Made by a program: the position numbers and the translations under genes. 50,739 nt of DNA from Synergistaceae bacterium (lineage in GTDB: Bacteria > Synergistota > Synergistia > Synergistales > 79-D21): assembly GCA_012517195.1 (NCBI GenBank), contig JAAYVK010000066.1:1-50739 (forward strand), written 5' to 3'. Numbering within the stretch: the first letter of the stretch is position 1; each line of letters begins with the position of its first letter. Of this stretch, positions 1-50,739 are shown piece by piece. The notes under the pieces are model-generated. The model ran no database searches, was not told where the DNA came from, and worked only from the letters and a program-made list of their open reading frames with translations.

Positions 1-7
1 CGTTCCC

Positions 8-82
8 GGGCGACTAGCTCAGCGGAAGAGCGCTTCCTTCACACGGAAGAAGTCACAGGTTCGATCCCTGTGTCGCCCACCA
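8..82 (+). tRNA. tRNA-Val (anticodon CAC)
   Basis: A full cloverleaf can be drawn. The acceptor stem GGGCGAC (8-14) pairs with GTCGCCC (72-78), followed by discriminator A and an encoded CCA. The anticodon stem CTTCC/GGAAG (33-37, 45-49) holds a 7-nt loop with anticodon CAC at 40-42, which reads GTG (Val). The T-arm ACAGG/CCTGT carries the TTCGATC loop. A strong hairpin terminator follows directly. Confidence 0.96.
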
Positions 83-90
83 AGAAAACG

Positions 91-122
91 AGCGGCAGGC
101 CAATAGGCCTGCCGCTTTTTTT
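91..122 (+). terminator. Intrinsic terminator after tRNA-Val, probably bidirectional
   Basis: An 11-bp perfect stem (91-101 with 106-116) and a 4-nt loop AATA are followed by a run of T. Read on the minus strand the same hairpin is followed by CGTTTTCTT, so it can also end the long minus-strand run whose last gene, purA, stops at 156. Confidence 0.92.
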
Positions 123-155
123 ACGCTGTTTTCCTTCCTGCAGGGAAGCCGGTCC

Positions 156-1442
156 CTATAAACCGCAAAGGATCGTTTGCTCCCTCCCGCTTCCGACACC
201 GATCAGGACAACAGGAACCTTGCAGTTTTCCTCGATAAATCGAACATATTCCCTCGCCTCCGGGGGCAGGTCCTCAACACGCCGGCAGTTGGCTAGATCC
301 TCTTTCCAGCCCTTGAGGGATTCGTAATGAAGCTGGATATCCTCCCTTTCCGGGAGGCGGGAAGGAAGGATTTCATGGCGCCTTCCCTCAATTTCATAAG
401 CGGTGCAAACCTTGATCTGTTCCAGGCCGGTCAGGACATCCAGTTTGGTGAGGGCAATCCCGCCAAGCCCGTTGACGCGGACAGCGTAACGAAGGGCGAC
501 CATATCCAGCCAGCCACAGCGCCTCGGCCTTCCGGTCGTGGCCCCGTATTCCCCGCCGGCCTCCCGGAGCCGTTCTCCGATTTCCCCCAGTTCTTCCGTC
601 GGGAAGGGGCCTTCTCCAACACGGGTGCAATAGGCTTTCGCGACTCCCAGCACCCGGTCGATCCGCGTCGGACCAATTCCGCTTCCGATACAAGCCCCTC
701 CGGCAGCGGCACTCGAACTCGTCACAAAGGGATAGGTCCCGTGATCGATGTCCAGGAGGGTCCCCTGGGCTCCTTCAAAAAGGACCCCGCGCCCCTTGTC
801 GAGAGCTTCATTGACAATGGCAGTCCCATCTCCGATGTAAGGCCGCATCTGCTGCCCCCAGTCTAGCGCTTTCTCCATCAGGTCATCGAAGGCAATGGGG
901 GGCAGGTTGAAAATTCGTGTCAGGAGAAGGTTTTTAATCTCGAGATTCTCAATGATTTTCATCCTCAGGGAGTCGGGGTCCAAAAGGTCCCCCACCCGAA
1001 TGCCGATCCGATTGACTTTGTCCGCGTAACAGGGGCCGATTCCGCGCTTGGTGGTGCCGATCTTTCGGCCCTTGGAACGCCTTTTCTCCTCGGCCTCGTC
1101 GATGATTTTATGGTAGGGCATGACAACGTGCGAAGCCTCCGAAAGAACAAGTCTCGCCTTGTCCTTCCTTTTTTCCCTGAGCTCACCGATTTCGGACAGG
1201 AATTGCTCAGGGTCGACAACAACACCGTTTCCGATGACGCACGTTTTCCCGGGATACAGCATTCCCGAAGGCAGAAGGTGGAAAATATGCTTTTCCCCTT
1301 CCACGACCACTGTATGTCCGGCGTTTGCTCCTCCCTGGTACCGGACAACAACATCCACCCGGTCCGCCAGGGAATCCACAATCCGCCCCTTGCCTTCATC
1401 GCCCCACTGGGCTCCAATAATTACCTCGGCTTTTCCTTTCAC
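156..1442 (-). CDS. purA: Adenylosuccinate synthetase
   Basis: PurA joins IMP and aspartate with GTP to make adenylosuccinate, the first committed step to AMP, in the cytoplasm. The N-terminal signature GAQWGDEGKGR is present, as are the downstream KRGIGPCYADK, the VLFEGAQGTLLDIDHGTYPF stretch and the GATTGRPRRCGWLD region. The 428-aa length is normal. I chose the GTG at 1442 because AAGGAGG lies 8 nt upstream; the frame stays open further 5' but without a better start. It is the last gene of the minus-strand run and lies 32 bp after the YibQ-like gene, so it is probably cotranscribed with envelope genes. It ends just before the shared terminator at 91-122. Confidence 0.97.
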   Translation of the reverse strand: MKGKAEVIIGAQWGDEGKGRIVDSLADRVDVVVRYQGGANAGHTVVVEGEKHIFHLLPSGMLYPGKTCVIGNGVVVDPEQFLSEIGELREKRKDKARLVLSEASHVVMPYHKIIDEAEEKRRSKGRKIGTTKRGIGPCYADKVNRIGIRVGDLLDPDSLRMKIIENLEIKNLLLTRIFNLPPIAFDDLMEKALDWGQQMRPYIGDGTAIVNEALDKGRGVLFEGAQGTLLDIDHGTYPFVTSSSAAAGGACIGSGIGPTRIDRVLGVAKAYCTRVGEGPFPTEELGEIGERLREAGGEYGATTGRPRRCGWLDMVALRYAVRVNGLGGIALTKLDVLTGLEQIKVCTAYEIEGRRHEILPSRLPEREDIQLHYESLKGWKEDLANCRRVEDLPPEAREYVRFIEENCKVPVVLIGVGSGREQTILCGL

Positions 1443-1474
1443 TGCTTCATTCCTCCTTGAGTTGAACCTGGAGA

Positions 1475-2389
1475 TCATCGAACGGCTTCAGGCACAGTCA
1501 TCCATTGTATATCTTCCGGCCGATTTTGGCTCAGGGTTTTCAGGAATTTCAGAGTCTCCGTCCTCGCATGGGCAATCACCACGACAGACCCCTTTTTCCT
1601 CGCGATCGAGAAGGCCCGCTCCAGTGCCTTGCGCATCGCTAGCGGACTTGCCTCGTGGTCCAGGAAGACGTCGTTTCGCAGGGTCGGGATCTTCATTTCC
1701 TGGGCCATCCGGAAGGCAACACTTTTCGCGCTTGTCCGGCTATCGACAAAAACAAGCCCCAGGTCCCGAATTTCAGAGAGCACCGCCTCCATGACCCGCG
1801 GGTTCGAGGTGGCCCGCGATCCTCGATGGTTATTGACCCCGATCACCCCGGGAAGCGATCCGGCGGCCCTTCTGACAAAACGCCGAAGGGATTCGGAGTC
1901 CATTTCAAGGTTGATCTGGTATTTCAGGCCGGGCCTGTCCACCTCTGCTTCCATGGGAAGGTGCAGCATCACGGGGATTCCGTGTTCCTCCGCCAGTTTC
2001 AGGGAGGAAAGGCTATGACTCTGATACGGGATGATGCTCCAGGTCAGCGGGACCTTAACTTCCAGGAGCTCTTTCGCGGACGCAAGAGAAAACCCCACAT
2101 CATCGACGATCAGGACAATGCCTGGCTTAATTCCCCCAGGCTCATTCCTGGGTTCTTCTTCCGGGAGGGTGACTCCATTTTTGACAACCCCGGCTTTCTG
2201 CTGAACCGATTGTGATCCTTCTCCTTGGAGTGAAGCCCCTCTCCAGGAACGCAGATTTGCCGCGCCAACAAGAAGGAGACCGGTCGCCAGCGCCAGGAAC
2301 ACAACTCCCCAGAGAAACCGCGTTTTATCTCTCTTTCCCTTTCGCGTCCAGGTCATATTGCTGGCGCACCCTTCCTTCCGAGCGATCAA
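1475..2389 (-). CDS. YibQ-like divergent polysaccharide deacetylase
   Basis: The protein has a short basic N-terminus, one membrane segment at about residues 25-45 and an exported domain of the divergent polysaccharide deacetylase (DUF610/YibQ) family. Visible family motifs are IVLIVDDVGFS near residue 90, LHLPMEAE, GVNNHRGSRATS and VFVDSRTSAKS; HNHRGS-type and DSRT motifs are typical of this metal-dependent fold. The substrate is unknown; cell-wall glycan is an inference from the CtpA, M23 and FtsEX neighbours. The start is unsure. The frame opens at a TTG (2389) with no clear ribosome site, and an ATG lies at 2356, about 12 nt after a GGAAGG sequence. Confidence 0.85.
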   Translation of the reverse strand: MIARKEGCASNMTWTRKGKRDKTRFLWGVVFLALATGLLLVGAANLRSWRGASLQGEGSQSVQQKAGVVKNGVTLPEEEPRNEPGGIKPGIVLIVDDVGFSLASAKELLEVKVPLTWSIIPYQSHSLSSLKLAEEHGIPVMLHLPMEAEVDRPGLKYQINLEMDSESLRRFVRRAAGSLPGVIGVNNHRGSRATSNPRVMEAVLSEIRDLGLVFVDSRTSAKSVAFRMAQEMKIPTLRNDVFLDHEASPLAMRKALERAFSIARKKGSVVVIAHARTETLKFLKTLSQNRPEDIQWMTVPEAVR

Positions 2390-2396
2390 GGACGTT

Positions 2397-3587
2397 TCAG
2401 CCTTGCTTCCCAGGCTTTTTCTTCAGCTCCTGGATCGCTTTCTGAAGCTGGATATCCTTCCTATGGTCCTTGTTCGGCTCTCCTTCAACCGTCAAATCCG
2501 GCTTCAGTCCCACATGATCGATGACCAGTCCTGAGGGAGTGTAGTAGCGTGCGATCGTGATGAACATCGCCGAGCCGTCCGAAAGATGGAACAGGGTCTG
2601 AACGGATCCTTTGCCAAAGGTCTTCTTGCCGACGATTTTTGCCCGTTTCAGGTCCTTCAGGGCTCCTGAAACGATCTCGGATGCGCTTGCGCTTCCTTCG
2701 TTGACCAATACCACCACCGGCAGGCGGGTTTGGGTCCCCCTGGTCGCGTAAATCACTTCGTTCGCCCGCTCGAAACGGCCTTTCATGCCGACGATGACTC
2801 CTTCGTCGACGAACATATCGACAACATCGGTTGCTGCGTTCAGCAGTCCCCCGGGGTTGTTTCGCAAATCGAGAATGATTCCCTTGGCTTTCATCCCGTT
2901 GGCCTGCGCCAGGGCCTTTCTCATCTCTTCAGCGGTCTTCTCGTTAAAAAAGCTGAGCCGAATGTAGACTAGCCCATCCTCCAGCTTTTCAAGCTTGACT
3001 GTTTTCAGGGCGATATTCTCCCTTTTCAGATCAAATTTCAGAAGCCGCTCTACCTTTTCGCGGCGGATCCAGATGGTCACGCTGGTGCCGGCAGGGCCTC
3101 TCAGGGCCTTTACGACCCGGTCCTGGTCCCAACCAAGAATCACTTCTTCCCCGATTTTGACGATCTCATCGTTCGGCTTGATCCCGGCCCTCTCGGCGGG
3201 AGTTCCTTCAATCGGGCTGACCACAAGCGTTCTTCCATCTTTCTGGGCGATATAGATGCCAAGGCCCCCGTATTCGCCCTGGACTTCGATCTCCTCTTCC
3301 TTAAGCTGGGCAGGGTCTAGGAACCTCGTGTAAGGATCCCCCCAGGCCTGCAGGATCCCTCGAACCGCACCATAAAGCAGTTTTTTCTCCTCGACCGGCT
3401 TGTCTCCGTCGACGTGGTAGGTTTCCAGGAGCGAACGGGTCTGCTTCATCAGCCAGAGGGCCTGAGCACTGAAGGGAATTACGCTTGACAGATCGGTCCC
3501 GCTCTCTGCCCTGGCTGTAACCCACACACCGGTCAAGAGGGTCCCGATCAAAATGCCTGCAATCAAATCTCGTGCCCGTTTCCACAT
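2397..3587 (-). CDS. ctpA: S41 family carboxy-terminal processing protease
   Basis: This is an exported serine protease of the CtpA/Prc family that trims C-termini of envelope proteins. It has an N-terminal signal or anchor segment (about residues 8-25, ending near TARAES), a PDZ domain (about 95-180, with GYGGLGIYI and VSPIEGTPAERAGI), then the S41 domain. The catalytic Ser lies in EGSASASEIVSGAL and the Lys in VGKKTFGKGSVQT, so the Ser-Lys dyad is intact. The 396-aa length is normal. It lies 26 bp after the M23 peptidase gene; in other bacteria CtpA-type proteases control the amount of M23 hydrolases, so a functional link is plausible but inferred. Confidence 0.95.
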   Translation of the reverse strand: MWKRARDLIAGILIGTLLTGVWVTARAESGTDLSSVIPFSAQALWLMKQTRSLLETYHVDGDKPVEEKKLLYGAVRGILQAWGDPYTRFLDPAQLKEEEIEVQGEYGGLGIYIAQKDGRTLVVSPIEGTPAERAGIKPNDEIVKIGEEVILGWDQDRVVKALRGPAGTSVTIWIRREKVERLLKFDLKRENIALKTVKLEKLEDGLVYIRLSFFNEKTAEEMRKALAQANGMKAKGIILDLRNNPGGLLNAATDVVDMFVDEGVIVGMKGRFERANEVIYATRGTQTRLPVVVLVNEGSASASEIVSGALKDLKRAKIVGKKTFGKGSVQTLFHLSDGSAMFITIARYYTPSGLVIDHVGLKPDLTVEGEPNKDHRKDIQLQKAIQELKKKPGKQG

Positions 3588-3613
3588 TTCGGATCACATC
3601 CTAAGCGTTCACT

Positions 3614-4807
3614 CTATCGGGCGCGAAGGTACGCCCTCGGGTTTTTTGCAGTCCCGTTGATTCTTACTTCGAAATGGAGGTGACTTCCGGTTGAAATCCC
3701 TGTGCTGCCTACTCCCCCAATAATCTGTCCTGCAGCGACCGCCTGCCCCCCTCTTACATCCATCCGTGAAAGATGTCCGTAGATTGTCAGCAAGTCCCCT
3801 CCATGATCGATGATGACCGTCTGACCGTAGCCCCTCATCCACCCGGCATAAAGAACCTGGCCGGCCGCCACGGAGATGACGGGGGTGCCGATCGGAGCCG
3901 CGATGTCTATTCCCGTGTGCATCATCTTTGTGTTGAATTCAGGGTGCACCCGCATTCCAAACTCGCTGTTCACGGTTCCGACCGTGGGCCACGGAAGAGA
4001 TCCTCCCCTGTAGGAAGGAATGACCTGCCCTGGTGTCCGTTTCGCCAACCGTCTTTTTTGCTCCAGCAGGCTTCGCACCTTGCTTTCGAGTTCGCGCTGA
4101 GCCTTCAGCAACTCCTGGACTGCGGCGGCATGCAGCTCCTTTTCCCTTTTCACCTGGCTGAGGTATCGGCTGCTTTCCTCTACCGCCTTTCGATGTTCGT
4201 TTCTTTCCAGTTCGAGTTCCCGTTTCTGTTCCGAAAGGCGTTGGGTCTGAATGCCGAGATCCCGCCTTGATTGCTCCAGCCGCCTGATTCGGTCCATGTA
4301 TTTCCCATAGATTTCCCGGTCCTGGTCCGCAATTCTGGATAAAAGATACGAACTGACGATCGCCTCGTTGATCGTGCTTGATGAAAAGAAAAGATTGAGC
4401 TCGGCAACCCCGCCGTAGCGATAGATCGCGTTCATCCTGGCTGCCAAAGCGCCTTTCAATTCTTCAATCTGACCTTCCGTGTAGGCAATCTCTTTGGTCA
4501 GCTCCGCAATCCGGATCTCAACCCGTTTCTGCTTTAGCTGCATTACGTTGATGCGTTGGCCTGTCAAAGCCACCTTTTCGTTGTATTCCTGGAGTTTTGC
4601 CAGCACACTCTTTTCCTTGACCCTGGCTTCATCCAGTTTTTTGCGGTGCATCGTCACCTGTCCCTGCAGCTCGGAAAGGCGAGCTTCTTCTTTTCGGATC
4701 TGTTCTTCCAGGTCCGAAGCGGCGGATGCAGCAAACGTAAGAAACCCCGCCGGAATGAGGGAAAAGGTGACGATCAGAAGGAGGGCCCGAATCACTCGTA
4801 TGCTCAT
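3614..4807 (-). CDS. EnvC/CwlO-like M23 peptidase with N-terminal coiled coils
   Basis: The protein has a signal peptide (about residues 1-30, ending near AASAAS), two long coiled-coil blocks (about 30-110 and 160-260, rich in E, R, Q and L heptads) and a C-terminal LytM/M23 domain. Unlike E. coli EnvC, whose LytM domain is degenerate, the zinc ligands look intact: HTGID (first His and Asp) and HLHFE (last His), with YGHLS between them. It could therefore cut peptide cross-links itself rather than only activate amidases. It lies 13 bp after ftsX, the known partner arrangement in which FtsEX gates such hydrolases through the coiled coil. The start has GGGAG 7 nt upstream. Confidence 0.93.
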   Translation of the reverse strand: MSIRVIRALLLIVTFSLIPAGFLTFAASAASDLEEQIRKEEARLSELQGQVTMHRKKLDEARVKEKSVLAKLQEYNEKVALTGQRINVMQLKQKRVEIRIAELTKEIAYTEGQIEELKGALAARMNAIYRYGGVAELNLFFSSSTINEAIVSSYLLSRIADQDREIYGKYMDRIRRLEQSRRDLGIQTQRLSEQKRELELERNEHRKAVEESSRYLSQVKREKELHAAAVQELLKAQRELESKVRSLLEQKRRLAKRTPGQVIPSYRGGSLPWPTVGTVNSEFGMRVHPEFNTKMMHTGIDIAAPIGTPVISVAAGQVLYAGWMRGYGQTVIIDHGGDLLTIYGHLSRMDVRGGQAVAAGQIIGGVGSTGISTGSHLHFEVRINGTAKNPRAYLRAR

Positions 4808-4820
4808 GGTTTGGCTCCCG

Positions 4821-5705
4821 TCAGGAAGGCTTCATGGCTTCGGAAATATGCCTCTCGACAGCGATCCAGCTGCAGAGCCAGCTCAGGGAAACTCCGCCCC
4901 CAATCAGAATGAGAGCCAGCTTCAGGTAAAGTTGCGGGCTGTCGACCAGCTGGATAAAGGGAAGCGTATTCTGAACGGAATTCACGAAGGATTTGTACAG
5001 GAACCCAAGAACCGCGGAAGCGGCAAGGGTTCCCGTAAGCCCCCAGAAGAGACCGAGAAGGACAAAGGGCAGGGCTACGAAGCCAGGCATGGCTCCAACG
5101 AGGAGCATCACTTCGATTTCCTGCTTTCTGGAGTAAATGGCAACCCGGATCGTGTTGTAGAGCACAAGAGCTCCGGCAAGCCCTGCAAACACCAGCAGGA
5201 AAAGCGAAAAAATCTCGGCAAACCGGGATAGGCGGGCAAGCTTCTCGGCAACCTTCCCGGCGTACACGACATCCTCCACTTCGGGCATCGAGACGAGTTC
5301 GCGGGCGATCCCCGACACGCTCGAAGCCTTGTCCACCCGGACTTCCAGGCTCGCCGGCAAGGGATTCTCCCCCAGGAGCGTAACCGCGGCGCTCTGGTTC
5401 CCCAGGCGGGCTTTCAGGAGCTCCAGTGCCTGTTCGGGGGAAATCGGGCGTACACCTCTCACATGCGGCATCTTTTCCACCTTTTTCGCGAGTCCCTCAA
5501 GGTCCGCCTTGGGCTGAAGATAGGCCTGGACGACCAGCTCCCCCTCCACCACGGAGATGACGTGCCGCGTGTTCAGAGCCAGGAGAAAACTGCATCCAAC
5601 AAAGAAGAAAACGACGAGCACCGTCAAAAACGTCAGCCCGCTTATGCCCGGACTCCGGCGGATCAGCCTGACGGTGTCTCGAATGGCAAAACTAAAGCTC
5701 CTCAT
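4821..5705 (-). CDS. ftsX: Cell division ABC transporter permease-like protein FtsX
   Basis: FtsX has a short cytoplasmic N-terminus, a first membrane segment (GLTFLTVLVVFFFVGCSFLL), a large extracytoplasmic domain of about 120 residues and three further membrane segments near the C-terminus. This is the normal 4-TM FtsX layout. It forms a complex with FtsE and transmits ATP-driven motion to a periplasmic murein hydrolase. I chose the ATG at 5705, which lies inside the last codons of ftsE (14-bp overlap) and gives a normal 294-aa protein. The frame is open further upstream, but that stretch is coding for ftsE. The ribosome site is weak, so translation is probably coupled. Confidence 0.94.
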   Translation of the reverse strand: MRSFSFAIRDTVRLIRRSPGISGLTFLTVLVVFFFVGCSFLLALNTRHVISVVEGELVVQAYLQPKADLEGLAKKVEKMPHVRGVRPISPEQALELLKARLGNQSAAVTLLGENPLPASLEVRVDKASSVSGIARELVSMPEVEDVVYAGKVAEKLARLSRFAEIFSLFLLVFAGLAGALVLYNTIRVAIYSRKQEIEVMLLVGAMPGFVALPFVLLGLFWGLTGTLAASAVLGFLYKSFVNSVQNTLPFIQLVDSPQLYLKLALILIGGGVSLSWLCSWIAVERHISEAMKPS

Positions 5706-6387
5706 CGAAGTCGTACCTGCCCCTCTCCTGATCACGAACGATCCTTCCCATCTTGAGTTCAACAACCCTTTGCCTGTATGCATCAACAAGGTACCGGTTG
5801 TGCGTCGCCATGATCAGCGTGGTTCCCGAAGCGTTGATCGAAAGCAAAACCTGCATGATTTCCCCGGCCGTCTGGGGATCAAGATTGCCTGTCGGTTCAT
5901 CGCAGAGCAGCAGGAGGGGGTCGTTCGCAATCGCACGGGCGATGGATACCCGCTGCTGCTCCCCGCCCGAAAGTTCCCGGGGATAGAGGAACCTCCTCCG
6001 CCACATCCCCACGCAGTCAAGGACCTCCCCCGCACGGTCGAGCGCTTCTTTCCGGGGGGCCCCGACTGCCTCGAGAACAAAGGCGACGTTTTCGAGGGCA
6101 GTACGGTCTTCCAGCAGGCGGTAATCCTGAAAGACCATCCCGATGGCTCTCCGATACTGGCAAACCTTTGTCCGCCTTAGCTTCCGCAGGTTGTACTCTC
6201 CGACGAGAACCTGCCCGCGCGACGGCAGGAGTTCCCGGTTCAAAATCCTCAACAGGGTCGTCTTTCCGGAGCCGGTAGGACCCACGAGATACACGAAATC
6301 TCCCTTGGGAACGCTAAGAAAGACGTCCTCAAGGGCAGTGATATCCTCTCCGAATGTTTTCGTGACGCCCGACATCCGTATTTCCAA
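5692..6387 (-). CDS. ftsE: Cell division ATP-binding protein FtsE
   Basis: This is an ABC ATPase of 231 aa with Walker A GPTGSGKTT, a Q-loop in MVFQDYRLL, signature LSGGEQQR, Walker B LLLLCDEPTGNLD and an H-loop MATHNRY. It pairs with FtsX at the division site. The start is a TTG with GGAGG 7 nt upstream (GGAGG-CGTTAGA-TTG). Only 1 bp separates it from the end of the transketolase-like C-half gene, so these genes are translated from one message. The C-terminus overlaps the start of ftsX. Confidence 0.96.
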   Translation of the reverse strand: MEIRMSGVTKTFGEDITALEDVFLSVPKGDFVYLVGPTGSGKTTLLRILNRELLPSRGQVLVGEYNLRKLRRTKVCQYRRAIGMVFQDYRLLEDRTALENVAFVLEAVGAPRKEALDRAGEVLDCVGMWRRRFLYPRELSGGEQQRVSIARAIANDPLLLLCDEPTGNLDPQTAGEIMQVLLSINASGTTLIMATHNRYLVDAYRQRVVELKMGRIVRDQERGRYDFDEEL

Positions 6388-6388
6388 T

Positions 6389-7345
6389 CTAACGCCTCCT
6401 CATCGTCCAGGCCTGCGATGCGGCGCTCAGGATTTCCTTGAAAGACAAGCCGTAGTACTCCAGAAGCTCTTCGGCTCCCCCGCTCTGGCCGAAACGGTCC
6501 TGTACGGAAACGAACTTTACCGGCACGGGTGAGGACTGGCTAACCAGTTCCGCGATCGCGCCCCCAAGGCCCCCTGCAGCGGCATGCTCTTCCGCAACGA
6601 CACAGCATCCCGTTCTTCTGACGGAGGCCGTGATCGCCTGCGCGGGGAGAGGCTTGACCGAATAGCAGTCGATCACCTCCGCTTCGATCCCCTGCTGGGA
6701 GAGGATCGTCGATGCCTTGAGAGCCTCGTGCACCATCGTACCACAGGCGCAGAGGGTGACTCCGTCGCCTTCCCGCAGGATCGAGGCGCCTCCCGGCTGG
6801 CAAGCGGCACTGTCATGCCTTTGAAGAACGGGCAGCGGAGTCTTGCAAAGACGGAGAAAAAACGGCCCGCCTGCCCGGACGGCCTCCCTGAAAAGCTGTC
6901 CTGCCGAAGGGCTGTCCGAGGGCACCAGGACAGAAACGTTGGGGAGAACCCTCAAGAAAGCAAGATCTTCTAGAACCTGGGACAGGGTCCCATCCTCTCC
7001 TCCTGTAAAGCCTGCGCGAGCCAGGAGAAAACCAACCGGCAGAGAAGGAATCGCGATCGCCGACCGAATCGCGTCGTAGGCCTGGAACACCAGCAGAGGG
7101 GAGAGTGAATGGACCAGGACCCTCCGTCCCGATAGCGCCAGGCCCGCGGCCAGAAGCACCGTTTCCTTCGCCGATAGGGCTGGCGCAAGAAATTGATCCG
7201 GATGATCCTGCCCAAAAGCCTCCAGCGAAACATCCCTTTCGTCTCCCGCCGCCAGGAGGAAAAGGGAAGAATCCAGCACCGCCTGTTCCCGGATGGCTTC
7301 AAGAACCGTTTCTTCCATGCCGGGCTGCACTGTTTCGTCGTTCAT
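6389..7345 (-). CDS. Transketolase-like C-terminal subunit, active site degenerate
   Basis: The 318-aa protein matches the C-terminal half of split transketolases: a Pyr domain (about residues 8-170) and a transketolase C-terminal domain (about 185-310, with LREGDGVTLCACGTM). The fold motifs AAGLALSG, GGEDGTLSQ and RVLPNVSVLVPSD are clear. The usual (G)(I/V)AEQN motif with the Glu that activates thiamine diphosphate reads ALSAKET here, so the expected Glu is replaced. The normal HAG...GEDG.(T/S)HQ reads RAGFTGGEDGTLSQ, and the cofactor-ring region TFA.F...RA.DQIR reads HSLSPLLVFQAYDAIR. Family membership is clear, but activity as a transketolase is doubtful. It is coupled to the N-half by a 4-bp ATGA overlap. 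Confidence 0.88.
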   Translation of the reverse strand: MNDETVQPGMEETVLEAIREQAVLDSSLFLLAAGDERDVSLEAFGQDHPDQFLAPALSAKETVLLAAGLALSGRRVLVHSLSPLLVFQAYDAIRSAIAIPSLPVGFLLARAGFTGGEDGTLSQVLEDLAFLRVLPNVSVLVPSDSPSAGQLFREAVRAGGPFFLRLCKTPLPVLQRHDSAACQPGGASILREGDGVTLCACGTMVHEALKASTILSQQGIEAEVIDCYSVKPLPAQAITASVRRTGCCVVAEEHAAAGGLGGAIAELVSQSSPVPVKFVSVQDRFGQSGGAEELLEYYGLSFKEILSAASQAWTMRRR

Positions 7346-8205
7346 TCTTCCATCTCCTCCGCGAGACGTTTCCCTTCTTTCTCAAGCTCAAGCAGCGCAT
7401 TCTCCACCCGCTCCCGGTTCGGAGCTATCGGGGCCTTCATGTTTCTGTTCTCCAGGGAAGAGATTCCTTTTCCCCAGCGGGTTTTCGCGATGACCGCCAA
7501 GGGGTAGTCCTTCTCCCGGCCACACAGGGAAAAGGCCTCCGCCAGTGACTCAGCGCTGTGCCCGTCACAAACGATGGTTTTCCAGCCAAAGGCTTCAAAG
7601 CGCTGCGCGGCCGTTTTCGGAAGACGAATGTCGCCCTTTCCGTCTCCGGGTTCCCTGTCGTGAACCTCCGCAATTGCCGCCAGGTTGCCGAGACGAAGGG
7701 CCGAAGCCGCCTGGACGGACTCCCAGATCGAGCCTTCACGAAGCTCATCGTCCCCGATGAAGCAGAAGACCCTGGCTGGGGAATGGTCCGCGCGGCAGGC
7801 CGCCGCGACTCCGTTCGCAATCCCCAGGGCGAGCCCCGGGCCGATTCCGGGAGCCTCGACCCCCGGCGTTCTCCTGGCATCAAGGGTTCCTTGCAGCATC
7901 GCTCCCAGCTTCCGGTAGCTCCAAAGCTCTTCCCTGTCGAAGAAGCCCTTCCTCGCGAGGACAGCATAGAGCGCGGGGGCCGCGTCTGATTTTCCCAGGA
8001 TCAGCCGGTCCCGTTCGGGCCACTTGGGATCCTCCGGGTTCAAAGATAGACTGTAAAAATACAGAACAGTCAAGATATCGACCACCGACAGAGAAAACCC
8101 GAGATTGGACGCCCGGCTCAAGCCGATCATCCGCACAACGTCCTTGCGGACTTCAAGGGCCGTCTTCTTCAATTCCAGGATCCGGTTTTGATCCATCCTC
8201 ATCAT
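7342..8205 (-). CDS. Transketolase-like N-terminal subunit, active site degenerate
   Basis: The 287-aa protein corresponds to the N-terminal half of split transketolases. Fold motifs are well kept: SVVDILTVLYF, DPKWPERDRLIL, APALYAVLARKG, RKLGAMLQG and FEAFGWKTIVCDGH. Yet residues that normally bind thiamine diphosphate, Mg2+ or sugar phosphate differ: GHPGG is SNLGF, SKGHA is GKSDA, LQGHP is LQGTL, STGSLGQGLS is APGIGPGLAL, GDGE is GDDE, and the metal-binding Asn stretch (VDYN type) is AEVHD. A pseudoenzyme or changed chemistry is likely. The start is one of three close ATGs (8205, 8202, 8196) after GGGGAG; 8205 overlaps the csaB stop as ATGA. The longer frame upstream is csaB shadow. Confidence 0.88.
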   Translation of the reverse strand: MMRMDQNRILELKKTALEVRKDVVRMIGLSRASNLGFSLSVVDILTVLYFYSLSLNPEDPKWPERDRLILGKSDAAPALYAVLARKGFFDREELWSYRKLGAMLQGTLDARRTPGVEAPGIGPGLALGIANGVAAACRADHSPARVFCFIGDDELREGSIWESVQAASALRLGNLAAIAEVHDREPGDGKGDIRLPKTAAQRFEAFGWKTIVCDGHSAESLAEAFSLCGREKDYPLAVIAKTRWGKGISSLENRNMKAPIAPNRERVENALLELEKEGKRLAEEMEE

Positions 8206-9221
8206 CTCTCCCCGAGGCTTTGGTAGGTTTCCTTGAAAATCCTGCCGACCTCTTCTCGCAGGCCGGCGATTCTCAAAAGAGAATCTTCGGCTGGAACCGT
8301 GAACGGCATTCCCGGGTTCCAGGTCGGCACTCCCAGGATTTCGGCAAATCCAAGCACTTTCGGATCGTAGGGAACCGCCAGCAGAGGGATCCCTGCCATC
8401 GCTGACAGAATGCAGAAATGCAGTCGCATCCCCACGGCTTTCCTGCACCCTTCCGGAAAGACGAGGGAATCCCGCTTTCTCGGATCCCATCGGTCAATCC
8501 CTTCAAATTCCACCAGCCCGCGGCGCGCAAGGTCCTCCATTGTTCTTGTATCCTCTTCCGCAAGGGAGATCCCCCGGATTGACAGGCCAAGGGCTCTTGC
8601 ATACTCTTGTGCGTTTTCCGCGAGCCGCTCGGGGAGGCCGTTCTTCCACGGCCGGATGTTCAGGATCATTCGTGTGCCTCCCGCTTCCCCGGCGACCGGG
8701 AAAGGCTCCAGGCCGAACACCAGATCCGGAGACAGGAACGCGTCCAAACCCCAGTTGTTCAGTTCCTCGAGGGAAAAACGGTCCCTTACTCCTCTTTTCA
8801 CGCAGAGCGCGAGGGCATCCCTTGCGAGTACCCTGGCAAGCTTCCCGTTCAGGGGTCCGACGGATTGGCCGAAGCACCACGGCAGGCAGTCCACAAGTTT
8901 TGCCATCCTCACGAGACTCCAATAATAAACCGGCGACCGAAAGCTGGTGGAATCCTGGAAAAGGCCGCCACCCCCCAGAAGTAGCGTCCGGCTTTCCCTG
9001 AGAGCCGTAAAGACGGCTCTCAGGTTCCACCGGTTCACGGCAGACGTTCCCAGAAAACGCTCCGTTTCTGCGGCATCATTGGAAAGGACGATGATCCTCG
9101 GCCTTTGAACGCCGCATTGCTCAAGAAGCCGCACGGCAGACTGGGCGAGGAGCTCATCTCCCAGGTTTCCGAAACCATAATAGCCACAGAGAGCCACTTC
9201 GAAACGGCGCTCTACGTGCAA
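8202..9221 (-). CDS. csaB: Polysaccharide pyruvyl transferase CsaB
   Basis: CsaB adds pyruvate ketals to a cell-wall-linked polymer, which SLH-domain proteins then bind. The N-terminal motif GYYGFGNLGDELL and the GGGGLFQDSTS loop are diagnostic; LPWCFGQSVGPL and the C-terminal VGMRLHFCILSAMAGIPLLA match the family (339 aa, normal). I chose the TTG at 9221, which has GGAGG 8 nt upstream; a GTG at 9236 would overlap that site. It overlaps the DUF5693 gene by 10 bp and the transketolase-like N-half by 4 bp. The presence of csaB predicts SLH-anchored surface or outer-membrane proteins in this organism. Confidence 0.94.
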   Translation of the reverse strand: MHVERRFEVALCGYYGFGNLGDELLAQSAVRLLEQCGVQRPRIIVLSNDAAETERFLGTSAVNRWNLRAVFTALRESRTLLLGGGGLFQDSTSFRSPVYYWSLVRMAKLVDCLPWCFGQSVGPLNGKLARVLARDALALCVKRGVRDRFSLEELNNWGLDAFLSPDLVFGLEPFPVAGEAGGTRMILNIRPWKNGLPERLAENAQEYARALGLSIRGISLAEEDTRTMEDLARRGLVEFEGIDRWDPRKRDSLVFPEGCRKAVGMRLHFCILSAMAGIPLLAVPYDPKVLGFAEILGVPTWNPGMPFTVPAEDSLLRIAGLREEVGRIFKETYQSLGER

Positions 9222-11125
9222 TGAACCGACCTCCACTTAGCCACCAGCGGAAACACCGCAAACCTCAGCAGTCCGACCAGGACCAATCCCATGGCAATCC
9301 CCGCCCACCAGCCGTTAAACACCCGAAAAAGGATAAACGGCAGACGCGTGTGAAAATGACAAAAGCTATTTACGGCTGAGGCAAAACCGATCGATGCCGC
9401 GACACGCGGCAGGATCCAGGCATGCCGCCCCCAGTTGGCGCGGGCCATGGCGTACCAGAGGATCAAAGCGGGGTAACCGATAAACAGTTCCTTTGTCCTT
9501 GGACGGGCGACTAGCGCCCTTTCCAGCAAATCCCGCAGAGTTCTCTCCCAGCCGCCCACGAAGGCCGTATTGTCGCTTCGAAGCGCCAAAACTCCAGCTG
9601 CCAGGATAATCAGGCAAACCAGGAAGAACTCCAGCCAAATCATCGGCCGGGCGAGCAATTTCCTGGCGCTTTCCGGGGAAATCCCGGACCGGAAATCGTG
9701 GGCAAGAACCAAAAGCGGCGGCAGGAGCAAGGTCAGTTTTACTCCCGAAAAGGGCTGGATTCGGAGCATCGTCAGCGGGGTACTGAAAAAGGCCGCCAGG
9801 GCGAGCCCTCCCGTGATTGTCAGCAAGAGCGCTGCAAACAGGCCGAAAGCGGGTTTTCGATATTCCCCGAGGGTCCAGAGACAGACTTCCGCCGCCAGTA
9901 AGGCGCTGCCGAAAGCTCCGCAGAGCTTCGCCGCCAGCGGCAGATGAAGCATCAGGAACGCCAGGGCGAAGCCCCCCGCAAGGATCAGGAGGACTTCAGG
10001 CCACCCTGCAGGCTCTTCCATTTTCCCCAGGAATCTCAGGGTCAACCGCAAACAGAGCAAGGCCAGAGTCAGCCCAAAAGCAGCGGCTCCTGCCAGGCTC
10101 CTCGGCCAGTCCCCGATCGGTTCGGGCCAGCCGCTTTGATACCCCCTCCGTTCCAGGTCTGTCCGGATCCGTCCCATATCGGACAAGACTGCCGCATACC
10201 GGCCCCCCGATTCGATTTCGTAAGAACGGATCAGCAGCAGCGGGACCGATCGTTCCACGAACGCCCGAATCATCCTTTCGACGATCGCGTCCCTGGAAAT
10301 ACGCTTCACGATGATCTCATCGGTTGTTACACTGTGGAGAGGGATCAAAGCCGGGTAGGAAAACCGGTTCAGGCTTTCCGCCCCGTATTGTCGGTTGAAT
10401 TCAGCCTGAGCCAGGAAAAGCCCCTTTTCCTGGATCCATTTCCCCAACCGCTCGATATCCGGCGCACCCGGGACAAAAAGCCCCTGGGGCAGGATCCCGC
10501 GGATTTCGGGCCTCCGGGACACCAGGGTCTCCAGGGAGGCAACGACACGATCTCCTCCCGCACCGGGGCAAGGAGCCGGCCTGTACAGGACCGGAAGTGA
10601 TCCTCTTCGGGCCAGTTCAAGCCCTTCAAAGTCCGGGACCACCCCCGCTTTTTCCAGCTCATACGCGGAACGAGGCAGGAGAACATATTCCATGCGGGAC
10701 GCCGAAAGCACCCTAAGCCCTGGAAATTTTGCCTCCAGGTAAGCCAGGGCTTCCCCGGACCAGGGGCGTTCCCTCGGGAAGCCAATGAGCGCAAGATCTC
10801 CGGGAGCAAGCGGGAAAAGGGTTCTGGCCTCGGGGATTTTCGCAATCGGCCCGAAAAGGAAACCCGATTGTCCCTCAATCAGCTCGAGACCGGTCAGTTC
10901 GTTGACCGAGACCCCTTCAAGCTTTTGCTCTTTCATTTCCTTAAGCAGGGACTCCACCGGCCGCCCTTCCTGCCTTGACAGACTCTGGATTTCCGTGCTT
11001 TCGATGAGCATGGCGAAAGTACGGTGGGACAGTTCGGTTTTCCATCTCGGAGCCAGCCCCAGGATGGAAAGGGAAAAGACCGCTACCAGGAAGAAAAGGT
11101 GCACGGAATTTCGGCTGAATCTCAT
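9212..11125 (-). CDS. DUF5693 family polytopic membrane protein
   Basis: The protein is 637 aa. A single N-terminal membrane segment (about residues 7-24) is followed by an extracytoplasmic region of about 330 residues, then eight or more membrane segments to the C-terminus. The stretch ERALVARPRTKELFIGYPAL near residue 550 is the kind of conserved element seen in DUF5693 proteins. The function is not known to me. From memory such genes often sit beside csaB, as here, so a part in making or moving the pyruvylated wall polymer is a reasonable inference. The ATG at 11125 overlaps the maf stop as ATGA; the open frame further upstream is maf shadow. Confidence 0.82.
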   Translation of the reverse strand: MRFSRNSVHLFFLVAVFSLSILGLAPRWKTELSHRTFAMLIESTEIQSLSRQEGRPVESLLKEMKEQKLEGVSVNELTGLELIEGQSGFLFGPIAKIPEARTLFPLAPGDLALIGFPRERPWSGEALAYLEAKFPGLRVLSASRMEYVLLPRSAYELEKAGVVPDFEGLELARRGSLPVLYRPAPCPGAGGDRVVASLETLVSRRPEIRGILPQGLFVPGAPDIERLGKWIQEKGLFLAQAEFNRQYGAESLNRFSYPALIPLHSVTTDEIIVKRISRDAIVERMIRAFVERSVPLLLIRSYEIESGGRYAAVLSDMGRIRTDLERRGYQSGWPEPIGDWPRSLAGAAAFGLTLALLCLRLTLRFLGKMEEPAGWPEVLLILAGGFALAFLMLHLPLAAKLCGAFGSALLAAEVCLWTLGEYRKPAFGLFAALLLTITGGLALAAFFSTPLTMLRIQPFSGVKLTLLLPPLLVLAHDFRSGISPESARKLLARPMIWLEFFLVCLIILAAGVLALRSDNTAFVGGWERTLRDLLERALVARPRTKELFIGYPALILWYAMARANWGRHAWILPRVAASIGFASAVNSFCHFHTRLPFILFRVFNGWWAGIAMGLVLVGLLRFAVFPLVAKWRSVHCT

Positions 11126-11712
11126 TGATGAACCTCCCATTGACGGGCAAGGGGGACCCCGAATCGTTCCAGCATAAGGCTCAGCCTGTGCAGCGGAAGC
11201 CCCACGACATTGAAATAGCATCCGGAAATGCCTGAAACGAGCAGGGCTCCACGGCCCTGGATCGCATAGGCCCCTGCCTTGTCCCTGCCTTCTCCCGTTG
11301 TCACGTATGCCTCAATCTCCTCCTCAGAAAGAGGGCGGAAGGAAACGCGAGTCACCTCGATATCGTCAAGGCAGTCCCCCCTTCTCCAGAGGGCGATTCC
11401 CGTTACCACCTCATGCGTGCTCCCCGAAAGAGTGCGGATCATCTCGGCGGCTTCCGCATCATCTTTGGGTTTCCCAAGGATTTTCCCCTCGTGCACAACG
11501 ATCGTGTCAGCACCGATTACGAAACTCTCCGGATGCATTTGTGAAACGGCCCTGGCCTTCTCGATCGCTAGTCTTCTGCAGGTTTTTTCCGGGAGTTCTC
11601 CTGGAAAATGGCGCTCGACAACTTTGGGGTCGACAATCCGGAATTTCCAGCCCAAAGCGGAGAGCAGGTTCTCCCTTCGGGGGCTTTTTGAAGCGAGGAC
11701 AAAAGAATTCAT
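11122..11712 (-). CDS. maf: Maf-family nucleotide pyrophosphatase
   Basis: Maf proteins hydrolyse non-canonical or modified nucleoside triphosphates to monophosphates. The signature ASKSPRRENLL is at the N-terminus, followed by SFVIGADTIVVHEGKILGKP with the catalytic Asp, then THEVVTG and DKAGAYAIQGRGALLV. Length 196 aa is normal. It lies 20 bp after the DUF4321 gene and overlaps the DUF5693 gene by 4 bp, inside the envelope run. Confidence 0.95.
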   Translation of the reverse strand: MNSFVLASKSPRRENLLSALGWKFRIVDPKVVERHFPGELPEKTCRRLAIEKARAVSQMHPESFVIGADTIVVHEGKILGKPKDDAEAAEMIRTLSGSTHEVVTGIALWRRGDCLDDIEVTRVSFRPLSEEEIEAYVTTGEGRDKAGAYAIQGRGALLVSGISGCYFNVVGLPLHRLSLMLERFGVPLARQWEVHQ

Positions 11713-11732
11713 TTCATCAACCCTTCTTTTGT

Positions 11733-11981
11733 TCAGCGAATGATCCAGAGACCAAACAATCCGCCGAGCAGGGAACCCAGGTTTAATCTCAAAAAGAGTT
11801 TAAATCCGACCGTCCCGAAAATCAGATCGATTTCGTGAACGTCAAATCCAGCACGCGTCACATCCCTGAAAAGAGGACGCGTCGCGTCAAATCCCTGGAG
11901 GTAGACCCCCAGCATCGTTCCCAGGAGGATCGCAAGGACCAGGATTGACCACCTGGAACCTGGGCTTTTCCCCATCGCCAT
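11733..11981 (-). CDS. DUF4321 small membrane protein
   Basis: The 82-aa protein has two likely membrane helices (SILVLAILLGTMLGVYLQGF, and a second near the C-terminus in LNLGSLLGGLFGLWII). The layout and size match DUF4321 proteins, often found near maf and other envelope genes; the function is unknown. I chose the ATG at 11981, 2 bp after the uppP stop, with GGGAGGGG about 6 nt upstream; a second ATG lies two codons in. The longer frame upstream is uppP shadow. Confidence 0.8.
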   Translation of the reverse strand: MAMGKSPGSRWSILVLAILLGTMLGVYLQGFDATRPLFRDVTRAGFDVHEIDLIFGTVGFKLFLRLNLGSLLGGLFGLWIIR

Positions 11982-11983
11982 TC

Positions 11984-12799
11984 TCAACCCCTCCCCCACA
12001 ATCCGGCAAGCACCGCCAGAAGGCCAAGCCCCGCCGTATACCAGGCAAAAAGGTTCCAGCGACCGCTGATGACAAACCTTCTCAGGATCGACAGGGCGAA
12101 AAGCCCTGACAGAAAAGCCGCCCCAGCGCCGATCCACCAGCCATGCGGCAAACCGAGGACAAAATCCTGCAGGCCTCCCGCATCCAGCGCTTCCAGAAGG
12201 ATCGCTCCCGCGACCGACGGAAGAGACATCAAGAAGGAAAAATCAAAAGCCGCCTCCGGTGAAAGTCCGAGGAACAAACCTGAACAGATCGTTGATCCGG
12301 AACGCGAGATGCCCGGAAAGACCGCCAACCCCTGGACAAAACCAACCCCCAGGCCGATGGGCAGGTTTACGGCTTTTTCTTTCGATCGCCCGGCCATTCT
12401 ACCGGCGAGAAAAAGGATTCCGGCGTTGACAAGTAGCAGGGCACCGACCAGGGGGAGCGATCCCATTGCCGACTCAACGGCACCCTTCAGCGGATACCCG
12501 ACGCATGCCGTCACGGCCGTTCCGCCTAGAACCGACCATCCGGTTTTCCAGCCCGCAGAGCGCTTTCCCGGCGGAAGACGCCAGCCTTCCAGCCAATCCC
12601 GCAACACTCTCAGCCAGACTCTCCTGAAAAACAGCAGAGTTGCCAAAAGTGTTGCTCCATGAAGGACAAGGTCATATGCGAAAGGGGGATTTTCAAATCC
12701 CATCAGGTTCTGAAAAATCGCCAGGTGCCCGGAGCTGCTGACTGGCAGGAACTCAGTCAGCCCCTGCAGGATTCCCAGCAGCGGCAGCTTTGGCGTCAT
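11984..12799 (-). CDS. uppP: Undecaprenyl-diphosphate phosphatase
   Basis: UppP (BacA) recycles undecaprenyl diphosphate to the monophosphate carrier for wall polymers in the membrane. Family motifs are GILQGLTEFLPVSSSGHLAI at the N-terminus and PGISRSGSTI with its catalytic Ser-Arg in the second half; the rest is multi-spanning and hydrophobic. The start at 12799 (MTPKLP) overlaps the end of the Na/Pi gene by 47 bp and gives 271 aa, normal for the family. Confidence 0.96.
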   Translation of the reverse strand: MTPKLPLLGILQGLTEFLPVSSSGHLAIFQNLMGFENPPFAYDLVLHGATLLATLLFFRRVWLRVLRDWLEGWRLPPGKRSAGWKTGWSVLGGTAVTACVGYPLKGAVESAMGSLPLVGALLLVNAGILFLAGRMAGRSKEKAVNLPIGLGVGFVQGLAVFPGISRSGSTICSGLFLGLSPEAAFDFSFLMSLPSVAGAILLEALDAGGLQDFVLGLPHGWWIGAGAAFLSGLFALSILRRFVISGRWNLFAWYTAGLGLLAVLAGLWGRG

Positions 12800-14423
12800 G
12801 GGTCCTTTTCCCCTCCATATCCATCTTGATGACATCCAGGACCATCAGGGCAAGGTTGTTCCCGTGGTCGGCGATTCGCTCCAGGTTGCTCAGAATATCG
12901 ATAAAGACCACTCCCGCGCTGGGCTGGCATGCCCCGGTGTTCAGCCGCTCAATGTGTTTTTTCCGTAATTCTTTTTCCAGGGCGTCGACACGGTCTTCGA
13001 GGACCAGGACTTCCCTCGCGGCTTCCCCGTCCTCGTTCAGGATGGATTCAATCGCAAGATGAAAGGCGAGACGGGCATTCGTGAACATTTCTTCGAATTC
13101 GGCCATCGCCTTCTCGGAAAATACAAGGTGATTTTCCTGTGAATATTCAAAAAGCTCCGTGAGGTTCGTGGCGTGGTCTCCGACCCGTTCGATATCGGAG
13201 GCGCCGTTTACATAAGCCCCAAGGGTCAACGAGAGGTCCTCGGAAAGACTGGCCTGCCCGACCTCGGCGGCATAGCGCGCGATTCCGTGGGTCAGCTGGT
13301 TGACCAGTTTCTCCGTCTGGAAAACCTCTTCCGCCTTTTTGGGATCCCTCTCGACAAAAGCCGCGTGAACGTTCTGGAGCATTTCCTCGGCCAAAAATCC
13401 AAGGCGAACCAGCTCCTGCCTGACTGCATGAACGGCAGCAGCCGGAGTTGCCGAAATCAGCCTGCGGTCGAGAAACCGGGGCCCCATGTCGAGAACCGCC
13501 ACTTTTCCGGGAATGATCTTCTGGACCATCGTTACGAACGGACGGGAGAACGGCAGGAAGATCAGGGTGTTTGCCACGTTGAAAAGCGTGTGGGAGTTCG
13601 CAAGCTGACGGGGAATCGAGCTCGATGTGACCTCGACCACCCCTTTGAACAGCGGAAAGGCCGCCATGAAAATGACGACCCCGAACAAGTTGAAGAGGAC
13701 ATGGCAGGCAGCCGCCTGTTTGGCCCCCCGGTTTGCACCGATGGAGGCCAGCACCGCCGTGATGGTGGTCCCTATGTTGTCCCCAAGGATAATGGGAATC
13801 CCGGCGTCCAGCCCCAAAAGCCCCTGGGAAGCCATCGCGATGACCAGGCCGACCGTTGCCGCGCTGGACTGGACAAGAAGGGTCATTCCCGTCCCGGCTA
13901 GCACTCCCAGGAGCGGATGGTTCGAAAAGGCGACAAAGATATCTTTCCGATCCCGAAGAAACGCCATCGACCCTTCCATCGTTTTCATTCCGAGGAAAAG
14001 CAGGCCGAAACCTACGAGTCCGTTCCCGAGGATCTTCTGCCGCTTGGTCCGCCCAAACATCGACAAGAGGACGCCGACACCCACGAACGGCAGAGCAAAA
14101 TCGGAAAATTTGAACGCGATCAGCTGAGCGGTAACCGTGGTTCCGATGTTCGCACCCATGATGACGCCGAAAGCCTGATATAGCGACATCAGTCCCGCGT
14201 GAACAAAGCTGACGGTCATGACGGTGCAGGCGCTGCTGCTTTGCAGGAGTGTCGTCACCACGATGCCGACACCGATTCCTCTTACCGGGGTCTTCGTCAC
14301 GGTTGAAAAAAGCCTTCTTAGCTTTTCTCCTGATAAATCCTGGAGGGTTTCGCTCATCAGTTTGATCCCGAAGAGGAATAGCCCGACTCCACCAAGCATT
14401 TGCAGGATAGAAGTCAGTGGCAA
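12753..14423 (-). CDS. Na/Pi cotransporter family protein with PhoU-like C-terminus
   Basis: The first 310 residues form two homologous NptA-type membrane repeats, each with a QSSSA motif (TTLLQSSSACTV and TLLVQSSAATVG) and a GANIGTT or GDNIGTT motif. The last 220 residues are helical and PhoU-like (YVNGASDIERVGDHATNL, SNLERIADHGNNLALM). The protein probably imports phosphate with sodium, with the PhoU-like tail sensing or controlling it. The start is a TTG with AAGGAG about 10 nt upstream; the protein is 556 aa. The setting fits a sodium-based economy, but no pho genes are nearby. Confidence 0.93.
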   Translation of the reverse strand: MPLTSILQMLGGVGLFLFGIKLMSETLQDLSGEKLRRLFSTVTKTPVRGIGVGIVVTTLLQSSSACTVMTVSFVHAGLMSLYQAFGVIMGANIGTTVTAQLIAFKFSDFALPFVGVGVLLSMFGRTKRQKILGNGLVGFGLLFLGMKTMEGSMAFLRDRKDIFVAFSNHPLLGVLAGTGMTLLVQSSAATVGLVIAMASQGLLGLDAGIPIILGDNIGTTITAVLASIGANRGAKQAAACHVLFNLFGVVIFMAAFPLFKGVVEVTSSSIPRQLANSHTLFNVANTLIFLPFSRPFVTMVQKIIPGKVAVLDMGPRFLDRRLISATPAAAVHAVRQELVRLGFLAEEMLQNVHAAFVERDPKKAEEVFQTEKLVNQLTHGIARYAAEVGQASLSEDLSLTLGAYVNGASDIERVGDHATNLTELFEYSQENHLVFSEKAMAEFEEMFTNARLAFHLAIESILNEDGEAAREVLVLEDRVDALEKELRKKHIERLNTGACQPSAGVVFIDILSNLERIADHGNNLALMVLDVIKMDMEGKRTHDAKAAAAGNPAGAD

Positions 14424-14465
14424 GAGAATTTCACTCCTTTATTGTGAGAGAGGTTCGACTTCGGC

Positions 14466-16184
14466 TCACGCCGTGGTTCCGGTTCTTTCCAGTATTGTCA
14501 CCATCGGCAGAACATTCGGGGTTCCCCTGGTCAGTCTCCGAATCACTTCTTTGACTCTCCCCCGGATACGGATTTCAAGATTCTCTGGTTCCAGGAGGTC
14601 TTTCTCACCGGCACTTCCGACCACCTTGAGAACTGCCTTCCTGATTTCTTCATAAAGCGCCGTTGCGTCAGAACTGTGAATAAAGCCCCGGCTTTCCAGC
14701 CGGATCTCACCGGAAAGCCGACCGTTTTTGTCCAGCACGATCGACAGGATCAGGATCCCGTCCTCAGCGAGCTCCCGGCGTTCCTTCAGCACGCTTCCCT
14801 TCATCTCCCCGATCGCCAGCCCATCCACGAGGACAGCGCCGCTTGGCACCGTTCCCCTGACTTGGGATTTCCCGCGCTGGATTCTCAGGATGTCTCCATT
14901 CTGGAGGATATGGACGTTCTGCTCGGGCACCCCCATCTCGACGGCCAGCTGTGCATGCCGGTGCTGGTGCCGTCTTTCTCCGTGGAAGGGAACAAAATGC
15001 TGGGGTCTGACGATGCTCAGCATCATCTTCAGCTCTTCCTGAGACGCGTGGCCCGAGGCGTGGACGTGCTGTTCCCTGTCGTAGATGACCTCGCAGCCCA
15101 GGGCGAAAAGCCGATCGATCGTTCGACTGACAAGCTTCTCGTTTCCCGGGATGGGCGTGGCGAAAATCGCCACCAGGTCCTTTTGACCCAGGAGAATGTG
15201 CCGATGCTCTCCCTTGCTCATGAGGACCAGCCCTGAAAAAGGCTCTCCCTGGCTTCCCGTCGTCAGGACGAGCAGGCGGTTGGCCGGAACCCGTTCGGCT
15301 TCGCTGGCAGGGACAAGCAGATCGTCGCTCACCTGGATGTACCCGAGCTTCCGGGAGAGTTCCACGTTCGAAACCATGCTTCTCCCCAAAAGCGCCACTT
15401 TTCGGTTAAAGCGGGCCGCTGCATCAAACACCTGCTGGGTCCGGTGAATGTTGCTCGCGAAAGCCGCGACAACGATCCTCCGGTTCCGGTGCAGCCTCAG
15501 GATCTGCTCCAGCGATTTCCCCACGATGTTTTCCGAGGGGGTATGCCCCGGCCTTTCGGCATTCGTGGAATCGCTGATAAGGAGCCGAACCCCTTTTTTC
15601 CCGGCTTCAGCGAAAGCGTTGTAATCCGTCAGCCGGCCGTCAATGGGGGTGGGATCCAGTTTGAAATCCCCCGTGTGCACGATGATCCCTTCGGGGGTCT
15701 CGATGATGAGCCCAACTCCGTCGGGGATGGAATGACATACCGCAACAAAGGTGACCCGAAACGCTCCGAGCTCGATCGTCTCGCCCGCCCGGACTTCGCG
15801 CATCTTCGGTTCATAAGCGGGGGCGAATTCGGCTAGTTTTCCGCTTGCCAGTCCCAGGGTCAAAGCTGTCCCGTAAAGCGGAACATCCAGCTGCGGAAGG
15901 ACAAACGGCAAGGCGCCCGTGTGATCCTCGTGACCATGGGTCAAGACTATCCCCCGGATATTTTTCTTCTTCTCCAAAAGGTAGGTCACATCCGGAATGA
16001 CGAAATCGATGCCGAACATTTCCTCATCCGGGAATTTCAGACCTGAATCCACAACAAGAAGGTCATCGCCATATTCAAAGACGAGCATGTTCTTCCCAAT
16101 TTCGCCAAATCCCCCCAGCGGAATGAACCGCAGTTCCGCAGGGGGAATGCCGGAGGTTTTTTTCCGGCTTCTGCTTCTTGCCAT
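14466..16184 (-). CDS. rnj: Ribonuclease J
   Basis: This metallo-beta-lactamase RNase has 5'-exo and endonuclease activity in mRNA decay and rRNA maturation. Motifs are LTHGHEDHTGALPFVL (zinc ligands), HSIPDGVG, VHTGDFKLDPTP, LISDSTNAERPGHT (beta-CASP start) and VPFHGERRH, with a C-terminal domain after about residue 450. I chose ATG 16184, preceded by a GGGAG site, giving 572 aa. The N-terminus is basic (ARSRSRKK). A terminator-like hairpin of the upstream aldolase gene lies at 16219-16246, so rnj probably has its own promoter, which I could not fix. Confidence 0.96.
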   Translation of the reverse strand: MARSRSRKKTSGIPPAELRFIPLGGFGEIGKNMLVFEYGDDLLVVDSGLKFPDEEMFGIDFVIPDVTYLLEKKKNIRGIVLTHGHEDHTGALPFVLPQLDVPLYGTALTLGLASGKLAEFAPAYEPKMREVRAGETIELGAFRVTFVAVCHSIPDGVGLIIETPEGIIVHTGDFKLDPTPIDGRLTDYNAFAEAGKKGVRLLISDSTNAERPGHTPSENIVGKSLEQILRLHRNRRIVVAAFASNIHRTQQVFDAAARFNRKVALLGRSMVSNVELSRKLGYIQVSDDLLVPASEAERVPANRLLVLTTGSQGEPFSGLVLMSKGEHRHILLGQKDLVAIFATPIPGNEKLVSRTIDRLFALGCEVIYDREQHVHASGHASQEELKMMLSIVRPQHFVPFHGERRHQHRHAQLAVEMGVPEQNVHILQNGDILRIQRGKSQVRGTVPSGAVLVDGLAIGEMKGSVLKERRELAEDGILILSIVLDKNGRLSGEIRLESRGFIHSSDATALYEEIRKAVLKVVGSAGEKDLLEPENLEIRIRGRVKEVIRRLTRGTPNVLPMVTILERTGTTA

Positions 16185-16218
16185 CCCATCACTCCCCTGT
16201 CCTTCAAAAAAACACCAG

Positions 16219-16246
16219 AAAACGAGGGGTGGACTAGCCACCCCCT
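16219..16246 (-). terminator. Intrinsic terminator of the class II aldolase gene
   Basis: On the minus strand an 8-9 bp GC-rich stem (AGGGGGTGG with CCACCCCT, loop CTAGT) is followed by CGTTTTCTGG, with another T run a few bases further on. It lies 31 bp after the aldolase stop. Confidence 0.75.
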
Positions 16247-16276
16247 GAAAGCTTCAGCGATTTCCCCATGAGCGCT

Positions 16277-17548
16277 TTAATCGCTATAATCTCCCTTTGC
16301 GCTTTCTCTCCTGGAAAGCGCAAGGGCTTTTTCGCGAGTAAACGCGCTTCTTGGGTTCAGGATCGCTCTCTCCGGAGCCGCATTCTCATCTGCACGCCTG
16401 GAAACCGTTTCCAGGAGGACCTCCGCGAGCCCTTCGGCCCGGAAAGCCTTGATGTAGCGAATCGCCCATTCTTCCGTTTCCGCAACAATCCGTTCCAGAA
16501 CCGGTTCGGGAAGCGACATGATCGGGTCATGAAAAGGCTTGTTGGCTTTTTTGTAATCTCCGCCCTTCCGGCTGATCCCCTGGTCATCCGCCCAGGCAAC
16601 GATCTCCCGCCAGAGTGCTTCCGTCACACCCCTGTCTTTTTCCTTGACGTAGGAGTCCTCTTCGATTACCGCATTCCCGGTTTGGGGCTCCATTTTTAGA
16701 CCAAACACGATGTTCTGCCAAAGTGTTCCGACATTTCCCTTGTTGATCCCGGCGTCCGCAAAATGCCCGACTTTTTCAAAGGGGGTGCCGGAAATTCCAT
16801 GCTGTGCGATCGAAACCCCATAAGGCCGAATCGCCTGAGCGATTTCCAGGGTCCTCTGGAGGTCAATTCCTTCTTCCACCCCTGCCGCCTTGTCATATGT
16901 CCCGTGCAGGCTCCCATTGGAGATGGCCAGGTAATCCGGGAAGATTCCCCAGGCATTGAGCCCGCCCACGAAGAAAAGTGCCTCTTCAACGGTTGAAAGC
17001 TCTCCTTTGCCCTTGATCTCCCCCACTTCGGCTTCAAGCCCGAGGTAGGGGGGGACGTGCATGGCGACATCCCGAGTGAAGCAGAGGTTTTCCCAATCCG
17101 GGTTATGCGATGCGTCAACGGCAACGGAAGTCCAGCCCCGCTCGATGATTTTCCGGAGGTGGGAGATCGATTTCAGCAGGTCTTCCTTCGACTTGATCCC
17201 GTAATGGTCAACGTGAAGACCGAAAAAGACACCGTGCCCGAGTTCGGCAGAGTACCGGAGGGCATAATCCGGCACATTGTCGAAATTGCATCCGCAATAG
17301 GTGGACTCCGATTTCGCAATCTCGAGCAAAACCACCGAGTTCATCTTTTTCGCGGCCCGCAGGAGCCCTTTGATCGTTAGAGGGTTACGGACATTCGCGG
17401 CAAGGACGATCGCCCCGCTCTTCTTCGCCGCTTCGGCAATGTCGCGGCCGCTGACCAACCCGACCGGCTCCTCTCCGTAAAGGGCCTGTACGTTCAGGGG
17501 CCTCTTCCGCAGGACTTCCCGATAGCCGGCACCGTCGACCTTGATCAT
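16277..17548 (-). CDS. Class II fructose/tagatose-bisphosphate aldolase-like protein
   Basis: The protein carries the ordered motifs of zinc-dependent class II aldolases: HVDH near residue 110, EAEVGEI near 175, NGSLHGTY near 215, QHGISGTP near 250 and INKGNVGT near 270. It probably cleaves or forms a ketose bisphosphate; fructose 1,6-bisphosphate is the default guess. At 423 aa it is about 100 residues longer than usual, with an extra helical C-terminal part. I chose the ATG at 17548, since the GTG at 17560 overlaps the AAAGGAGG ribosome site. It is followed by a terminator, so it is probably a single-gene unit. Confidence 0.85.
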
Positions 17549-17677
17549 TCTGGAAAGCACCTCCTTTTACGATCACGCCCTATACGTTACCATGTCGGGT
17601 GGAATTATCAAGACTCAGGCCCCGTTCCGGTTCCTTCCGGCAGCCCTTCTGCCCTTCCGGCGAAAGGAAGATGGGGG

Positions 17678-17706
17678 TTGCGCGTTCAGAAAGGCCATGG
17701 TAGTAT
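17678..17706 (+). promoter_or_regulatory. Predicted promoter of the tRNA-Gln/tRNA-Glu unit
   Basis: A -35 TTGCGC (17678-17683), a 17-bp spacer and a -10 TAGTAT (17701-17706) lie about 40 bp before tRNA-Gln. The match is moderate; placement and spacing are the support. Between the aldolase start and here (17549-17677) I see nothing else. Confidence 0.5.
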
Positions 17707-17746
17707 TATGCGCGCTCGATCGGGAATTTCCCCGGCAGCCGCACAT

Positions 17747-17820
17747 TGGGGAATCGTCTAATGGCAGGACAGCTGACTCTGGATCAGCCGATCGTGGTTC
17801 GAATCCACGTTCCCCAGCCA
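17747..17820 (+). tRNA. tRNA-Gln (anticodon CTG)
   Basis: The acceptor TGGGGAA (17747-17753) pairs with TTCCCCA before discriminator G and CCA. The anticodon stem GCTGA/TCAGC encloses CTCTGGA with anticodon CTG at 17779-17781, reading CAG. The U1-A72 pair fits bacterial glutamine tRNA. Confidence 0.95.
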
Positions 17821-17836
17821 AATTGAGATCTTTTGC

Positions 17837-17912
17837 GGTCCCATCGTCCAGTGGCCCAGGACACCGGGTTCTCAGCCCGGGAACAGGGGTTCGAATCCCC
17901 TTGGGACTGCCA
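17837..17912 (+). tRNA. tRNA-Glu (anticodon CTC)
   Basis: The acceptor GGTCCCA (17837-17843) pairs with TGGGACT (first pair G-U). The anticodon stem CCGGG/CCCGG encloses TTCTCAG with anticodon CTC, reading GAG. CCA is encoded. It lies 16 bp after tRNA-Gln, so both are probably cut from one transcript. Confidence 0.94.
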
Positions 17913-17922
17913 GTTTTCGGGA

Positions 17923-17957
17923 AAGGAGCCTTCCAACAGGAAGGCTCCTTCTCTCTT
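17923..17957 (+). terminator. Terminator after tRNA-Glu
   Basis: A 12-bp perfect stem (17923-17934 with 17939-17950), loop AACA, is followed by a pyrimidine-rich CTCTCTTT stretch. The T tract is imperfect. Confidence 0.75.
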
Positions 17958-18024
17958 TCCCCTTCCAATAGATTCGGGAAACGTTCCCCGTCTCCAGGCA
18001 AACTGTTTCTCTTCATGTTCTCTC

Positions 18025-18053
18025 TTGACGTTAAAGAAGGCTTGCGACAAAAT
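18025..18053 (+). promoter_or_regulatory. Predicted promoter of the cold-shock gene
   Basis: A -35 TTGACG (18025-18030), 17-bp spacer and -10 CAAAAT (18048-18053) lie 82 bp before the ATG. The implied 5' leader of about 75 nt is typical of cold-shock mRNAs, whose leader affects stability and translation; that role is inferred. Confidence 0.6.
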
Positions 18054-18134
18054 CATTTACGGCAACGAGGATTCTCAGCCCGGTGCCGGAAAAATTCTGG
18101 AAGGACCGTGTTGGTCCGCAGGAGGTCAAGCTTT

Positions 18135-18335
18135 ATGGAGCAGGGAGTTGTCAAGTGGTTTAACGGAACGAAGGGGTACGGCTTTATCACCAGGGACAGC
18201 GGCGGCGATGTTTTTGTCCACTATTCCGGAATCCAGATGAACGGCTTTAAAACTCTCGAGGAAAACCAGAGGGTTTCCTTCAAGGTCGTTGAGGGTGCAA
18301 AGGGCCCCCAGGCCGTGGAGGTTACCCCCCTCTAG
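18135..18335 (+). CDS. Cold-shock protein, CspA family
   Basis: This 66-aa OB-fold protein binds single-stranded RNA and DNA and melts RNA structure. RNP1 (KGYGFIT) and RNP2 (VFVHYSGI) motifs are both present, and the start [10 protein letters not shown] is typical. AGGAGG lies 9 nt before the ATG. It is convergent with rlmN 24 bp away. A small GGGCG/CGCCC hairpin followed by a pyrimidine run at 18385-18408, inside the end of rlmN, may end its transcript. Confidence 0.97.
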
Positions 18336-18359
18336 GAATTTTTCTGGTCATTTTTCCGA

Positions 18360-19418
18360 TCATTCCTGGGCGGTGCCGCTCACCGGGCGGTTCCGCCCTT
18401 CTTCTTTCCTCCTCAGCTGCCCGCAGGCGGCATCGATGTCCTCTCCACGCTCCCGCCGGACTTCCGTCTCGATCCCTTTCGAAAGGAGCACCTGGCGGAA
18501 CTGTTCGATCCGTACCGGAGCGGGTTTCCTGTAAAGGATGCCGGTGCTGTTCCAGGGGATCAGGTTCACGAAGCTTTTCAGCCCTTTCAGCCTCTCCGCA
18601 AGGGCTTTCGCATGATTCGGGGAGTCATTGACCCCGCCGATCAGCAAGTATTCAATTGAAACACGGTCATTTGTTTTTTCCTGGTAGAAGCGGATCGCTG
18701 AAAGCAGCTGATCCATCGGGTATTTCTGCGTAACCGGCATCAGCTTCTTTCGAAGCTCATCATCCGGGGCATGGAGAGACACCGCGAGCCGAATTCCCAG
18801 GTTCGCTTCTGCCAAGGCAAGGATGCCAGGCACAATCCCGGCCGTGGAAACAGTCATCCGCCGGGAACCAAAATTCCGCATCTTCGGATGTTTCAGGATT
18901 CGAACTGCCTTCAGGAAAGCATCGAGGTTCAGGAAGGGCTCTCCCATCCCCATAAAGACCAGATTGTCAATCGGCCCTCCCTGCATTTTTTCCATCGCCA
19001 GAAACTGGCCGACAATCTCACCGCAAGTCAGATTCCTGACAAAACCCGATTGCCCGGTTGCGCAAAAAACGCAGCCCAGCGGGCATCCGACCTGTGTCGA
19101 GATACAGGCGGTCGTTCTTCCTTCCTGCGTCAGAAGAACCGATTCAATCTGCTCCGCATCCTGCAGTGCCCAGAGGAATTTGGCAGTTCCATCCCGTTTT
19201 GAAACGACCTGTCTGACCGCTTCCGGGAGGGCGCTGGAAAAAGTCTCCTCGGCCTTTTTCCGAAGCGCCATTGAAAGATTCGTCATTTCATCGAAATTGA
19301 AGATCCGCTTGGCGTACAGCCAGCCGCAAATCTGATCCGCCCTGAAGGACGGCTCGTTCCATTCCTCCGTACACAACTTTCGCCACTCTTCATAGTCCAG
19401 GTCCAGCGGGAAACGCAT
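18360..19418 (-). CDS. rlmN: Dual-specificity 23S rRNA/tRNA (adenine-C2) methyltransferase RlmN
   Basis: This radical SAM enzyme methylates C2 of adenosine in 23S rRNA (A2503) and some tRNAs. The cluster motif is GCPLGCVFCATG (CxxxCxxC); other family motifs are NLVFMGMGEPFLN, VSTAGIVPGI and EYLLIGGVNDS, and the C-terminal Cys of the RRERGEDIDAACGQL stretch is the methyl-carrying residue. I chose the ATG at 19418 with GGTGAGG 6-7 nt upstream (352 aa). Starts further 5' would run through the tRNA-Ala terminator hairpin. Confidence 0.97.
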   Translation of the reverse strand: MRFPLDLDYEEWRKLCTEEWNEPSFRADQICGWLYAKRIFNFDEMTNLSMALRKKAEETFSSALPEAVRQVVSKRDGTAKFLWALQDAEQIESVLLTQEGRTTACISTQVGCPLGCVFCATGQSGFVRNLTCGEIVGQFLAMEKMQGGPIDNLVFMGMGEPFLNLDAFLKAVRILKHPKMRNFGSRRMTVSTAGIVPGILALAEANLGIRLAVSLHAPDDELRKKLMPVTQKYPMDQLLSAIRFYQEKTNDRVSIEYLLIGGVNDSPNHAKALAERLKGLKSFVNLIPWNSTGILYRKPAPVRIEQFRQVLLSKGIETEVRRERGEDIDAACGQLRRKEEGRNRPVSGTAQE

Positions 19419-19448
19419 ATCGGCCCTCACCTTCATTCCATGCAAAAG

Positions 19449-19478
19449 GAAAAAGGTCTGTCCTGAGGGACAGACCTT
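19449..19478 (-). terminator. Intrinsic terminator of tRNA-Ala
   Basis: An 11-bp stem (AAGGTCTGTCC with GGACAGACCTT, 19453-19463 and 19468-19478) is followed on the minus strand by CTTTTTCCTTTT. It lies 8 bp after the tRNA and before the rlmN start. Confidence 0.88.
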
Positions 19479-19485
19479 CATTTTC

Positions 19486-19560
19486 TGGTGGAGGTGAGGG
19501 GATTCGAACCCCTGGCCCCCTGCATGCCATGCAGGTGCGCTCCCGCTGCGCTACACCCCC
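19486..19560 (-). tRNA. tRNA-Ala (anticodon GGC)
   Basis: On the minus strand the acceptor GGGGGTG pairs with CACCTCC and includes the G3-U70 wobble that marks alanine tRNAs. The anticodon stem CCTGC/GCAGG encloses ATGGCAT with anticodon GGC, reading GCC. CCA is encoded. A consensus promoter precedes it and a terminator follows, so it is a single-gene unit. Confidence 0.97.
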
Positions 19561-19578
19561 GACAATCGAACGGGCTTC

Positions 19579-19607
19579 ATTATACGAAGCCTGTTCCCGC
19601 CTGTCAA
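19579..19607 (-). promoter_or_regulatory. Consensus sigma-70 promoter of tRNA-Ala
   Basis: On the minus strand TTGACA (19607-19602), a 17-bp spacer and TATAAT (19584-19579) match the consensus at every position, 19 bp before the tRNA 5' end. Confidence 0.92.
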
Positions 19608-19656
19608 CAAGGATTTGGCGGTTGCCCGGGCCAAGGGTTCATGTAAGGATATTCGC

Positions 19657-21291
19657 ATGAAGAAAACGACGTTTTGCCTTGTCTTGCTTTTCACAATACT
19701 CTGCTTCCTGCAACCCGGGTACGCGGGAAGCCCTCTTACCCTTTCCTCGAACGGAAATGGAGCCCTTCTGGCGATGTTTTCGGATACCGCCAGGGAGGGA
19801 TCTCCTCTGGTTCGAAAAGCGGAAGGTTTCAGTGCAACCCGGGGGGAAATCCTGGAGGCCGTCTACGAACTTCTGGGTTGGGGACACGAACTCAGGGTTC
19901 TGCCTAGAATCTGCGGAGAGGATCCTCTTTTCTGCCTTTCTTCCAGCGTACGTCCAAGGCCTCCTGAGCCTTTCCTCGAATCGCCGCAGGAAAGAGCAAC
20001 CCAGGAGGATATTCGTCTTCTCCTGGAATGGGTCAGCGAATGCCGAACTTCGATGGTCTGGAACTTTTCGGTCGAGGGGAAGGCCCTTCATTTAAGGCTT
20101 CACAAGGAAGGCATCGCTGCGGGATCGGAAACCTGGGAGGTCTGCCTCGAAAAGGGACTTGAGGAATCCGCTGCCCTTGAAAAACTGGCGGGCTTGAGCG
20201 AAGCCGGGTGGCCTGCTGCCCTCAGGAAGGCTCCCGATGGGCTTTGGGATCTGATCGTGGGGCCTTATCCCTCTTTCCTGGAGGCTTCCAGGGCTTTTGC
20301 AGCCCTTCCCCGGATTCCCGGAATGCACATGACTCCTCCCCCTTTTCTTCCCGCTTCTCCTCCGCTCTTCTGGGCGGCCCTGGTTTCCGAAAATGGCCTC
20401 CTGCCTGAAATCCGTCTTGCCTCGGAAATCGGCAAATCCAGGGCAACTCTTTCGGAATTGGCCCAGGCCTTCGAAGCGGAAGGAGGAATCAACGGGGGGT
20501 TCTTTTCGGGCCCGGTTCCAATCGGGACTCTTGTGATCCATGGAATCCTGTTCCACCAATCCTACGGGGACCGTTCGGCGATAGGGCTGGCGCCGGATCG
20601 AGCCCCGGTTTTCGGAAACGGAGCTGTCGAGCTGGAAGTGGAAACCGAAAAAGGCACATTTCGCCTGGACCGCCTGAACGAGCGCCCCCGTCCCGGAGAA
20701 ATTTCCTTCCTGTTTGAGAGTCGCCCTTTCCGGGATCCCGCAGGGCTGGAGTCGGAAGACGTGATGGAGATCCCCCTCGATCTGGAGTTGGGGGAAGGAG
20801 GTTCGAATCCCCCGATCCCGGGTCTTTTGGCCGCTTCCGGGAAAACCCGGGACGGGTTGGATTCTGTGAAGGAAAGCAGGATTCGTCTTCAAACTGCCTG
20901 GAGCGATCGAAATTTCGAGGGAAGAGACCTGGTCATCCAGGCGGGCCCCGCAATTGTAAGAAACGGGCAGATCAACGGGGAACCGGAATCCTTCAGCGAG
21001 GACACCCGCCTGGGAAGGCATCCCCGGTCGATGGTGGGATGGGACGGCAGTTCTCTGTGGTGGATCGTCGTTGACGGGCGGAATCCGTCCCACAGTATGG
21101 GGCTGACCCTGGAAGAGGCCGCAGGTTTGGCTCTTTCCCTCGGCCTTGCGGATGTTCTAAACCTTGACGGAGGCGGATCCTCCTCCCTCTGGTGGAAAGA
21201 CGGCCTGGTTTCCAGCCCTTCCGGAGGAAGCGAGCGGCCGATCCCCTACGCCATCCTCTTCAAGACAGCCTCCGGGAACGTTTTCAAGTGA
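19657..21291 (+). CDS. Secreted phosphodiester glycosidase (NAGPA-domain) protein
   Basis: The 544-aa protein has a signal peptide (MKKTTFCLVLLFTILCF, cleavage near YAGSP), a middle region of about 250 residues without a clear match and a C-terminal phosphodiester glycosidase (NAGPA-like) domain. Domain motifs are EGGINGGFF, IQAGPAIVRNG, GRHPRSMVGWDG, WWIVVDGRNP, LTLEEAA and LNLDGGGSSS. Family members cleave sugar-1-phosphate diesters, so a role in turnover of exopolysaccharide or wall phosphodiesters is inferred. I chose ATG 19657 (AAGGA 7 nt upstream). Its last 46 bp overlap the 3' end of the MscS gene on the other strand. Confidence 0.87.
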   Translation: MKKTTFCLVLLFTILCFLQPGYAGSPLTLSSNGNGALLAMFSDTAREGSPLVRKAEGFSATRGEILEAVYELLGWGHELRVLPRICGEDPLFCLSSSVRPRPPEPFLESPQERATQEDIRLLLEWVSECRTSMVWNFSVEGKALHLRLHKEGIAAGSETWEVCLEKGLEESAALEKLAGLSEAGWPAALRKAPDGLWDLIVGPYPSFLEASRAFAALPRIPGMHMTPPPFLPASPPLFWAALVSENGLLPEIRLASEIGKSRATLSELAQAFEAEGGINGGFFSGPVPIGTLVIHGILFHQSYGDRSAIGLAPDRAPVFGNGAVELEVETEKGTFRLDRLNERPRPGEISFLFESRPFRDPAGLESEDVMEIPLDLELGEGGSNPPIPGLLAASGKTRDGLDSVKESRIRLQTAWSDRNFEGRDLVIQAGPAIVRNGQINGEPESFSEDTRLGRHPRSMVGWDGSSLWWIVVDGRNPSHSMGLTLEEAAGLALSLGLADVLNLDGGGSSSLWWKDGLVSSPSGGSERPIPYAILFKTASGNVFK

Positions 21292-22121
21292 ACGTCCACC
21301 TGGGGGAAGGAGATCGTGATTCCCGACTCTTCAAAGGCTTTCTTCAGTCGAAGCCGGTAGGCGGCAGCAACTTCCCACTGGGCTCCGGGGACGGTCTTGA
21401 GAAGTACGCGCAAGGTCACCGCACTGGCCTCGAAGGCCAGGATTCCCTCCAGCACGGCTGGAGCCTCGATGATTTTCCCCGGCATTTCCGCCGCGACCTC
21501 TTTTGCGACGCGATCCATCACGGAAAGGGCTGCCGGAATATCGGTACCGTAGTCCACGCCGACCTCGACCCGGGCCCTTGACCATTTCTTGGTGAAATTC
21601 AACACGGTAGAGATGCTCCCGTTCGGGATCGTCACCAGCTCTCCGTCCAGCGTCCGCAAACGCGTTGTCCTGAGAGTAAACCCCTCGACAGCACCCGCGT
21701 TGCCGTCAATTTTCACGACATCCCCGACGGCAAACTGGTCCTCGAAAAGGATAAAAACCCCGTTCAGGAAATCCCGGATGATGTTCTGGGCAGCAAGCGA
21801 AATCGCAAGACCCGCGATTCCCAGGCCTGTCAGGATCGAACGGACATCCACTCCAAGGCTCCCGGCAAGGGTCAGCACGGCAATTGCAGCCAGGGTCCAC
21901 CGGTACAGCTGAAGGGAAATCCCCCGGAGCGTCCGCAGCCTTTTCAGGCTCGCATCCCGCCTGGTCTCTGCCCCTTCCTCGATTTCCAGCCCGGCTTCGG
22001 CTTTTCCGAAAAAGCGCCGGATTCCCCTTGTCCCCAGCCAGTTAAGAACCCACCACGCCGTGAGGATGCCCACCGGTCGAAACAAGTCATGAGCGAGCTG
22101 GATCAGCGTCCTGGATTCCAC
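21246..22121 (-). CDS. Small-conductance mechanosensitive channel, MscS family
   Basis: The 291-aa protein has membrane segments at about residues 10-30, 70-90 and the pore-lining TM3 GLGIAGLAISLAAQNIIRDF, then the beta-domain motif VGDVVKIDGNAGAVEGFTLRT split by GELVTIPNGS. It releases solutes during osmotic down-shock. The start is taken as GTG 22121, with GGGGAGGGG 5-6 nt upstream; a TTG at 22139 overlaps that site. It is convergent with the glycosidase gene, and I found no terminator between the two. Confidence 0.92.
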   Translation of the reverse strand: MESRTLIQLAHDLFRPVGILTAWWVLNWLGTRGIRRFFGKAEAGLEIEEGAETRRDASLKRLRTLRGISLQLYRWTLAAIAVLTLAGSLGVDVRSILTGLGIAGLAISLAAQNIIRDFLNGVFILFEDQFAVGDVVKIDGNAGAVEGFTLRTTRLRTLDGELVTIPNGSISTVLNFTKKWSRARVEVGVDYGTDIPAALSVMDRVAKEVAAEMPGKIIEAPAVLEGILAFEASAVTLRVLLKTVPGAQWEVAAAYRLRLKKAFEESGITISFPQVDVHLKTFPEAVLKRMA

Positions 22122-22189
22122 CGCAACCCCTCCCCGCAAACCTTTCTGATCTCATCAAAGGGTACCACGATCTCGCCCTGCGCTTCAGG

Positions 22190-22219
22190 AAAAGGGGAGG
22201 CGGGTTTCCCGCCTCCCCT
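22190..22219 (-). terminator. Terminator of kamA
   Basis: A perfect 12-bp GC-rich stem (22193-22204 with 22208-22219), 3-nt loop, is followed by TTTT on the minus strand, 7 bp after the kamA stop. Confidence 0.82.
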
Positions 22220-22226
22220 GCCTTCG

Positions 22227-23507
22227 CTAATCCTTTTTGACCTGGCCTCTTTCCGCCGCCCTTTCCCGCCTTGCAAGGTGCGCGGGTTCGAGGGAAACCC
22301 GGTCTCCCTCAAAGAGCGGAATGAGCCCTTCCCGTGAAAGCTTCTTCTGCTTCTCACAGAACGCGGCACAGTTTGCGGGGCACCGGCTGATCTTATCCTC
22401 CGGCTCGGTGTAGGTCGTGAAGACCCCTTCATAATTCCGCAGGATCACCCGCTTGTCCGACATGGACACGATATAGTTCGGGAGGACCGGGATCTTGCCT
22501 CCGCCATTGGGCCCGTCGACGATGAAATAGGGAACGGCGAGCCCGGAAGTGTGCCCCCTTAGGTACTCCATGATCTCGATTCCCTTGGCCACAGAGGTCC
22601 TGAAATGCTCGATCCCCTGGGAAAGGTCGCATTGGTAGATGTAATAGGGACGGACCCGGATCGTCAGCAGTTTCTGGTTGAGTTCCCTGAACGTGTACGG
22701 GCAGTCGTTGACCCCTTTCAGGAGAACGGACTGATTCCCAAGGGGGACCCCCGCGTCGGCCAGCTTTTCGCATGCCTCCCTGGAAGCGGGCGTAATCTCG
22801 TTGGGATGATTGAAATGCGTGTTCACCCAGACGGGATGATATTTCTTCAGGATCGCGCAAAGATCATCCGTTATCCGCTGGGGCATAACGACCGGCGTGC
22901 GGGTTCCGAAGCGGGCAATTTCGATATGGGGGATCTTCCTCACCTCGCCGAGCATCCAGTCGATCATCTCGTCGCTCATGAGGAAAGGGTCTCCGCCCGT
23001 GAAAAGAATATCCCTGAATGTCGGCGTCTTTCTCAGGTAATCGAGGCAGGCGGAGATCTGTTCCTTGGAATAGGCCTTGTCGGTTTCCCCCGCTTTTCTC
23101 CTCCGGGTGCAGTGACGGCAGTACATGGAGCACTGGTCGGTGACCATCAGGATTCCCCGGTCCGGGTAGCGGTGCGTCAATCCCGGAACGGGCGAGTCTG
23201 TATCCTCGTGACAGGGGTCTTCCAGGTCCGAGGAGGCGATATGCGTTTCGTGGATCGTCGGAACCGCCTGGCGCCGTATCGGATCCTCCGGATCTTCAGG
23301 GTTGATGAGCGAAGCGTAATAGGGAGTGATGGCCATCCTCAGCTTGTTCAGGCTATGGGTGATCACCTGCTCCTCTTCGTCGGAAAGGGGCAGGACCTGT
23401 TTCAGCTGTTCGACGCTGGTGATGCGGTTGCTGACCTGCCAATGCCAATCTCTCCACTGCTGCTCGGTCACATCTTTCCATAGCGGTATCGTTCGAAAGT
23501 CCCTCAC
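22227..23507 (-). CDS. kamA: Lysine 2,3-aminomutase
   Basis: This radical SAM/PLP enzyme converts L-lysine to L-beta-lysine, the first step of lysine fermentation to acetate and butyrate. The cluster motif is CSMYCRHC. PLGNQSVLLKGVND contains the PLP Lys. YQCDLS and VDGPNGGGK carry the two Asp that bind the lysine side-chain amine in known KamA, which argues against glutamate 2,3-aminomutase. The C-terminal CPANCAAFC cysteines fit the structural zinc site. GTG 23507 has GGAGG 9 nt upstream (426 aa). A terminator-like hairpin lies just before it, so its expression may differ from the upstream dehydrogenase gene. Confidence 0.95.
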   Translation of the reverse strand: MRDFRTIPLWKDVTEQQWRDWHWQVSNRITSVEQLKQVLPLSDEEEQVITHSLNKLRMAITPYYASLINPEDPEDPIRRQAVPTIHETHIASSDLEDPCHEDTDSPVPGLTHRYPDRGILMVTDQCSMYCRHCTRRRKAGETDKAYSKEQISACLDYLRKTPTFRDILFTGGDPFLMSDEMIDWMLGEVRKIPHIEIARFGTRTPVVMPQRITDDLCAILKKYHPVWVNTHFNHPNEITPASREACEKLADAGVPLGNQSVLLKGVNDCPYTFRELNQKLLTIRVRPYYIYQCDLSQGIEHFRTSVAKGIEIMEYLRGHTSGLAVPYFIVDGPNGGGKIPVLPNYIVSMSDKRVILRNYEGVFTTYTEPEDKISRCPANCAAFCEKQKKLSREGLIPLFEGDRVSLEPAHLARRERAAERGQVKKD

Positions 23508-23527
23508 GGATTTGCACCTCCTCTTCG

Positions 23528-23556
23528 AAAAAGCCGGCGGGATATGTCCCGCCGGC
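23528..23556 (-). terminator. Intercistronic terminator or attenuator upstream of kamA
   Basis: On the minus strand a perfect 10-bp stem (GCCGGCGGGA with TCCCGCCGGC, loop 4 nt) is followed at once by TTTTT, then by the kamA ribosome site GAGGAGG. It separates the dehydrogenase gene from kamA and would stop or reduce read-through. Confidence 0.8.
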
Positions 23557-23597
23557 AACCCCGTTTCTCCGATTCTATAGAATAAACGCCTGTTTCG

Positions 23598-24743
23598 CTA
23601 GCCTTTCTTGATCGTGACGGTTTCCTTGTAAACGAGCCCTCTTGCAGCCTGTTCCTTCATGACGAACTCGTACAGGGCGTCATCGGCCGCGAGCTTTTCA
23701 GGCGCGAGCACGCCCTTTTCCCTGATCAGCCCCTTCTGGATGGCCCTAGCAAAAATGGCGCAAGTGCACCCGGTGCAGCGCCCCATCGAGTTCGTCCAGG
23801 ATTTTTCGTCAAAACGGTCCCAGAGGTCCCAGGTATAGGTGATCTCATCCTTCCCCTTGAATCCGTGTACTTCGACCTGCATGATGGTGAGGTCCCGATC
23901 GCCCTTCTCCGGTTCCATTTTCCACATCGGGAAAAGCAGGTCGCAAGCAACATCGCGCGGCACGACCTCAACTCCTCCCAGTTTTCTCGGGGTTTCGTCA
24001 AAGAGCCCCATCGAACGCAGAAGTCGCATCTGCTCGACATGTCCCGGCCACCGGAGCGTCCGTTCTTCCATCCTCCTGGCCTTCAGGTTCTTGATCAGGG
24101 AGCGCAGCCCGTCCGTAATAAAGGTTTCCAGTACGCCCACTTTTGGGAATTCTCTCAGGGTGAGACGGTCCATCGCTTCTACCGTAACGGGCTTTCCATC
24201 TTCCACGAAACGGGCAGGCCGGGTGTATTCCTCGATCACATCGGCAGGTGACCAGGTCACCTGGTAATTGAAAGGCGGGACTTTTTTTTCAGGAATACCC
24301 CCGACGTAGATAACCGCGTCTTCCACCTCGTCCAGAAGGGCACAGCCGCGGCCCATCAGGTAGTTCGACATGCCCGGCGCGACCCCGATATCAGGGATGA
24401 CGACAACGCCTTTTTCCCTGGCGAGCCCGTCAAGAAGCTCGAAATCTTCTGCCATGAATGAAATGTCGCTCAGGTTCCTGCCCAGTTCGATGACCGTTTC
24501 CATCATCTTGTAGCCAAACCTGCCCGGGACCCCGGCCGTCACGATATCGGCATCCCGAAGCAGAGGCTCCAGAAGTTCCCGGTCGGTGCAGGAACCGACG
24601 ACGGTCCTGATCGAAGGGACTTTCGCCTTTAGGGCATCCAGCGCCTTTTCGTTGAGGTCGACGACCGTGACGTCGTAGTCCATCGCGAGATCCCTTGCGA
24701 TTACACTCCCCACAAGACCGCAGCCGAGCTGAACCGCCTTCAT
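23598..24743 (-). CDS. Saccharopine dehydrogenase-like NAD(P)-dependent oxidoreductase
   Basis: The N-terminal Rossmann motif LGCGLVGSVIARDL and the acidic VTVVDLNEKAL fit nucleotide binding. The middle (VVIPDIGVAPGMSNYLMG) and VGGIPEKK are typical of the saccharopine dehydrogenase/lysine 6-dehydrogenase fold. A Cys cluster, GRCTGCTCAIFA, lies near residue 325. Length is 381 aa. Placement directly before kamA suggests it oxidises a lysine-derived diamino acid, such as an intermediate after beta-lysine, or lysine itself; the exact substrate cannot be told from sequence. It is divergent from nhaC1. Confidence 0.8.
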   Translation of the reverse strand: MKAVQLGCGLVGSVIARDLAMDYDVTVVDLNEKALDALKAKVPSIRTVVGSCTDRELLEPLLRDADIVTAGVPGRFGYKMMETVIELGRNLSDISFMAEDFELLDGLAREKGVVVIPDIGVAPGMSNYLMGRGCALLDEVEDAVIYVGGIPEKKVPPFNYQVTWSPADVIEEYTRPARFVEDGKPVTVEAMDRLTLREFPKVGVLETFITDGLRSLIKNLKARRMEERTLRWPGHVEQMRLLRSMGLFDETPRKLGGVEVVPRDVACDLLFPMWKMEPEKGDRDLTIMQVEVHGFKGKDEITYTWDLWDRFDEKSWTNSMGRCTGCTCAIFARAIQKGLIREKGVLAPEKLAADDALYEFVMKEQAARGLVYKETVTIKKG

Positions 24744-24787
24744 TCAGATCCTCTCCTTTATCGAACAGTATGGATTGACCGGGGTCA

Positions 24788-24816
24788 AGATAGCATACAA
24801 TAATACAAGACGTCAA
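24788..24816 (-). promoter_or_regulatory. Predicted promoter of the dehydrogenase-kamA unit
   Basis: On the minus strand TTGACG (24816-24811), a 17-bp spacer and CTATCT (24793-24788) lie about 45 bp before the ATG. Shifting by one gives TATCTT with an 18-bp spacer. It is divergent from the nhaC1 promoter about 40 bp away, so a shared regulator is possible. Confidence 0.5.
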
Positions 24817-24852
24817 GGGTATACAGTTCTGTTGAAATACAGGAAAAATCTC

Positions 24853-24881
24853 TTGACGCCCCTCCAAGGGGGTCTTAAACT
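24853..24881 (+). promoter_or_regulatory. Predicted promoter of nhaC1 with a near-palindrome in the spacer
   Basis: A -35 TTGACG (24853-24858), 17-bp spacer and -10 TAAACT (24876-24881). The spacer contains GCCCCT and AGGGGG arms around CCA, a near-palindrome that could be an operator. The start of transcription would be near 24888, giving a leader of about 155 nt. Confidence 0.5.
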
Positions 24882-24920
24882 GAGGTAGCCCGTGTGCAAT
24901 ATGAAGTCTTTCCTGGCCTT

Positions 24921-25033
24921 TTTCATTTAAGGGATCCGACGAGGGAGGTGGTGATCCGGAGACTTTTCAGCCGGACAGCATCTGTTAGATGCCGGTGCAA
25001 CGTCAACACCGCAAAATGAGATTCCGGAGGAGG
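24921..25033 (+). ncRNA. Structured leader RNA of nhaC1, riboswitch candidate
   Basis: By eye the leader folds as a closed junction. P1 is TTTCATTT (24921-24928) with AAATGAGA (25014-25021). Inside are hairpins TCCGG/CCGGA (24955-24959, 24971-24975), GCATCT/AGATGC (24978-24983, 24987-24992) and CGGTG/CACCG (24993-24997, 25007-25011). The last loop contains CGTC (25001-25004), complementary to GACG (24938-24941), a possible pseudoknot. TCCGGA at 24955-24960 is also complementary to TCCGGA at 25023-25028, which overlaps the ribosome site GGAGGAGG, so a translational switch is possible. The class is unknown. The antiporter context makes a Na+ or Li+ sensing RNA the first model to test. Confidence 0.5.
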
Positions 25034-25043
25034 CGATTTTTGA

Positions 25044-26570
25044 ATGGCCACAGAAAGCACGAGAAAAGCACCGAGCTTTGCCCTTTCACTTGGAGTCTTT
25101 GCTGTTGCGGCATTCTTCATCAGTTACGGAATTCTGAAGCTGGAAGCCGAGGCCCATATGCCGATTCTTGCCGCTGCCGTGTTCGCTGCGCTGGTCGGAC
25201 GTTTCGTTCTGGGCGTTCCCTGGAAGGAAATGGAAGAAGGGATGATCAACAACATCGCTGTCGCCCTTCAGGCAACGCTTATCCTGATGATCATCGGGAT
25301 GATCATTGGAGCCTGGATCCAGTCGGGGGTTGTTCCCGGCCTGATTTACTACGGTCTCATGATCCTGAAGCCTTCGATTTTCCTCGTGGCGACTCTCCTA
25401 ACCTGTTCGGTCGTTTCCCTTGCCACCGGTTCATCCTGGACAACGACGGCCACGATTGGCATCGCGATGCTCGGCATCGGCAACGGGTTGGGAGTCCCGG
25501 TTCCCATCACGGCCGGCGTTATCATCTCCGGCGCCTACTTCGGTGACAAGATGTCCCCCCTTTCCGACACGACGAACCTGGCCCCGGCCGTTTCTGGAGC
25601 CGAGCTGTTTGACCACATCAAGGCCATGGTCTGGACCACCGGCCCGACCTACATCATCGTGCTTGCCGTGCTGACCTTCATCGGGTTCCGCTATGGCGGC
25701 GGGACGCTGGACGCCAGCCGGATCCACGCGATCCAGTCCTTCATGAAGGCGGAGTTTCCCATTTCTCTCGCCTGCCTCATTCCCCCGGTGCTGGTCATCG
25801 TTCTGGCCGTTATGAAAATGCCCGCCATCCCGGGCCTTTTTGCGGGGCTTTTCGCCGGGATCATCATGGCGTTCTTCTCCGGTTCCGGGGTCGGCGACAT
25901 CATGAATGTCGTCCAGAATGGGTACTCCGCAGGAATATCGGATGAGGTGGCCAACGCTGCCGATATGGCAGCCGCCGCTGCGGCGATGACAAAAGCCGGG
26001 ATTGCAGGGGTGACCCCCGAGCTTGGCAAGGAGGTCGCCGCGACCGTTTCGAAGCTTGTTTCCCGGGGCGGGCTCCAGTCGATGATGTGGTCGATCTCCC
26101 TCATCTTTGTCGCCCTTTCCTTTGGAGGCATCATGGAAGCCTGCGGATTCCTCGAAACAATCATCGGGACACTGACGAAAGGCATCCGGCGGGTCGGCAC
26201 CCTCATTGCAGCCGTAGTGGGCTCCTGCATCATCTCGAATATCTTCCTGGGCGACCAGTACCTTTCCCTCGTCGTTCCGGGAAGGATGTTCCGGAACACC
26301 TTCCAGAAATCGGGGCTTGCTCCCCGAATGCTTTCCAGGTCCCTCGAGGATGCGGGGACCCTGACCTCTGCCCTGGTCCCCTGGAACACCTGCGGTGCCT
26401 ACCAGACAAGCGTGCTCGGAGTGGGCCCCCTCGTGTACGGTCCCTACGCTTTCCTGAACTGGGGAAACCCGCTGATGGCGATTCTTTTAACCTATATGAA
26501 AATCGGGATCTACTGGAGGAAAGAGGACGGAACAGACGTTGTCGAAAAGAAAGACACCTTCGAGCTTTAA
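25044..26570 (+). CDS. NhaC-family Na+/H+ antiporter (paralog 1)
   Basis: The polytopic membrane protein of 508 aa has the family motifs GMIIGAWIQSGVVP, GSSWTTTATIG, GVIISGAYFGDKMSPLSDTT and, late, ALVPWNTCGAY. NhaC proteins exchange Na+ for H+, and some relatives carry organic anions or amino acids, so lysine-product exchange cannot be excluded. GGAGGAGG lies about 10 nt before the ATG. It has a long structured leader and is divergent from the lysine dehydrogenase-kamA unit. It closely resembles the second NhaC in this window (long identical stretches such as SGAYFGDKMSPLSDTTNLAP). A strong terminator follows. Confidence 0.94.
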   Translation: MATESTRKAPSFALSLGVFAVAAFFISYGILKLEAEAHMPILAAAVFAALVGRFVLGVPWKEMEEGMINNIAVALQATLILMIIGMIIGAWIQSGVVPGLIYYGLMILKPSIFLVATLLTCSVVSLATGSSWTTTATIGIAMLGIGNGLGVPVPITAGVIISGAYFGDKMSPLSDTTNLAPAVSGAELFDHIKAMVWTTGPTYIIVLAVLTFIGFRYGGGTLDASRIHAIQSFMKAEFPISLACLIPPVLVIVLAVMKMPAIPGLFAGLFAGIIMAFFSGSGVGDIMNVVQNGYSAGISDEVANAADMAAAAAAMTKAGIAGVTPELGKEVAATVSKLVSRGGLQSMMWSISLIFVALSFGGIMEACGFLETIIGTLTKGIRRVGTLIAAVVGSCIISNIFLGDQYLSLVVPGRMFRNTFQKSGLAPRMLSRSLEDAGTLTSALVPWNTCGAYQTSVLGVGPLVYGPYAFLNWGNPLMAILLTYMKIGIYWRKEDGTDVVEKKDTFEL

Positions 26571-26596
26571 AATTGCATTTTGGAGGTTTTCCTGCA

Positions 26597-26634
26597 AAAG
26601 AAAGGGAGGGGCGAGCCGCCCCTCCCTTTCTTTT
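26597..26634 (+). terminator. Bidirectional terminator between nhaC1 and the small membrane protein
   Basis: A 17-bp stem (AAAGAAAGGGAGGGGCG, 26597-26613, with its complement 26617-26633), loop AGC. Each arm ends in an A/T-rich stretch, so it can work in both directions for the convergent genes on either side. Confidence 0.88.
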
Positions 26635-26635
26635 C

Positions 26636-27061
26636 TCAGATCGTGGTGATTTCCACGTTCGGGGCGTATTCTCCCAGGATTTTCCTCAGGGATTCTTCCT
26701 GAGAGCGGTCGAAAAGCACCTTCCAGCCGAGGATATCCCGCTCGAAAAAGGCCATCATTTGCTTCCCGCGGAAGGCCAGGCCGACGTGGGCCAGTTCATT
26801 CCAGGGGAAAACCTCCCGGTTTCTGTTCATCCAGGTCCTCGACTCCCGGACGATCCCCTCTTCGGACAGGTAGATCCTTTTTCGGTACCCGCAGGCGTAG
26901 AGAACGGCGCCTCCAACGAAAAGCGCGTGGACGCTCAGGCTTTTCACGGTCAGGAAGCGGCGAAGCGAGTCTCCCAGTAGGAAGATCCCGATCGCCCCGA
27001 ACATCCAGCGCATCCACTCGGGGAACGGTGTGTTCGACTTCGTTTCCAGCAGGATTGGCAA
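26636..27061 (-). CDS. Small membrane protein, PH-domain-like
   Basis: The 141-aa protein is not recognised with certainty. It has two N-terminal hydrophobic segments (about residues 16-35, 40-58) separated by a short basic loop, then a beta-rich soluble part (KRIYLSEEGIVRESRTW, EVFPWNELAHVGLAFRGKQM), a pattern like bacterial PH-domain membrane proteins. The TTG start is supported by AAGGAGG 8 nt upstream. It sits between the two nhaC genes and has terminators at both ends, so it is its own unit. Function unknown; a link to sodium transport would rest on position only. Confidence 0.7.
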   Translation of the reverse strand: MPILLETKSNTPFPEWMRWMFGAIGIFLLGDSLRRFLTVKSLSVHALFVGGAVLYACGYRKRIYLSEEGIVRESRTWMNRNREVFPWNELAHVGLAFRGKQMMAFFERDILGWKVLFDRSQEESLRKILGEYAPNVEITTI

Positions 27062-27088
27062 TGCGATTTCCCTCCTTCAGCTGGACTG

Positions 27089-27122
27089 AAAAGCGGGGAG
27101 GGGGACTGGTCCCCCTCCCCGC
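27089..27122 (-). terminator. Terminator of nhaC2
   Basis: A 13-bp perfect GC-rich stem (27093-27105 with 27110-27122), 4-nt loop, is followed by TTTTC on the minus strand, 27 bp after the nhaC2 stop. Confidence 0.85.
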
Positions 27123-27148
27123 ATTGTCCCAGATTCTTTTTCTCCCGG

Positions 27149-28675
27149 CTAGAGGTTCGCGGGTTTTTCCCTGGCGATGACCGGTTCCCCCTCCTTGCCC
27201 TTCCATGCCGTCCCGATTCCCAGGTAGGTCAGCAGGATCGCCATGAGCGGGTTCAGGTAGTTCAGGAACGCAAAGGGAAGGTATTGAACGGTGGGAACCC
27301 CCAGGACGCCGCTGTTGTAGGCCCCGCAGGTGTTCCATGGAATCAGCACCGAGGTCAGGGTTCCGGAGTCTTCGAGGGACCTGGAAAGCATCCGGGCGTG
27401 CAGGCCCTTTTCCTCGAAGCCGAGTCGGAACATACGCCCAGGCATGACGATCGAGAGGTACTGGTCGCCCAGGAACACGTTGCAGATGAAACAGGAGGCG
27501 ATCACGGAAGCCACCAGGCCGCCCACGCTCTTTACGCCCTTCAGGATCGTCCTGAGCATGACTTCGAGGAACCCGCACCGCTCCATGATGCCGCCGAACG
27601 AAAGAGCACAGATGATGAGCGAGATCGTCCAGTTCATGGACTGCATTCCGCCGCGGGTCAGCAGCTTGCTGAGCAGTCCTCCCACTTCCTTGGCCATCTC
27701 GGGTGTGACCCCGAGGATGTTGTTTTCCGCGAGGGTTTTGGCAACCGCCGTCAGGTCTTCGGCGTTAGCCAGGGTGTCGGAAAGGGCTGCAGAGTAGCCA
27801 TTCTGGATCACGTTCATGATGTCCCCGATGCCCATACCCTGGAAGGCGGCAATAAGAGCTCCCGCCACAACGCCGGCGAAAAGTCCCGGAATCGCGGGCA
27901 TCTTCATCACGCAGAGGCCGATGACCAGAATCGGCGGGACGAACCCGAGAAGGCTGATGCTGAATTCGTGCGACATCACCGCCTGAATCGCGGCGATCTT
28001 TGCCGCGTCCAGCGTTCCTCCCCCGTACTTGAACCCGAGGACGATCGTGATGGCGCAGACGATAAGATAGGTCGGCCCCGTCGTCCAGACCATGGCGCGG
28101 ATGTGCTGGAAGAGATCCGTTCCCGCAATTGCCGGGGCCAGGTTGGTCGTGTCCGAAAGCGGGGACATCTTATCTCCGAAGTAGGCTCCCGAGATGATGA
28201 CGCCGGCGGCAAGAGGGGCCGGGATTCCGAGTCCCATGGCCACTCCCATGAGGGCGATCCCGACCGTTCCGGTTGTGCCCCAGGAAGTTCCCGTCGAAAG
28301 GGATACGACCGAGCAGATCAGGAGGGTGGCCAGGAGGAACCAGCGCGGGGAGAGAAGGTCGAGCCCGTAATAGATCAGGCTGGGAACGACTCCCGACTGG
28401 ATCCAGGCTCCAATGATCATGCCGACGATGTAGAGAATGAGGATGGCCTGGAGGGCCAGCACGATGCCGTTGATCATGCCTTCCTCGATGGTCTTCCAGG
28501 GGATTCCCAGGACCCAGCGGCCGACGAGAGCCGCGAAGAGAGCGCAAAGAACGAGCGGAATATGGACTTCCGCTTCCAGCTTGAGGACGCTATAACCAAT
28601 GATAAATGCCGCTACGAGGACAACCATGAGCGCAATGCCGAAACTGGGTTTTTTTACGGTGTTTTCTTCCGCCAT
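27149..28675 (-). CDS. NhaC-family Na+/H+ antiporter (paralog 2)
   Basis: At 508 aa it has the same length and motif order as paralog 1: GMIIGAWIQSGVVP, GTSWGTTGTVG, SGAYFGDKMSPLSDTTNLAP and LIPWNTCGAYNSGV. It probably arose by duplication. Differences in the first membrane segments and in the GTSWGTT motif (GSSWTTT in paralog 1) could change ion or substrate choice. Its own promoter lies at 28782-28809 and the leader (28676-28775) has a short open frame, unlike the structured leader of paralog 1. AAAGGG lies close before the ATG. Confidence 0.94.
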   Translation of the reverse strand: MAEENTVKKPSFGIALMVVLVAAFIIGYSVLKLEAEVHIPLVLCALFAALVGRWVLGIPWKTIEEGMINGIVLALQAILILYIVGMIIGAWIQSGVVPSLIYYGLDLLSPRWFLLATLLICSVVSLSTGTSWGTTGTVGIALMGVAMGLGIPAPLAAGVIISGAYFGDKMSPLSDTTNLAPAIAGTDLFQHIRAMVWTTGPTYLIVCAITIVLGFKYGGGTLDAAKIAAIQAVMSHEFSISLLGFVPPILVIGLCVMKMPAIPGLFAGVVAGALIAAFQGMGIGDIMNVIQNGYSAALSDTLANAEDLTAVAKTLAENNILGVTPEMAKEVGGLLSKLLTRGGMQSMNWTISLIICALSFGGIMERCGFLEVMLRTILKGVKSVGGLVASVIASCFICNVFLGDQYLSIVMPGRMFRLGFEEKGLHARMLSRSLEDSGTLTSVLIPWNTCGAYNSGVLGVPTVQYLPFAFLNYLNPLMAILLTYLGIGTAWKGKEGEPVIAREKPANL

Positions 28676-28711
28676 GACCCTTTGCTTCCCCCTTTCTTTT
28701 TCTTCCGCTTT

Positions 28712-28747
28712 CTATTGGACTTTCTTCTTGATCGTACTGAACCGCAT
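28712..28747 (-). CDS. Possible 11-codon leader peptide upstream of nhaC2
   Basis: On the minus strand ATG at 28747 opens a frame MRFSTIKKKVQ ending at TAG (28712), preceded by AGGAGGAGGG. It contains three consecutive Lys codons. The spacing between ribosome site and ATG is short (about 4 nt) and no attenuator hairpin is visible between it and nhaC2, so this is a candidate only. Confidence 0.25.
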   Translation of the reverse strand: MRFSTIKKKVQ

Positions 28748-28781
28748 CCCTCCTCCTGGTTTCTTTTTTACTTCCATGAAC

Positions 28782-28809
28782 ATTATACGATGATTGGGGG
28801 GACTGTCCA
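28782..28809 (-). promoter_or_regulatory. Predicted promoter of nhaC2
   Basis: On the minus strand TGGACA (28809-28804), a 16-bp spacer and a perfect TATAAT (28787-28782), about 107 bp before the nhaC2 ATG. Confidence 0.75.
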
Positions 28810-28863
28810 GCCGGAAATGTTCCCGCTAGCCTTCCCCCCCCCAAACCCGTCTTCCGGGTCAGG

Positions 28864-28893
28864 AAAAAGGGCTGGAGCCCCGCCCCAGCCCTT
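28864..28893 (-). terminator. Terminator of the parvulin/clpC operon
   Basis: On the minus strand AAGGGCTGG pairs with CCAGCCCTT (9 bp) around a 9-nt loop and is followed by TTT-rich sequence, 10 bp after the parvulin stop. Confidence 0.8.
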
Positions 28894-28902
28894 GTAAAAC
28901 CA

Positions 28903-29754
28903 TTATTTCCCGAGTGCCTCCAGCTTCTTTTCATCGATCGCCAGCGAAGCATCCTTTCTCAGGCTTGCCAGCGCTTCCTCCAGGTAGGATTGCTGGAGGT
29001 CTCTGACGACCTGATTTTTCACCGCTTCGTAAACGCCTTCGCTTTCCGGCCGTTTGTCCAGAACCTGGATCACATGCCATCCGTATTCGCTTCTGACGGG
29101 TCCTGCAAATCCTCCCTTGGGGGTCGAAAATGCGGCCTGCTCGAACTCTGGGACCGTATCGCCCTTCTGGATCCACCCGAGGTCACCGCCCCTTTCAGCA
29201 GATCCCTGGTCCTTGCTGAATTTCGCGGCGAGCTCACCAAAATCCTCTCCAGAAAGCGCCTGCAGCAAAAGTGTGCGGGCTTCCGGTTCGTTTTCAGCCA
29301 GGATGTGCCGGACGTGCACGGCCTCCTTCGTGATGTAGTTCTCGCGGTGCGCCTCGAAATATTTCTTTATCGCCTTTTCATTCAGGTCCCAGCCCGCGGA
29401 CATTCGTTCCACGTAAGCTTTCGCCAGCGTGTTCACGGCGTCCCAGCGCAACTTCGCGGCAACCCCGGGGTCAAGCTGGATCCCTTTCCGGGCGGCTGCC
29501 TGCGACACCAGGAGCAGGTCCGCAATATCCTTCAGAAAATCCTTCTTTTCCTCCAGGGTCATTCCCGAGAGAACCATCCCAGCCACGGCTTCGTTGCCTC
29601 CAGCCTTTTGCGTCAGCAGGTACAGAAGGTCATCCTCGGAAACGGAATCTCCACCCACCTTCATGAGGGAATCCGGGCCTGCGGCCAAGGCAAGCGTCGT
29701 CGGAACCACAAGAAGGGAAAAGGCTAGCGCGACTGCTGCAGCGAATCTTCTCAA
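28903..29754 (-). CDS. Exported parvulin-type peptidyl-prolyl isomerase
   Basis: This extracytoplasmic folding factor has a signal peptide (start MRRFAAAVALAFSLLVV, ending near LALAAG), a SurA/PrsA-like N-terminal helical region and a rotamase domain (about residues 135-230) with VHVRHIL, FSKDQGSAERGGDLGW, EFEQAAF and YGWHVIQV. No lipobox Cys is seen, so it is probably periplasmic rather than a PrsA lipoprotein. The TTG at 29754 has GGGGAGGA 7 nt upstream; the longer frame runs into clpC. It follows clpC by 47 bp and is likely cotranscribed, which would link export folding to the CtsR regulon. Confidence 0.9.
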   Translation of the reverse strand: MRRFAAAVALAFSLLVVPTTLALAAGPDSLMKVGGDSVSEDDLLYLLTQKAGGNEAVAGMVLSGMTLEEKKDFLKDIADLLLVSQAAARKGIQLDPGVAAKLRWDAVNTLAKAYVERMSAGWDLNEKAIKKYFEAHRENYITKEAVHVRHILAENEPEARTLLLQALSGEDFGELAAKFSKDQGSAERGGDLGWIQKGDTVPEFEQAAFSTPKGGFAGPVRSEYGWHVIQVLDKRPESEGVYEAVKNQVVRDLQQSYLEEALASLRKDASLAIDEKKLEALGK

Positions 29755-29801
29755 TTTAATTTCCTCCCCTGATTTGAACGGCTTCTCAGACAACAGGCAG
29801 C

Positions 29802-32273
29802 TCACGCCGTGATCTCCCTGAAGGAAAGCTGCTCTCCTTCCGCATCGACCCCGACTTTCGCTCCCTGTTTGAATTTCCCCTCGAGGAAGAGGTCCGCAAG
29901 GCGGTCTTCCACCATTTTCTGGATCGTCCGGCGGAGCGGCCTGGCACCGAATTTCGGGTCATACCCCTTCTCCAGGAGAAGATCCCGGGCTCCCGCAAAG
30001 ACCTGGATTTCAATCCCCCTGTCCTTGACCCGCTTTTCGACCTCTCTGAGCAGCAGATCGACGATCTGAAGAAGCTCTTCCTTGGACAGCGACCGGAAGA
30101 CCACGATATCGTCCACCCGGTTCAGAAATTCAGGCCGGAATGATTGCTTCATCGCCTCCAGGGCCCGTTCTTTCGCCTTCTGGTGGTCCCCTTCGCTAAG
30201 CCCCTTTTCGGCGGTGAATCCCAGCCCCTGCCCTTTCGCGAGATCCCTCGCGCCGACGTTGCTGGTCATGATCACCACCGTGTTCCGGAAATCGACGGTT
30301 CGCCCCTGGCCATCCGTCAGCCTCCCGTCCTCCAAAATCTGGAGGAGCAGGTTGAAGACATCCGGGTGAGCCTTTTCGATCTCGTCAAACAGGAGAACCG
30401 CATAGGGACGGCGGCGGACCGCTTCGGTCAGTTTCCCCCCCTCCTCGTAGCCGACGTACCCGGGCGGTGCTCCGATCAGCTTGGAAACCTCGTGCCGCTC
30501 CATGTACTCGCTCATATCGTAGCGGATCATCGCCTCTTCACTGCCGAAGAGAAACGCGGCCAGCGCTTTCGCCATTTCCGTTTTGCCGACACCTGTGGGG
30601 CCCAGGAAAAGGAAACTGCCAACCGGCCTTTTGGGATCCTTGAGACCGCTCCGTGCGCGACGGACAGCCCTGGATACCGCGTTAACCGCCTCCTGCTGCC
30701 CCACCATCCTCTTGTGAAGCTCCTCCTCCATCCGGAGCAGCCTCGCCGCTTCTTCTTCGGTCAGCTGGATCACCGGAATGCCGGTCCACTCCGACACGAT
30801 CACGGCGATATCTTCCCCGTTGACGACCGGTTCTTCCTGGTTTCTCCGGAGCAGCCAGTTCGCCCGTTTTTCCTCCAGCTCGTCGGAAACTTTTCTTTCC
30901 TCGTCGCGGAGCCTGGCCGCTTTTTCGAATTCCTGCGCGGAAACAGCCGATTCTTTTTCTTTCAGGACGTTTTCCAGGATCCGTTCCAGTTCCTTAAGGT
31001 CCGGCGGGGTTTCCATCGTTTTCAGCCTTGCCCTTGCGGCGGCTTCGTCGATCAGGTCGATGGCCTTGTCGGGCAGGAACCGGTCTGAAATGTACCGTTC
31101 CCCGAGCCGGGCTGCTGCCTCCAGGGCGCTGTCCTCGATTTTAACCCGGTGGTGAGCTTCATAGCGATCACGGAGCCCCCGGAGGATCGACACGGTATCC
31201 TCAACGCTCGGCTCCTGGACCACGACCGGCTGGAAGCGCCTTTCCAAAGCAGCGTCCTTCTCGATATGTTTGCGGTACTCGTCGAAGGTGGTGGCACCCA
31301 CAACCTGGAAATCGCCCTTGGAAAGACTGGGCTTGAGGATGTTCGCCGCATCCACGGCTCCCTCGGCTCCGCCCGCCCCGACGATCGTATGAATCTCGTC
31401 GATGAAAAGAACGACATCTTTCGATTCGACGAGTTCCTTGACCAGCTTTCGGAGCCGTTCCTCGAATTCCCCCCGGTACTTGGTTCCGGCAACAAGGTTG
31501 CCCATGTTAAGCTGAACGACCCGTTTCCCCTTGAGGATTTCCGGAACGTCGCCCGCCACGACCTTCTGGGCCAATCCCTCGACGATGGCCGTTTTCCCCA
31601 CGCCCGGCTCCCCAATCAAAACCGGGTTGTTCTTGGTCCGCCTTGATAGGATCTGGATCAGCCGCTGGATTTCTTTCGCCCTTCCGATGACCGGATCGAG
31701 TTCTCTCTTTTTGGCCATCTCGGTCAGATCGATCCCCAGGGAATCCAGCGTCGGCGTCCGAGACCGGGTGACTCGCCCCGTCGCGGCAGCGACCGGGTTT
31801 TCCCCGCCGCCTTGCCCCCTTGCTGATCCCATGTCAGTGCCTGAAAGAGCCGCGGCGATTTCTTCCCTCACGGCCTGGATTTCCAGCCCCATGCCGGTTA
31901 GAACCTGCGCAGCGACGCCTTCTCCCTCAGACAAAAGACCGAGCAGGATATGCTCCGTTCCAACGTAATTGACTCCCATATTCCTGGCTTCCCGCATGGC
32001 GAGATCCAGGACGCGCTTCGCCCGCGGGCTCAGCGGGAGATCAAGAGGCTTTTCCCTCGGATGCCCCTTGCCGACCGCAGCTTCAACCCGGGTTCTCACC
32101 TCGGAAAGATCCAGGCCGGCATTTCGAAGGACCTGTGCTGCTACACCCTCCCCCTCTGCCACCAGCCCCAGAAGGAGATGTTCCGTGCCGATCACGTCGT
32201 GCCCTAGCGCCAAAGCCTCCCGGTGCGCCAGTTGGACAACCCTTTTCCCTCTTTCCGTAAAAAACTGCCACAT
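29802..32273 (-). CDS. clpC: ATP-dependent Clp protease ATP-binding subunit ClpC
   Basis: This 823-aa AAA+ unfoldase feeds substrates to ClpP. It has two Clp N repeats (residues 1-145, TEHLLLGL seen twice), AAA1 with Walker A GEPGVGKT, a UVR-type middle domain (about 415-455, [12 protein letters not shown]), AAA2 with Walker A GPTGVGKT and a D2-small domain. ClpC recognises McsB-phosphorylated (phospho-Arg) proteins in Firmicutes; the adjacent mcsA and mcsB suggest the same here. It lies 47 bp after mcsB in the ctsR operon. Confidence 0.97.
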
Positions 32274-32320
32274 GGTCTTGTTCCCCTTTCGGACGGATCG
32301 TCCTGGCCAATCTCTTCTAT

Positions 32321-33373
32321 TTACCGGAGACAGCCAAGTGCGTCTCTCACCAGTTCCGCCCTGGCCGTGTCCGTTTCCGCCTCCGTGAGCAGCCTTCCCT
32401 GCCTCGCCTGTACGTGGGCCGGCTGGACCGCCAGGAAAAGAGGCCCCCAGGCCAGTTTCTCAAAGGGCCCCTTCATCCCGGCCTCCTGGGCCATTCGAAG
32501 CAGCGAGAGACATTCCATCGCCTCCGCGAGCCCCAGGCGTCTTGCGTAAAGCAAGGTCCCCCAGGCTCGCCAGATCCTGTCTTCCAGCTCGTGGGGCCCA
32601 TTGAGCAGGGCCGACCTTGCCCGGGCCTCCTGCTCGACAAGCCGGGAGCCCACTGCTTCCACCTTTTCCGTCAGTTCCTCGGGAGTGAGTCCCAGCGTTA
32701 CCTGGTTGGAAACCTGGTAAAGGGCCCCTGCAGAAGTCGTCCCTTCGCCGTAGGCTCCCCTGACGACCAGGCCCAGCCGCCCCGACTGGGCGATGATTTC
32801 CGGCATGGCTCCCGACATCCTGAGCGCCGGGAGGTGAAGCATCGCCGAGGCCCGGAGTCCAGTTCCCACGTTTGTCGGACAGCTCGTCAGGAAACCGAAC
32901 TCGGGATCGAAGGCAAAATCCAGGCAATAGAGCGCCCGATCAATGGCGGAAGCGATCCGGAGCGCCTCGCACAGGGCCATTCGGCCCAGAAGGACCTGGA
33001 TCCTGAGGTGATCCTCCTCATTCACCATGACGGAAACGATCCCCCGGGAATCCAGGACGAGGACCCTCTCCTGACTTCCCTGGAGGAAATCAGGGCTCAT
33101 CAAACGCCTCTCCACCAGGATCCCCTTCGAGACCGGGTCCATCTCCCCGATTCTGCACCACGCACATTCGCGGAACAGCGGCTCATGCTGAATGGCCTGG
33201 CGAACGGCCTCGAGAACCGCGGCCTTCTCTTCAGGGGTCGCCCTGTTGACAAAGGGGAAACGGGAAAGATTCCTCGCCAGGCGTACCCTGCTGGAGATCA
33301 CGACGTCGGATGGGTTTTCCTGTCCCCCCTCTACCCAGGGCACAGGAAGGGCGAGGATCTGGTCAGCGTTCAT
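32321..33373 (-). CDS. mcsB: Protein arginine kinase McsB
   Basis: McsB phosphorylates arginines and so tags proteins for ClpCP. Phosphagen-kinase motifs are all visible: SSRVRLARNL near residue 28, NEEDHLRIQ near 120, the catalytic-Cys loop SCPTNVGTGLRAS near 170 and AYGEGTTSAGALYQVSNQVT near 215. Length 350 aa is normal. It overlaps mcsA by 11 bp. Confidence 0.97.
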   Translation of the reverse strand: MNADQILALPVPWVEGGQENPSDVVISSRVRLARNLSRFPFVNRATPEEKAAVLEAVRQAIQHEPLFRECAWCRIGEMDPVSKGILVERRLMSPDFLQGSQERVLVLDSRGIVSVMVNEEDHLRIQVLLGRMALCEALRIASAIDRALYCLDFAFDPEFGFLTSCPTNVGTGLRASAMLHLPALRMSGAMPEIIAQSGRLGLVVRGAYGEGTTSAGALYQVSNQVTLGLTPEELTEKVEAVGSRLVEQEARARSALLNGPHELEDRIWRAWGTLLYARRLGLAEAMECLSLLRMAQEAGMKGPFEKLAWGPLFLAVQPAHVQARQGRLLTEAETDTARAELVRDALGCLR

Positions 33374-33890
33374 CCCTGAGTCTCCCTTCCAGAATCCGGA
33401 TCCGGTCCCTGAGCGCCGCGGCCAGCTCGTACCGTTCTTCTGAAACGGCGTCTTTCAGCTGCATCTTGAGACGTTCCAGCTCGTCGTCTACGCTCTTGAC
33501 CGCGCCTGGGCCGGGAACCGGTCCCCGGTAGGTTTCTGAACCGTGAATGCGGGTGAAAAGCGGCCGGATCCATTCCCTGAAGGCCTGGTAGCAGTCGGCG
33601 CATCCGAAACGGCCGGTTTTCCGGAACCTCTCGAAATCAAGCCCGCACCGTGGACAGGAAGGGACAGCCTGAGCCGCTTTCCCTTGTTCCCGTAGTTCGG
33701 GCCCCAGGGTCTTGCAGAGATTCTCAAGAAACGAACCGATGGAAAACTCGAGGAAATCGCTCCCGGGCTTCCAGCCGGAAGTCAGTTCCCTAGCGCAATC
33801 CCTGCACAGGTGATGCTCGGAAACGGCCCCCTGGATCGTCTGCCGGATATGGACCTCGGCGTTTTTTTTGCCGCAGCGTTCGCAGAGCAT
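33363..33890 (-). CDS. mcsA: McsA, zinc-finger activator of McsB
   Basis: The 175-aa protein has two zinc-finger blocks: CERCGKK...CRDC near the N-terminus and CPRCGLDF...CADC near the middle, then a UVR motif (DDELERLKMQLKDAVSEERY) at the C-terminus. McsA activates McsB and tunes CtsR. The start ATG is 6 bp after ctsR without a good ribosome site, so coupled translation is likely. Confidence 0.95.
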   Translation of the reverse strand: MLCERCGKKNAEVHIRQTIQGAVSEHHLCRDCARELTSGWKPGSDFLEFSIGSFLENLCKTLGPELREQGKAAQAVPSCPRCGLDFERFRKTGRFGCADCYQAFREWIRPLFTRIHGSETYRGPVPGPGAVKSVDDELERLKMQLKDAVSEERYELAAALRDRIRILEGRLRDER

Positions 33891-33896
33891 CTTGAT

Positions 33897-34376
33897 TTAC
33901 GAAAGCACGAGGCTCCTGAGCATTCTCTTCAGGAGTTCGGCGTTCATGACATCCCTGCGGTAGGGCGATAGATCGAAGAGAGATCGTGCAACTTCCTCCT
34001 GGTACCGAAGGGCCACTTCGATCAGCAGGCGCTCCCGTCCGCTGATCATCTTCCGGTGCTGCAGGTTCAGCAACAGACGCTTCGCCTCTGCTTCCGAAAG
34101 GGTTTCCCCCACGAGGTCTTCGATATGGTTCACCCGTTCTTCCGGGAAACGGAAGGAAAGCCGGAGAATTCGAATGTAACCGTGGCCCCCGCGCTGGCTG
34201 TCTACGAGAAAGCCCCGCTCGGGAGTGAAGCGGCTCCTCAAGACATAGTTGATCTGGCTCGGGACGCACCCGAAAAGCTCTGCGAGATCCTTCCTGCGGA
34301 GGGCGATCACCTCTTCCTGGGATTCCTGGAACAGCTGTGTGATGTGATCCTCGATAATTTTTGTCAAGCTCGCCAT
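33897..34376 (-). CDS. ctsR: Transcriptional repressor CtsR
   Basis: CtsR is the class III heat-shock repressor. The 159-aa protein has the N-terminal winged helix (IEDHITQLFQES, ELFGCVPSQINYVLRSRF), the glycine-rich wing RGGHGYIRI with its conserved Arg, and the C-terminal helical domain. The ATG at 34376 has AGGAGG 7 nt upstream. A CtsR-like operator overlaps its own promoter at 34405-34434, so autoregulation is expected. Confidence 0.97.
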   Translation of the reverse strand: MASLTKIIEDHITQLFQESQEEVIALRRKDLAELFGCVPSQINYVLRSRFTPERGFLVDSQRGGHGYIRILRLSFRFPEERVNHIEDLVGETLSEAEAKRLLLNLQHRKMISGRERLLIEVALRYQEEVARSLFDLSPYRRDVMNAELLKRMLRSLVLS

Positions 34377-34404
34377 GCTTGCACCTCCTGATCTTCCAGA
34401 AAGC

Positions 34405-34434
34405 ATTCTACCCGTAAGGTCAGGATTAGTCAAT
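34405..34434 (-). promoter_or_regulatory. ctsR promoter with overlapping CtsR operator
   Basis: On the minus strand TTGACT (34433-34428), a 17-bp spacer and TAGAAT (34410-34405). On the plus strand the heptamers GGTCAGG (34418-34424) and AGTCAAT (34428-34434), separated by 3 bp, match the known CtsR box RGTCAAA-N3-RGTCAAA at most positions. The box covers the -35 region and lies inside the last codons of plsY. Confidence 0.78.
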
Positions 34435-35050
34435 TATCCTTGGACCCCCTCCTGTTCCCTTCCGGTTCCGCGATTTTTCTTTCGCTCCCCGCAAGCAGAC
34501 GCCGGATATTTTCCCGGTGGCGCCAGATCGACAGGAGGACCAGGAAGAAGGCCGCGCCGACGTAAGGAGGCGGAGCCCCCAGGATCCAAAGGGCAAGCAG
34601 GGTGATGAAGAGAGATACCATGGACGAAAGGGAAACCGTGCGGGTTCCCTTCAAAAGGAGAAACCAGGCGGCTCCTCCGATCAGGGTTGCCAGAGGATCA
34701 AGGAAAAACAGGACACCGTAGGTGGTTGCCACTCCTTTTCCACCGGCAAACCGCAGCCAGACCGGATAGTTGTGTCCAACAACACCGGCAACGGCCGTCA
34801 GGGCAAGAACCCAGGGGGACGAAACGCCGGCAGCAAACGCGGCGGCCACGACAAGACCGCCTTTCGCCATGTCGAAGACCGCAACAAACACGGCCCAAAA
34901 TCTGCCAAGGACCCGGCCCACATTGGTGGCCCCCGTGTTCCCCGAACCAACCGTCCGGATGTCGATCCCCTTCAGGAGGCGGACCGCCAGGTAGCCGGTC
35001 GGAATCGATCCCGCGATGTAGCCCGCAACGGGCCATAGCCATAACATCAT
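34430..35050 (-). CDS. plsY: Glycerol-3-phosphate acyltransferase PlsY
   Basis: PlsY transfers an acyl group from acyl phosphate to glycerol 3-phosphate, the first step of phospholipid synthesis, in the inner membrane. Family motifs are GSIPTGYL, GSGNTGATNVGR, KGG, VGHNYPVWLRFAGGKGVATT, followed by membrane segments; 206 aa. It overlaps the upstream acyl-CoA synthetase gene by 4 bp (ATGA), so the two are cotranscribed. Confidence 0.96.
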   Translation of the reverse strand: MMLWLWPVAGYIAGSIPTGYLAVRLLKGIDIRTVGSGNTGATNVGRVLGRFWAVFVAVFDMAKGGLVVAAAFAAGVSSPWVLALTAVAGVVGHNYPVWLRFAGGKGVATTYGVLFFLDPLATLIGGAAWFLLLKGTRTVSLSSMVSLFITLLALWILGAPPPYVGAAFFLVLLSIWRHRENIRRLLAGSERKIAEPEGNRRGSKDN

Positions 35051-37146
35051 TTCGGCTTCCTGACGACGAGCGCGTCGACGGCCACTGCGCCTCGCCCTTC
35101 CTCAAGGACCATGACCGGGTTCACATCCAGTTCCAGCAGGTCGGGTTCACTCAGAGCCATACGGGAGATCGCCTCGACCAGGGAGGCCAACGCCTCAATG
35201 TCCCGCGGGGGATTGCCCCGGGCCCCCCTGAGGAGCGGAAGACCTTTCAGTTCCTCAAGCATTTTCAGGACAGTTCCCCGGTCAACGGGAGCAAGGCGAA
35301 GGGCGACATCCTGCAGGACCTCGACGAAAATTCCTCCGAGGCCAACCGCCAGCACAGGCCCGAACAGGGGATCCCTGCGGACCCCGACGATGCATTCCTG
35401 TCCACCCGAGACCATTTCCTGCACGAGCACGCCCTTGATACGGACTCCCGGTTTCGCTTTCACCGCCTTTTCCAGGATCCTGCCGTAGGTGTTCCGTAAT
35501 TCCTCCTCGTCTCTAACCCGAAGCGCAACGATTCCAGCTTCCGTCTTGTGAGGGATGTCGGGGGACATCACTTTCAAGGCAACGGGATATCCGATCTCCT
35601 CTGCCGCGGTGAGAGATTCAGCCAGGCTTCCGCAAAGGCGCTCCCGCGTGATGGGAACTCCATAGGAAGCAAGGAGCTCTTTTGCCTCGGCCTCCGTCAG
35701 GTCGGCAGGGAATCCGTCAAGGAGAGGCTTGGCCCCGGGGACTGGTTCGACGGGGGGCAAATCCGGGCGCATTTCCCACTGGAAAAGCCTCGCGAGGGAC
35801 GAGGCCGCCCTCCTTGGACTTGAAAAAAGCGGGACCCGACTCGAGTTCAAAAGCTCACGGAACGAACGGCCATGTTCATCATCGATCAGCCAGCAGCACA
35901 CAAGGGGTTTGCTGCCGGACTCAAAAGCCGAAATCAGGTCTTCGGCCATTCTCTTCCCGGAGTCTCCCGTGATCATCGAGAGAACGACCAGGATCATATC
36001 TATCTGGGGGCTTTCCTCCATGAGCGCCAGAAGGTTCCGGAAACCCTGCGGATCATTGATCACCTGCGCGGTCATATCGACTGGATTCATGCTCGATCCG
36101 AAGGGGGGAATGAACCGCTCGATCTGCCCCCGGAGTTCGACTTCGAGCGGCGGGACCGACAGTCCCACGGAATCGCAGGCATCCGCCGCGATGATCCCCG
36201 CCCCTCCCGAGGTGCTCAGGATTCCCACCCGATTCCCCTTCGCCCTCCTCGACACACCGAAGATCCGGGCGACATCCGTTACGTCCTCCGAATCGCCTAG
36301 AGTCAGGACCCCGTACTGCCGGAAAACCGCCTCCCAGACCTTCTCGTCCCCCGTCAGCGCCGCCGTGTGGCTTTTCGCAGCCTCTTTCGCCACCGCGCTC
36401 TTCCCCACTTTCAGGATCGCTACGGGAAGATTCCTGGATCGGGTGAAGCGAAGAAGATCAAGGAAGCGGCCTCCGCTGGAGACACCTTCCAGGTAAAGAA
36501 GCAGCAGGTTTACTTCCGGGTCCTCTGCCAGGTGGCGGGCGATCTCGATGACATCCAGGTCGGCCTGGTTTCCTGTCGTAACAACGTACCGAAACCCGGC
36601 TCCCGCATCGGCTGCCATCGCGAAGGAGGCAAACCCGAAGGCCCCGCTCTGGGACACATAAGCCACGTGGCCATTAGGCCTGCGGTCTGTGTCGAGCGAA
36701 GCGGAAAAACTGAGAGGAATTCCCTTGGCAAGATTGACAAGCCCCTGGCAGTTGGGGCCTAGAATGCGGACCCCCCCGGATTTTGCTATCCGGACAATCT
36801 CTTCCTGGGCTTCTATGCCTGCCGATTCCGCAAATCCAGAGGAAAAGATGACCGCGTGCTTCACCCCCAGCCGCGCGCAGTCCTCAATAACGGAAGGGAC
36901 GAGCGAAGCCCGCACCCCGACAAGAACGACATCCGGGACCTCGGGCAAACTCTCCAGCGAAGGATAACACCGGAACCCGCTGATGGACTCGTATTTCGGG
37001 TTGACGGGGTAAACCGTTCCTCCGAAACCGTAACGCTTCAAGAGTTTTAGCGGCCTCCCGGAGATGCTTTCCAGGTTGGCCGAAGCCCCGACGATCGCTA
37101 CTGAATTTGGAGAAAAGAGGCGGTCAAGCCGGTTTTCCGGGTCCAA
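35047..37146 (-). CDS. ADP-forming acyl-CoA (acetate-CoA ligase type) synthetase
   Basis: This enzyme makes ATP from an acyl-CoA with release of the free acid, the usual last energy step of amino-acid fermentation in several anaerobes. Domains in order: CoA-binding (SVAIVGASANLESI, VYPVNPKYESI), succinyl-CoA-ligase-like with the phospho-His loop KSHTAALTGDE, and a C-terminal ATP-grasp domain (GYPVALKVMSPDIPHKTEAG, GVLVQEMVSGGQECIVGV). Alpha and beta parts are fused in one chain (699 aa). The start is probably TTG 37146, 11 nt after AGGAGG; the GTG at 37158 abuts that site. Acyl preference cannot be read from sequence. Confidence 0.92.
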   Translation of the reverse strand: MDPENRLDRLFSPNSVAIVGASANLESISGRPLKLLKRYGFGGTVYPVNPKYESISGFRCYPSLESLPEVPDVVLVGVRASLVPSVIEDCARLGVKHAVIFSSGFAESAGIEAQEEIVRIAKSGGVRILGPNCQGLVNLAKGIPLSFSASLDTDRRPNGHVAYVSQSGAFGFASFAMAADAGAGFRYVVTTGNQADLDVIEIARHLAEDPEVNLLLLYLEGVSSGGRFLDLLRFTRSRNLPVAILKVGKSAVAKEAAKSHTAALTGDEKVWEAVFRQYGVLTLGDSEDVTDVARIFGVSRRAKGNRVGILSTSGGAGIIAADACDSVGLSVPPLEVELRGQIERFIPPFGSSMNPVDMTAQVINDPQGFRNLLALMEESPQIDMILVVLSMITGDSGKRMAEDLISAFESGSKPLVCCWLIDDEHGRSFRELLNSSRVPLFSSPRRAASSLARLFQWEMRPDLPPVEPVPGAKPLLDGFPADLTEAEAKELLASYGVPITRERLCGSLAESLTAAEEIGYPVALKVMSPDIPHKTEAGIVALRVRDEEELRNTYGRILEKAVKAKPGVRIKGVLVQEMVSGGQECIVGVRRDPLFGPVLAVGLGGIFVEVLQDVALRLAPVDRGTVLKMLEELKGLPLLRGARGNPPRDIEALASLVEAISRMALSEPDLLELDVNPVMVLEEGRGAVAVDALVVRKPK

Positions 37147-37180
37147 GGGATGCCTCACCTCCTGCGGATGCGTCCGAAAA

Positions 37181-37227
37181 TGGGAAAGGCCTTTCTCACG
37201 CCCTGTCTGCGACTGCGTGGAAAGGCC
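37181..37227 (-). terminator. Terminator-like hairpin after tRNA-Leu
   Basis: On the minus strand GGCCTTTC-CACGC pairs with GCGTG-A-GAAAGGCC (one bulged A) around a 13-nt loop, followed by TTTCCCATTTT. It lies between tRNA-Leu and the acyl-CoA synthetase gene. Confidence 0.65.
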
Positions 37228-37281
37228 TTCTCTTCCTGCGTCCTGGCCAGGGCAAACCTGCCGGACTGAACATTTCAATCA

Positions 37282-37366
37282 TGGTGCCGGGGACGAGACT
37301 TGAACTCGTACGGGTTTCCCCACACGCCCCTCAAACGTGCGTGTCTACCTGTTCCACCACCCCGGC
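37282..37366 (-). tRNA. tRNA-Leu (anticodon GAG)
   Basis: A class II tRNA of 85 nt with a long variable arm (GGGG...CCC). Acceptor GCCGGGG pairs with CCCCGGC, discriminator A, CCA encoded. The anticodon stem CACGT/GCGTG encloses TTGAGGG with anticodon GAG, reading CTC. Confidence 0.95.
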
Positions 37367-37377
37367 ACGTGACGCCC

Positions 37378-37405
37378 ATTATAGCAGGCTGTCAGAACGC
37401 GTCAA
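37378..37405 (-). promoter_or_regulatory. Promoter of tRNA-Leu
   Basis: On the minus strand TTGACG (37405-37400), a 16-bp spacer and a perfect TATAAT (37383-37378), 11 bp before the tRNA. Confidence 0.85.
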
Positions 37406-37406
37406 C

Positions 37407-37424
37407 ACCCCTAGGGGGTTTTTT
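37407..37424 (+). terminator. Plus-strand terminator-like hairpin at the rplS stop
   Basis: ACCCC-TAG-GGGGT followed by T6 on the plus strand. No plus-strand gene lies upstream. Its T run touches the rplS stop codon (37423-37425). Read on the minus strand it lacks a T tract, so it is not a normal rplS terminator. Confidence 0.45.
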
Positions 37425-37767
37425 ATCTGCGCTCTTTAATCCGGGCGGCCTTCCCGCTCAGCTTGCGGAGGTAATAGAGCTTGGCCCGGCGCACCAGCCC
37501 CTTGCGGACGACCTCGATCTTCTCGATCGAAGGGCAGTGAAGCGGGAAAATCCTCTCCACGCCAACCCCGCCCGATACCTTGCGAACGACGAAATTCTCT
37601 CGCAGGCCGCCTTTCTGCCGCGCGATCACGATCCCTTCGAATACCTGGATGCGTTCGCGGTTGCCTTCCTTAACTTTAACATGCACCTTGACGTTGTCAC
37701 CCGGGCGGAATTCCGGGAGGTCGTTCCTGAGAAATTTCTTTTCAATCAACGTAATCCTGGGATCCAT
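37423..37767 (-). CDS. rplS: 50S ribosomal protein L19
   Basis: The 114-aa protein of the large subunit contains the family stretch [29 protein letters not shown] and the C-terminal [24 protein letters not shown] lies 9 nt before the ATG. It follows trmD by 35 bp, the classic rpsP-rimM-trmD-rplS order. Confidence 0.98.
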
Positions 37768-37802
37768 TTTCCTTTCCCTCCTTGCTGGTTTCCATCAGAA
37801 TT

Positions 37803-38969
37803 TTAACGGCATCCGAAGAATCGGTCCATGCAGATCGAAAGCAAAACCGCCGGATCCAGTTCTCCCTCGCCTTCGAAGCCCCCTCTTGGCGGAAAGACAA
37901 GAACCTGCGCTTCCGGAAGATCCCCGGCCAGTCCCATGATCAGGGGCTTGCCTGATTCCAGGATCCTGCGTTTCGCCTCCAGCCAGTGGACGGAATGCCC
38001 GCTTTTCCGTTCCTCGATCCCGACGGCGCACGGGGATTCCTTCTCCTTCTTTGAAACCCACCGGAACGCCTGTTGGGCCGTTTTGAAAAACTTAACCCAA
38101 GTCATTTCCCCTTCGCCCGCGTTTCCTGTTCGGGCAGAAAGTTGATGCAGCCTGTCTTCTTCCGGTTCGACCACGAGGATCCTTTCAAACCCGTAGAGCC
38201 TTGCCGGCCTCTCCAGAAGCTGGAGGCCCCCCGAAAGGGCAGCCGTCACCCCCGAAAGGAACAGGTACGGACGTTTCGGCAGGTAGGGACGGATGTTTGC
38301 CGACGCCAGGAGGTCCGGTCGTCTCGCGATCGTTCTGGCGACAGACTGTTGTTTACGCCATTTCTCGATGGCTGCCGAGTCACCCGACAGGAGAACCTCT
38401 GGAACGGGAACGCCCCTCCACGTTGACGGACGGGTGAAATGAGGGGTGTCAAGCATCCCCCGGAAAAAAGAGTCCTCCTCAACCGCCGAGATTTTCCCGA
38501 CAACTCCCGGAACCAGCCTTGCAACCGCATCCACCAGGACCATTGCGGGCAGCTCCCCGCCGGTCAGGACGAAATCCCCCAGGGAAACTTCCAGGTCCAC
38601 GAACGTTTCGACAAAGCGTTCATCCACGCCCTCGTAGTGTCCGCAGACAAGCACGAGATGTTCCCGCGCCGCCAGGCTCTCCACGAGCTCCTGGCTCAGG
38701 ACGGTCCCCTGCGGGGATGGATAGATCACCGTCGCATCCTCTGCACCGGCGCTCTGGAGGGCTTTCGCAAGGGGTTCCGCCATGAGGACCATCCCGCCCC
38801 CGCCAAAGGCGTAATCGTCGACCTGTCCGTAACGGTTGACGGCAAAGTCCCTCAGGTTCACCACGCGGGCCTCGATCGTCTTCGAACCAACCGCCCGGCC
38901 GATCACGCTGTGGGCGAGAAAACACTCGAGAAACTCGGGGAAGGCGGTGATGAACGTGACCTTCTTCAC
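37803..38969 (-). CDS. trmD: TrmD tRNA (guanine37-N1)-methyltransferase fused to a second SPOUT-like domain
   Basis: Residues 1-240 are TrmD: VTFITAFPEFL, RYGQVDDYAFGGGGMV, VCGHYEGVDERF (knot), DFVLTGGELPAMVLVDA and HFTRPSTWRGVPVPEVLLSG. It makes m1G37 in tRNAs, which prevents frameshifting. Residues 245-388 are extra: RPYLFLSGVTAALSGGLQLL, ARLYGFERILVVEPEED, then LIMGLAGDLPEAQVLVF and LSICMDRFFG at the end. This pattern resembles the TM1570-type SAM-dependent RNA methyltransferase (SPOUT), which in Thermotoga is, from memory, a separate neighbour of trmD. The usual TrmD is about 240-250 aa, so this is a fusion (388 aa). The ATG overlaps the rimM stop by 4 bp. Confidence 0.93.
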   Translation of the reverse strand: MKKVTFITAFPEFLECFLAHSVIGRAVGSKTIEARVVNLRDFAVNRYGQVDDYAFGGGGMVLMAEPLAKALQSAGAEDATVIYPSPQGTVLSQELVESLAAREHLVLVCGHYEGVDERFVETFVDLEVSLGDFVLTGGELPAMVLVDAVARLVPGVVGKISAVEEDSFFRGMLDTPHFTRPSTWRGVPVPEVLLSGDSAAIEKWRKQQSVARTIARRPDLLASANIRPYLPKRPYLFLSGVTAALSGGLQLLERPARLYGFERILVVEPEEDRLHQLSARTGNAGEGEMTWVKFFKTAQQAFRWVSKKEKESPCAVGIEERKSGHSVHWLEAKRRILESGKPLIMGLAGDLPEAQVLVFPPRGGFEGEGELDPAVLLSICMDRFFGCR

Positions 38970-39481
38970 TCCCAGAGGCCCTCCATCAGCGCAACGATTA
39001 CGGTTTTCGATTCAAGGTCCACTTCTTGGACAACCTCCCGGATCGCCGGCAGGGCCTTGAGCTTGCCCTCGGGTGTCCGAACCATGTAGCAGTCGTTGCT
39101 TCCCGTCTGCAGGACCTCCTCGACGACTCCCAGGCTTTCCCCGGTCGCCCCGTCCCGGACTTCCATGCCGATAAGGTCGTCGATCCAGTAATAGCCATCC
39201 GGAAGGGAAACCCGTTCATCCTGCGTCACCTTGATCAGGGTTCCCTTCAGCAGATCCGCAGCGGTCCGGTCGTTGATTTCCCCGGTTTTCGCCAGGATGA
39301 GCCCCTTCCCCTCCAGGAAACGGAAGCGGATTGGGTGCAGTACTCCCCATTCGGTGCCGTCCGGGCGGAAGACCCGAAAGAGTTCCATTTCGATGAAGCG
39401 TTCCGGAAAATCCGTCAGAGGCTGGATCCGGAGCTCCCCGTCAAGCCCATGGCCGCCGCAGATCTTTCCGATGACGGTCAT
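38966..39481 (-). CDS. rimM: Ribosome maturation factor RimM
   Basis: RimM helps mature the 30S head, binding S19. The 171-aa protein has the N-terminal domain (VIGKICGGHGLDGELRIQPL) and the PRC-barrel C-terminal part (YYWIDDLIGMEV). I chose the ATG at 39481; an in-frame TTG at 39520 would overlap khpA and give an unusual extension. The ribosome site is poor, so coupling with khpA (about 20 bp upstream) is likely. Confidence 0.94.
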   Translation of the reverse strand: MTVIGKICGGHGLDGELRIQPLTDFPERFIEMELFRVFRPDGTEWGVLHPIRFRFLEGKGLILAKTGEINDRTAADLLKGTLIKVTQDERVSLPDGYYWIDDLIGMEVRDGATGESLGVVEEVLQTGSNDCYMVRTPEGKLKALPAIREVVQEVDLESKTVIVALMEGLWE

Positions 39482-39500
39482 GCTCCGCGGGCTGGCTTTC

Positions 39501-39746
39501 TCAGTCTTCAAGGATGTCAACGACCACCTTTTCGTTATCCTTCACCGCCGCCGCCTTGGCCAGAAGCCTCAGGGCATTGACGGTAGCGCCCTTTTTGCCG
39601 ATCACCCTCCCGGTGTCTTCGGGGGCGACCCTGATCCTGACTTCGAACACTCCGTTGCCTTGAGAAGTGCACTCGACTTTCACAGCATCAGGATCCTTCA
39701 CGAGGCGCCTGACGATCGACTCGATCAGCGCTCCGTAGTCCGGCAT
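39501..39746 (-). CDS. khpA: KH-domain RNA-binding protein KhpA
   Basis: A small single KH-domain protein (81 aa) with RVIGKKGATVNALRLLAKA, which holds the GxxG RNA-binding loop. KhpA acts with KhpB/Jag in RNA regulation and cell-size control in Firmicutes. The ATG at 39746 is 7 bp after rpsP; the longer frame is rpsP shadow. Its place between rpsP and rimM is conserved in many bacteria. Confidence 0.95.
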   Translation of the reverse strand: MPDYGALIESIVRRLVKDPDAVKVECTSQGNGVFEVRIRVAPEDTGRVIGKKGATVNALRLLAKAAAVKDNEKVVVDILED

Positions 39747-39753
39747 GGGGAAC

Positions 39754-40023
39754 TTACTTCCGCTTTCCCTCGACGAACCGGTCCCAAACCCCGCTCTTCT
39801 TGAGAACCATGCGGGCCGTGTCCGAAGCCTGGGCACCCACCTGCAGCCAGTAAAGGGCCCTTTCCTCGTCCACGCGGATCTCTGCGGGATCCGTCAGGGG
39901 ATTGTAGTGACCGATCATCTCGATGAACCGGCCATCCCTCGGCGACTTGGAATCAGCGACAACCAACCGGTAAAAGGGAGCTTTCTTTCGCCCGTGACGG
40001 GCAAGTCGAATCTTGACTGCCAT
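39754..40023 (-). CDS. rpsP: 30S ribosomal protein S16
   Basis: The 89-aa protein has the typical start [19 protein letters not shown] and IGHYNPL. AGGAGG lies about 10 nt before the ATG at 40023. It follows ffh by 25 bp. Confidence 0.98.
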
Positions 40024-40048
40024 TCTTCCACACACCTCCTGTGATTTC

Positions 40049-41386
40049 TTACCTGAACAGGTTGCGGAGTCCCGCCATTCCTCCCCGGCGGCCCCGGCTG
40101 CCCAGTGTTTTCCAGATCTGCTTCATCTGTTCGTATTGCTTGAGCACCTGGTTCACTTCCTGCACCGACGTCCCGGAACCGAGGGCAATTCTCCTTCTCC
40201 GGCTTCCCTTGATGATCTCGGGGTTTCTTCTCTCCCGGGGTGTCATCGAAAGGATGACCGCCTCGATCCGCTTCAGCCTGCCGGGATCCATGTCGGCACC
40301 CTGCAAGGCCTTCGCCCCTCCAGGAATCGGCAGCATTTCAAGGACCTTTTCCAGGGGTCCCATCTTCTTTACCTGCTGAAGCTGTTCCAGGAGGTCCTCC
40401 ATCGTAAAGCGATTCTTCCGGAGGTTCTCGGACATCCTCTCGATGGACTCCCGATCCGTAACCGCCTGCACCTTCTCCATGAGCCCGGTGATGTCGCCCA
40501 TCCCCATGATGCGCTGGGCCATTCGGCGGGCGTCGAATTCCTCCAGGTCCTCGACCTTTTCACCAACCCCCGCAAGCTTGATCGGGACCCCTGTCGCCGC
40601 CCGGACCGCGAGCGCGGCTCCCCCTCGTGCATCGCCGTCCAGCTTGGAAAGGATGACTCCTGTCAGGCTGAGTCGCTGGTGGAAGCTGGAGGCCACGTTG
40701 ACGGCCTCCTGTCCCGTCATGGCATCGACGACGAGAAGGATTTCGTGCGGTTTCACCGCGTTTCGGATGGCCTCGAGCTCCTGCATCAGCGGCTCGTCGA
40801 GGTGAAGGCGGCCCGCGGTGTCCAGGAGGATGGTGTCGGCCAGATGCTCCTCCGCGTAGCGGATTGCCCCGGAAGCGACGTCCAGCGGAGTGCTCCTTCC
40901 CTCCCCGGGGCCGAAGAAAGGCACTTTCACCTGCTCCGCGAGAACCCGCAGCTGTTCTACCGCCGCTGGTCGCTGCAAGTCGCAGGCCACAAGAAGCGGA
41001 CGGTGTCCCTTGGAAAGACGTTTCGCAAGCTTCGCGGCGGTTGTGGTCTTTCCGGACCCCTGTAAACCGACCATCATGTAGACGGTAGGCGGTTTCGGCG
41101 AGACCGTGAGGGTTGTCGGCCCCTCTCCCATCAGGCTGGCCAGTTCTTCATAAACGACCACGGAGACCTGCTGGGCAGGCGTGATGGATTCAAGAACGTC
41201 GGCTCCCGTGCAACGGGTCCTGATTTTCTCCACCAGGTCCTTCGCGACCTTGTAATGTACGTCGGCTTCAAGCAGGGCCCGGCGGACTTCCCGGAGGGCG
41301 TCCGAGATATCCGCTTCGCTAAGTTTTCCTTTCCCCCGAAGCGCCCTGAATACGGTTTCGAGGCGTTCCTTCAATGCGTCAAACAT
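40049..41386 (-). CDS. ffh: Signal recognition particle protein Ffh
   Basis: This SRP GTPase targets membrane proteins to FtsY and the translocon. N domain (1-85), G domain with [57 protein letters not shown], then the M domain from about residue 300, where it binds 4.5S RNA and signal peptides ([32 protein letters not shown]). The M domain has relatively few Met residues in the finger loop region. Overlaps ylxM by 8 bp. Confidence 0.98.
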
Positions 41387-41747
41387 CCTGTTCCTGTGCC
41401 TCCTCGGCGCTCTCCGCGAGAACCTCTTCCATCTCCCTGACGAACTGGGGGGGCAGGTCAGGCGAATAGCGCAACAGGATCATCCGGGCTGTCTTTCTCA
41501 AGGATTCGAGACGGGCGTCGAAGCCGAGCGTCGCCTCCAGCTCCAGGAGTCTCTGGCGGGCCCTCTGAACCAGGTCGTAAACCCCCTGGCGGGTTCCCCC
41601 CATCGTTTCGGCGATCTCCTGCAGGCTCAGGTCGGACATGTCATGGAGCTCGAATGCCTTCCTCTGCCGTTCCGTCAGCAGTCCAGAATACAGGTCGAAA
41701 AGCCTCCCAAGGAGGATCCTTGACTTGATCTGTTTTTCCAGGTCCAT
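41379..41747 (-). CDS. ylxM: YlxM/p13-like DNA-binding protein
   Basis: The 122-aa protein has a sigma-70 region-4-like helix-turn-helix: LLTERQRKAFELHDMSDLSL, IAETMGGTRQGVYDLVQRA. It is found upstream of ffh in many Firmicutes and may affect the SRP pathway; its exact role is unsettled. First gene of the ffh-rpsP-trmD-rplS operon, starting about 20 nt after the predicted transcription start. Confidence 0.94.
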   Translation of the reverse strand: MDLEKQIKSRILLGRLFDLYSGLLTERQRKAFELHDMSDLSLQEIAETMGGTRQGVYDLVQRARQRLLELEATLGFDARLESLRKTARMILLRYSPDLPPQFVREMEEVLAESAEEAQEQDV

Positions 41748-41774
41748 CCCTTTTTCTCACCTCACGGCAGGGCG

Positions 41775-41803
41775 ATTATAGAGACCGGCCGGGCGGCTGT
41801 CAA
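41775..41803 (-). promoter_or_regulatory. Consensus promoter of the ylxM-ffh-rpsP-trmD-rplS operon
   Basis: On the minus strand TTGACA (41803-41798), a 17-bp spacer and TATAAT (41780-41775) match consensus at every position. The -35 and most of the spacer form one arm of the inverted repeat 41786-41831. Confidence 0.93.
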
Positions 41804-41831
41804 GCTTTTTTCCTTGACAGCCGCCCGGCCG
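41786..41831. repeat. 19-bp perfect inverted repeat overlapping the ylxM promoter
   Basis: The arm 41786-41804 and its exact complement 41813-41831 are separated by CTTTTTTC. The stem is very GC-rich. One arm carries the -35 and spacer of the ylxM promoter. As RNA it could end a transcript from the gene at 41873-42163, though no T tract follows the stem in that direction. Confidence 0.85.
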
Positions 41832-41872
41832 ATGCGGAAGGACTTTCCTCGAAGCCTCCAGGGGCGGGACGC

Positions 41873-42163
41873 CTAGTGGGAATGAGAATGTCCGTGGTTT
41901 TCCCCGGCCTCAAAAAAGCGGTCTTCCTGCCTTCTCAGGAGAAGCCAGAGATCATCCGTCAGGCGCCTCTTTTTCTCCAGCAAATGGAAAAGGGCATGGG
42001 TTACCTCCGCATCTTCGATCATCCGAAGGCGCGCCATCAGGTCCCCTGTTGTTTGCAGTTCCCCGATCAGGGATTCCCGGAGAAGCTCCGCAATTTCGGC
42101 CGGTTCCGCTGCGGTCCCAGTACCGTGTTCATGCCCTTCCCCGGGCGTGATGATCCTGCACAT
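41873..42163 (-). CDS. Small helical protein with His-rich ends
   Basis: Not recognised with certainty. The 96-aa protein starts MCRIITPGEGHEHGTG and ends GENHGHSHSH, so both ends could bind metal. Between them two long helices (ELLRESLIGELQTTGDLMAR and EVTHALFHLLEKKRRLTDDL, with IED between) resemble the helical hairpin of ferritin-like proteins, but several expected metal ligands (the E..H pair of helix 2) are replaced by K and R. The ATG at 42163 has AAGGAGG 8 nt upstream. The long frame 5' of it runs across the divergent promoter region and is not likely coding. Function unknown; metal handling is only a guess. Confidence 0.7.
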   Translation of the reverse strand: MCRIITPGEGHEHGTGTAAEPAEIAELLRESLIGELQTTGDLMARLRMIEDAEVTHALFHLLEKKRRLTDDLWLLLRRQEDRFFEAGENHGHSHSH

Positions 42164-42195
42164 ATTCCCGACCTCCTTTTTTGAACCTCGCCCTT

Positions 42196-42224
42196 TTTCT
42201 ATCACTTCCTCAATATCGAGGCAA
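42196..42224 (-). promoter_or_regulatory. Weak promoter candidate for the His-rich protein gene
   Basis: On the minus strand TTGCCT (42224-42219), a 17-bp spacer and TAGAAA (42201-42196), 33 bp before the ATG. A TATAGT at 42259-42264 on the plus strand may be the -10 of the LUD gene, but its -35 is poor. Confidence 0.35.
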
Positions 42225-42331
42225 GAAAATAAGAACGTCTTTCGCGTCAAAGGTCTGGTATAGTGTGGACGAAGATCCGAATCGATCGAAAGTTGAAGCA
42301 GCGATCCCATCACGACAGGAGGGTACAGGCA

Positions 42332-42994
42332 ATGAACGCAGAACCCGTGGATTGGAACCGATTTCGGAAAGACTACTACCGGACGGTAGGGGCAACTGTG
42401 ACAAAGGCCCTGACTGCCAACGGCTTCCATGCGGCCTATGCCGAAAGCCGCGAAGAGGCGGTCAATGCCGTTCTTTCCCTCGTACCTGAGGGTGCCTCCG
42501 TGGGGATTCCCGGGTCCGTGACGATTCGTGAGCTCGGGCTGCCGGAAATCCTGAAAGCGAGAGGAAACCGGATCATCCAGCACTGGGACCCCACCCTGGC
42601 GGCGGAAGAACGCGCACAGCGCCTGGACGAAGAACTCGCCAGCGACATTTTTCTCACCAGCTCGAATGCGGTAACCCTGTCAGGGGAGCTTGTCAACATT
42701 GACGGAACGGGAAACCGCGTGGCCGGAATGGCCTGGGCCAAAAGCCGGATCTGCTTCGTCATCGGGATCAACAAGGTTTCCCGCAACGTCGAATCCGCGC
42801 TCCAGAGGATCCGGGACTGGGCAACCCCGATCAACGGGATTCGGCTCGGAATGGACCTGCCCTGCATCCAGGCCGGCTTCTGCGTTGACTGCAAGGTCCC
42901 CCAGAGGGCATGCCGTGCGGTTTCCATTCTCGAAAAGTCCCCGTACGGAAGGGACGCGCATGTGATCCTCGTGGGAGAAACGCTCGGCTACTGA
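42332..42994 (+). CDS. LUD-domain (LutC/YkgG-like) protein
   Basis: The 220-aa protein has the LUD fold: VTKALTANGFHAAYAESREE, VGIPGSVTIRELGLPE, DIFLTSSNAVTLSGELVNID and GNRVAGMAWAKSRICFVIG. LutC takes part in lactate oxidation with LutA and LutB, which are not nearby, so this standalone form may do something else. A Cys cluster near the C-terminus (CIQAGFCVDCKVPQRAC) could bind iron-sulfur or zinc and is not in typical LutC. AGGAGGG lies 8 nt before the ATG. Confidence 0.85.
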   Translation: MNAEPVDWNRFRKDYYRTVGATVTKALTANGFHAAYAESREEAVNAVLSLVPEGASVGIPGSVTIRELGLPEILKARGNRIIQHWDPTLAAEERAQRLDEELASDIFLTSSNAVTLSGELVNIDGTGNRVAGMAWAKSRICFVIGINKVSRNVESALQRIRDWATPINGIRLGMDLPCIQAGFCVDCKVPQRACRAVSILEKSPYGRDAHVILVGETLGY

Positions 42995-43052
42995 TTTTCC
43001 AGCAAAGCGTGCTAAAGTGGGATCAGTGGGGAAAGATCGGAGGGAGAGTCGC

Positions 43053-44036
43053 TTGCCGGATTTACCGAAGGTCGCTTTCATCGTTGCGGGCGGAACCATC
43101 GGAATGCTTTACAGCGAAAGACACGGGGGGCATGTCCCCAGCCTGGGGGCCGACGAGATGATGAAGTGGCTCCCGCCGGATCTGCCCTGCGAGATCGTCC
43201 CCATGGACTGGGCGCGTCAGCCGAGCTGCCACTACACCATCGGGATGACGACAGACCTCGTCGAGCTCCTGCGGAAAACCGTAAAGGACGGGGTACAGGG
43301 GATAGTTGTCACCTGCGGAACCGACCTGATGGAGGAAATGGCCTACCTCACGGATCTTCTCTGGCCCTATCCCCAGCCGGTTGTCTTCACCGGAGCGGTT
43401 CTCCCTCCCGATTGCCCCGGAAGCGATTCCAGGCTGAATCTCATCCAGGCCTTCATCGCGGCGGCTTCTGAGAAGTGCTGGGGGCAGGGAGTGACGGTCT
43501 GTTTCCAGGACCAGCTTTTTGCGGCCTCCGAGGTCAGAAAGGTTCACAGCTCGCGAAGGGATGCCTTCGAATCCCCGGGGCGGGGGCCCATCGCGGAGAT
43601 CGTCCAGGATAAGGTTCTTTTAAACCGAACTCCTATCCGGAGCGCAACCCTCGGCGAATACGTCACCCCGGCGAGGGAAATCGAGCTGGTCTGGGCTGCG
43701 CTCGGATGCGGGGAGCGCCTTCTCGGCTGCCTTTCCAGGGGGCCGGATCTGGACGGGCTGGTTCTCGCCGGAACCGGCTCGGGAAACGTCCCCCCCTCCT
43801 GGCAGCCCCATATCCGCGCCTTCCTGAAGCGGGAGATTCCTGTCGTCATCACTTCAAGATGCTCCCAGGGGCGAGTCGGCCGTTTGTACGGCTACGAGGG
43901 AAGCGCAAAGCGCCTCATCGAAATGGGGGTTCTGGACGGGGGAGGGCTGAGGCCCACCCAGGCCCGCCTGAAACTGGCCGTTGGCCTGGGAGGGGGGCTA
44001 AAAGGGAAATCCCTTCAGCTTTACCTGGTCAACTGA
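43053..44036 (+). CDS. Asparaginase (type I/II family)
   Basis: It hydrolyses L-asparagine to aspartate and ammonia. Catalytic motifs are AGGTIGMLY (first Thr), VVTCGTDLMEEMAYLTD (Thr-Asp) and the Lys-containing EVRKVHSSRRDAFES. The length is 327 aa with no signal peptide, so it is cytoplasmic. The start is taken as TTG 43053 because GGAGGG lies 8 nt upstream; no ATG start is as well placed. It follows the LUD gene by 58 bp and may be cotranscribed. It fits an amino-acid-fermenting lifestyle. Confidence 0.92.
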   Translation: MPDLPKVAFIVAGGTIGMLYSERHGGHVPSLGADEMMKWLPPDLPCEIVPMDWARQPSCHYTIGMTTDLVELLRKTVKDGVQGIVVTCGTDLMEEMAYLTDLLWPYPQPVVFTGAVLPPDCPGSDSRLNLIQAFIAAASEKCWGQGVTVCFQDQLFAASEVRKVHSSRRDAFESPGRGPIAEIVQDKVLLNRTPIRSATLGEYVTPAREIELVWAALGCGERLLGCLSRGPDLDGLVLAGTGSGNVPPSWQPHIRAFLKREIPVVITSRCSQGRVGRLYGYEGSAKRLIEMGVLDGGGLRPTQARLKLAVGLGGGLKGKSLQLYLVN

Positions 44037-44047
44037 CACTCCGGAAG

Positions 44048-44086
44048 AGCGAGGCAGACAAATTTTAATCCGCCTGCCTCGCTTTT
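44048..44086 (+). terminator. Terminator of the asparaginase gene
   Basis: AGCGAGGCAG (44048-44057) pairs with CTGCCTCGCT (44074-44083), followed by TTTT. The loop is 16 nt. No T tract is present on the other strand. Confidence 0.75.
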
Positions 44087-44087
44087 C

Positions 44088-44840
44088 CTAGGCCCCGAAA
44101 GCGTCCCAAAGCATCTTGACGGCGCTTGCCATGACCATAGCGGCCAGGATCAGCCGGATCACCCGGTTTCCCTTCTCCACCGCGAATCGGGCCCCCAGGT
44201 GTGCCCCGATCATGCTCCCGGATGCCAGGACAAGCCCCGTCCCAAGCCGAACCAGCCCCTGGGAGGCGAAGAGAGCCAGGCTTACGGCCGTAAAACACCC
44301 GACGAGGAAAACCTTCTCGGCGTTTGCCTGCACCAGGTCGCGCCCTCCCAGCCCCACCAGGGCCCAGATCAGGAAAAAGCCCACCCCTGCCTGGACGAAC
44401 CCTCCGTAGACCCCGATCAGGAAAAACAGAACCGCGTGAACCGGGAAAGGCATTTGAATCCTGCGGGGCTTTTCCCACATGGAAGGCCTGAACACGAGCA
44501 GGACCGCCATCACCAGGATCAAGAGAGCGATCGAGGCGCGAAGGATCTGTTCATCCAGTCGAATGGCCACGAGCGTTCCGGCAAGAGCCCCGATGACTGC
44601 AGGCAGGACTGCGGCTGAACTCCTGCGAAGATCGAGGGCGCCTTCCCGGTAGAACCCGCGTGCCGCGACCAGGCTTTGCAGGAGAATCGCGACCCGGTTC
44701 GTGGCGTTCGCCACCCCCATGTCCAGGCCGGAAAAAACGAGCAGCGGGAGTACCAGGAGGCTGCCTCCTCCAGCGACGGTGTTCAGGAACCCCGAAAGGA
44801 TCCCGGATACGAAAATCAAAACCGGGTAGAGTCCAGCCAT
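44088..44840 (-). CDS. TauE/SafE-family membrane transporter
   Basis: The 250-aa protein has about eight hydrophobic segments in two TauE/SafE repeats. The N-terminal motif GFLNTVAGGGSLLVLP and the second-half GFVQAGVGFFLIWAL are typical. Family members export sulfite, sulfoacetate or other sulfur-containing anions; the substrate here is not known. It is divergent from the PCC-domain gene, 69 bp away. Confidence 0.93.
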   Translation of the reverse strand: MAGLYPVLIFVSGILSGFLNTVAGGGSLLVLPLLVFSGLDMGVANATNRVAILLQSLVAARGFYREGALDLRRSSAAVLPAVIGALAGTLVAIRLDEQILRASIALLILVMAVLLVFRPSMWEKPRRIQMPFPVHAVLFFLIGVYGGFVQAGVGFFLIWALVGLGGRDLVQANAEKVFLVGCFTAVSLALFASQGLVRLGTGLVLASGSMIGAHLGARFAVEKGNRVIRLILAAMVMASAVKMLWDAFGA

Positions 44841-44909
44841 GGCTCCTCCTTTTCCTGCTTATTATGGTAAACTATCGTTGTGATCGATATTTTCCCTGGG
44901 GGTGAGGCC

Positions 44910-45335
44910 ATGCGCTATGCGGTCACGAGCGAGATCATCGCGATTCGGCTGTCTGAAGGCGAGGAACTGAACCGTTCGATCAGCCAGGTTTGCGAGGAAT
45001 ACTGCATCGATTCCGCCGTTATCCTGTCCGCTGCCGGATTTGTCCGAAACGTAACCTTCGGCTGGTTCACGGGCAAGGAATATCTCATGGAGACCCACAA
45101 CGAGATTTTCGAGCTTCTTTCCCTCAGCGGCGACATCAGCTACAAGGAGGGCAAGCTTTACCCGCACATCCACACCGTTCTGGGCAGGAAGGACCATTCC
45201 ACCCTCGGCGGGCATATCCTGTCCGCCGTCGTCGACCACAACCTGGAAATCTTCATCAAGCCGCTGCAGTCCATCCGGCTCTCAAGAGCCTTTGACGGAT
45301 GGTTCGAGGCAATCGTGCCCGAACGGCGCACTTAG
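44910..45335 (+). CDS. PCC/DUF296-domain protein
   Basis: The 141-aa protein has the PCC (plants and prokaryotes conserved) fold: YAVTSEIIAIRLSEGEEL, DSAVILSAAGFVRNVTFG, then the His-containing YPHIHTVLGRKDHSTLGGHI that can bind metal, and NLEIFIKPL. In plants the domain is attached to AT-hooks; bacterial single-domain forms have no fixed function and may bind DNA or a small ligand. The ATG at 44910 follows GGGGGTGAGG. Its last 54 bp overlap the 3' end of the YbaK-like gene on the other strand. Confidence 0.87.
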   Translation: MRYAVTSEIIAIRLSEGEELNRSISQVCEEYCIDSAVILSAAGFVRNVTFGWFTGKEYLMETHNEIFELLSLSGDISYKEGKLYPHIHTVLGRKDHSTLGGHILSAVVDHNLEIFIKPLQSIRLSRAFDGWFEAIVPERRT

Positions 45336-45866
45336 GGAGCCTTCTTCGGGGGAAGGGGCGGCCGGCCCTTTCCCCTCTTTTTTTATGGCCGCCTTACGGC
45401 CTTTCGTCATGCGAAGGAGGTCTTCCGGGGACACGGGAAAGAACGCATGATCCGTTCCGGCCGCTGCCCAGACAGTTTCCTGCAGGAAAAGGTCTTCGTC
45501 CAGCAGCGCTTCGAGCTCCGAGGGGAACCCCACCGGGGGGACCCCACCCACCGCAAAGCCCGAGAACTCCAGGACCGTTTCGGGACTTGCCATGGAGATC
45601 TTTTTCACACCGGGAAGAAGTCTTCGGACCGCTTTCAGGTCCACGCGGTTCACCCCGCTCATCAGAGCCAGGACAAAACCGCCGTCGGCCTGCAGGACGA
45701 TGGTCTTCAGGATCGCCTCCCGCGGAGCCCCAACCGTCCTTGAAGCGTCTTCCACCGTGAAAATCGTGTCCTGACTGAAAAGAATCTGCCCCCCGTAACC
45801 GGCTTTCCGAAGAAATTCCCGCACCTTGCTGACCGCTTCCTCCATCATTGCCTCATCCACGCTCAT
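45282..45866 (-). CDS. YbaK/ProX-type aminoacyl-tRNA deacylase
   Basis: The 194-aa protein belongs to the YbaK/INS-editing family that hydrolyses mischarged tRNAs (Cys- or Ala-tRNA-Pro types). Visible family parts are ILKTIVLQADGGFVLALMSG with the conserved Lys, DLKAVRRLL, and GVPPVGFPSELEALLDEDLF. A tail of about 35 residues after DLLRMTKGRKAAI is unusual and covers the plus-strand terminator and the end of the PCC gene. AAGGAGG lies upstream of the ATG. It overlaps the transglycosylase stop by 4 bp. Confidence 0.9.
   Translation of the reverse strand: MSVDEAMMEEAVSKVREFLRKAGYGGQILFSQDTIFTVEDASRTVGAPREAILKTIVLQADGGFVLALMSGVNRVDLKAVRRLLPGVKKISMASPETVLEFSGFAVGGVPPVGFPSELEALLDEDLFLQETVWAAAGTDHAFFPVSPEDLLRMTKGRKAAIKKEGKGPAAPSPEEGSLSAPFGHDCLEPSVKGS
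45348..45384 (+). terminator. Terminator of the PCC-domain gene, inside the YbaK-like coding tail
   Basis: GGGGGAAGGG (45348-45357) can pair with CCCTTTCCCC (45366-45375) with one mismatch or bulge, followed by CTTTTTTT on the plus strand. Confidence 0.7.
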
Positions 45867-47863
45867 TTTCGAACCTCCTTTCCCCCCTGGCCGCCTCCGC
45901 TGTTCCGGGTTTCGAAAGCCTTGTAAATCGAGTAATTTCCCAACACTTTTCGAACATATTCGTTCGTTTCAGGGAAGGGGATCTCTTCGACCCATTCTTC
46001 AATCGCTCCCGTACGATTGCCCCATTTCCTTACGGATCCGCTGCCCGCGTTGTAGGCCGCAAGAGCTTCTTCCACAGTCCCGAAGGTCTGAAGGGCACGC
46101 GCCAGGTGGGCCGTTCCCAGCAGGATGTTCATTCGGGGCTCCCACGGATCTGCCTTCTCCAGGCCGAGCCTCGACGCTTCATCCTTCGCCGTCTCAGGCA
46201 TCAGCTGCATTAAGCCGATCGCTCCGGCGGAACTGACCGCCGCCGGGTCAAAAGCGCTTTCCTGGCGCATCACCGCCCAGACGAGCGGCGGGTCTACTCC
46301 GAACCGTCCCGCGGCACCCTGCACCTCCGAGGGATAGGCTTTCGGGAAAAGGAGCGAAAGGAACTCGGCACCGCGGGTCAACGATTTCGGCAGCAGGGGT
46401 CTTGCCCGCTCCGCGAGCCGCACCGAAGCGGCGAAATCCCCGCTCCAGGCGGCCAGCCACGAGGCCCGGGCCAGGTTCTCTCCCTTCCCGGATTTCTCAA
46501 GACGCAGCCGCGCATAGGTCACAAACCCCCAGGTTTCCAGGGGATCCTGTCCTCTTTGCCAATTCGTCCGCTTCATTGCAGGAAGGTCGGGAACCCCCCA
46601 GGGAAACACCTTCCAGGCATAGATGGAAAGCGGTTCGAGCCGGGTCAGCTTCTCTTCCCATTTTTCCGCGAGCAATACATCCCCCGTTCGTCGAGCGCTG
46701 CGGGAAAGCCAGAAAAAAAGACGTGCCCGCTCCAGCCCTTCGGGAACCCCTTCCAGTGCTTTTTCCCAAGCCAGGGCCGCTCCGGCGGCATCCCCGGCCG
46801 CCCAGAGCTTCCATCCCATTTTCCAGCGAAGCCGCGAGGCCGCCGCCCCTTTCGGGAAACGCCGGAGGAGTTCCGCCGCTTCAACCGGGGGGACGTCTGT
46901 TCCTTCCTGAACGGCCAGGGTGTAAAGGGCTCCTTCCGCCGCAGGGCCGTCTTCCCGGGCGAGCCTCTTCAGCGCTGCCTTCGCGCTCTCGATGCCGGTA
47001 GAAGCGATTCCAAGCCGACGGATGGAAGAAGCGGAATAGGGCCCCCCCTCCCGGGCAAGTCCTTCCCACAGGGGAACCGCTTCTTCCCCCCTTTTTGCCC
47101 GGAAAAGCGAGAGCGCGTACCAGAACCGTCCCTTCGGGGAAAGGCCTGCGGGGGTGTTCCCCTCCCCCGTCAACGACTCGAAGAGATCGACGGCTTCGGA
47201 GAAGTTCCCCGAAAGGGCCGAAGCGATTCCAAGGGCTTCCCGGGCTTCGGGGGAGGACCCCATTCCAGGCCGTTTCAGAAACGCGATCCCTTCCGTGGCA
47301 AGAGGACGGAGATCAAGCAGGGCCAGGGCATCCCCGGCAGTGGCCCCTGGGGACTGCAGGATCAGCGAAAGCGCCTGGATCCGGCGCCCCGTGTCAGAAT
47401 CCGCCCAGCGCAGCATTTCTCTAGCCCATGGTCCCGTCTCCCCGGGCCGGGCAAGCCTCTCCCTTAGGTAGGCCACGTAATACCGGAGTTCCCCCGGCAG
47501 GGTGGGGGAACTCCAGAGGCTTTTGGCCAGCCGGAGGGCCTCTTCCGTCCGGCCGGTCCGTTCCAGCCCGAGAGCCCGAAGTAAATCCGCATAGGGAAGA
47601 ACATTGCCCGGCAGGCTCTTGTGGGCCCGTTCCAGGATCCGAATCGCCCCCTCCCAGTCCTGCCGAAGCCAAGCGGCATTCGCTGCCAGGCACGCCTCCT
47701 GCGGGGTCCAGGCTTTTCTGGCCGCAAGGATCCTGTCAAACTCCTTCCATCGCCTCTCGTAGAAAAGCTCCATTACCGAGGGGGAGGCCCCCCACGCCGG
47801 CAAGATTCCTCCTGCCGCCAACAGGACCAGGCAGGCAGCAGCAAAAAGGGCTTTCCTCATCAT
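45863..47863 (-). CDS. Soluble lytic murein transglycosylase (Slt-like)
   Basis: It cleaves peptidoglycan to 1,6-anhydro ends. A signal peptide (MMRKALFAAACLVLLAAGGI, ending near AWGAS) is followed by about 450 residues of TPR-like helical repeats (superhelical U-domain) and the SLT catalytic domain (about 520-650): VWAVMRQESAFDPAAVSSAG with the catalytic Glu, IGLMQLMPETAK, NILLGTAHLAR and ALAAYNAGSGSVRKW. The length of 666 aa is normal for Slt70. The start at 47863 overlaps the DtxR stop as ATGA; a second ATG follows at once. Confidence 0.94.
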   Translation of the reverse strand: MMRKALFAAACLVLLAAGGILPAWGASPSVMELFYERRWKEFDRILAARKAWTPQEACLAANAAWLRQDWEGAIRILERAHKSLPGNVLPYADLLRALGLERTGRTEEALRLAKSLWSSPTLPGELRYYVAYLRERLARPGETGPWAREMLRWADSDTGRRIQALSLILQSPGATAGDALALLDLRPLATEGIAFLKRPGMGSSPEAREALGIASALSGNFSEAVDLFESLTGEGNTPAGLSPKGRFWYALSLFRAKRGEEAVPLWEGLAREGGPYSASSIRRLGIASTGIESAKAALKRLAREDGPAAEGALYTLAVQEGTDVPPVEAAELLRRFPKGAAASRLRWKMGWKLWAAGDAAGAALAWEKALEGVPEGLERARLFFWLSRSARRTGDVLLAEKWEEKLTRLEPLSIYAWKVFPWGVPDLPAMKRTNWQRGQDPLETWGFVTYARLRLEKSGKGENLARASWLAAWSGDFAASVRLAERARPLLPKSLTRGAEFLSLLFPKAYPSEVQGAAGRFGVDPPLVWAVMRQESAFDPAAVSSAGAIGLMQLMPETAKDEASRLGLEKADPWEPRMNILLGTAHLARALQTFGTVEEALAAYNAGSGSVRKWGNRTGAIEEWVEEIPFPETNEYVRKVLGNYSIYKAFETRNSGGGQGGKEVRK

Positions 47864-48339
47864 CCGGCTTGTTTCTCCTCCCGGTGGTCGCAGGTGCAGG
47901 GGCGACTTTCCCCCGTCTCGACGAAAATCCGGAACTGCTCCAGCCATCGTGGTTTCCCCCATTCACAAAGGCCGATGAACCGGATGAACGCCAGGAATCG
48001 CTCAAGGCATTTCGGGGAAATCCCGTGCTCCATGGCGCAGGCGTTGAGTTCCGCTTCCTCTTCATCCAGGCCCAGGACTTCCCGGAGGAAATCACGGATG
48101 GAGACCTCCTTTTCAACCAGGCGCGAGGCCACTTCCTCCCCTTCGCCGGTCAGGACCAGGTATCCATAGGGTTCCTGCCGGACATATCCTTTGGCTTTCA
48201 AGCTCGAAAGAATCCCCACCACGGTCGGGGCCTTGACTCCCATGATGGCAGAAAGATCCTTTACCCGAACGACCTTGCTTTCCTTCTGCAACTTGTATAT
48301 GGTCTTCAGGTAGTCCTCGCCGCGGGCCGTCAGTTCCAT
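47860..48339 (-). CDS. DtxR/MntR-family metal-dependent regulator, iron-type ligands
   Basis: The 159-aa repressor has an N-terminal winged helix (ARGEDYLKTIYKLQKESKVV, VKDLSAIMGVKAPTVVGILS) and a dimerisation/metal domain. The motif NACAMEHGIS places Cys, Glu and His where DtxR has Cys102, Glu105 and His106; MntR has Glu instead of that Cys. This points to Fe2+ rather than Mn2+ sensing (inference). The C-terminus ESRPCTCDHRE adds two Cys and a His. There is no SH3 domain. GGAGGG lies 7 nt before the ATG. It is followed by the transglycosylase gene with a 4-bp overlap. Confidence 0.9.
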   Translation of the reverse strand: MELTARGEDYLKTIYKLQKESKVVRVKDLSAIMGVKAPTVVGILSSLKAKGYVRQEPYGYLVLTGEGEEVASRLVEKEVSIRDFLREVLGLDEEEAELNACAMEHGISPKCLERFLAFIRFIGLCEWGKPRWLEQFRIFVETGESRPCTCDHREEKQAG

Positions 48340-48351
48340 GTTTTAGCCCTC

Positions 48352-48366
48352 CCTATATTTTTTAGG
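48352..48366. promoter_or_regulatory. Possible DtxR-type operator
   Basis: CCTA-N7-TAGG, a 15-bp inverted repeat between the divergent DtxR-type gene and citG, 12 bp before the regulator's ATG. The arms resemble the core of DtxR boxes (TTAGG...CCTAA inverted). Weak on its own; placement is the main support. Confidence 0.3.
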
Positions 48367-48417
48367 ATGCCGCGTCGAGTATCGCTTAGACAACCCGGCA
48401 AGTCAAGGAGACCCCGA

Positions 48418-49293
48418 ATGGACGAAGAAACGATTCTCGGAGCCCTCGCCACCCTCGCTTCCGCCTGGGAACTCCAGACCGGCCCCAAACCGGGGCTCGT
48501 CGACCCCTTCAGCAGCGGGGCCCATGACGACATGGACTACGTGACCTTCCTGGTCAGCCTCTGCGCGCTGTCTCCCTACTGGGGCCTCCAGGCGAGAACA
48601 GGACTGGAGGGAACTCCCCCCGAAAGGGCCATGGAACGGCTGCGTCCGGTCGGCCTCGAAATGGAACGTGCCATGGCCCGCGCCACCTGTGGTGTGAACA
48701 CGCACAAGGGACTGATTTTTGCCCTGTCCCTGCTTTTGTTCGGAGCGGGTGCGGAACTTCACCGGTCCGGGAGAGTGGACCCCCCAAATGCCGCCGAACG
48801 GGCAGCCGCCGCCGCTTCCGGCAGGATCCGCGCGGAATTCGAGGCCCTGTCCCGCCTCGGCCTTTCCGCCGCAAAAACCCACGGGGAAATTCTTTTTCTC
48901 AGGCACGGGGTCACCGGGATCCGGGGGGAGGCCGCTTCGGGCTTCCCCTCGGTCATTGGGCACGGTCTTCCGGCTTTGAGAAATGCTCTCAAGGCAAAAG
49001 CGCCGCTAAGGGAAGCGTCTCTACATGCCTTTTTCGCCATCGCCGCGGTCTGCGAAGACAGCAACGTCATCAGCCGGGGCGGCTTCGATTTCTGGAAAGG
49101 GACCCACCTGCCCCGCATGAAAGATCTTTCGAGGATCCGGCCTCCCTATCCCTCCGAATTCATCCGGGACCTTCACGAACTCGATGCCGAGTACACATCC
49201 CTCCGCATCAGCCCGGGAGGGGCGGCGGACCTCTTGAGCTGCACTCTCTTCCTTCATTGGGCACAGCTTGTCAACACAAGGCGTTTGAGTTAG
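48418..49293 (+). CDS. citG: Triphosphoribosyl-dephospho-CoA synthase (CitG/MdcB family)
   Basis: It makes 2'-(5''-triphosphoribosyl)-3'-dephospho-CoA, the precursor of the prosthetic group of citrate lyase or malonate decarboxylase acyl carrier proteins. Family motifs: KPGLVDPFSSGAHDDMDY, CGVNTHKGLIFALSLL, GVTGIRGEAASGFPSV and EDSNVISRGG. Length 291 aa is normal. AAGGAG lies 7 nt before the ATG. No lyase or decarboxylase subunit genes are in the window. The frame is open about 1 kb upstream, but that part is antisense to the transglycosylase and DtxR genes and is not coding. Confidence 0.92.
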   Translation: MDEETILGALATLASAWELQTGPKPGLVDPFSSGAHDDMDYVTFLVSLCALSPYWGLQARTGLEGTPPERAMERLRPVGLEMERAMARATCGVNTHKGLIFALSLLLFGAGAELHRSGRVDPPNAAERAAAAASGRIRAEFEALSRLGLSAAKTHGEILFLRHGVTGIRGEAASGFPSVIGHGLPALRNALKAKAPLREASLHAFFAIAAVCEDSNVISRGGFDFWKGTHLPRMKDLSRIRPPYPSEFIRDLHELDAEYTSLRISPGGAADLLSCTLFLHWAQLVNTRRLS

Positions 49294-49322
49294 ATTATTT
49301 GAAAACAGGGAGGGGAGATCGG

Positions 49323-49691
49323 ATGAGCCTGGGACTTCGTTTGAAAACGTTGCGGAAATCCAGCGGGCTGACCCAGCAAAACCTGGCGGACAAGGTCGGC
49401 GTCAGCCGAATCTACATCCAGGCCCTTGAAAGCAACCGCAGGCTTCCTTCGATGAAGCTGCTCCAGAAGCTGGCGCAGGCGCTCGGGGTGGAACTGGCCG
49501 ACATCGTTGAGACCTTCGGCGGGGACCGGCAGAACCGCTTCCAGATCGAAGAACTCTGGAATTCTGCGGGGGTCGAGCTCTGGTACAAGAGGAAACGGCT
49601 GTCGCCCGAGGAAGTCCTCCTTGTCCGGCGGCTTGTCGATGCCGCTCTTTCCGATTGGGATGAAGGGCACGAAGACCGAAAGGATTCATGA
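49323..49691 (+). CDS. XRE-family HTH regulator
   Basis: The 122-aa protein has a Cro/CI helix-turn-helix at residues 5-60 (LRLKTLRKSSGLTQQNLADK, VGVSRIYIQALE) and a short C-terminal helical part (WYKRKRLSPEEVLLVRRLVD). It overlaps the next gene, an ImmA/IrrE-type peptidase, by 32 bp. The two form the known regulator-plus-protease layout in which the protease cuts the XRE partner under stress. Follows citG by 29 bp. Confidence 0.92.
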   Translation: MSLGLRLKTLRKSSGLTQQNLADKVGVSRIYIQALESNRRLPSMKLLQKLAQALGVELADIVETFGGDRQNRFQIEELWNSAGVELWYKRKRLSPEEVLLVRRLVDAALSDWDEGHEDRKDS

Positions 49692-50091
49692 GGGGGCTTC
49701 AGCCTCCTTCGAATTTCCCCGTCCCCCTGATGCCCTTCCCGCCTGGGCGCTGGAAGAAGCAAGGCCCTGGTGGAACCTGGACGAGTTCGCCCTGCTCGTC
49801 CGGGCAGAGGAAGCCTGCGGCAGGACGCTGGAGCTCAAAAGGGTCGCGCTGACGGAAAACCTCTGGGGATTGCACGTTGCGAGGGGAAACCGTGCCCGCA
49901 TCTACGTCAACAGCCTGCTCCCCCCGTTCTGGCAGCGCTTCGCGTTTTTCCACGAACTGTACCACCTACTCGCCCACCGTCGGGGGGAAGCCTTCTGGAG
50001 CCAAACCGCCACCCCCCTTTCCAGCTTTGAGTACCAGGCGGACCTTTTCGCCTGGGCCTGCCTGCTGCCGGAGTGGCAGGAATCGCCTTGA
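49660..50091 (+). CDS. ImmA/IrrE-type metallopeptidase
   Basis: The 143-aa protein carries the zincin motif FHELYHLLAH (HExxH plus a following His) near residue 97, preceded by NRARIYVNSLLPPFWQRFAF and followed by FEYQADLFAWACLLP, where the Glu and Ala-rich helix match the family. The start is uncertain. ATG 49660 lies inside the XRE gene and lacks a good ribosome site, so coupled translation is likely; no better in-frame start is seen nearby. Probable target: the adjacent XRE protein (inference). Confidence 0.85.
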   Translation: MKGTKTERIHEGASASFEFPRPPDALPAWALEEARPWWNLDEFALLVRAEEACGRTLELKRVALTENLWGLHVARGNRARIYVNSLLPPFWQRFAFFHELYHLLAHRRGEAFWSQTATPLSSFEYQADLFAWACLLPEWQESP

Positions 50092-50739
50092 AGCGGCGGA
50101 TATCCCTTCCTTTTTTCTTCGCCATGGCCGGCTGCAGGAACCGCTGCGTCTACTGCGACCAGGCCCGGATCACGGGGAACTGGACTGCTCCTTCCCCGGA
50201 AGAAGTCAAACAACGCCTGGAAAAGTTGGATAGCCCCGTTGAAATCGGTTTCTTCGGGGGAAGTTTCACCTGCCTCCCCCCGGAATTGGCCGATTCTTAC
50301 CTGGAAGCGACCGCGGCCGCCCCTCCGGGGAGTACCCTTCGCCTGTCCACACACCCTCTCTGTCTCACCCCCGAAACAATCAGACGTCTAAAGGGAATGA
50401 CCCGGGCGACCTGCCCGGTTTCCTGCGTCGAGGTGGGAATCAGTTCCCTGGACGACGAAGTCCTGGAAGCCTGCTCCAGGGGATACACCGCGAGAGAGGC
50501 ACTGAGTGCGGTTGAACGGCTGCTTCAGGAGAATCTCCACGCTGGCGTCCAGCTCATGATCGGTCTGCCGGGGCAAACCCCGGACTCGACCTTCCACGAT
50601 CTTCGGATGCTCGCCCGCCTGAAGGGACCGCGGTCCATGGACCTGCGGATCTATCCGTGCCTCGTGCTGAAGGGAACCCCCCTTGAATCCCTCTGGGAGT
50701 CCGGCCGGTTTTCTCCCCTCCAAACGGAAGAGGCGGCCC
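50088..50739 (+). CDS. Radical SAM protein, Elp3-like (partial, cut by window end)
   Basis: An open frame runs from a TTG overlapping the peptidase stop (TTGA) to the window edge (217 complete codons). AGGA lies 6 nt upstream. The N-terminus reads SLPFFFAMAGCRNRCVYCDQ, with the CxxxCxxC cluster motif, then EIGFFGGSFTCLP, VEVGISSLDDEVLEACSRGY, LMIGLPGQTPDSTF and RIYPCLVLKGTPLESLW. These are hallmarks of the Elp3/coproporphyrinogen-oxidase-like radical SAM group. The specific reaction is not known. Confidence 0.88.
   Translation, partial: MKRRISLPFFFAMAGCRNRCVYCDQARITGNWTAPSPEEVKQRLEKLDSPVEIGFFGGSFTCLPPELADSYLEATAAAPPGSTLRLSTHPLCLTPETIRRLKGMTRATCPVSCVEVGISSLDDEVLEACSRGYTAREALSAVERLLQENLHAGVQLMIGLPGQTPDSTFHDLRMLARLKGPRSMDLRIYPCLVLKGTPLESLWESGRFSPLQTEEAA

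Follow-up and report, generated by a model that had tools for sequence, protein, structure and literature searches.

How should a gene pair be read that encodes the two halves of a transketolase in intact frames, sits among cell-division genes, and has lost most of the residues on which transketolase catalysis depends? Such a pair (here called tktN and tktC) lies between csaB and ftsE in the window, by which we mean the entire analysed stretch of 50,739 nucleotides from a Synergistaceae bacterium (contig JAAYVK010000066.1). Here, we report a computational analysis of what this pair has lost, when the losses occurred, and what selection has retained.

The two genes had been described as full-length and coupled, and both are intact minus-strand open reading frames that overlap each other by 4 bp (Table 1). 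Their products match Pfam models well above the cut-off (Transketolase_N 99.5 bits, Transket_pyr 61.7, and Transketolase_C 104.5), and their closest solved structures are 6yak (E 2e-59) and 6yaj (E 5e-57), which correspond to the separate chains of ChTK, the active split transketolase from Carboxydothermus hydrogenoformans. By descent and by its PP, Pyr, and TKC fold carried on two chains, the window pair belongs with the split transketolases (EC 2.2.1.1); the ThDP/metal site and the substrate His/Arg set of these enzymes are not preserved in it. Downstream, the EnvC-like M23 gene adjoins ftsX throughout the phylum. At the other end of the operon, in the window's genus, maf and a Na/Pi cotransporter gene flank a UppP-like gene (11984–12835, minus strand), which the loci fetched from other families did not show at this position.

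Table 1. Features of the tktN-tktC locus, in window coordinates.
Feature	Position	Strand	Remark
ctpA-like C-terminal processing peptidase	2397..3587	minus	
EnvC-like coiled coil + peptidase M23 protein	3614..4807	minus	recognised from sequence
ftsX	4821..5720	minus	
ftsE	5692..6387	minus	TTG start, 1 nt past the tktC stop codon
tktC, Pyr + C-terminal domain half	6389..7345	minus	318 aa
C-terminal (TKC) domain of tktC, residues 187–318	6392..6787	minus	most constrained part of the pair
C-terminal tail W-T-M-R-R-R	6392..6409	minus	near-invariant in Synergistales (WxxRRR)
AGGAGG, Shine-Dalgarno-like site of ftsE within the last tktC codons	6395..6400	minus	
RTGCC motif (R244–C248)	6602..6616	minus	near-invariant in Synergistales, absent from f11
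tktN, PP (diphosphate-binding) half of the split transketolase-like pair	7342..8205	minus	287 aa
AEVHD replacing the LDYNG stretch	7660..7674	minus	metal ligand Asn178 -> His
GDDE replacing GDGE	7744..7755	minus	metal ligand Asp148 kept, Gly149 lost
SNLGF replacing GHPGG	8095..8109	minus	full motif gone in every Synergistales pair, intact in f11
csaB-like polysaccharide pyruvyl transferase, conserved neighbour	8202..9236	minus	4-bp overlap with tktN
DUF5693-type membrane protein, csaB neighbour in the operon	9212..11221	minus	

The substrate and catalytic positions used below are given in E. coli transketolase (EcTK) numbering. The residues holding TPP and metal in the Carboxydothermus split transketolase are published (PMC7661550), and the 15 positions scored comprise these TPP/Ca contacts and seven substrate or catalytic positions. 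The window pair keeps 4 of the 15 key side chains: K68, D148, E150, and the Asp of GEDG. Within the ThDP/metal set (K68, H70, D148, E150, N178, K240, catalytic E55, and F80), K68, D148, and E150 are kept (3/8), and none of the six equivalents of EcTK H26, H100, H261, H461, H473, and R520 remains. Of the metal ligands, the window pair is missing one, and neither the catalytic Glu nor any of the six scored His is left. Each motif change listed in the original prediction (SNLGF, GKSDA, LQGTL, PGIGPG, GDDE, AEVHD, ALSAKET, and LSQ) is real, and its statement that almost every binding residue has changed is right in substance and slightly strong in wording. Assembly or sequencing error is ruled out as the cause, because a close relative (G004, 85–88% identical) carries the identical set of changes.

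AlphaFold models, built from orthologue alignments for each half separately, predict that both halves still fold as transketolase. The tktC model (mean pLDDT 88.5) finds its best PDB match in 6yaj (TM 0.88–0.93), and the tktN model (mean pLDDT 86.8) in 6yak (TM 0.87). Values of pLDDT <50 occur at tktN residues 106–113 and 186–193, which adjoin the sites where substrate and metal formerly bound; the loop of residues 186–193 directly follows AEVHD.

The location of the pair is shared with relatives. Among 188 Synergistota genomes searched (about 120 loci fetched), the gene order maf-DUF5693-csaB-tktN-tktC-ftsE-ftsX-envC-ctpA-(deacetylase)-purA occurs in about 100 genomes and 11 of 12 families. 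Wherever the pair and ftsE were recovered on a single contig, linkage to ftsEX is stable, and the pair remains beside ftsE even though csaB has moved in G035, G038, G092, and G096. In the deep sister family f11, the csaB-tktN-tktC-ftsE-ftsX core is present and its pair is canonical (15/15 residues), and in many relatives outside the phylum, Clostridia and Gastranaerophilales among them, a pair with intact motifs stands directly before ftsE-ftsX, the intact sites outside Synergistales resting on about a dozen loci. The placement had been taken as a sign of a new role; this is not supported, because canonical pairs in f11 and ftsE-adjacent ones in Clostridia are placed alike, which makes the placement older than the catalytic loss.

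In a tree of both halves (quick search, SH-aLRT support), the Synergistales pairs form one clade (support 100) that is sister to f11 (99), and the two nest together inside the canonical split transketolases of Clostridia, Gastranaerophilales, and others. When losses are mapped on a tree of the neighbouring operon proteins, parsimony places one loss each of K240 and of the EcTK-His261 equivalent in the Synergistales ancestor. Independent losses number about 25 for D148, about 20 for N178, and 11 for E55 under Dollo parsimony, and 14, 16, and 11, respectively, under Fitch parsimony. The tree, the adjacency in foreign genomes, and the parsimony counts therefore establish that the operon and its transketolase are old, and that catalysis was lost repeatedly and only in Synergistales.

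The pair itself can also disappear. It is cleanly absent, with csaB-ftsE-ftsX adjacent, from G143, G167, G138/G139, G115–G118, G099, and G125 (L303–L311), which points to several independent losses. In G145 (L302, about 4834–5300), a decaying remnant with tktN and Pyr scraps lies between csaB and ftsE and retains an intact VVQVWAMRRR end ahead of ftsE. A subclade of family f5 (L117, L132–L136, L150, L158, and L312–L321) shows rearrangements of its own: tandem EnvC-like (M23) genes follow ftsX, ftsX is more diverged, and csaB is often relocated.

A second, canonical transketolase is present in the window's genome, which favours a pseudoenzyme and rules out the pair as the only transketolase there. 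This fused enzyme has been split by assembly, its first 161 residues ending contig C87 and the remaining 534 beginning contig C92; the two contig ends share an overlapping stretch, and the motifs of the enzyme are intact. A fused canonical transketolase occurs in 145 of the 188 genomes (99 of the 116 with good assemblies), with every family from f1 to f10 represented. Some genera without it have other split transketolases with intact motifs, and f5 g18–g20 lack the fused enzyme and still keep the pair. No fused transketolase was found in f11 genomes at E 1e-100, and a Pfam search of three of them (G006–G008) returned no clear transketolase other than the operon pair. The fused transketolase made the loss of catalysis in the operon copy affordable. 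As a separate observation, the split pair is also the only strong transketolase match in Syntrophomonadaceae L281 and L285 and Gastranaerophilales L291. C. hydrogenoformans has been stated to be unique among bacteria in having a split transketolase only (PMC7661550); as far as sequence matches can tell, f11, L281, L285, and L291 go against this statement.

Is the eroded pair under selection? We obtained simple counting estimates of dN/dS from 31 pairs of related genomes, with medians taken over 20–25 comparisons at dS <1.5. The medians for the Synergistales pair are 0.138 (PP), 0.105 (Pyr), and 0.048 (C-terminal domain), with 0.033 for ftsE and 0.189 for csaB as neighbours. Comparing the window genome (G000) with G004 gives 0.19, 0.21, and 0.086 in the same order of domains, and fully dead lineages range from about 0.05 to 0.25. 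These estimates, far below 1, indicate purifying selection, which sets the intact pairs apart from the G145 remnant. Pseudoenzymes are a known kind of protein, and the pair has their hallmarks, with catalytic residues lost in a kept predicted fold and purifying selection retained. The original prediction of a pseudoenzyme selected for another role is supported on both counts, and we regard a dead enzyme with a selected, non-catalytic function as very probable.

Constraint has also moved within the protein: in the pair, the C-terminal domain of tktC is now most conserved, and the fused enzyme of these genomes shows the opposite pattern. In the 27 genomes with both proteins, mean between-genera identity of the PP, Pyr, and C-terminal domains is 0.49, 0.45, and 0.66 in the pair vs 0.65, 0.78, and 0.47 in the fused enzyme, and the ratio of C-domain to catalytic-domain identity is higher in the pair in 332 of 332 (non-independent) genus comparisons. 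The dN/dS order is likewise reversed in the intact f11 pairs (PP 0.06–0.07; Pyr 0.04, from one unsaturated pair; C-domain 0.12–0.14). All new near-invariant tktC residues (Q218, R244, C247, C248, Y297, W313, and R316–R318) lie in the C-domain.

Two elements of this domain stand out. The RTGCC motif is constrained as protein, because its codons vary freely. Its use as an exclusive marker of dead copies is weakened by L283, from a contig labelled Methanomethylophilaceae archaeon, where a canonical split transketolase with intact motifs and no adjacent ftsE has RTGCC in its C-domain; convergence, transfer, or a mis-binned contig could account for this. The C-domain also contains five highly conserved cysteines (C199, C201, C227, C247, and C248; 6602–6751, minus strand), which, in a predicted cytoplasmic protein of anaerobes, may have a metal or redox role. 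The second element is the tail. Its AGGAGG is present in 83 of 105 Synergistales loci and is presumably the Shine-Dalgarno sequence of ftsE, making this a doubly used sequence; a purely protein-level constraint on the C-terminal RRR is rejected, part of the conservation being due to ftsE. In several f5 genomes, ftsE begins 40–90 nt downstream and the tail still reads W-T-x-R-R-R, written in CGN codons. Because RRR persists with non-Shine-Dalgarno codons where ftsE has moved, the tail is selected as protein too.

This double use of the tail lends itself to a different reading, namely that the pair is a slowly decaying relic, kept only since its disruption would cut translation of ftsE from a ribosome-binding site inside tktC. 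The frequency of the site, the repeated complete deletions of the pair, and the tail end left standing in the G145 remnant all fit such a relic. We nevertheless consider it unlikely, given that frames are intact in about 100 genomes, that dN/dS stays low in fully dead lineages and is lower in the C-half than in csaB, and that near-invariant C-domain residues lie far from the Shine-Dalgarno site with codon choice free. The persistence of RRR in other codons speaks against it as well, and the clean deletions show that ftsE can do without the pair.

Erosion of the active site differs in degree across the order, with Synergistales copies keeping between 0 and 13 of the 15 key residues and pairs such as those of G128 and G137 down to 0–2. 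The copies of f2, f5 g8/g12, and f10 g56/g57 keep 12–13; in these, both metal ligands and the catalytic Glu are still in place, as are most His, and, judging by these residues, such lineages (f2 and parts of f5 and f10) might still bind ThDP. At the other end, both metal ligands are missing in 35 genomes, 13 of which also lack the catalytic Glu. The GHPGG signature, K240, and the EcTK-His261 equivalent are absent from all of the approximately 100 Synergistales copies. The well-preserved lineages, together with csaB, a sugar-polymer enzyme that adjoins the pair in most genomes, would speak for the pair being still an enzyme, holding ThDP in a rearranged site and catalysing a different reaction, perhaps towards an envelope sugar precursor. 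Such an enzyme is rather unlikely in view of the residues lost from the window pair, from the 35 genomes, and, for K240 and His261, from the entire order; no alternative pocket is conserved across lineages, and the least confident stretches of the N-half model flank the former active site.

The same pocket might instead act as a non-catalytic binding site for a sugar phosphate or nucleotide, whose presence the pair would signal to the envelope machinery. A metabolite sensor would be in keeping with the binding of sugar phosphates by the ancestral site, the predicted survival of the transketolase fold in the two halves, and a PP half that remains under constraint (dN/dS about 0.14). On the other side, the phosphate-binding Arg and most pocket His have been lost many times, and the residues of the pocket vary between families, with no shared new pocket signature found. 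We therefore hold a sensor to be quite unlikely. The new ligand that had been suggested for the pair is disfavoured for the same reason: a shared ligand is improbable because the former pocket residues vary by family with nothing new in common there, and the conserved novelties of tktC are all in the C-domain. Finally, regulation of the fused canonical transketolase through mixed oligomers, for which the coexistence of pair and fused enzyme in most Synergistales genomes might speak, is very improbable, as identity to the fused enzyme is only about 28–31% (N-half) and 22–27% (C-half) and f5 g18–g20 keep the pair without it.

The explanation that we prefer, and consider on balance probable as a whole, is that of a pseudoenzyme whose C-domain serves for docking, with the pair acting as a scaffold or regulator and FtsE as the best candidate partner. 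Its ancestor would have been an ordinary split transketolase in a csaB-tktN-tktC-ftsE-ftsX-envC-ctpA operon and the sole transketolase of the cell. With a separate fused transketolase supplying the enzymatic function in Synergistales, the operon copy would then have lost catalysis, through two losses in the ancestor and others independently in many lineages. The folded two-chain protein, which we infer to persist as a heterotetramer, would have been retained for a working surface formed by the tktC C-domain, the RTGCC strand, and the basic WxxRRR tail. This surface probably docks on a cytoplasmic partner, a role that suits a conserved C-domain with a basic tail, and the protein would act non-catalytically.

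FtsE is favoured as that partner because the pair stays by ftsE, because translation of ftsE apparently starts within tktC, and because the adjacency is also found outside the phylum; the pair might hence take part in FtsEX-EnvC control of peptidoglycan hydrolysis. The adjacency, being older than the catalytic loss, may be historical. Of the two processes originally suggested, division or wall synthesis, division is the one we lean towards, since the pair stays with ftsE when csaB has moved. FtsEX and CsaB persist where the pair was deleted, so the pair is at most an accessory. The identity of FtsE to that of f2 is 0.58 without the pair vs 0.63 with it, a comparison that is confounded by clade and gives no clear sign that FtsE changed its rate once the pair was lost. 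That the pair is an FtsEX accessory is a tentative proposal, and the more specific version—a former metabolic enzyme turned dedicated FtsEX subunit order-wide, acting via the transketolase C-terminal domain—is doubtful.

In the open-access literature, we found no paper linking transketolase with ftsE or csaB loci and no description of a bacterial pseudo-transketolase. To our knowledge, an order-wide split-transketolase pseudoenzyme in a division operon, with the intact sister form still in place, is undescribed. The locus offers a series running from the intact f11 pair through partly eroded Acetomicrobium-type copies to copies with 0/15 key residues, and because this graded series sits at one locus, the steps from enzyme to pseudoenzyme are readable and testable. 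The shift of constraint hints at a C-domain task that active transketolases encoded in this operon may already perform without its having been noticed. Should FtsE be the partner, central carbon metabolism would be linked to envelope remodelling. There is also a practical consequence: family models will tend to label these genes transketolase and thereby to misstate the pentose phosphate pathway of Synergistales.

Among the closest known systems are the canonical pairs of f11, Syntrophomonadaceae, Peptococcaceae, Bacillota AS04akNAM_80, and Gastranaerophilales, which share common descent with the Synergistales pair and have ftsE-ftsX as neighbours, often with envC-ctpA and in some cases csaB. 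The f11 and non-Synergistota canonical pairs differ in that their inspected catalytic motifs are intact. ChTK (6yak/6yaj; PMC7661550) resembles the pair in its two-gene layout, domain order, and fold (TM 0.87–0.93), and the pair is nested with it in the tree; identity in the fold alignments is 38% and 31–34%. Unlike the window pair, ChTK is active and binds TPP/Ca via residues mostly lost in the former, and it lacks the RTGCC motif and WxxRRR tail of the Synergistales pair. The human TKTL1 and TKTL2 are transketolase-like proteins of disputed activity, which one account (PMC6334435) argues to be bona fide transketolases. They are similar in being transketolase paralogues beside a canonical enzyme with debated catalysis, and different in being single-chain and mammalian, with no order-wide dispersed ligand loss and no division-gene context. 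For the proposed function, the nearest analogy is with SweC and SweD of B. subtilis, described as FtsEX cofactors (PMC6705773): as lineage-restricted accessories in FtsEX control of hydrolases, they illustrate how the pair may work, a likeness for which we claim no sequence relationship.
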